Part shown: one piece after another, positions 1-24,098 of the stretch
How the letters are laid out: each line of letters starts with the position of its first letter
How positions within the stretch are numbered: position 1 is the stretch's first letter
IMG/VR virus record: IMGVR_UViG_3300017758_000137
Span: 1 to 24,098 of that record
Length of the DNA stretch: 24,098 nt
Strand: one strand, 5' to 3'
Origin: a virus
Position numbers and translations under genes: made by a program
Notes under the pieces: model-generated
Seen by the model: only the letters and a program-made list of their open reading frames with translations
What the model was told of the DNA's origin: nothing
Database searches by the model: none

Positions 1-959
1 TAAGTGTGTCCAGGAGTTGGACGCTTGAACCAACGCACCTGTCCTGTCGTTTCGATAGGTGGTACTCCCTCCATGTCTGCTAGGACTAAACTGGAGATCA
101 ATGTCTCGTCAAAGATCAAGAATTCGCACTCGTGTTCCCTTCTAAATCTTTCTTCACCTATCCTTGATTTTTCTGCCTCTGCCCATGCTTCATCTCTGTC
201 TGGGTGTTCATTCCAGTGTGCCTTCATGGCATAAAAGCCATTAGTCCCGATTATTTTGTCATTTCCGTATTCGTCAAATCTTTTGTTTGCTTCTTTCCAT
301 ATCATCGCAAACTGGTCTTCGTCACTGTTTGGTGTAGAAGTGATTAAGCATTTACCTCCAGTTGACAAGGTCGGAGATAGTGATGTCCAAAACTCCTTTG
401 CCTTCTCTGGTGGTTGCACGAACGCAAACTCATCACAGTATATTAAGGTTAGTGACATACCCCTACCTGTGTTTTCCGTTGTAGTGGTTGCCATAATCTT
501 TGATCCGTTGTCAAATTCTATACTGTTCCTATTGTATTGAGTGACGCCTGCTTTGATCCAACTCGGCAACATCTCATAAGCGTAACGCACTCTGGACATA
601 ATGTCAGAGGCACCAGCGTATTTGTGTGCCGCAATTAGTATTTGTGAATCTGGTCTAAACATTGCATACCAAATTAAATATCCTGAAGCACAGGTTGTCT
701 TCCCTGTCTGTCGTGGTAGCATTGATATTGAAAATCTATGATTATTGTACGCCTCTACCAATCTTTCCTGATAAGGGAATGGTTGGAACTTCATTTCGCC
801 TTTGGTAGGATGTTGTATTTTCATGAACTGTTTCATGAAAAACAGTGGACCTGTCTTTGGATCCATACACTTTTCAAGTTGTTCAACTTGCTCTTTTGTG
901 TATTTGTGTTTCTTATGCGCCTTTTTAATTTGGTCGCTATCTAATGATACATACGCCAT
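1..959 (-). CDS. terL: Terminase large subunit gp17, N-terminal ATPase part (cut by window edge)
   Basis: Packaging motor ATPase/nuclease that pumps phage DNA into proheads at the portal. 319 codons are visible before the left edge; the C-terminal nuclease domain lies outside. Visible motifs are an adenine-binding Q motif (FQPFPYQ, residues 58-64), Walker A PRQTGKTT (82-89), a Walker B ending LIYCDEF (172-178), and a coupling motif LITSTPNS (205-212). Order and spacing match T4 gp17. The ATG at 959 is chosen because translation from there is uninterrupted and a late-promoter core ends 7 nt upstream. It is last in a packaging block (gp4, gp16, two unknowns, gp17) but has its own promoter. Family assignment is secure; only completeness is unknown. 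Confidence 0.97.
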   Translation of the reverse strand, partial: MAYVSLDSDQIKKAHKKHKYTKEQVEQLEKCMDPKTGPLFFMKQFMKIQHPTKGEMKFQPFPYQERLVEAYNNHRFSISMLPRQTGKTTCASGYLIWYAMFRPDSQILIAAHKYAGASDIMSRVRYAYEMLPSWIKAGVTQYNRNSIEFDNGSKIMATTTTENTGRGMSLTLIYCDEFAFVQPPEKAKEFWTSLSPTLSTGGKCLITSTPNSDEDQFAMIWKEANKRFDEYGNDKIIGTNGFYAMKAHWNEHPDRDEAWAEAEKSRIGEERFRREHECEFLIFDETLISSLVLADMEGVPPIETTGQVRWFKRPTPGHT

Positions 960-966
960 AGTGTAG

Positions 967-974
967 TATTTAAG
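967..974 (-). promoter_or_regulatory. T4-type late promoter core for terL
   Basis: The minus strand reads CTTAAATA, then 7 nt (CTACACT), then the terL ATG. There is no Shine-Dalgarno in the gap. The core resembles the T4 late consensus TATAAATA recognised by the gp55 sigma factor. Confidence 0.6.
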
Positions 975-998
975 GCTGTGATATTGCTTAGAAAAGTA

Positions 999-1877
999 TT
1001 ACTTTGCTTCTTTTTCTTCTTTGTCTTTGACGGCTTTTTTCATTGGCTCTGTCTTGTTTCCGTCTTTGTCCATATCTAAGAAGTCTGGTTTTGCTTTTGT
1101 TTCAGCCGCTTTCTGATATGTTTCTTTGAAGCTTTCATACTGTGATCTTAGACTGTTGGCTAGTTCTTCTTCAGTGATCTTGTCTTCTGCAGTCATGGGA
1201 TTGTCGCCCGGCTCTGCTCTTGAGAAAGAACTTTTCTGTCTATTCAAACCACCTGAATGTTTGTTAACCAAACTATCTACGTCTTGAACTTTTTCTTCTG
1301 GTTCGTTTGCAAATGTTTCTGCCGCTTTTTCTTCTTCTGGTGCAGTCATCATGTCTCTCATTTTAGCCATTTGCATTGTGCCCATTGCGTCATCATGATC
1401 CATGTCATGCTTAGGTTCCATGTCATGCTTAGGTTCCATACCCATCATCTTAGCATCAACAGGTTGTAATCCTGCCATTTTTAAAATTTGCATTAACATA
1501 CTTGCTTCTTGTGGAGAATCAGTTGTAATATGCATATCTTCTTTTACTTCTTCTTTCTTCATCATTTTTCCCTCTCCTGCAATACTGTCGTCTCCATTTT
1601 CAGGACCATTGATTGCATCGTAAAATCCTTTTAGGCTTTCACCATGTTTCTTTATAAATTCTTCTCTCGAAAGTTTTTCTGCTTCATCATGTAGGTAGTC
1701 TTTCATACCACCTTCTTTCATTTTTTCTTTTTTAGCAATGGCAATCGCCGCTTGTTGTTTTGGATTCATCGCTTCAGTTGGATTTGTTCTCTGCACGTTG
1801 TCCACAGCATCTTTAACCAAATCTGGTTTCGTCTCTGCAATTTCTTGTAATTTTTTTAGTACGTCGATCATTTCCAT
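999..1877 (-). CDS. Hypothetical acidic/lysine-rich virion-region protein with Met/His-rich segment
   Basis: 292 residues, function not recognised. It is highly charged (many E, K, D) with predicted helical and disordered stretches. The middle holds a Met/His/Asp-rich segment (about residues 146-175) with an exact 6-residue tandem duplication, MEPKHD twice, running into MDHDDAM. A stretch just before it (TTDSPQEASMLMQILKMAGL) looks like a folded helical motif and may be the conserved core. The tail is K/E-rich. The start at 1877 has a Shine-Dalgarno AAGGA 8 nt before the ATG, unlike many neighbours, and the gene begins 12 nt after the upstream stop, so it is probably co-transcribed with 1890-2519. 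It sits between gp16 and gp17 in the packaging block, so a packaging or head role is possible but only inferred from position. Confidence 0.8.
   Translation of the reverse strand: MEMIDVLKKLQEIAETKPDLVKDAVDNVQRTNPTEAMNPKQQAAIAIAKKEKMKEGGMKDYLHDEAEKLSREEFIKKHGESLKGFYDAINGPENGDDSIAGEGKMMKKEEVKEDMHITTDSPQEASMLMQILKMAGLQPVDAKMMGMEPKHDMEPKHDMDHDDAMGTMQMAKMRDMMTAPEEEKAAETFANEPEEKVQDVDSLVNKHSGGLNRQKSSFSRAEPGDNPMTAEDKITEEELANSLRSQYESFKETYQKAAETKAKPDFLDMDKDGNKTEPMKKAVKDKEEKEAK
1400..1435 (-). repeat. Exact tandem duplication of an 18-bp unit inside a coding gene
   Basis: Two identical 18-base copies, 1400-1417 and 1418-1435, encode MEPKHD twice in frame. Perfect identity including third positions suggests a recent slippage duplication. 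Confidence 0.9.
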
Positions 1878-1889
1878 AACTTTTATCCT

Positions 1890-2519
1890 TTATTGTTTGA
1901 AACCTTGCAGTGTTGCTGGGTGTGGATTTCCTTTGACTGGTCCAGGTCCAGTGTTGATTGGTGATTTAGCTGTTTTGTCGTCTTCGTTGGGCATTGTATT
2001 TTCTTTTTCTTTTGGAGCCTCTACTGGATTTGGTTCCCTGTCTTTTAACAACTCCTTCAATAGGCTCATGTTATGTTTGTCGCCATAATGCTCTTCGCCT
2101 TTGACTGGGTGTTCTTGGAATTTAGTTTCCACGCTGGCTAATTTGTTTGCGAATTCTGATTTTTTAGCTACCTGCATCTCGTCCTGGTATTCCTCTGTAG
2201 GCTCACCTGGTTTTCTAACAACAATGTGTGTTGCCGGTATCCTCAATAAGTCTGAAAGATACTCATGCATGGTCCTTGTTGACTCAGGATAATTTGTCGT
2301 CACGTCAAAGATAGTAACCTGTTCATTGCTTAAGGCAGGAAAATCAAGTGGCAGTGTCATTATAGGTGTTTTCTTACCTGCTGACATTTTAGCAACATCA
2401 AACTTTGCTAATGCAGATTCTAGGCTTGATGCGAAATTTTTATCTAACTCACCAGCAACCTTAATTTTGTAGTCATATGACTTTACTGATTCTGTTAGGT
2501 GGTCTTTAAACGTGCTCAT
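1890..2519 (-). CDS. Hypothetical protein of the terminase block
   Basis: 209 residues from the ATG at 2519, function not recognised. The N-terminal ~110 residues look like a compact alpha/beta domain: YDYKIKVAGEL, then FDVAKMSAGKKTPI, LDFPALSNEQVTIFDV and IPATHIVVRKPGE, alternating strand and helix. The C-terminal ~90 residues are a charged, proline-rich, probably disordered tail (EPNPVEAPKEKEN). An in-frame TTG at 2525 is a worse start: ATG 2519 lies 6 nt after a late-promoter core, with no Shine-Dalgarno. It is followed 12 nt later by 999-1877. It could be a conserved structural or assembly protein of marine T4-likes; no T4 counterpart is recognised. Confidence 0.8.
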   Translation of the reverse strand: MSTFKDHLTESVKSYDYKIKVAGELDKNFASSLESALAKFDVAKMSAGKKTPIMTLPLDFPALSNEQVTIFDVTTNYPESTRTMHEYLSDLLRIPATHIVVRKPGEPTEEYQDEMQVAKKSEFANKLASVETKFQEHPVKGEEHYGDKHNMSLLKELLKDREPNPVEAPKEKENTMPNEDDKTAKSPINTGPGPVKGNPHPATLQGFKQ

Positions 2520-2525
2520 ATGCAA

Positions 2526-2533
2526 TATTTAGT
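2526..2533 (-). promoter_or_regulatory. T4-type late promoter core before 2519
   Basis: The minus strand reads ACTAAATA, then 6 nt (TTGCAT), then ATG 2519. The TAA inside the core is also the stop codon of gp16, so promoter and stop are superimposed. Confidence 0.55.
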
Positions 2534-3059
2534 CTTTTTTAAGTAGTTTCTTCATTAATTCATTACGATCAGATATAACAAATCCATCGCTTTCTTCTAT
2601 AGGGCCACCGTCTTTATCACCATCTTTATCTAGTTTCATCTTCTTTAGTTGTAGTTCCACCATTTTGAGCTTTTTATCTATTTTTGAGCCCTTAGCATCA
2701 ATGGCATTCCTTAGAAAATTACCGGCAACTTCAAATATACGCCCTGAATAACGTGAGTCAACATTCATTCCTAGATCCATTAGGTTCTTGTAACTTTCCT
2801 CGGCCTCTATAGCAAGTTTATCAAGCTCTAGGTCTGATAGCTCACCTAGCCCTTTAACCTGTGGCAGAGCGGCCGCAATTTTATCAAATTCCGCATAGCT
2901 CTTTTGTAGGTTTTTTTGTGTCTGTGGATCTAGGTTTTTGGTACTAGGATTTTCTTGTCCTGCTTCCTTTAACTTTTTATTTTTTTCTTTTTTATCTACC
3001 TCTTTGAATGCTTCTTTTACATTTGGTAAATTAAGGATGTCCTCTAATTTCTTTGTCAT
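2529..3059 (-). CDS. Probable terminase small subunit gp16
   Basis: 176 residues. In T4-likes gp16 recognises or loads DNA onto gp17 through a central coiled-coil oligomerisation core. Here the central part (about residues 50-145) is helical: an AEFDKIAAALPQVKGL helix, a short turn, then DSRYSGRIFEVAGNFLRNAI and KMVELQLKKMKLDKDG. This resembles the T4 gp16 pattern of an SPR.xEV segment followed by heptads and a lysine-rich helix. Flanking regions are lysine- and acid-rich and probably flexible, and the length is close to T4 gp16 (about 164). Placement between gp4 and gp17 agrees. The ATG at 3059 lies 5 nt after a late-promoter core. Similarity is by pattern only, so the call is moderate; an unrelated coiled-coil assembly protein is the alternative. 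Confidence 0.65.
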   Translation of the reverse strand: MTKKLEDILNLPNVKEAFKEVDKKEKNKKLKEAGQENPSTKNLDPQTQKNLQKSYAEFDKIAAALPQVKGLGELSDLELDKLAIEAEESYKNLMDLGMNVDSRYSGRIFEVAGNFLRNAIDAKGSKIDKKLKMVELQLKKMKLDKDGDKDGGPIEESDGFVISDRNELMKKLLKKD

Positions 3060-3064
3060 GATCG

Positions 3065-3072
3065 TATTTACT
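3065..3072 (-). promoter_or_regulatory. T4-type late promoter core before gp16
   Basis: The minus strand reads AGTAAATA, then 5 nt (CGATC), then ATG 3059. The TAA of the core is the gp4 stop codon. The 5-nt spacing would put the transcription start at the A of ATG. Confidence 0.55.
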
Positions 3073-3508
3073 TACGTTTTCCGTTGTGGAACAACTGTTC
3101 TTCTGACACCACACGGAACCTTATCTTTCTCTGTTTGGCGTATGCACTTGCCGCCTCCCACTTTGCCATGTTTATCACTACTTGTTTTTTCTTTGCCTGG
3201 CTCTTGCCCGCCGCTTCCATAGACGTCTGGCTCATTGGTTTTATCTCAACCATCTCTGCATGTTTTTTTCCTTGCTTGTCTTGATACACTATAAAGAAGT
3301 CAGGCACATACACAGTGTACTTGCCTGTGAAAGGATGTCTGTAAGGTACCTTTATCGATTCCGACGCCCACTGGTACACATTAGGATGTTCGTCGCATAG
3401 TCTCATAAATGAATGTTCCCAACTTGATCTGTAGGTTGGTGTCTTGGTTCCCACGTACTTCTCTTGATTTTTGGGAATAAATTTGCCCCTTGCAAATCTA
3501 GGTAACAT
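3068..3508 (-). CDS. 4: Head completion protein gp4 (PD-(D/E)XK-like fold)
   Basis: 146 residues, almost the length of T4 gp4 (150). gp4 acts on filled heads before tail joining and has a nuclease-like fold related to TnsA/PD-(D/E)XK enzymes. Matching landmarks are YVGTKTPTYRSSWEH (18-32, with E31), HPNVYQWASESIKVPY (41-56), a PDFF strand (69-72, D70), and VEIKP (87-91, E88 and K90). E31, D70, E88 and K90 form a complete PD-(D/E)XK set. A lysine-rich segment and the helix NMAKWEAASAYAKQR follow, as in T4. The start ATG overlaps the upstream stop (TAATG), so translation is coupled to 3508-3885. Confidence 0.93.
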   Translation of the reverse strand: MLPRFARGKFIPKNQEKYVGTKTPTYRSSWEHSFMRLCDEHPNVYQWASESIKVPYRHPFTGKYTVYVPDFFIVYQDKQGKKHAEMVEIKPMSQTSMEAAGKSQAKKKQVVINMAKWEAASAYAKQRKIRFRVVSEEQLFHNGKRK

Positions 3509-3885
3509 TAGTCTATGATGTTTCTAGATACCGTTTCTTTGACTGTTAGTGTTTTTCTAACACCCAACCTGCTAGACTTGTATCTGTTGGCGTTTAAAAT
3601 AATTGTGATCAATTCAGACAAAAGTGCCGGGTTGGCATATGTCAACTGGTCTAGGATCTGTTGTGGTTTGATGTTGTCAATCTTGGCCTGGGAAAGAATA
3701 GCATAGGCCGTTGTCTCCGCTGACGTCCTGCTAAAGCCACGCTGAACGAAAAATGCAATAGTGCTGTCATACTCGCCTACATTGAATTGATAGACGTCTT
3801 GATATGCAGTCGTTGTCAGTTTCTCAATAGTTTTATCTAACTCGTCTTTCTGTTTGGGTGGTAAGTTTGTGTAAAATTCAGCCAT
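3508..3885 (-). CDS. Conserved hypothetical virion-region protein
   Basis: 125 residues, mostly alpha-helical, function not recognised. Features are an N-terminal helix with charged heptads (PPKQKDELDKTIEKL), a NVGEYDSTIAFFVQRGF segment with paired phenylalanines, then helices QILDQLTY and LLSELITIILNANRYKSSRLG. It overlaps the tube-fold gene upstream and gp4 downstream by one base each (TAATG junctions), so all three are translationally coupled. This suggests a stoichiometric partner in tail or head-tail assembly, but that is inference from position only. Confidence 0.8.
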   Translation of the reverse strand: MAEFYTNLPPKQKDELDKTIEKLTTTAYQDVYQFNVGEYDSTIAFFVQRGFSRTSAETTAYAILSQAKIDNIKPQQILDQLTYANPALLSELITIILNANRYKSSRLGVRKTLTVKETVSRNIID

Positions 3886-5276
3886 TACAATGATGCCTTC
3901 TCTGTTGCTACTTCAACGTCTAGTGTTTGCCTATCGATCTTTATATACCCTTCTGTCACTAACTTTCTGATGTCGGTGATTACTTTGCTTGTGTACACAG
4001 TTTGTACGTTGTCGGACGAACCAGTGTACTCTACATCTGATTCAGCCACTGTCAGTCCCTTACGAGAACCTATGTCTTTGTAGTACAGTCCTGAGGCAAT
4101 CTCGTCTCTGACCGCCGAATCGTTTGAAACTAGATTAAATGCCTCATCTGCTGTGAGATACAACACTGTGTCTTGCACTGGATTTGTTATCACTGTGTTG
4201 TTTGCTTGATTTTGATTATCTGCCGTTCCTTTTGCCGTGGCTACTACCGCGGCACCGGCCAACACCGCCGCACCTACAGAAAATTGTGCGACAGGATTAG
4301 TTATAGTACCTGCCTGTTTGCCTACTTCTAAAACACCATCCTTGGCTATGCCTTTGAGCTCTTCTTTGACATCTCGCTTCTTAATTTTCTTAGCGTTGTT
4401 GTACGTGTTAGAAGCTGAAAGTATTGCACCAAGTATATTACCTGACTGCACGTTTCTTATTACAGAGCCAACTCCATCTACCACACCACCTGGGCCAAAA
4501 ATACTATTAGTGCCTCCACCTAAAATTGTAAGCGGACTAGGTTCATTGTCGTAGTGTATTGTTGCAAAGCCAGGCACGTTGTTCTTGTTCACTATACCTG
4601 ATTTGTAGATTACTGTTTCATAAAATATCTGCATCGTGTTGTTCATTACGCCTGCACCATCCGCCTGGTCGAGGTTGTCATGTGAGAATGATCCTATAAC
4701 AGGATTGACCAAAGTCATTGATGTGAAACGCTGTTTATGTAATACAAATAATTCAATACTCTTTAAGTAAGGCTTCTGTCTTTCTTTTGGCGTGTCTAGA
4801 CCAAACTTTGTTATTTTTTTTTGGTCTATGCCATCATAGTAATCATCCTTTGTGTTTGAAATTGTTAGATCACTGTTCATTCCAACAGAGTCTGCTATAT
4901 TGTATTCGTAGTATTTCTTCCAGAATGCGTTGACTGTGTCTGCATGATCATCATGGAATGTTATGTTTACCGGTTCGTATTGGATTCTGGTAGCCGCGTA
5001 CATCTTTTTGTTGTACTGTATTTTTTCCTCAAGGTTCAGACCGTACTTAGGCAAATCAGCACTCTTGACCAGCATGTTCAGTTCATATCTTTCTGCCTGA
5101 GAAAATTTGGTCTGGAACAATGATTCGTCAAGGTTGAACACCACGTGGAACAGGAATTTTTGTTTTGGCATCAACTTGTGATTGTTGTCTATGTACAATC
5201 TCGATGCGTGTCTATAGTCCTTCATTCCGGGTAAACCGTCTTGGAAGCCTTCTAGGAAGTTGTTTATGCTTGGCAT
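3885..5276 (-). CDS. Tail-tube-fold structural protein, candidate tube cap/initiator (gp48/gp54-like)
   Basis: 463 residues. Residues about 30-225 look like a tail-tube domain: KFLFHVVFNL strand, ELNMLVKSADLPKYGLNLEE, a strand ending YEPVNITFHDDHADTVNAFW, and later strands with MQIFYETVIYKSG. The same layout is seen in gp19 (binding loop, then a WDPITITLRDD-type strand). The C-terminal half is glycine-rich, then has a hydrophobic run (about 329-348, VGAAVLAGAAVVATA) and a mixed tail. ATG 5276 is preferred over an in-frame GTG at 5294 because a perfect TATAAATA ends 5 nt before it. It lies directly after gp19 and its terminator. In T4, tube-like proteins at the baseplate end are gp54 (initiator) and gp48 (cap); which one this represents cannot be decided by eye. 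Confidence 0.65.
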   Translation of the reverse strand: MPSINNFLEGFQDGLPGMKDYRHASRLYIDNNHKLMPKQKFLFHVVFNLDESLFQTKFSQAERYELNMLVKSADLPKYGLNLEEKIQYNKKMYAATRIQYEPVNITFHDDHADTVNAFWKKYYEYNIADSVGMNSDLTISNTKDDYYDGIDQKKITKFGLDTPKERQKPYLKSIELFVLHKQRFTSMTLVNPVIGSFSHDNLDQADGAGVMNNTMQIFYETVIYKSGIVNKNNVPGFATIHYDNEPSPLTILGGGTNSIFGPGGVVDGVGSVIRNVQSGNILGAILSASNTYNNAKKIKKRDVKEELKGIAKDGVLEVGKQAGTITNPVAQFSVGAAVLAGAAVVATAKGTADNQNQANNTVITNPVQDTVLYLTADEAFNLVSNDSAVRDEIASGLYYKDIGSRKGLTVAESDVEYTGSSDNVQTVYTSKVITDIRKLVTEGYIKIDRQTLDVEVATEKASL

Positions 5277-5281
5277 AGTGT

Positions 5282-5289
5282 TATTTATA
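5282..5289 (-). promoter_or_regulatory. Perfect T4 late promoter octamer TATAAATA
   Basis: The minus strand reads TATAAATA, then ACACT, then ATG 5276. It is an exact match to the T4 late consensus, lies just downstream of the terminator at 5295-5323, and restarts transcription after gp19. Confidence 0.8.
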
Positions 5290-5294
5290 GTCAC

Positions 5295-5323
5295 AAAAAA
5301 AGCGCCTATAAAGACGCTTTTTT
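5295..5323 (-). terminator. Rho-independent terminator after gp19
   Basis: Stem 5296-5304 pairs with 5315-5323 (AAAAAAGCG / CGCTTTTTT) with a 10-nt loop. On the minus strand the stem runs into seven T. The A/T-symmetric stem may also act on plus-strand transcripts. Confidence 0.85.
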
Positions 5324-5351
5324 GCTTATAATTGCTTACTTAATTTTTTAA

Positions 5352-5978
5352 TTACTGTCCACCACCAGTACTTAATGTACCGATCGTTCTAGCTACTGCT
5401 GTTCCAATTCCTGTGCCTGTTGGAGTTTGGATCGCGTTGTCGTATCTCACAGACATCGTGATAGTTGCTGGTTCTGAAGTGTTGTATGCTAGTGTGTTGT
5501 AGTTAACGTTTTCAATGTATGCACCGTACAATTCAAATGTGTCTAAAACAGTAGGTGCACTTGATCCGTTACCACCGTCTAACATTTCAATTCTAGTTGT
5601 AAATTTGTAGTCGATACCTGATGCCGCTGAACTCTGTTCAAAGAAGTCAAACTGTTTCTGTATTTGTTCACCAACAAGTTTAGTTACTGAGTTGTTTACA
5701 TCATCTCTTAATGTAATTGTGATCGGATCCCAAGTGTGTTTGCCTGCAATATAAACTTTAGAGTTGTAAACATCTAGTGTCACATTGTCGAAAGTCAAGT
5801 TAGGTCTTGTTATGTCTATTACTTGTTTTGTTAGTTCTGATCTCGGTGTTGATACTCCAAAGTTCTCCAGGATTGCTCTAAAACGATACTGAAGTTTTGG
5901 CATCAATAAACCTTGTGATGCTGAACTTTGATCGTTTGCTAGTGGTACTGTGAATTTTGATAAAGTTGATATTGCCAT
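5352..5978 (-). CDS. 19: Tail tube protein gp19
   Basis: 208 residues; the polymerising inner tube of the contractile tail. The tube signature is visible: LMPKLQYRFRAILENFG near residue 26, RPNLTFDNVTLDVYNSKVYIAG (58-79), HTWDPITITLRDDVNNSV, then a terminal strand pair FELYGAYIENVNY and TITMSVRYDNAI. It is longer than T4 gp19 (163) because of an N-terminal arm and a Gly/Thr-rich tail. It follows gp18 by 23 nt, as in T4. Both a late-promoter core and a good Shine-Dalgarno (GGAGAAA) precede the ATG, fitting a highly expressed protein, and a terminator follows the stop. Confidence 0.92.
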   Translation of the reverse strand: MAISTLSKFTVPLANDQSSASQGLLMPKLQYRFRAILENFGVSTPRSELTKQVIDITRPNLTFDNVTLDVYNSKVYIAGKHTWDPITITLRDDVNNSVTKLVGEQIQKQFDFFEQSSAASGIDYKFTTRIEMLDGGNGSSAPTVLDTFELYGAYIENVNYNTLAYNTSEPATITMSVRYDNAIQTPTGTGIGTAVARTIGTLSTGGGQ

Positions 5979-5996
5979 CTGTTTCTCCTATTTATT
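5979..5996 (-). promoter_or_regulatory. Late promoter plus Shine-Dalgarno for gp19
   Basis: The minus strand reads AATAAATA, then GGAGAAACAG, then ATG. The core is at 5989-5996 and the Shine-Dalgarno starts immediately after it, so a transcript starting ~5 nt on would lose most of the GGAG. Translation may depend on read-through from gp18. Confidence 0.65.
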
Positions 5997-6001
5997 CAAA
6001 A

Positions 6002-9000
6002 TTAGTTCCCTAACTTTGCAATTTCTCCTGTGTTTTTAATTCTCAACGGTATGAAGATAAATTCAACTGATTTCACTGGTTCAATTGCTATGTCCACATA
6101 CAGTTCATTCCTGTCTATTCTAGTAGGTGTGTTGTTAGTGTCGTCACAAACTACTAAGAAGTCAAATAACGCCCTTTGTCCAACAAGCTCTAACAAGAAT
6201 GACTCTACTGCGCCTTTGATCTCGTTCCTTGTTAATTCATCATTTGGTTCAAATATGAAAGGCTTCGCAATAGCATCCAATTGATTTCTTAGATACACTG
6301 CTAATCTTGAAACGTTAATTCTGTCTAATGCAGAACTTGCCGATGATCTTGTTAAATTACCAAAGTTTACGATTCCTGCTCCTGCAAAGAATGTAATTGG
6401 GTTGATCTTAACTTCGTGCATAGAATCTCTCACTGACTCCGTTACAGATATTGTCTCGAATTCTCCAGACGAACTGTCAATGTAACCAACTGATGTAGCA
6501 TTGTCAACAACACCTCTTCTTGTTCCTGATGGTGCGAACCATGGGAATGCGATGTTATCGTTGTTTGCTAGTGTTCTCAACATCATGTGTGATGGTGGAA
6601 CAACAATTGATTTGCCTGTATTGTCTGTTGTCAAACCAGATGGATAAAACACACCCAAGTAATCACTTGAACTTACCAAGCCATCCTCACCGTTGTCTAA
6701 TGCACCGGCAGTATTGTTTGCGTAGTTTTGGATTGATGTTGATGTGCCCTCTAGCCTTAAAGGAGTGTCACCAACAACAAATGCTGTGTTGTTTCTGTCT
6801 GTGTTCAAAGCCAGCATGTTTGCAATCAGTTCTGGATAACCAGGTGTCGCAATTACGTTAAAACCTCTTTGGTCTTCTCTGATTGCTTGGTTAGTGTCGA
6901 TCTCTGATTTCAACTGCTCAACTATAACTTTTCTCTGTGCTTTTCTTCCAAAAGAACCAGAGCCGTCTGCATTGTTGCTTGATTTAGTCACCCACCTGTC
7001 TGGGAAGTAACCGCTAACAAGTTCATTCGATGCTCTGACGTTACCTAAACCGCTTGATCCACTTCCTGGATATTTTGCAGTTGTAATGTAGTTGTTTTTG
7101 TATTCTTTAACATTGTAACCAGAACGTCTAGTGTTCCAAAGCAATATGCCTTGTGGGAACAAAGTTGGATCTGGAGCATCTGGATCTAGGAAACCATCAC
7201 TTAATAGGTCCTTGATAGTGCTGAATGTACCTGCACCACCTGTTTCCAAAGCGTCTAGTCTGTCTGCTGTAGTATGCAATCTTGCGTCTGCAAAAACAAT
7301 ACCGTCTTCTGTAGTTTGGTCTGTTTTGTCAACTAATTCAAAAGCCGCACCTGTAGTTGTAACTGCAACTTGGTTGGCTGTATTAGTTGACGTCAACGTT
7401 GCCGCTGTGTTATATCTGTAAAGTTTTGGATAGTTCTCAAGGTCACTTGTGTCAATCCATAAGTCATTAGTTACAAGTGGAGTACCATCTGACTGCGAAG
7501 TCGGTGCTGTTGCACTGAACTGTGGACCGTTCGGGTCAGTTGTTGAGTATGCTGTTGCATATCCAACGAAAGTAGTTCCGTTGTGAGCCATGATGTCTGC
7601 TTCATCTATAGAAGTGTCATACCATAGTGTACCATCTGCTGGTTCACTTGTTGGAGCACTTGTTGAAGCAGTGTAGCTCAATCTCTTGAAGTTTGTAGCC
7701 ACTACAGCATTGTTGGCTGATGAGTCTAATGATTCTCCTGTAGGAGCATCGTATAAATTATCAATCAATGTTGTGCTGTTTGCTGTGAATGATCCATAGC
7801 TGTGAGCAGTCGTTGTACTGATACCTGCATCTGCTAGTGGAGTTCCTGATGTATCAACCATTCTGAACTCGCCACCCAGTTTGTGTTTGATCTGGATTGC
7901 GCCGATGTTATCACCTGTAGTAATAACTTCTGCCTCTAGGTTCGTGAAGTTTGCTGTTGAGAATGCAGTAACAAAGTCATCAGCATCACCTAGTGTAGAA
8001 CCATCTCCAGAGATCATTGTAACTGTTTTCGCAGTATCTAATGCTTCTTGGTTCTTCAATGATTCTTGTACAGAGAATGTTTCCCCTGCTGTGAAACTTG
8101 GATCTTTTGTTTTAGACTGTATGATTGTTGCTCCACCTTCGTATCTAAATAGTTGGAAGTCACCAACATTATTTGTTGTGTCTGCTCCACCTAGATCATT
8201 TGCTGTCATGCTCTCTTCAGTTACGTTGAACTGTGTGTACAATGTTCCTGCTGTTAAGCCTGTTCCACCGTTCGCCGCATCAAGTTTGAATATTGCTTGA
8301 TGGTTTGTTGCGTGTAGTGGTGCAGATACTGTTGAGAAACTCGCACTCGCTGAGCTATAAAGTTTTGCTACTATGTTTGCACCTGAATTTGCAGATGTAG
8401 TCTTGAACCAAACTGAACCATTTGGTCTGTTTTCGTCTGCTGTTTTCCAAGTTGGTCTTGAAGTGTGTGACGCTTGTAAAAATTTAGGTCCTTGGTATAC
8501 ACCAGTCGTGATTCCTAAACTTGCTAATAGGCCAGTTCCTTCGTTAAATCTTATTGTACCAGCTCCTCCTGTCGAGTCACCTGCAAATTGACCATTGTGG
8601 AAAATTTCCAAGTTGCCTGTTACAGAGTTGACACTCGCTGTAACGTTTGTTACGTTAGAGCCGATTGCTGTTGCAACGTTTGATAATGCTGTACCTGACA
8701 CTGTGATTTCAACGTCATTCATTACCATTTTGTGGCCACTTGTTACTGTTGTTCCAGAAGCAACTGTGATGATCGGCAAGGCCGCATGCCAGGCACTTGA
8801 ACCCACGTGGTTCCATGTGTTACTTGCGTTTTTCTTGTAGATCTTGTTAGTTACATGAGTTGTGTTAATTGCGTAGCTTCCAACATTCCCAATGTTCTGT
8901 TTTGGAACACCTGTTGTTGCGTTTCCTACTAGGTCAGCAGTTGAAGTAATTAATATTGGAGTAATGGCTGTGAAAGTTTGATTAGTCTGAGACCACTCAA

Positions 9001-9439
9001 ATAGACCGTAACTGCTTGATGCAAGGTCAAACCAGTACGTGCCATCTGCAGGTCTTGCCGTCGGTGCGTTAGCACTGCCAACTAATTCTGCTGTGTTTAC
9101 ATTTACTCTAAGGACAAAAGCTCTATTGGCAACTCCTAAAAATGAGTAAGCCGCTTGTAGTCCATATTCATTCAATTCATAACCGTTTAATGAATTTCCT
9201 GAAGCGTCTGTATAGAATTTCGGATCTCCGAAAGTTTCTGTTAATTCTCTTTGTGACGAGATTAAGAAAGCTGTGTTGGCGTTAGCAGTTTGTGTGCCTG
9301 ACGCTGTTCCGTCTCCAGCTCCGTTATTCTTGTCCTGTGATGATGCTACTATGAATAGTGGTGTTGTACCCGCATCTGATGGTACATAAAAGCTCTCGTT
9401 TATTACTGAAACTTCTACTCCTGGTGATGTTAATGCCAT
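6002..9439 (-). CDS. 18: Tail sheath protein gp18, enlarged by a display-like insertion
   Basis: 1145 residues against 659 in T4; the contractile outer tail sheath. The N terminus (MALTSPGVEVSVINESFYVP, 1-20) and the C-terminal core (VIATPGYPELIANMLAL 862-878; RINVSRLAVYLRNQLD 1040-1055; final strand ELYVDIAIEPVKSVEFIFI) are typical sheath elements, the latter making the inter-subunit handshake. Residues about 122-740 are an insertion of Thr/Ser/Gly/Ala-rich beta sequence with repeated PADGTxWxD-type units near 130, 338, 600 and 658. It is first in the gp18-gp19 unit, with a late promoter 39 nt upstream and a clean AAGGAG. Assignment is firm; the role of the insertion is unknown. Confidence 0.95.
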   Translation of the reverse strand: MALTSPGVEVSVINESFYVPSDAGTTPLFIVASSQDKNNGAGDGTASGTQTANANTAFLISSQRELTETFGDPKFYTDASGNSLNGYELNEYGLQAAYSFLGVANRAFVLRVNVNTAELVGSANAPTARPADGTYWFDLASSSYGLFEWSQTNQTFTAITPILITSTADLVGNATTGVPKQNIGNVGSYAINTTHVTNKIYKKNASNTWNHVGSSAWHAALPIITVASGTTVTSGHKMVMNDVEITVSGTALSNVATAIGSNVTNVTASVNSVTGNLEIFHNGQFAGDSTGGAGTIRFNEGTGLLASLGITTGVYQGPKFLQASHTSRPTWKTADENRPNGSVWFKTTSANSGANIVAKLYSSASASFSTVSAPLHATNHQAIFKLDAANGGTGLTAGTLYTQFNVTEESMTANDLGGADTTNNVGDFQLFRYEGGATIIQSKTKDPSFTAGETFSVQESLKNQEALDTAKTVTMISGDGSTLGDADDFVTAFSTANFTNLEAEVITTGDNIGAIQIKHKLGGEFRMVDTSGTPLADAGISTTTAHSYGSFTANSTTLIDNLYDAPTGESLDSSANNAVVATNFKRLSYTASTSAPTSEPADGTLWYDTSIDEADIMAHNGTTFVGYATAYSTTDPNGPQFSATAPTSQSDGTPLVTNDLWIDTSDLENYPKLYRYNTAATLTSTNTANQVAVTTTGAAFELVDKTDQTTEDGIVFADARLHTTADRLDALETGGAGTFSTIKDLLSDGFLDPDAPDPTLFPQGILLWNTRRSGYNVKEYKNNYITTAKYPGSGSSGLGNVRASNELVSGYFPDRWVTKSSNNADGSGSFGRKAQRKVIVEQLKSEIDTNQAIREDQRGFNVIATPGYPELIANMLALNTDRNNTAFVVGDTPLRLEGTSTSIQNYANNTAGALDNGEDGLVSSSDYLGVFYPSGLTTDNTGKSIVVPPSHMMLRTLANNDNIAFPWFAPSGTRRGVVDNATSVGYIDSSSGEFETISVTESVRDSMHEVKINPITFFAGAGIVNFGNLTRSSASSALDRINVSRLAVYLRNQLDAIAKPFIFEPNDELTRNEIKGAVESFLLELVGQRALFDFLVVCDDTNNTPTRIDRNELYVDIAIEPVKSVEFIFIPLRIKNTGEIAKLGN

Positions 9440-9449
9440 TTTTCGTATT

Positions 9450-9486
9450 CTCCTTGCAAGTTACGTATATACTAGAGTTATTTATT
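9450..9486 (-). promoter_or_regulatory. Late promoter with leader and strong Shine-Dalgarno for gp18
   Basis: The AATAAATA core is at 9479-9486 and AAGGAG at 9450-9455, 10 nt before ATG 9439. The 39-nt gap gives a true 5' leader, unlike most neighbouring units. Confidence 0.8.
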
Positions 9487-9542
9487 CAATCATATGGTTT
9501 TTACGACAGAATTTAGCGTTTTCTTGGTGCCTATATAGGCGA

Positions 9543-9550
9543 CGTAAATA
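9543..9550 (+). promoter_or_regulatory. Late-promoter core for the HNH-like gene
   Basis: The plus strand reads CGTAAATA, then CACAC (5 nt), then ATG 9556. With the gp18 promoter it makes a divergent pair within 9440-9555. Confidence 0.5.
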
Positions 9551-9555
9551 CACAC

Positions 9556-9915
9556 ATGCAGTACAAAGATCGACCATTGTGTAAGAAGTGTAAGTCTAAG
9601 CCAAGAGCATATGCCTACAAGCGTTATGGCAAGGTCTATTGGCGTAGTCAGTGTGGCACATGTATTCGTAAAAATTCAGGAAAGAAAATTGGTGGGGTAA
9701 CTGCATTACAAAGATCTGGATATAAGCTCAAAAAGAAATGTGAGCTGTGTGGTTTTACTGCCCAAGACAAGTCTCAAATGGATGTGTTATTTGTGGATGG
9801 CAATTTAAGAAATACTACAACCAGCAACCTAAAAACTGTTTGCGCCAATTGCCAACGGCTTAGTACCACCCGTAGGCTTGGATGGCGTGTCGGAGATCTT
9901 GTCGCTGACGATTAG
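9556..9915 (+). CDS. HNH-like zinc-binding protein lacking catalytic histidines
   Basis: 119 basic residues. Four CxxC pairs are visible: C9/C12, C33/C36, C62/C65 and C96/C99. The C-terminal half has the layout of phage HNH endonucleases (CELCGF, ...DVxxxDGNxxN, NLKTVCANC). The position that should be His is F79 and the His after the last CxxC is Q100, so the metal-dependent nuclease site is probably dead. DNA binding through the zinc knuckles and basic N-terminal region remains plausible. It is the only plus-strand gene between gp13 and the left edge, has its own late-type promoter 5 nt before the ATG, and its last 87 bases overlap the 3' end of the kinase gene on the other strand. Confidence 0.85.
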   Translation: MQYKDRPLCKKCKSKPRAYAYKRYGKVYWRSQCGTCIRKNSGKKIGGVTALQRSGYKLKKKCELCGFTAQDKSQMDVLFVDGNLRNTTTSNLKTVCANCQRLSTTRRLGWRVGDLVADD

Positions 9916-10482
9916 ACTGTCTATCTTAGCGTAAAGTTGTTCCTTGGTGCCATCGTTATGTATTACAAAGTCAAATTCTTCTTTTGCCCATGCATACTCA
10001 GACGTATGTACACCAGTAGGTTGGATGTTTCCTTCAACATAGTTTGTAAACCATTCAGGATCTTTACCCCTCTGCACTAAAATAATTTTGCCACCATGTG
10101 CCCTTATTTGCTTGACCTCATTTGGAAACCTAGTATCTGCTATGACCGTGTTTAGTCCTTTGTATCTTCCTATACAACTATCCACCCATATCGCATCATA
10201 CATTTGGCCACGCATTACTTCTGTACCAAAGTATTGTAGTACCCATCTGGGGGTTACGGGCTTGCCAAACTTTTCACTCCAGAATCTATCTGGTTGTTCT
10301 CGCCAGTGCCTGCTGGATTCAGTGTCTCCTTCAAGCATATCCCTGTCCCAATTAAACATAGAGGCTACAGCATCTTTAAGACTTTTTGCAAAACTATCTT
10401 TTTTATAACCATGTTGCTTGACTAATCTGTCAGCAACAGTGCCCTTGCCGGAACTTATCAAACCTACTATACCTATCAGCAT
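9829..10482 (-). CDS. Deoxynucleoside monophosphate kinase (T4 gp1-like)
   Basis: 217 residues. It phosphorylates dNMPs to dNDPs for phage DNA synthesis in the host cytoplasm. The P-loop is GLISSGKGT (7-15). A lid/substrate region includes RHWREQPDRFW (59-69). TVIADTRFPNE (112-122) is the Asp-Thr-Arg strand typical of phage dNMP kinases, followed by GGKIILVQR and VHTSEYAW (158-165). The family core ends near residue 190; the last ~29 residues are encoded in the overlap with the HNH-like gene on the opposite strand. Unlike the structural genes it has a sigma70-type promoter ending 6 nt before the ATG, so expression earlier in infection is likely. Confidence 0.9.
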   Translation of the reverse strand: MLIGIVGLISSGKGTVADRLVKQHGYKKDSFAKSLKDAVASMFNWDRDMLEGDTESSRHWREQPDRFWSEKFGKPVTPRWVLQYFGTEVMRGQMYDAIWVDSCIGRYKGLNTVIADTRFPNEVKQIRAHGGKIILVQRGKDPEWFTNYVEGNIQPTGVHTSEYAWAKEEFDFVIHNDGTKEQLYAKIDSLIVSDKISDTPSKPTGGTKPLAIGANSF

Positions 10483-10488
10483 AGAAGT

Positions 10489-10517
10489 ATTATACTATTT
10501 TTTTAATCGTTTTTCAA
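10489..10517 (-). promoter_or_regulatory. Host sigma70-type promoter for dNMP kinase, leaderless geometry
   Basis: Minus strand: TTGAAA (10512-10517), 17-nt spacer, TATAAT (10489-10494), 6 nt (ACTTCT), then ATG 10482. Perfect -10 and 5/6 -35 at ideal spacing place +1 at or next to the start codon. It overlaps the 3' end of the small gene upstream. Confidence 0.75.
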
Positions 10518-10677
10518 TCTCTTTGATTATTTCTTTAACAGATTTTAGAATGGTAATTCTTAGGCTTTTCTTTCTTTGTTTGAGGGCAACTATACTCATG
10601 TTCTCGAGTTCTTGCACAAGTACTTCTAGTTCGTCAAGTGTTAGATCAGAGTAATTTTTGTAATCGGAATCTTTCAT
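10495..10677 (-). CDS. Small helical hypothetical protein
   Basis: 60 residues, very charged, predicted as two helices: LTLDELEVLVQELENMSIVAL and a lysine-rich ITILKSVKEIIKEIEKRLKK that would make an amphipathic or coiled-coil helix. Function not recognised. A late-type core TTTAAATA ends 7 nt before ATG 10677. Its stop codon lies beside the -10 of the kinase promoter. A small regulator or an assembly cofactor are both possible; nothing in the sequence decides. Confidence 0.7.
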   Translation of the reverse strand: MKDSDYKNYSDLTLDELEVLVQELENMSIVALKQRKKSLRITILKSVKEIIKEIEKRLKK

Positions 10678-10684
10678 GGCAATG

Positions 10685-10692
10685 TATTTAAA
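10685..10692 (-). promoter_or_regulatory. T4-type late promoter core before the 60-residue gene
   Basis: The minus strand reads TTTAAATA, then 7 nt (CATTGCC), then ATG 10677. No Shine-Dalgarno. Confidence 0.5.
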
Positions 10693-10708
10693 TGGAGTTT
10701 ATTATCTA

Positions 10709-11470
10709 TTAACCAATAACAAAACTGTGTGGCGTACCACCTTCTTGGAAATTTCCTATTTCGTTTTCTAGTCTTTCCATGTCTGCTTGTCCTTCGTTCT
10801 TCAAAGCATCACCGTTAAGTGTTGTTCCACCCTGTGGACTTGCTATTGTGTTGAACTTTCCTCTTGCTTCTCCAAGCATTACCTTAGATACGGCAAGTGT
10901 GTAATCTCTGATCCATGGTTTAGAATATATGTCCTTAAACAACGTGATGTCAGGTCTGAAGTTGTCTGTGTGCATTAACACAGTTTCGTTGTCAGCCCTA
11001 GGCTTCTGTGTTATTGTTAATTTTTTTGTAGCAACATCAAAATGGAATTGTATGAAACTTCCAAACAATTTACCAACCAACTCTTGATATGAAGCGAACG
11101 CATAGTAGGTTGCCAATCCACCAGTTGCACCTGCTCTCAGCAAATAGGTATTAGTATAGGCCAGGTTAAAAGGTTCAAACAAAGTTCCACCTTCTCCACC
11201 TTCTGTCCTCGACCCAACAGTTCTTCTGTTAAGATTTCTGACATTGATTATTTCATCGGGCAGGATATATGTATTCTGGTCTTTCTTAAGTTCAAGAAAA
11301 GCATAAGATTCTTCTACTGCATTTGATGATCGTTGCCTGAATTTGTTTACAGCACGTTCCAGCGCCGTTTGGTAGTGTTTTGGGTCTAATTCAACATCAA
11401 TCATACCCTCACCAAGGTTGTTCTTGACGTAATCAAATATTTCTTGTTGTCCTGTTTGTAGTTCTGACAT
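10709..11470 (-). CDS. 13: Neck protein gp13
   Basis: 253 residues. gp13 forms the upper neck ring that closes the filled head and docks the tail. The family layout is visible: an N-terminal helix IFDYVKNNLGEGMIDVELD with a following YQTALERAVNKFRQR helix, a middle beta domain, then near the C terminus WIRDYTLAVSKVMLGEARGKF, LNGDALKNEGQADMERLENEI and the end PHSFVIG, closely parallel to the T4 gp13 end (KDYATALAKELNGQ... FGILVG). The start at 11470 is chosen because a perfect TATAAATA ends exactly 5 nt upstream; the in-frame ATG at 11476 overlaps that octamer and the one at 11551 lies inside the divergent gp14. It is transcribed away from gp14-gp15, an unusual arrangement. Confidence 0.88.
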   Translation of the reverse strand: MSELQTGQQEIFDYVKNNLGEGMIDVELDPKHYQTALERAVNKFRQRSSNAVEESYAFLELKKDQNTYILPDEIINVRNLNRRTVGSRTEGGEGGTLFEPFNLAYTNTYLLRAGATGGLATYYAFASYQELVGKLFGSFIQFHFDVATKKLTITQKPRADNETVLMHTDNFRPDITLFKDIYSKPWIRDYTLAVSKVMLGEARGKFNTIASPQGGTTLNGDALKNEGQADMERLENEIGNFQEGGTPHSFVIG

Positions 11471-11475
11471 ACTCA

Positions 11476-11483
11476 TATTTATA
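11476..11483 (-). promoter_or_regulatory. Perfect T4 late promoter octamer for gp13
   Basis: The minus strand reads TATAAATA, then TGAGT, then ATG 11470. Identical geometry to the gene at 5276. It forms a back-to-back pair with the plus-strand promoter at 11498-11505, 14 nt apart. Confidence 0.8.
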
Positions 11484-11497
11484 GCCTTTGCCTGTGC

Positions 11498-11505
11498 AAT
11501 AAATA
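11498..11505 (+). promoter_or_regulatory. T4-type late promoter core for gp14-gp15
   Basis: The plus strand reads AATAAATA, ending 8 nt before ATG 11514 and overlapping the alternative in-frame ATG at 11505. It drives the plus-strand island. Confidence 0.65.
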
Positions 11506-11513
11506 TGTATGAT

Positions 11514-12683
11514 ATGCCAAGATTATCCATTTTCAAGCCTGAAAAGGGCAATGACTACAAATTCTTCGATCGTAACATTAAGGAGATGTTCACCGTCGGC
11601 GGCACCGACATACATTTCCACAAATACCTCGGTCCTTACGATCAAGGAGACCAACAGAAAGATGGTGATGCTTCTCCATCTCAACCTAATTACGCAGGCA
11701 GTGAAATAAACGAGACAACGATCCAGGATCTATTATTTTTAGAAAACAGAGATAGGAAATATGCAAGTGACATATACAAAATAAGAGGCATATACAATGT
11801 GCAGGATCAGGATTTCAATCTATCACAATTTGGTATGTTCTTATCCAACGACACATTGTTTTTGACCGTGCACCTAAATGACATAGTTGAACGGATTGGT
11901 AGAAAGCCAATGTCGGGTGATGTGCTAGAGTTCCCCCACATGAAAGAAGATTATTCATTGGATGAAACTATTCCAATAGCTTTAAAAAGATATTACGTAA
12001 TCGAAGATGTGAACAGAGCCGCTGAAGGATTTTCAGCAACATGGTGGCCACATTTATTAAGATTAAAACTGAAAACTTTAGTAGACTCACAAGAGTTCAG
12101 AGATGTTATCGGCGATGCAACTACTACCAATAGTGTGGCCAGTTACATGTCTACTTTTAATCGAGAAAAAACAATTAACGATCAAGTTGTTGCACAAGCA
12201 GAGGCGGATGCACCTAAGTCAGGTTTCAATTATAAACAGTATTATGTTGCACCAATTGACGAAAGAGGCAACATAAGGACAGACAATGTAAACACAGAAG
12301 ATCAAAGAGCAAGTAGTAGTAAAACAGTCAATGCAACAATCGATACTCCTGCAAGTTCGCACTATGGTTTCTATCTAGATGGAGATGGCGTTGCACCAAA
12401 CGGTAATCCTGCAGGATTTGGAATATCCTTTCCAATTTCTGATGTTGACAAAGGCGATTACTTCCTACGCACAGATTACCTACCAAACAGATTGTTCCGT
12501 TATGACGGCAACAGGTGGGTAAAGATAGAAGATTCAGTCAGGATAACTACAACGAACAACGATTCGAGGGCAAATTACAAAACAGGTTTTGTTAACAACA
12601 CAACAGAATCTACAATAAATGGACTTACTGTAAAACAGAGACAGTCATTGACTGATGCTCTCAAACCGAAGGCTGACAATTAA
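11514..12683 (+). CDS. 14: Neck protein gp14
   Basis: 389 residues from ATG 11514 (T4 gp14 is 256). gp14 forms the lower neck ring with gp13. The central region carries the gp14 pattern: a FGMFLSNDTLFLTVHLNDIVERIG strand-helix, then PMSGDVLEFPHM, RYYVIEDVNRAAEGF and WWPHLLRLKLKTLVD, as in the T4 series of input strand, GDL-type loop, a VEDxxPFY-like segment and a CEL strand. The C-terminal ~130 residues are an extension with a SHYGFYLDGDGVAPNG segment and a GDYFLRTDYLPNRLFRYDGN unit also seen in gp15 and gp18. It starts a plus-strand operon and overlaps gp15 by one base (TAATG). Start choice between 11505 and 11514 rests on promoter geometry. Confidence 0.82.
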   Translation: MPRLSIFKPEKGNDYKFFDRNIKEMFTVGGTDIHFHKYLGPYDQGDQQKDGDASPSQPNYAGSEINETTIQDLLFLENRDRKYASDIYKIRGIYNVQDQDFNLSQFGMFLSNDTLFLTVHLNDIVERIGRKPMSGDVLEFPHMKEDYSLDETIPIALKRYYVIEDVNRAAEGFSATWWPHLLRLKLKTLVDSQEFRDVIGDATTTNSVASYMSTFNREKTINDQVVAQAEADAPKSGFNYKQYYVAPIDERGNIRTDNVNTEDQRASSSKTVNATIDTPASSHYGFYLDGDGVAPNGNPAGFGISFPISDVDKGDYFLRTDYLPNRLFRYDGNRWVKIEDSVRITTTNNDSRANYKTGFVNNTTESTINGLTVKQRQSLTDALKPKADN

Positions 12684-14134
12684 TGTTACATTTTTACGAA
12701 GGGCAGGTTAGAAAATTTTTAACTCAATTTATAAGGATATTGAGTAATTTTTCTGTTGAAACAGGAAAAGCCAGTGATGGTGCAATTAATCTTAGAGCAG
12801 TGCCAGTTGTGTATGGAGATCCTACTAGGCAGGTTGCAAACATAATCAGAAACAACAGTGAAAATGCTTTGAACTATGCACCAAAGATAGCCTGCTATGT
12901 GCGAGAATTGAACTATGATAGGGAACGAATGCAGAATCCTTACCATATTGAGAAACAACATTTGAGAGAAAGAGATGTAGACGCGGATGGTAATTATACC
13001 AACCAACTAGGTGCAGGATACACAGTTGAGAAGGTTATGCCATCTCCTTTTAGACTTGAAGTTACAGCAGATATATTTTCATCAAACACAGATCAAAAAT
13101 TACAAATAATGGAACAAATATTGTATCTGTTTAATCCTGATTTTGAAATACAAAAAACAGACAACTACATAGACTGGACAAGTTTAAGTTATATTGAGCT
13201 TACAGGAATTACATTTAGTAGTAGAACTATACCTGTTGGTGCAGAGTCTGAGATTGATGTTGCTTCATTAACTTTTAGTATGCCAATATGGTTATCACCG
13301 CCAGTCAAAGTTAAAAAACTAGGTGTTGTGCAGAAAATAATCATGAGCATATACGACGACGACGGTGGCATAGCAAAAGGATTGATCGACGGACAGTTGG
13401 CTTCAAGAAGTTTCATTACTCCAAACAATTTTGGTCTATTAGTATCAGGGAACCAATTGAGGTTGTTAGGCTCAACAGGCGTGAATGTAAAATCCGGAGG
13501 AGATGGCTTCCATACGGGTGCTAGAGATCCTGGTACAGTGGTAGACGATGCTTTTGAGACTTTTGGTCCACCTTTGAATTGGAAATTAATTTTAGATCAA
13601 TATGGAAAAGTAATTAACGGAACGTCACAAATAAGATTAGAGCAACCAAACGGGAATCAAGTGATCGGAACAATCTCAACCACTACGCTGGATGACACAA
13701 TATTACTGTACTCAATAGATACGGATACAATACCTAGCAATTCATTGACTGCTGTTAAGAAAATTATAAATCCTGCAACATTTAATCCAGGCACCCCTGC
13801 AAACGGAGACAGGTATCTTGTAATAAATGATGTTGGAGATTCTACAGCAAGTTTCCAAAGTAGCACTTGGGGTACTTTAGTAGCCAAAGTTGGTGATATC
13901 ATAGAATACAACAGTGCAACCGGAAAATGGAACATAGCATTTGATGCCTCTGATCCTGACTCAACACAGCATTACGTTACCAATCTTAACACAGGTATAC
14001 AGTATAGATTCACAGGAACAGAGTGGGTCAAGTCGTATGAGGGTGTATATACTCAAGGCAATTGGAGTATTGTGCTTGATGGCGGATATCAGCAGACCGA
14101 AGACGCTGATGCCAATGATGCGACCACCCCTTGA
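12683..14134 (+). CDS. 15: Tail terminator/sheath stabiliser gp15 with C-terminal extension
   Basis: 483 residues (T4 gp15 is 272). gp15 caps the finished tail and joins it to the neck. Residues 1-222 form the recognisable core: MLHFYEGQVRKFL, VPVVYGDPTR (40-49), LNYDRERMQNPYHIEK (76-91), VEKVMPSPFRLE, DQKLQIMEQILYLFNPDFEI (137-156), DWTSL and PIWLSPPVKVKK (201-212). The order matches T4 gp15, whose counterparts are RVPITYAS, PSPIKMIYELSI and QIVEQILPYFQPHF. Residues 223-483 are an added region with GDRYLVIND, IEYNSATGKWNIAF and YRFTGTEWVK units of the same module type as in gp14 and gp18. Translation is coupled to gp14. The stop TGA lies inside the -35 of the next promoter. Confidence 0.92.
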   Translation: MLHFYEGQVRKFLTQFIRILSNFSVETGKASDGAINLRAVPVVYGDPTRQVANIIRNNSENALNYAPKIACYVRELNYDRERMQNPYHIEKQHLRERDVDADGNYTNQLGAGYTVEKVMPSPFRLEVTADIFSSNTDQKLQIMEQILYLFNPDFEIQKTDNYIDWTSLSYIELTGITFSSRTIPVGAESEIDVASLTFSMPIWLSPPVKVKKLGVVQKIIMSIYDDDGGIAKGLIDGQLASRSFITPNNFGLLVSGNQLRLLGSTGVNVKSGGDGFHTGARDPGTVVDDAFETFGPPLNWKLILDQYGKVINGTSQIRLEQPNGNQVIGTISTTTLDDTILLYSIDTDTIPSNSLTAVKKIINPATFNPGTPANGDRYLVINDVGDSTASFQSSTWGTLVAKVGDIIEYNSATGKWNIAFDASDPDSTQHYVTNLNTGIQYRFTGTEWVKSYEGVYTQGNWSIVLDGGYQQTEDADANDATTP

Positions 14135-14159
14135 TAATTTTACATATTTCTGTTATAAT
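14131..14159 (+). promoter_or_regulatory. Host sigma70-type promoter for the Nudix gene, leaderless geometry
   Basis: The plus strand reads TTGATA (14131-14136), 17-nt spacer, TATAAT (14154-14159), 5 nt (TTAGC), then ATG 14165. There is no Shine-Dalgarno. Architecture matches the kinase promoter at 10489-10517. Confidence 0.75.
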
Positions 14160-14164
14160 TTAGC

Positions 14165-14593
14165 ATGAAAGAAAATATAGTATGCTCCGGTGCACTTTTT
14201 TATTCTACAAGCACGAAGCGATTCTTATTCCTACAGAGAACTGACAGGAAGACTGCAGGTGCATGGGGATTGGTAGGTGGAAAGTCTAAGTTTCTTGAGA
14301 GTGCATTTGAAGGATTGAAGCGTGAAATACAAGAAGAAGTTGGTGACACACCAAAGTTCAAGAAAGTTATTCCATTAGAAATGTTCACGTCAAATGATCA
14401 GAAGTTTTTCTTCCACACATACGTTATAGCCATAGATACAGAATTTTTACCCAAGCTCAATGATGAACATTCAGGCTACTGCTGGACCTCATTTGAATGC
14501 TGGCCTAAGAACTTGCACATGGGTCTAAAGAATACATTGAACAACAAAGCCATCAAAGGCAAGTTACAGACTATATTAGATTTGATAACTTAA
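14165..14593 (+). CDS. Nudix hydrolase
   Basis: 142 residues, cytoplasmic, metal-dependent pyrophosphohydrolase of the Nudix family. The Nudix box is complete at residues 39-60: G39, E45, R53-E54, E57-E58, G60 (GKSKFLESAFEGLKREIQEE then VG). It is preceded by SGALFYSTSTKRFLFLQRT and GAWGLVGGK, and followed by FHTYVIAIDTEF. The substrate cannot be told; T4 NudE-type dinucleotides, oxidised dNTPs or RNA caps are all possible. It has its own sigma70-type promoter although it trails gp15, so it may be expressed early as well as by late read-through. Its stop abuts, with no gap, the stop of the convergent gene 14594-15034. Confidence 0.92.
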   Translation: MKENIVCSGALFYSTSTKRFLFLQRTDRKTAGAWGLVGGKSKFLESAFEGLKREIQEEVGDTPKFKKVIPLEMFTSNDQKFFFHTYVIAIDTEFLPKLNDEHSGYCWTSFECWPKNLHMGLKNTLNNKAIKGKLQTILDLIT

Positions 14594-15034
14594 TTAACCA
14601 GCACTTATTTTTACAGCACCGTTGTCGTTCCAAAGTTGACCTGCATTACTAGGATCGCTTGTTGGCAAATCCGTTGCCATAACTTTTCCTGAATTGTTGA
14701 TCATAAGTGTGCCGTTGTCGTCTGGTAGGTCAATGTTTCTTTTCGTGGTCGATGTGCCTGACACAAAAGTTTTTTTACCGTCTTCTGTCTGCCACACGAA
14801 TGGAACATCACGGTGTGCGTAGATGGCATTGTTGGCTATGGTCAGTAATGGTTTGTGCTGTCCATCTTTCCTGCCGATAATTTGTATAACGCTCTGGTCT
14901 GCACCCTTCTTGTTGTCCTTGATGCTACCTTTGATCGAACCTATTCTGATCTCTTCTCCGGCATCGTTTTCACCTTTGAATTCTAACCAAGTATCTGCTT
15001 GGATTTCGATGTTACCGCTTACTTTTATACTCAT
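14594..15034 (-). CDS. Small fibre-like virion protein
   Basis: 146 residues, beta-rich. MSIKVSGNIEIQADTWLEF begins like other fibre-type proteins here. Then come IRIGSIKGSIKD, VIQIIGRKDG, a RNIDLPDDNGTLMINNSG segment typical of the C-terminal region of T4-like appendage proteins, and a short end LPTSDPSNAGQLWNDNG, a fragment of the module shared with gp18. Function is not known beyond a likely virion or appendage component. ATG 15034 lies 5 nt after an AATAAATA core and has no Shine-Dalgarno. It is separated from the large fibre gene upstream by a terminator, so it is its own unit. Confidence 0.75.
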   Translation of the reverse strand: MSIKVSGNIEIQADTWLEFKGENDAGEEIRIGSIKGSIKDNKKGADQSVIQIIGRKDGQHKPLLTIANNAIYAHRDVPFVWQTEDGKKTFVSGTSTTKRNIDLPDDNGTLMINNSGKVMATDLPTSDPSNAGQLWNDNGAVKISAG

Positions 15035-15039
15035 GCAAG

Positions 15040-15047
15040 TATTTATT
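15040..15047 (-). promoter_or_regulatory. T4-type late promoter core before 15034
   Basis: The minus strand reads AATAAATA, then CTTGC (5 nt), then ATG. Predicted +1 is the A of the start codon. Confidence 0.7.
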
Positions 15048-15056
15048 AACGCATAT

Positions 15057-15086
15057 AAAAAAAAGGCGACCCGAGAGCCGCCTTTT
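15057..15086 (-). terminator. Rho-independent terminator after the large fibre gene
   Basis: Stem 15061-15068 pairs with 15079-15086 (AAAAGGCG / CGCCTTTT) with a 10-nt loop. The minus strand continues into eight T (15057-15064 on plus are A). Its arms closely resemble those of the terminator at 23416-23441. Confidence 0.88.
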
Positions 15087-15107
15087 GATTCTACTAAAAA
15101 GTATGAA

Positions 15108-15115
15108 TATTTATT
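15108..15115 (-). promoter_or_regulatory. Orphan late-promoter core upstream of a terminator
   Basis: The minus strand reads AATAAATA, overlapping the stop of the large fibre gene. The next element is the terminator at 15057-15086, so it would yield only about a 45-nt RNA, unless read-through feeds gene 14594-15034. Confidence 0.4.
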
Positions 15116-17339
15116 AGTTGTTTGTCCTCACTGCACAGTTTACCAATTTGATTCCTGCGTCTGTTGAACTTTCTAATGCTCTACCAATAACGTTGAATGG
15201 TGAAATTGACTCACCTGACGCCACTGCTCTAGCACAACCTTTTACTGACGAAGTAACAAGTCTTTGACCTTTTGTTACAGCACCTGTAACTCTAACTGGT
15301 GTTCTACCTGTCATTGCTACGTATGGGTGTGTGTCATTGTTACCTGCCGCCGCGTTCATGGCGTATGCTGGTTGCTCAGATATCACACCAAAAACTTGAT
15401 CTGATAAGTCCGATGTTGTTTCTGTGATCTCTGCGTCACCACCAACCATTACTACTGCACCTGCTGACATAGGAGCGTCTGCTTCGAAACGCTCGGCAAC
15501 GTCCGCGTACTGAGCCGATGTTGCAACGGCGTGTACTACGTTCGCCCTAATGTCCACAAGGGACGCTGTGCCTGATGGTCCTTCAGTGTTTCCTTCTGCC
15601 CTTCTGAAAGCAGTAAAGGCACCACCCGCGTTACCGTGAATAGTTGTTCCGTCATCTGCAAACGCTTCATCCCACGCCCAAAGCAATGGCATTTCAGTTG
15701 CAGTTGAACCTTCACCTCTGTTAATCTGTAAACCTGAAACTGTAGGCATACCTGAGTTTGCCGACACGTTTCTGTTAACTTCGATGATGTTGTCCTCGAT
15801 TGATAGTGTTGTTGTATTTACGATTGTCTCTGTACCGTCAACAGTCAAGTTACCACCAATTCTAAGGTTGTTTGTAACAACAGTTTCACCAGTTGCTGTG
15901 ATCGTACAAAGTCCTGAAGATGCAATAGTTAGGTTCGTACCATCACCTTCAATCTTCTCACCATCATCACCAAATACAAGTCCGATGTTGTTGGGTAAGT
16001 TAACATCTGCTGTTGCTGTCAAGTTGATGTCAGCACCTGAATTGATTGTCAAGTCTGTGTCATTTGACTCAATCTTTTCACTTGCGTTGTCATCAAAAAC
16101 TATACCTATGTTTTTTGGAATGTGTACATCTGACACCGCTGTAAGGTTTATCTTTGCACCTGAATTGATAGTTAAATCTGTGTCGTTTGATTCGATTTTC
16201 TCAGTTCCGTTTGCATCAAATACAAGTCCAATGTTTTGTGGAATGTGTACATCTGAAGTTGCCGCTAAATTGATCTTGGCGCCTGAAGTTACTGTAAGGT
16301 CTGTGCTGTCACCTTCAATTTTCTCACCAGTACCAAATGTTATACCTACGTTGGCAGGTATTACTACATCTGTTGTTGCTGTAAGGTTGATTGCACCACC
16401 CGATGTTACTGTAAGGTCTGTACTGTCACCCTCGATCTTCTCACCTGTACCAAAAGTGATTCCCACGTTTGCAGGTACCACAACGTCTGTTGTCGCTGTA
16501 AGGTTGATTGCACCACCTGATGTTACTGTTAGGTCTGTGCTGTCACCCTCAATTTTTTCACCTGTACCAAATGTTAAACCAACGTTTGCTGGTATCACAA
16601 CGTCTGTCGTTGCAGTTAAATCAATTGCGTCACTTGATGCGATTGTTAACTTTGTACCATTACCCTCAATCTTCTCACCGTCGTCTCCAAAGGTCAAACC
16701 AATGTCTGCCCCAAGATTTACATCACCGTTTGCACCAACTGTGATTGTTAGGTCAGTATCGTCTGATTCAATCTTTTCGTGTGTACCAAAAGTGATTCCT
16801 ATGTTTGCAGGTATGGCCACATCTGATGTTGCTGTTAAATTTATTTTGGCACCCGAGTTAATTGTTAAATCTGTACCATCTGATTCAATCTTCTCGTTGG
16901 CATCGACAAATTGTAATCCTTTGTTGGCCGGTATAACTACATCTGATCCTGCGTTTAATAGAATGTTTCCAGTTCCTTTGGCAGTGATGTTTAGGTCAAC
17001 GTTTGTTTCTCCACTTGCTCCTAGGATTGGACCATTACCTGTTGCCGCATTTGTAATTTCTAATTCATTTACTGCTGATGTAGTTGTTTGAAAGATAACC
17101 GACTCATTTCCATTTGCATCTGCAATGAATCCTGCGTCTGCTATTTTTGGTGCTGTTAATGTTTTGTTTGTAAGTGTTAGTGTTGCCGCCGCTTGGTCGT
17201 CAACATACTTCTTGTTTGCGAACTGACCGTCAGCACTTGGTGCCGCTGTAGCTCCGCCTGTAATGGTGTTGGCTGATGCTGATATTACAATATCACCAAC
17301 TTCTAGTCCATTGTTTACTCTAAAGTTTCGTGTTGTCAT
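15114..17339 (-). CDS. Tail fibre/appendage protein with nine KIEGD repeats and a C-terminal processing-like domain
   Basis: 741 residues. 1-132 is a beta-rich N-terminal part (FRVNNGLEVGD; ANKKYVDDQAAATLTL; NITAKGTGNILLN). 133-484 holds nine tandem copies of a ~39-residue unit (DVVIPANVGITFG, EKIEGD, TDLTVTSG, INLTATT). 485-525 is GNLTVDGTETIVNTTTLSIE, a motif frequent in marine phage fibres. 608-725 (SAQYADVAERFEA, VFGVISEQPAYAM, AMTGRTPVRV, KGQRLVTSSVKGCA, VIGRAL) resembles the C-terminal domain of autoprocessed fibre/chaperone proteins such as Peptidase_G2; cleavage is not shown. The likely role is a host-contacting fibre or whisker. The start has GGGAG 10 nt upstream and a late core 35 nt upstream; a terminator follows. 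Confidence 0.85.
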   Translation of the reverse strand: MTTRNFRVNNGLEVGDIVISASANTITGGATAAPSADGQFANKKYVDDQAAATLTLTNKTLTAPKIADAGFIADANGNESVIFQTTTSAVNELEITNAATGNGPILGASGETNVDLNITAKGTGNILLNAGSDVVIPANKGLQFVDANEKIESDGTDLTINSGAKINLTATSDVAIPANIGITFGTHEKIESDDTDLTITVGANGDVNLGADIGLTFGDDGEKIEGNGTKLTIASSDAIDLTATTDVVIPANVGLTFGTGEKIEGDSTDLTVTSGGAINLTATTDVVVPANVGITFGTGEKIEGDSTDLTVTSGGAINLTATTDVVIPANVGITFGTGEKIEGDSTDLTVTSGAKINLAATSDVHIPQNIGLVFDANGTEKIESNDTDLTINSGAKINLTAVSDVHIPKNIGIVFDDNASEKIESNDTDLTINSGADINLTATADVNLPNNIGLVFGDDGEKIEGDGTNLTIASSGLCTITATGETVVTNNLRIGGNLTVDGTETIVNTTTLSIEDNIIEVNRNVSANSGMPTVSGLQINRGEGSTATEMPLLWAWDEAFADDGTTIHGNAGGAFTAFRRAEGNTEGPSGTASLVDIRANVVHAVATSAQYADVAERFEADAPMSAGAVVMVGGDAEITETTSDLSDQVFGVISEQPAYAMNAAAGNNDTHPYVAMTGRTPVRVTGAVTKGQRLVTSSVKGCARAVASGESISPFNVIGRALESSTDAGIKLVNCAVRTNN
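15888..16943 (-). repeat. Nine tandem ~117-bp coding repeats
   Basis: Nine in-frame units of 34-41 codons in the large fibre gene. Copies 4, 5 and 6 are almost identical in protein yet differ at many third positions. The unit shared with the neighbouring gene is also present at 18497-18898. Confidence 0.9.
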
Positions 17340-17349
17340 GGTTCCATAT

Positions 17350-17382
17350 CTCCCGCATGATTGTTAATTTGTTGTATTTAGC
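17350..17382 (-). promoter_or_regulatory. Late promoter and Shine-Dalgarno for the 741-residue fibre
   Basis: GCTAAATA at 17375-17382 overlaps the stop of the upstream gene, and GGGAG at 17350-17354 lies 10 nt before ATG 17339. The 35-nt gap leaves a proper leader. Confidence 0.6.
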
Positions 17383-19861
17383 CTGCTAATGCAGATATTC
17401 TATAGCCAGATACTGTGGTGCTTCCACCTGATGTGCTTGATGCAAATAGCTCAAGGCTGTTTTCACTTGATGTGTCAAAACCAGCTGTGAATTCTAGTTG
17501 TGTTGTGCCTTTTGTTGAAACAAATGGTCCATTTGCCACTGCTGGCACACCTGGTGTGGCCGCTGTATAAACTTCCTGAATGCTGTATGCACCCTCGGTC
17601 CCGTTAGCACCAACTATAAAGTAAACTGCACCGTTGGCATCGTCTATGTCCATTAGATCTATGGCTGTAGCTGTTGAACTGACTGTAACAGACGCGAATG
17701 CTTTTTGGTTTGCATTGCTCTCAGCAGTCATGTTGTCTTTCAATAAAATTTTGTGTATAGTAACATTTAAGTTAGTTTCAAGACCCGCGGCACTGACTAC
17801 AACGTTGTCGCCGGATATTGCCGCTGTAACAGTAATCAAAGAATTGTTACCTGAAATAGTGTGTCCATAGGAAGTAACAAATGCGTTTGTGCCATCGTGT
17901 ACGACCAATGCTTCGACCACGTCCATCTCGGTCTTGCTGTCGTTGTCAACGCTGATGAAGTACTTGGCTCCCCTGAAAGTTCCATGTGCAAATGTATCTA
18001 TGGATTCTGACGCAGAGTCAACATCCGTGTTGCTTGTGGTCACAGTGTTTCCCCTAGTGGCGTCTGTGGTGCTGGAGGACATAGCAACTTTATAGAAACT
18101 GGCCACGCAATCAGCCGATGCTCCTGCGGCCCTTAGCCTAAATTGCCCGTTGCTGACATCTGTGGTAAGAGTTGGAACGTTGCTACCACCGGCAGTTTCA
18201 ATCCCCCTCCGGTTACCCAAGAAAGATGCCGAGTCATTGTTTGTTATTGCTAACATTTCTGCACTGATCACTTCATTTATTACGTCGTTGTAAACCAAGA
18301 AATAGAAAGCACTGTCTATGAATGTTGCATTTATGCTGTCTATCGTCCTGGCGGCTGTTCCAAGATGTTTATTATTTCTCACTGTCGCTAAAGTGTCATC
18401 AGATACGGTAGTTGCAACTGTGTCAAAACTCAAAGTACCACTTCCGTCTGTGACAAGAGCCTGTCCGGCTGTGCCATCTGCTGTTGGTAGATTAAATGCT
18501 GTACCACCAGAGGTTATAACAAGTTTACTACCATCAGATTCGATCTTTTCATTTGCATCTGTGAAATGTAAACCAACGTTTGTAGGAATAATAACATCGG
18601 TCGCCGCTGTCAATTTTATATTGTTTCCGGTTATTGTTAAGTCAGTCCCGTCGCCTTCGATTTTTTCTCCATCATCACCGAATGTTATACCAATGTTAGC
18701 ACCAATGTTGATGTCTCCACCTGATCCTACTGTGATTGATAAATCGGTGCCATCTGATTCAATTTTCTCTGCCGTGGCAAAAGTAAGTCCAACGTTGACC
18801 GGAACGTTGATGTCGGTTGTAGCTGTTAGGTTGATGTCATTGCCTGATGTTAAAGTAAAATCTGTGCCATCCGAAGATATAGATTCGTTTGAATCGTGAA
18901 ACTGTAAAGTTGGTGTTCCACCACTGTCAGTTAAAAGTAAGCCGGTGTCATGAACATGTGTAAGTGCTATTTCATCATTGGCACCAAATGATAGTATTGC
19001 ACCATCGTGCTGTAATTCTAGGTCTTGTGTTAGTGTTACATCTCCATCAGAACCTATTGCTATTGCATCTGTGTCAGATGTGTGCCCAATGGTTGTTCCA
19101 TTTATAATTACACTGTCAACTGTCAAAGTTGTTAAGGTACCTAGAGACGTGATATTTGATTGGGCCGCACCTGTTACGGTTGCGGCTGTCCCAGAAACAT
19201 TTCCAGTGACGTTACCTGTCAATGGACCTGCAAAAGCATCGGATGTCACTGTGCCATCAAAGAAAGCGTCTTTAAATTCTAGACTTGAAGTTCCTAGATC
19301 TATTTGATTGTTTGTGACTGGAGTTAGTGCACCGTCACCTATCGTTAATCTACCTGAACCACCTGTTGCTATTGTTATAACATCGGATCCTGAGAAAGTG
19401 ATTGATGTGTTACTGTCGGCGTCACCGCTGATTGAATCTATTGATAAACTTCCGACATTTGATATGTTTTGATCATTGAAATCAACAGTACCTGTGACCA
19501 CAAGGTTACCATCAATCTCTACGTTATCGTTGATATTGATAGTGGTTGAGTCAGCGGAACTAATAGACGTCCCACTTACTGTTAGGCCATCCATTATGAT
19601 GTTACCTGTGCCTGATGTTGAGAACGTTAGATCTGCATTTGTTGGTGCTACTAGGTTTGTGATTGATATGTCACCTTCGGCACCAAACTCTAGGCCTGTG
19701 CCTGCACCATTTACTTTAAGAACCTGTCCTGCTGAACCTACTGCTGTAAGACCTGTACCACCATTTGCTACTGGAATTGATTCTCCCGTTTGGAATTCCG
19801 CCATTCCAGTGGCCACATTTGATGCATTGAATACTACTCGTACCGGTGTCTTATCTGCCAT
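17378..19861 (-). CDS. Large tail fibre/structural protein with triplicated C-terminal beta domain
   Basis: 827 residues from ATG 19861 (MADKTPVRVVFN); a GTG 33 bases further up is in frame but less likely. Order: NGGTGLTAVGSAGQVL (33-48, a fibre N-terminal motif), NADLTFSTSGTGNIIMDG, GNLVVTGTVDF, SIDSISGDADSNTSITF, FDGTVTSDAFAGPLTGNVTG (201-220, a PLTGNVTGNVSGTA-type collar), LSFGANDEIALTHVHDTGLLL (290-310, frequent in marine phage virion proteins), and four KIE-type repeats (322-455). Then comes a domain present three times (506-597, 619-712, 731-812), each with an AxYFxV strand. No enzyme motif is seen. It is probably an adhesin or fibre. A late core lies 62 nt upstream; the Shine-Dalgarno is weak. 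Confidence 0.82.
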   Translation of the reverse strand: MADKTPVRVVFNASNVATGMAEFQTGESIPVANGGTGLTAVGSAGQVLKVNGAGTGLEFGAEGDISITNLVAPTNADLTFSTSGTGNIIMDGLTVSGTSISSADSTTININDNVEIDGNLVVTGTVDFNDQNISNVGSLSIDSISGDADSNTSITFSGSDVITIATGGSGRLTIGDGALTPVTNNQIDLGTSSLEFKDAFFDGTVTSDAFAGPLTGNVTGNVSGTAATVTGAAQSNITSLGTLTTLTVDSVIINGTTIGHTSDTDAIAIGSDGDVTLTQDLELQHDGAILSFGANDEIALTHVHDTGLLLTDSGGTPTLQFHDSNESISSDGTDFTLTSGNDINLTATTDINVPVNVGLTFATAEKIESDGTDLSITVGSGGDINIGANIGITFGDDGEKIEGDGTDLTITGNNIKLTAATDVIIPTNVGLHFTDANEKIESDGSKLVITSGGTAFNLPTADGTAGQALVTDGSGTLSFDTVATTVSDDTLATVRNNKHLGTAARTIDSINATFIDSAFYFLVYNDVINEVISAEMLAITNNDSASFLGNRRGIETAGGSNVPTLTTDVSNGQFRLRAAGASADCVASFYKVAMSSSTTDATRGNTVTTSNTDVDSASESIDTFAHGTFRGAKYFISVDNDSKTEMDVVEALVVHDGTNAFVTSYGHTISGNNSLITVTAAISGDNVVVSAAGLETNLNVTIHKILLKDNMTAESNANQKAFASVTVSSTATAIDLMDIDDANGAVYFIVGANGTEGAYSIQEVYTAATPGVPAVANGPFVSTKGTTQLEFTAGFDTSSENSLELFASSTSGGSTTVSGYRISALAG
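17426..18346 (-). repeat. Three diverged copies of a ~95-residue domain
   Basis: Residues 506-597, 619-712 and 731-812 of the 827-residue protein share an ID...F.xAxYFxV strand, a central segment with ALVVHDGT or an equivalent, and a Gly/Asn turn before a closing strand. Similarity is low but aligned in order. Read by eye. Confidence 0.55.
18497..18898 (-). repeat. KIESDG-type fibre repeats, second array
   Basis: Four units (one beginning NESISSDGTDFTLTSG) are homologous to the nine-copy array at 15888-16943, indicating gene duplication or module exchange between the two fibre genes. Confidence 0.8.
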
Positions 19862-19923
19862 AATGTTCTCGTTCTGTCCCCGGCCTTCTTGCACTCACCG
19901 GATGGATATCCTATCAACAAGTG

Positions 19924-19931
19924 TATTTATT
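19924..19931 (-). promoter_or_regulatory. T4-type late promoter core for the 827-residue fibre
   Basis: The minus strand reads AATAAATA followed by CACTTG, 62 nt before ATG 19861. It lies 8 nt after the stop of 19940-20932, giving a long leader. Confidence 0.6.
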
Positions 19932-19939
19932 GTGTGTTT

Positions 19940-20932
19940 TTAAAATTGGAATAGCGTGATTCCAGCGGCATTTGCCGACAATGCTGTTCCGTCTGATAGC
20001 GTGAATGTTTGTTGGGCATCTGTGTACACAGGAACGTCTTCGACGGTGGCGTTGAATTCAAGTGTCAGATCACCGTCTTTGGCCAATAGCTGTGCATCAC
20101 TAAATGATGTGCTACCATCACTGACAAATAGTTTAACATTTTGCACAGGTCTCGCAAGTGTACCTGCCTTGGCACCAGTAAGTGATATACCGTTGGTTCC
20201 AACCTTACTACCTGTGGGCAGTGTTGCACCAGTGGCTGAGATAGAAAGTGATCCTGTGCTGTCTGATGATATTGTTGCTCCGCCTAGGTCTATTGTTTCA
20301 GCCGCTACATATAAAGTTTGCCAACGTCTACTGGCACTTCCTAGCTGAAATACTCCATCTTGGCTTGGTATAAGGTTTCCTGCAACTTGTATGCCTGCAG
20401 ATGAATCTTCTGTGGAAAGTGTTGTTCCTGCCACCCTGATACCTTCTATCACAACATTCCCGTTGCTTGAATTCAATGTAAGGTCAGCATTGCTTGGTGC
20501 GGCAATTGTAGATCCCACGAATGAAAGATCACCTATAGACACGTTTGCTATTTCAGTGTCAACATATGCTTTTATTGATTGCTGTGTCGCCAAGGCCGTC
20601 GCTGAGTTGGAAGACAAGGTGTCCTGATCCAGTATTGTTGTCACACTTGCACCTGAACCTATTTTGAAGGTATCATTTATCAAAACAATTCCTGTGCCTG
20701 ACGTCTGCAAAGTCATGTCTGCGTTCGATGGTGCTGACAACGTTGATCCTATTGCACTTAGGTCACCTAGACTCGATGAGCCTCCTCCTCCGACCACTGT
20801 GCCGCCGGCAGTGACACCGTCACCAATCCTTAGACTACCTGTGTCTACATCTACTGCTAGGTACCCGTCTTCTATGATGTGTGTTGCTAGATTGTAGTCC
20901 TTGTAAGATCCTACCAGTTTCCTGAATGCCAT
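19940..20932 (-). CDS. Fibre/structural protein with Mtd-like N-terminal segment
   Basis: 330 residues. The N terminus contains HIIEDGYLAVDVDTGSLRIG followed by DGVTAGGTVV, the motif found at the start of phage receptor-binding proteins of the major-tropism-determinant N-terminal type. Two copies of a NADLTLxSSxGN unit follow (APSNADMTLQTSGTG and APSNADLTLNSSNGN), then GNLIPSQDGVFQLGSASRRW (a region often just before the tip). It ends in beta strands DAQQTFTLSDGTALSANAAG. Preceded by AAGGAGCACAC before ATG 20932, 9 nt after the stop of 20942-21376, so it is translated from the same mRNA. No reverse transcriptase or variable-repeat pair is seen, so no diversity generation is claimed. Confidence 0.78.
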   Translation of the reverse strand: MAFRKLVGSYKDYNLATHIIEDGYLAVDVDTGSLRIGDGVTAGGTVVGGGGSSSLGDLSAIGSTLSAPSNADMTLQTSGTGIVLINDTFKIGSGASVTTILDQDTLSSNSATALATQQSIKAYVDTEIANVSIGDLSFVGSTIAAPSNADLTLNSSNGNVVIEGIRVAGTTLSTEDSSAGIQVAGNLIPSQDGVFQLGSASRRWQTLYVAAETIDLGGATISSDSTGSLSISATGATLPTGSKVGTNGISLTGAKAGTLARPVQNVKLFVSDGSTSFSDAQLLAKDGDLTLEFNATVEDVPVYTDAQQTFTLSDGTALSANAAGITLFQF

Positions 20933-20941
20933 GTGTGCTCC

Positions 20942-21376
20942 TTATAGCCCGGATAATGTTTTTAGTCTCTGAACGAACTCACTTTCGTTTTTGGCTTCCT
21001 TGTTCTTCATTTCGGCTGGCACCCCAGGATTCTCTCCGTTAGTGACTTCTGGTTGTTTTACTAATGGTTCGTCTACTCTCACTTCTTGATCAGGTGCAGT
21101 CTCGTCTGCATCTTGTGTGATGTTATCAAACTGTGCCAAGTCTTTGCCTGCTTCTTTTTTCTTCATTTCTAATTCTTGTTGCAATGGATACACTGATGCC
21201 ACTGTGTTTGGGTCATCTGAATCTACCTTACCTGGATTATCTGTATTGCTGTCTTTTGGTTCGCTATCTACGTCTGAGACCGACACGCCCTTTGCTCCCA
21301 TAAGTTGATTTAGCAATGCTTCGTCTTCTTTGTCAGGAATTGCCTTAATGTTGATGTCTATCTCTTTATATCTCAT
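20942..21376 (-). CDS. Acidic hydrophilic hypothetical protein
   Basis: 144 residues rich in D, E, N and P and probably largely disordered, with no recognised domain. The N terminus (MRYKEIDINIKAI) is the only strand-like segment. Heptad-like charged stretches include YPLQQELEMKKKEAGKDLAQF (mostly helical) and the C-terminal KNKEAKNESEFVQRLKTLSGL. It starts 3 nt after the upstream stop with no Shine-Dalgarno, so translation probably depends on coupling to 21380-22225. Position inside the fibre operon suggests an assembly chaperone or accessory component; this is inference. Confidence 0.7.
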   Translation of the reverse strand: MRYKEIDINIKAIPDKEDEALLNQLMGAKGVSVSDVDSEPKDSNTDNPGKVDSDDPNTVASVYPLQQELEMKKKEAGKDLAQFDNITQDADETAPDQEVRVDEPLVKQPEVTNGENPGVPAEMKNKEAKNESEFVQRLKTLSGL

Positions 21377-21379
21377 CTA

Positions 21380-22225
21380 TTAACTTACTGCGGCACTAAA
21401 TGGTGTTGCCGGATTAGCGCCGGCCGACACTCTCATTTGACCAGCCACTGCATATTTGTCTGCGGCAATGTCGATCAATGTTAATGTGTCTCCTACTAGT
21501 CCACCTTGTGTCCCACTGTTCAATGTTATCGTGTCTGATGCGGCCACAGTTGGAAATGATGTCACTGCGTTGCCATCCTCATCAAGATACATTATTTGTC
21601 CTGCGAAAGTATTGTTGGCATCAGGTGCCTGAATTTTATATGTTGTCGATCCTCCCATGGCAACACTGACGATGAAATGATAGATATTGCCAGAACCTGT
21701 TGCATCTGGCATTGTCAACACAACGTTTGCGTTTCCTCCAACTTCACCGAGTAGAAGTGTTCTACCTGCGTGTTCGGACTCTGTGACTGCGTCAGTGGCT
21801 GTGAAACTGTGTAACGCTTTTTTAAAAGAGCCTGTCAGTGCCAATGTGCTCGATGTCGTTAATGCACCAGTACCACTTGCTGTTATGCTTAAATCAGCAT
21901 TTGAACCATTTGAACTTATCACATTGGTTGTTAAACTATTTGCTGTGATGTCTGTTGCCGTAACATTACCACTGAATATTGCGTTGCCGTTCTCACTCAT
22001 GTCTAGTTGTAATGCTGTGATTGTTGAAGAACCATCTAGACCTTTTAATAGAATGTCATTGTTGGTACCCATAGATTTGATCACAAGGTCAGATGTTATT
22101 CTGCTGATTCTACCAAATTCTGTCCCGCCGTCCTGTAGTTTTACGTCGGCGTTGTCCGCGTCAAGTATGATATCTCCGACTGCGTCAATTGTTAAATTGT
22201 TTGATGTTCTTATTGTTTTCGACAT
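21380..22225 (-). CDS. Fibre-like virion protein
   Basis: 281 residues, rich in Ser/Thr/Asn/Gly and beta-structured. MSKTIRTSNNLTIDAVGDIILD and IFSGNVTATDITANSLTTN are typical of the shaft region of T4-like fibres. NADLSITASGTGAL repeats the motif seen in the downstream fibre genes. The C-terminal half (TLLLGEVGGNANVVLTMPDA; FAGQIMYLDEDGNAVTS; VAGQMRVSAGANPATPF) forms a separate domain. It is first of three co-transcribed genes. A late core ends 7 nt before the ATG and a second lies about 110 nt upstream. Confidence 0.75.
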   Translation of the reverse strand: MSKTIRTSNNLTIDAVGDIILDADNADVKLQDGGTEFGRISRITSDLVIKSMGTNNDILLKGLDGSSTITALQLDMSENGNAIFSGNVTATDITANSLTTNVISSNGSNADLSITASGTGALTTSSTLALTGSFKKALHSFTATDAVTESEHAGRTLLLGEVGGNANVVLTMPDATGSGNIYHFIVSVAMGGSTTYKIQAPDANNTFAGQIMYLDEDGNAVTSFPTVAASDTITLNSGTQGGLVGDTLTLIDIAADKYAVAGQMRVSAGANPATPFSAAVS

Positions 22226-22232
22226 TTGCTAT

Positions 22233-22240
22233 TATTTATG
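22233..22240 (-). promoter_or_regulatory. Proximal late-promoter core before 22225
   Basis: The minus strand reads CATAAATA, then 7 nt (ATAGCAA), then ATG 22225. Confidence 0.6.
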
Positions 22241-22248
22241 CGAAGTAT

Positions 22249-22269
22249 GGGGGAGTATAAAACTCCCCC
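22249..22269. other. Strong GC hairpin in the 22226-22451 intergenic
   Basis: Perfect 7-bp inverted repeat GGGGGAG / CTCCCCC (22249-22255, 22263-22269) with a 7-nt A/T loop. It lies between the distal (22336-22343) and proximal (22233-22240) late-promoter cores. On the minus strand there is no T run after it. It may be an RNA structure in the leader or a processing site. Confidence 0.6.
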
Positions 22270-22335
22270 TCTTATAAGTGTGTCGTGTAAAGTACGTGTT
22301 CTCTGTACCGTGCGAATGCACTGTTGACTTGCAAA

Positions 22336-22343
22336 TATTTATT
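22336..22343 (-). promoter_or_regulatory. Distal late-promoter core
   Basis: The minus strand reads AATAAATA followed by TTTGC, about 110 nt upstream of the gene at 22225. If used, the transcript would carry the GC hairpin 22249-22269. Confidence 0.5.
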
Positions 22344-22376
22344 GGTGTGAATTTGGTATAATATGGGTGTAGATTG

Positions 22377-22420
22377 AAAAAGGGCGATGTGATACAATCC
22401 ATAAATTAATCACACCACCC
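22377..22420 (-). terminator. Rho-independent terminator after the small membrane protein
   Basis: 12-bp stem (22382-22393 with 22409-22420, two G-T wobbles) and 15-nt loop, followed on the minus strand by TTTTT (22377-22381). It lies 32 nt after the stop at 22452. Confidence 0.8.
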
Positions 22421-22451
22421 TTGAGGTTTACGTATATTCTAGATTTTTATA

Positions 22452-22685
22452 TTATTTTCTGCTGTAGATATGATATAAAATCCAAACTGCGACCAATCCG
22501 ATCAACCCTTGATCAGAAAACCCTTGCAGTACGCCCTGGACATTTCCTATTACGGAAACGTTTGGCCAGAACGGAATACCTTGACCATTGAAAAGGATCT
22601 CTAAAATGATTCCTAACGCAATAAGTGAAACACCCACGTCAGCTAATCCTTTAGCCCATCCTTTGATTTGGTTCATGATATCCAT
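22452..22685 (-). CDS. Small two-helix membrane protein, possible holin-like
   Basis: 77 residues. Two hydrophobic segments: about residues 15-33 (LADVGVSLIALGIILEILF) and about 60-73 (GLIGLVAVWILYHIY), separated by a 25-residue loop with GQGIPFWPNVSVIG, and ending in RK. No Cys. The basic C terminus after the second helix and the two-helix hairpin are the features of a small holin or similar envelope protein; no family-specific motif identifies it. The Shine-Dalgarno (GGGGAGG, 7 nt before the ATG) is among the strongest in the window and a late core lies 46 nt upstream, so abundant late expression is expected. Alternative: a virion membrane-contact protein. Confidence 0.75.
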   Translation of the reverse strand: MDIMNQIKGWAKGLADVGVSLIALGIILEILFNGQGIPFWPNVSVIGNVQGVLQGFSDQGLIGLVAVWILYHIYSRK

Positions 22686-22692
22686 TTTTGGA

Positions 22693-22739
22693 CCTCCCCT
22701 TTGTTGTTGTGATTCTTGCGAATCGTAAATTTATTTAGG
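22693..22739 (-). promoter_or_regulatory. Late promoter and strong Shine-Dalgarno for the small membrane protein
   Basis: Minus strand: CCTAAATA at 22732-22739 and GGGGAGG at 22693-22699, 7 nt before ATG 22685. The rest of 22686-22808 shows no other clear feature. Confidence 0.65.
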
Positions 22740-22808
22740 TACCTGCGGTGCAAGTAAAGTTACCTTATTTGGTCTGCGACTGGTATGAAGGTGAAAAAAA
22801 TTAGTAAT

Positions 22809-23384
22809 CTATATACAGAACTCTTTGTAAAGCTCGTAATCGTAACTGTTATAATCTTTGTGCCATGAAATAAATTCTTTGCTCAATTTGTGTCTTTCAG
22901 CGTATCTTTGGTAATCTTCGTTGCTTCTATTTGTGTTTAGTCTTGGTTCTTGATCTATTTTCAAGATATCTGCGACTTCGTTCCAACTGTCTTCAAATTT
23001 TTCTATGCAAAAAACTTTTTTGAAACCGTTCCCAAGTGTGTTCCTCACCGTTTGATATTTTGTTTCAATGTCGACATTGGGGTCCAGCAACAAATAATTC
23101 TTGTACAGCCACAGTATAATAAAATTGCCAGCAAGGTTCCTGCAATGCTCTTCGAAAGTATGGCCGTCAATGTCTCCTTTGCCCATGTCATAGTTGTAGT
23201 GTGAAATATCTCTGTCTAATGGATCACGCAACCAAACGAAATGCGTGCCAGGTGTACGCACTGTGCTGTTGTGTCCCACTGCATAATCCAATTTGCTGAT
23301 TTGTTTTTTCTCTGCACGATCTTCTAAACGCATTCGGAGAGAGCTACCACCTGTCTTTGGTATGTGATGAAAGCAGTAATGCAT
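22809..23384 (-). CDS. Phage-encoded sulfotransferase-like protein
   Basis: 191 residues from ATG 23384. The N terminus has the 5'-phosphosulfate-binding loop of PAPS-dependent sulfotransferases, HIPKTGGSS (7-15), right after a strand. The second signature, LRDPLDRDISHY (52-63), is the 3'-phosphate-binding motif with Arg and Ser. Later charged helices (CIEKFEDSWNEVADILKI; about 126-143) match the general fold. It is shorter than typical (about 250). The probable reaction is transfer of sulfate from PAPS to a carbohydrate or other acceptor; the acceptor is unknown. ATG 23384 is chosen over a TTG at 23417 because a late core ends 5 nt before it. It lies between the major capsid gene, its terminators and the membrane protein gene, as its own late unit. 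Confidence 0.82.
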   Translation of the reverse strand: MHYCFHHIPKTGGSSLRMRLEDRAEKKQISKLDYAVGHNSTVRTPGTHFVWLRDPLDRDISHYNYDMGKGDIDGHTFEEHCRNLAGNFIILWLYKNYLLLDPNVDIETKYQTVRNTLGNGFKKVFCIEKFEDSWNEVADILKIDQEPRLNTNRSNEDYQRYAERHKLSKEFISWHKDYNSYDYELYKEFCI

Positions 23385-23389
23385 ACCGT

Positions 23390-23397
23390 TATTTAAA
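23390..23397 (-). promoter_or_regulatory. T4-type late promoter core for the sulfotransferase
   Basis: The minus strand reads TTTAAATA, then ACGGT (5 nt), then ATG 23384. Leaderless geometry, no Shine-Dalgarno. Confidence 0.6.
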
Positions 23398-23415
23398 TGG
23401 AGATAGTACCGCCAC

Positions 23416-23441
23416 AAAAAAAGGCGACATGGGCCGCCTTT
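23416..23441 (-). terminator. Rho-independent terminator downstream of gp23
   Basis: Stem 23420-23426 with 23435-23441 (AAAGGCG / CGCCTTT), 8-nt loop, then a run of T on the minus strand (23416-23422 on plus are A). Confidence 0.9.
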
Positions 23442-23445
23442 CTTT

Positions 23446-23472
23446 GAAAATAAAATAAGCCTTGGCTTATTT
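23446..23472 (-). terminator. Second hairpin overlapping the gp23 stop codon
   Basis: Inverted repeat AAATAAGCC (23453-23461) and GGCTTATTT (23464-23472), 9 bp with a 2-nt loop, followed on the minus strand by TATTTTC. The gp23 stop TAA (23467-23469) lies in the stem. It makes a tandem terminator with the hairpin at 23416-23441. Confidence 0.7.
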
Positions 23473-24098
23473 GAATTTTAAGTTTCCAGATGTGATTGCT
23501 ACTAATCCAACGTAGTCAGCCGCGTTACCAAGTGATGATGCAGTGTTTGTTAACTCTACATAACCGTATCTTGTTAAGAAGCCTACTACTGGTTCGAAAG
23601 TAGATGGATCTAAAACAACACCTGAAGACATTAGAGGAATGTAAGGACAATAGAACGCTGGTGCGTCTGCCTCACTTGCTCCTTTGTAACCAACTAGTAC
23701 TGATGTACCGTCTGCCGCGTAAGCGTCAACGTATACTCTCATAGCACCGTTTAAAGTTCCAACGAATTTAGTATTTGTTGGTGCTTCAAAAGTACCTTCA
23801 GTTGATCTTGCAAATGCTGAAGTTGTTGCTGATTGAAGAACTGTTAAAGCAGTTGGAGATACTACAGCGTAGTTTCCAGCTCCTCTTCTTGTTCTTGTTG
23901 CGATTTGGTTTGCAACTCTGTTGATAAGAACAGCCAACGCCGCGTGTTCATCACCAACGAAAGTAGCTGTACCAGATACAGCAGATTGGTCAAAAGTCTC
24001 AGCGGCAGTACCTGCCAATGTTCTTAATGAACCAATTACTTCTTGATCGATTTCTGCAGTAATCTCTTGAGCTAATGCCGCCATGATTTCTGCTTCAA
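23467..24098 (-). CDS. 23: Major capsid protein gp23, C-terminal part (cut by window edge)
   Basis: The last 210 residues are visible; the reading frame continues past the right edge. HK97-fold capsid protein of T4-likes. Matching landmarks are RRGAGNYAVVSPTALTVLQ (T4: RGEGNFIIASRNVVNVL), LNGAMRVYVDAYAADGT, VLVGYKGASEADAPAFYCPYIPL (strong match to GYKGPNEMDAGIYYAPYVAL) and FEPVVGFLTRYGYV. The C terminus ends LVAITSGNLKFK and is shorter than in T4. The stop codon is within a terminator stem, and two hairpins follow. An internal ATG at 24084 is not the true start. Confidence 0.97.
   Translation of the reverse strand, partial: EAEIMAALAQEITAEIDQEVIGSLRTLAGTAAETFDQSAVSGTATFVGDEHAALAVLINRVANQIATRTRRGAGNYAVVSPTALTVLQSATTSAFARSTEGTFEAPTNTKFVGTLNGAMRVYVDAYAADGTSVLVGYKGASEADAPAFYCPYIPLMSSGVVLDPSTFEPVVGFLTRYGYVELTNTASSLGNAADYVGLVAITSGNLKFK

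Follow-up and report, generated by a model that had tools for sequence, protein, structure and literature searches.

The 226-nt gap at 22226-22451 of a 24,098-base fragment from an uncultured T4-related phage (virus record IMGVR_UViG_3300017758_000137; the whole fragment is referred to as the window) is, on balance, best explained as the border where one late transcription unit of the phage gives way to another. Read from right to left on the minus strand, the gap holds a terminator, a distal late promoter, a noncoding segment termed type A, a GGGGGAG/CTCCCCC hairpin and a proximal late promoter (Table 1). The terminator would end the unit of the upstream 77-aa gene, and the distal promoter would start an untranslated RNA at about 22330 that contains the type A segment, with the hairpin at its end. 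RNA polymerase probably stops only partly at the hairpin because no U-tract follows, which would yield an RNA of ~80 nt and some read-through, and the fibre gene would be transcribed mainly from the proximal promoter, its mRNA starting about 2 nt before the ATG. In most relatives the same distal promoter appears to drive a freshwater-2 leader and a gene of the MGRP family, with the hairpin as the likely 3' boundary of that unit; the lineage of the window would carry type A RNA in place of the freshwater-2 and MGRP cassette. As a late-gene boundary the finding is mostly ordinary in kind. The unusual part is that a compact, nearly invariant noncoding element stands in place of freshwater-2 and its gene.

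Table 1. Features of the boundary and its flanking genes in the window.
Feature	Position	Strand	Basis and remarks
Gene for small hydrophobic protein, 77 aa	22452..22685	-	ORF; own Shine-Dalgarno-like GGGGAGG; upstream of the boundary
Intrinsic terminator of the unit of the 77-aa gene	22377..22422	-	fold, then TTT
Distal T4-type late promoter, AATAAATA	22336..22343	-	exact match; predicted +1 at 22330
Type A noncoding RNA segment	22270..22330	-	conservation among contigs; predicted hairpins GUGC/GCAC and GGUAC/GUACU
GGGGGAG/CTCCCCC hairpin	22249..22269	-	conserved stem
Proximal late promoter, CATAAATA	22233..22240	-	exact match; predicted +1 at 22227
Fibre-like gene, 281 aa	21380..22225	-	N-terminal part resembles annotated phage tail fibres

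Genes of the window include a T4-type major head protein (phrog_138), a terminase large subunit, a tail sheath and a tail tube. Among the matches listed for the head protein (2481 phage records match), the closest was Sinorhizobium phage Phosso (79%), with Vibrio phage 2.275.O at 72% and Pseudomonas phage PA5oct and its kin at 71%; the terminase was closest to PA5oct and kin (62%). By these matches the phage belongs to the T4 superfamily, close to groups with large genomes. Searched as DNA, the 2.2-kb region had no relative in phage records at E <= 1e-5, and a tRNA/tmRNA search of the window returned 0 hits. The 77-aa protein had no PHROG or Pfam match, no relative among the 50,697 phage records searched (E <= 1e-3) and none among the genome contigs searched, and it had 299 relatives in viral contigs. 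The fibre-like protein had no PHROG match; its gene was matched by tblastn to the 'putative tail fiber protein' of Roseobacter phages CRP-345 and CRP-901 and to the 'tail fiber' of Pelagibacter phage Kolga. Between the head protein and 77-aa genes lies a sulfotransferase-like gene (22809-23417, minus strand; phrog_3347, E 6e-6); none was listed at that place in three relatives (L016, L024, L058), and a fourth (L048) has a different gene there. An HNH endonuclease-like gene (9556-9915, plus strand) overlaps the end of the deoxynucleoside monophosphate kinase gene on the opposite strand.

An earlier note on this DNA had recorded a terminator, two late-promoter cores and a G+C-rich hairpin, and all four were recovered where it had placed them, exactly so for AATAAATA (22343-22336), CATAAATA (22240-22233) and the hairpin. 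The terminator, described there as 12 bp at 22377-22420, is present, and its folded stem is slightly longer with G-U pairs included (22422-22380, then TTT; -22.8 kcal/mol, z -4.85, for a 70-nt stretch); a similar stem was seen by eye in the relatives listed. Both promoter cores match an 8-bp TATAAATA-like late box, and (T/C/A)ATAAATA boxes are common to this site and to the late promoters and terminator/late-promoter junctions of T4. In excerpts of PMC2988020 the first base of the T4 late box lies at -13, with A at -13 in nine T4 sites; NATAAATA is on record for S-PM2 in excerpts of PMC2984593. With the first box base at -13, the distal and proximal boxes give the predicted +1 positions of Table 1. 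As judged from box spacing, the proximal +1 falls 2 nt before the fibre ATG at 22225. The hairpin spans +62 to +82 relative to the distal +1, and the earlier estimate of about 80 nt from the distal core to the hairpin fits its end at +82. When the 226-nt gap was shuffled 5000 times with its dinucleotides preserved, two or more TAAATA cores arose in 2.6%; the two cores alone are weaker evidence than the hairpin.

The spacing of the proximal core is a regular feature of the relatives. At 53 fibre starts the distance from TAAATA to ATG was 7 nt in 45, 6 nt in 5 and 8 nt in 3. Of 25 gene starts considered in the window, 12 have TAAATA at a distance of 3-10 nt upstream; five starts were hand-chosen to follow a box, and with every ORF taken from its first start codon the count falls to 7 of 25. 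Starts with a near core include 959, 3059, 9556 (plus strand), 10677, 15034 and 22225. The same spacing was found at 0/27 starts in a stretch of Phosso (27 of 28 listed coding features entered), 0/12 in PA5oct (12 of 14), 1/39 in T4 (39 of 54) and 3/29 in HTVC008M (29 of 56). TAAATA-N4-8-ATG occurred 66 times in seven related records, and the reversed pattern 20 times. In T4, TAAATA lies within 80 nt of 14 of the 39 starts in the stretch examined, at 24-28 nt in nine of these and at 3-10 nt in one, unlike the fibre gene of the window with its core 7 nt from the ATG. The site points to a T4-related clade with late promoters close to start codons. Its late mRNAs should be nearly leaderless, unlike those predicted for the T4, PA5oct and Phosso stretches examined.

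The hairpin (GGGGGAG-TTTTATA-CTCCCCC, 22269-22249) is a G+C-rich stem-loop (-15.3 kcal/mol for a 32-nt stretch). Nowhere else in the 24,098 bases of the window is there a perfect 7-bp stem with six or more G/C pairs and a loop of 3-12 nt. No such stem arose in the 5000 dinucleotide-shuffled versions of the gap, and the hairpin is beyond chance. Conservation with compensatory changes, which the earlier note had proposed as a check, was borne out in relatives. Fibre starts were picked by promoter and ATG alone, with the stem not required, and were found in 68 of 82 sequences (49 unique); the other 14 had none, several since the contig ends. In 47 of the 49 unique starts the GGGGAG stem was unbroken over at least six pairs, the exceptions being one stem with two mismatches (L069) and one site with no stem (L078). 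Covariation was measured in 53 sequences selected by the GGGGAG core, so that the inner six pairs are partly enforced by selection. The hairpin ends 7-9 nt before the box in 52 of these and 11 nt before it in one. The outermost stem pair was G-C in 49 and A-T in 4 (53/53 paired versus 49.3 expected), and the next pair out was T-A in 21, A-T in 16, G-C in 2, G-T in 1 and unpaired in 13 (40/53 paired versus 25.6 expected). With the set thinned to 26 sequences, both pairs still exceeded shuffles (p 0.0004 and 0.002); the signal was gone when partners were slid by 1-3 positions. For the third outer pair no covariation was seen (p 0.13, and 0.27 in the thinned set). The window has an unpaired A-A at the second outer pair. 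An alignment in which rows with longer loops are shifted by one base was kept out of the counts. As judged from these counts, the hairpin is conserved as a stem.

No U-rich tail was found directly behind the window hairpin, where the sequence reads ATACTTCG. In the fibre set, at least five T in the eight bases after the stem were counted at 1/5 type A sites and at 28/48 sites of the second arrangement (type B, described below). The same GGGGAG/CTCCCC design is used elsewhere: a scan of viral contigs (viruses unclassified) for GGGGAG...CTCCCC followed by ATAAATA gave at least 120 stretches, 110 of these unique, and at least 103 unique non-fibre sites with the hairpin directly before a late box. 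Five or more T in eight bases followed the stem at 89/103 of the latter, and a run of five T at 71/103, among the matches listed. The T-rich tails imply that the design is usually a terminator-like stem abutting a late promoter, unlike the window hairpin with no U-tract. Because the U-tract is missing in the window and rare at type A sites, termination there is doubtful, and we infer a partial stop or a 3'-end stem rather than a strong terminator.

The hairpin also bears on the suggestion of the earlier note that a structured leader protects the fibre mRNA. The hairpin is separated from the gene by a late promoter, and the predicted main mRNA does not contain the hairpin; being upstream of that promoter, the hairpin cannot protect the mRNA made from it. 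It also stands behind another gene in 59 of 60 MGRP loci. The suggestion was therefore abandoned for the main transcript, and protection by the hairpin may hold for the read-through RNA.

Relatives of the boundary were sampled through the 77-aa protein, taking the best 80 of its 299 viral-contig relatives; the viral-contig search may omit records very near the window. Among these best 80 loci, 64 had a freshwater-2 core, 8 a type A core and 8 neither. Type B loci have the order terminator, TAAATA, structured leader, MGRP gene (134-152 aa, the protein starting with MGRP), hairpin, TATAAATA-like box and fibre-like gene, and the type B leaders listed have an AGGAG-like ribosome-binding site before the MGRP gene. 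In 60 MGRP loci, the hairpin was present in 59 (L069 has no intact stem), and a TAAATA-ATG start lay 61-76 nt after the stop codon in 59 (L075 has none in the available sequence). Type A comprises the window and nine other contigs with the order terminator, TAAATA, noncoding segment, hairpin (as in type B), box and fibre gene, without an MGRP gene at the site; several of the type A contigs are cut before the fibre gene. On a tree of the 77-aa gene (231 columns; the bootstrap had not settled), type A loci were interleaved with type B, 4 changes being needed versus a shuffled mean of 8.6. These 4 changes suggest that lineages have exchanged the two cassettes.

The freshwater-2 RNA occupies the same site as the type A segment, after the TAAATA of a T4-type late promoter and before a late gene, and by eye its true 5' end is likely ~5 nt after TAAATA. 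The Rfam family (RF02980) was matched in 25 of 28 relatives' loci scanned (6/8 and 19/20), and the three loci with no match (L010, L017, L049) are type A. TAAATA lies 15-18 nt before the Rfam match in 25/25 loci and precedes the type A segment in 8/8 aligned rows. In L016 (4361-4447) and 24 other loci, freshwater-2 was seen with a T4-type late promoter core on one side and an MGRP-type gene on the other. The best 80 loci and the stretches from further scans gave at least 143 distinct places with the freshwater-2 core. At 125/143, TAAATA lay 20-50 nt upstream of the core and an MGR... protein followed; TAAATA was nearer at seven of the remaining 18. The window leader and freshwater-2 share, by eye, an AAGTCAA-like start and an ACTTAT segment before the hairpin. 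The window leader is without the TTATGCGG...CCGCGTA core, the visible Shine-Dalgarno and the MGRP gene of freshwater-2 loci. Type A was rejected as a member of freshwater-2, with no hit above 49.9 bits to the Rfam covariance model; the UUAUGCGG...CCGCGUA stem visible in the 25 matched loci was absent from the type A alignment. In Rfam searches the window gave no match at the gathering score, and 22000-22800 none up to E = 5. The MGRP family comprises L016:4445-4867 and 50 other distinct proteins (134-152 aa). The protein had no PHROG match, and a search of 50,697 phage records with the L016 copy gave no relative at E <= 1e-3. Its AlphaFold2 model (pLDDT 83, mostly beta) had no PDB fold match at E <= 0.001 and 7 matches to uncharacterised or unnamed viral proteins. 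Nothing on the function of freshwater-2 / RF02980 was found in the papers searched.

The 72 nt from the distal TAAATA onward, a stretch absent from the earlier note, are the most conserved part of the boundary. From TAAATA to CTTATAAGA (71-72 nt), five contigs were 94-99% identical pairwise, versus 41-92% over the 110 nt upstream and 41-83% over the 300 nt downstream. Between the window and L010 the element was 96% identical, the upstream DNA 50% and the downstream DNA 43%, and the 110 nt upstream were only 41-56% identical between some contigs that share a near-identical element. Third codon positions of the 77-aa gene differed by 14-23% (11 to 18 of 78) between type A loci (counted in the window, L010, L015, L059 and L065, of which L059 and L065 are identical; the gene was unfound in L017, L049 and L082). 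Selection for function or a recent exchange by recombination may account for the near-identity of type A. The alignment used 8 of 10 records, L002 (= window) and L011 (= L010) having been dropped as duplicates and L015 and L059 being truncated. The predicted type A fold has two hairpins inside a 3-bp closing stem and recurs in the window, L017 and L049; in L010 and L065 the two hairpins are kept and the closing differs. In the type A alignment the pairs are nearly invariant and no pair changed on both sides, the sole change in a hairpin pair being A-U to G-U in the window. Of 23 stretches that matched the promoter-start pattern in a scan, six were type A records already known, one (L222) was the L017 contig and 16 were unrelated. 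Two further core patterns returned the known nine contigs again, one of them with L342 as a chance match. The exact core was found in none of the genome contigs searched.

An untranslated RNA, short and conserved, is a plausible product of the distal promoter. It is very improbable that the segment instead encodes a short peptide: open frames from GTG or ATG cross it in several contigs by eye, but the start codon and frame vary between contigs, no ribosome-binding site is visible, and the candidate was rejected on a 1-nt deletion inside the segment of L017, a deletion that could be an assembly error. Pairing with another gene of the window as an antisense RNA was also rejected, the longest perfect complement of the first 60 nt being 10 nt, a length reached by 61/100 base shuffles.

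A doubtful but possible role for such an RNA is in cis. The type A segment and the hairpin would form a 105-nt untranslated leader in the fibre mRNA from the distal promoter and control its translation or stability, on the model of freshwater-2, which presumably acts in this way for MGRP. The strong sequence conservation agrees with such a leader, as does its predicted fold (-25.6 kcal/mol, z -4.46); read-through is likely because the hairpin has no U-tract, and the position is equivalent to that of an Rfam Cis-reg family (freshwater-2). However, the leader would control only part of the mRNA, because it is followed by a second late promoter with its core 7 nt before the ATG; type A precedes two gene types (281-aa MSKTIRTSNN and 82-aa MAKTVRTSG proteins), and no ribosome-binding site can be seen between the leader and the ATG.

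The conserved element could also be a relic and a recombination joint. The RNA would then be functionless, a leftover of the freshwater-2 and MGRP cassette kept uniform as a homologous joint for the exchange of fibre modules. Types A and B do share a promoter/AAGTCAA-like start and a CTTAT-hairpin-promoter end, ACGTGCTT occurs both in the freshwater-2 leader and after MGRP in many type B loci, the same leader is followed by differing fibre genes (4/6 pairs are 41-45% identical over 300 nt), and the two types interleave on the 77-aa gene tree. We nevertheless consider this origin unlikely. The inner part of the element, GTACTTTACACGAC, was confined to type A among 207 loci (17/207, all type A records or duplicates), so that the element is no plain remnant of type B, and such uniformity is not expected of an idle relic. 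In addition, no MGRP relative was found in the window or in any of five type A records searched, versus 4/4 type B controls (all of these records are fragments). A ACACGTGCTTAT-like motif was seen behind the MGRP stop in most loci listed, for example within L016:4868-4934; it and the repeated ACGTGCTT are possibly a recombination joint.

Type A may tentatively, and with low confidence, be proposed as an undescribed class of late phage RNA of ~80 nt, trans-acting or a decoy, exchanged as a cassette with freshwater-2 and MGRP among uncultured T4-related phages and placed before different fibre genes. An RNA expressed by a lytic T4-like phage has a precedent in CfrI of cyanophage S-PM2, a noncoding antisense RNA according to excerpts of PMC2984593. 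There it is described as ~225 nt and antisense to psbA/homing endonuclease, whereas the predicted type A RNA is sense, intergenic and shorter. If made, type A RNA would be a second RNA solution at the site of a curated cis-regulatory-type family, and its comparison with freshwater-2 could show what freshwater-2 does.

For type B, a pseudoknot joining the loop of the hairpin (UUACACG) to the upstream ACACGUGC was rejected, since by eye the loops vary without matching changes. In the freshwater-2 leaders listed, the 5' bases left out of the Rfam model can pair with bases near its 3' end, and this outer helix was seen by eye as AGTTCAA/TTGGACT in one group and as CAGAGCC/GGCTCTG in another; part of that listing consists of 16 loci of one freshwater-2 group.

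Follow-up and report, generated by a model that had tools for sequence, protein, structure and literature searches.

A predicted small sulfotransferase as cargo of a variable slot behind the major capsid gene of marine T4-like phages, with the host surface as its candidate target

Why a phage should carry a sulfotransferase gene directly behind the gene of its major capsid protein, and what such an enzyme would sulfate, are the questions raised by the locus analysed here, which lies in a stretch of 24,098 nucleotides (IMG/VR record IMGVR_UViG_3300017758_000137; hereafter the window) from a marine T4-like phage of bacteria. Several marine phages are already known to carry sulfotransferase genes, the role of which has been stated to be unclear (PMC10580990); the divergent short family described here, together with the genomic slot in which it sits, adds a clue to their purpose. 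The gene spans positions 22809-23384, as an earlier note on this DNA had reported, and it is read on the minus strand, which that note did not give, with the ATG at 23384 and the stop codon at 22809-22811; the plus-strand frame over the same positions is interrupted by stops. An upstream TTG start, which would open a 202-aa ORF, was rejected in favour of the ATG because homology begins at the ATG methionine and the promoter falls within the longer ORF. The 191-aa product carries the two PAPS-binding signatures claimed for it, namely the 5'-phosphosulfate loop of PKTGGSS type near the N-terminus, HIPKTGGSS (23334-23366; HHIPKTGGSS being residues 6-15), and the 3'-phosphate motif RDPLDRDISHY (23196-23228; residues 53-63), both on the minus strand and given with approximate codon limits. 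Neither a signal peptide nor a membrane helix is apparent in its sequence.

The position directly downstream of the major capsid gene likewise stands, since the upstream neighbour in the reading direction (23467-24084, minus) is the C-terminal part of a gp23-type major capsid gene (PF07068, E 3.6e-60) that continues past the window end. On the other side lies a gene for a 77-aa probable membrane protein (22452-22685, minus), preceded by its own Shine-Dalgarno sequence and a late-type motif, CCTAAATA, at -54, with fibre-like and virion genes further downstream. The fibre-like proteins, encoded at 15114-22225 (minus), are long and repeat-rich, and some of them have weak tail-spike, endosialidase-end or Peptidase_G2 matches. 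A NUDIX-domain gene (14165-14593, plus; E 2e-11) and a deoxynucleotide monophosphate kinase gene (9829-10482, minus; E 1.5e-12) are also found among the virion genes of the window.

For the enzyme class, the earlier note had named structure prediction and a profile search as checks. An AlphaFold2 model built from 34 diverse sequences was confident (pLDDT 91.2, pTM 0.86; an earlier run on 19 close sequences had been poor, pLDDT 58), and its best solved match by Foldseek was the heparan-sulfate 2-O-sulfotransferase 4ndz (E 1e-4, probability 1.00, TM 0.66 by query length), followed by other sulfotransferases, with the carbohydrate enzyme outranking the small-molecule SULT enzymes; matches in a viral structure library were to phage and giant-virus sulfotransferases. 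The profile search gave a genuine match to Pfam PF03567, Sulfotransfer_2 (20.6 bits, E 5.5e-4), but fell just short of the curated gathering cut-off of 22 bits, and we therefore term the protein Sulfotransfer_2-like and not a formal member of that family. PHROG 3347, 'Galactose-3-O-sulfotransferase', was also matched (E 4.3e-5). Searches of NCBIfam returned nothing relevant and of Rfam nothing, sequence searches of the PDB with the single sequence and with a profile gave no sulfotransferase match, so that among solved structures the fold search alone succeeded, and Sa_NUDIX and other sub-threshold Pfam matches were treated as chance.

Scans of viral contigs recovered 26 loci at 64-100% identity to the window protein and about 65 relatives in total, with identity down to about 30% over the aligned part, all of them on uncultured contigs. 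In cultured phages, tblastn gave chance-level matches only and no relative of either the window protein or the longer form described below, and no relative was confirmed in genome contigs searched with narrow peptide patterns, where distant bacterial relatives are still possible. Across 34 representatives H6, H7, P9, K10, G13, S14, G37, H38, R53, P55, R58, D59, S61, N64, Y65 and D66 are invariant, among them the R, P, R and S of the 3'-phosphate motif RxPxxRxxS, and this stretch aligned with independent phage sulfotransferases by hhalign (probability 82.9, E 9.2e-6) over 24 columns only. The catalytic base of carbohydrate 2-O-sulfotransferases is a histidine, and H38 lies within the invariant GH, just ahead of the strand bearing R53. 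The median dN/dS of 0.18 for 28 pairs of short-form genes indicates purifying selection. Motifs, PHROG match, fold and selection thus agree with the sulfotransferase identity first proposed, and the protein is very probably an enzyme of this class, for which transfer of sulfate from PAPS is predicted.

Compared with longer relatives, the proteins of the window's clade, here called the short form, are missing about 48 residues, the gap falling after the PAPS loop and before the invariant GH. Twelve short representatives form one group (support 100/99) in a midpoint-rooted tree, for which a deletion in the short-form ancestor is the natural reading. Contacts with the acceptor are plausible in the missing part, and acceptor choice may hence differ from that of the long forms.

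The neighbourhood proved variable. In a survey of the best 80 capsid matches, whose proportions of empty and filled loci are not frequencies, capsid gene and 77-aa gene are separated by a geneless stretch of about 200 bases in L033, L034, L035, L036, L038 and L040 (among the matches listed), by the short form in the window, L003, L012, L025 and others, and by the long form in L030, L031, L118-L127 and L131-L135. Elsewhere the sulfotransferase gene has company: a gene of the KDO8P/DAHP synthase family (PF00793, E 3e-75) precedes it in L011, L020 and L128, and the same pair stands at a contig end in L027; an FkbM-type methyltransferase gene precedes it in L113 and L136; two genes, one of the DctP family, precede it in L002, L022, L109 and L112; in L129, a locus without a visible capsid gene, it comes after a carbamoyltransferase gene; and a radical-SAM/SPASM gene follows it on the other strand in L010, L017 and L026. 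In a distant clade (L139-L147) the gene lies near the capsid gene on the opposite strand. The sulfotransferase gene is thus cargo in a variable slot of which the 77-aa membrane gene is the fixed border. As to the DctP-family solute-binding protein itself (PF03480, E 4e-29; L109:5034-5969), it has no obvious signal peptide, and its partner is a protein of 222-237 aa without a Pfam match, the pair being seen in L002, L022, L029, L109 and L112.

Capsid proteins of the main-family loci are 92-98% identical to that of the window (99-100% in a few partial comparisons, e.g. 100% over 178 residues in L018), and their sulfotransferases 43-78%; in L131 and L134 a 98% identical capsid protein accompanies a sulfotransferase of 46% identity. 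Capsid proteins of 92-98% identity also go with slots that are empty or hold different cargo. This pattern fits replacement of the cargo by recombination, although the divergence also includes a share of faster cargo evolution.

The earlier note had also claimed a late promoter for the gene, and comparison bears this out. A T4-type late promoter, TTTAAATA (23390-23397, minus), occupies -13 to -6 of the ATG, and its spacing is kept within a base in short-form loci that have the gene directly behind the capsid gene and likewise in several long-form loci. In the 138.7-kb L012 contig, 18 genes, mostly lacking a Shine-Dalgarno sequence, have the motif NNTAAATA beginning at -16 to -12, whereas 500 shuffles gave 1.3 such genes on average and 5 at most. 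Ten bases upstream of the promoter lies a conserved block, GTGGCGGT (23408-23415, minus), and next to it, after the capsid gene, a terminator-like hairpin with a T-run, AAAGGCG-N8-CGCCTTTTTTT (23416-23441, minus), which was read by eye; a terminator scan flagged the same place in L124, not in the window, and in the window it found no terminator directly after the sulfotransferase stop. T4 late promoters have the form TATAAATA and occupy roughly -13 to -6 of the start, which would place the start approximately at the ATG, and the sulfotransferase mRNA is predicted to be late and leaderless or nearly so. Compact modules of this kind, with a T-run hairpin, NNTAAATA, an ATG 5-6 bases on and no Shine-Dalgarno sequence, occur in the window at 23384-23441, 15034-15085 and 5276-5320 (minus) and also in L150-L156, suggesting that leaderless late mRNAs may be widespread in this T4-like group.

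Not every copy has this arrangement. Several long-form relatives have TTGACT-17-TAAAAT at the same place instead of the late motif, and the distant L145 has TTGACT-17-TATAAT there; the scan for sigma-70-like promoters has a high background, yet the position is identical each time. These relatives seem to carry a sigma-70-like promoter, probably an early one, and if these promoters are real, such copies are expressed early and the argument from late timing is weakened.

Concerning the target, we consider that the locus is best explained by a small sulfotransferase, carried as late-transcribed slot cargo, that most likely sulfates a glycan of the host surface. To this explanation as a whole, of which a small soluble protein of carbohydrate-sulfotransferase fold, predicted to be PAPS-dependent, forms part, we give an even chance. 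The enzyme would take sulfate from host PAPS and place it on a sugar of a surface glycan, presumably an LPS or capsule precursor accessible from the cytoplasm; a cytoplasmic acceptor is favoured because no signal peptide or membrane helix is apparent. The altered charge or structure of the surface could then reduce binding by competing phages or by the phage's own progeny, with superinfection exclusion or release from debris as the likely benefit. Two observations count against a surface glycan: no glycan gene adjoins the sulfotransferase gene in the window itself, and the frequent co-cargo of a DctP-family protein with a protein lacking a Pfam match includes no obvious glycan gene.

No PAPS-synthesis gene was found in most of the large relatives, so that host PAPS must suffice there. 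An APS-kinase-like P-loop gene in the contig of L113 was not relied on as a PAPS source, since it scores better as AAA_33; this gene (L157:1336-1776, minus; APS_kinase 38.7 bits, above cut-off, and AAA_33 52.9 bits) adjoins a probable nucleotidyltransferase gene and might, with some uncertainty, supply PAPS. Four of the eight large contigs encode another Pfam-grade sulfotransferase elsewhere, and in that of L025 the second one stands beside genes that by eye resemble surface-sugar genes. Among the portal and prohead genes of L012 (1298-1912) and L025 (1257-1880) there is, in addition, a gene with weak matches to alpha-2,3-sialyltransferase (CST-I) and MptE-like proteins, both under cut-offs, and a similar-looking gene adjoins the second sulfotransferase in L028. 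Among the genomes scanned, those of alphaproteobacteria have the genes closest to the PF00793 cargo, and the best cultured match of the capsid protein is that of a Sinorhizobium phage (79%), which hints at an alphaproteobacterial host.

Sulfation of a small molecule or another intracellular host target (a metabolite, lipid, nucleotide or protein) appears unlikely to us, even though sulfotransferases take many substrates, the acceptor is not readable from sequence, the residues missing from the short form would lie near the probable acceptor side, and PHROG places relatives of the window protein among moron, auxiliary and takeover genes; the lead of a carbohydrate sulfotransferase over SULT enzymes in the fold search and the leaning of the co-cargo to surface sugars speak against such a target. 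Still less probable is sulfation of the virion, in which capsid or tail-fibre residues, or attached glycans, would be modified in step with late capsid synthesis, the target that the earlier note had preferred from late timing and position. The location directly behind the capsid gene, the late promoter and the nearby fibre-like genes would suit it. However, phages with near-identical capsids lack the gene (L035 and others), L131 and L134 carry their much diverged copy despite an almost unchanged capsid protein, a sigma-70-like promoter seems to replace the late one in some relatives, and distant relatives have the gene on the opposite strand. The comparative anatomy points away from the virion, and the list of targets first proposed is narrowed, a glycan of the host surface being favoured because of the co-cargo and of the empty and swapped slots at near-identical capsids. 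That the short form is degenerating or inactive, retained by chance or to serve some other role, is very improbable: the loss of about 48 residues and the Pfam score under cut-off would agree with it, but the PAPS-binding residues and the GH are invariant, selection is purifying, and the short forms, diverse as they are, make up one well-supported group.

If the host-surface reading is true, phages give marine bacteria a different surface charge while infecting them, and this would affect both superinfection and the sulfated polysaccharide that lysis sets free. The sharing of the slot with other probable surface-sugar genes suggests what phage sulfotransferases are for, and relatives with an empty slot or swapped cargo at nearly the same capsid constitute a natural experiment in which host surface and virion can be told apart. 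A wider and rather doubtful proposal is that the slot could be reserved for the exchange of genes that remodel the host surface (by sulfation, KDO-type sugar synthesis or methylation), which would be swapped along with compact leaderless promoter modules; phages with nearly the same capsid would then each change the infected cell's surface in a different way.

Among known systems, the gene resembles a moron of tailed phages, being an additional gene set among conserved ones, headed by a hairpin and a promoter of its own and missing from some close relatives; unlike a moron, it has in the window a promoter of the late type that the phage itself uses, and no terminator was found directly behind it. 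Larger cyanophages carry LPS gene clusters of unknown function (PMC3037559). In Sinorhizobium meliloti, sulfated LPS and the LPS sulfotransferase LpsS are known, as PMC12445080 relates, citing Cronan and Keating 2004, and sulfation of LPS in this Gram-negative alphaproteobacterium offers a possible functional likeness; LpsS is bacterial, not phage-encoded, and is annotated in that paper as Stf0-family. With heparan-sulfate 2-O-sulfotransferase (4ndz, 3f5f; PF03567 type) it shares the fold and both PAPS-binding motifs, but identity is about 16%, its 191 aa compare with 287 aligned target residues, and it is phage-encoded, without an apparent membrane anchor and below the PF03567 cut-off. The phage sulfotransferases compared, those of Synechococcus phage ACG-2014f, Prochlorococcus phage P-SSM7, Roseobacter phage SIO1 (Gp5.1) and Ralstonia phage phiRSL1, have the same viral sulfotransferase fold, and their PHROG 3347 matches the window protein, although identity in the fold matches is only about 14-20%; the short family is divergent and of single origin, and belongs to a kind already known, the phage sulfotransferases.
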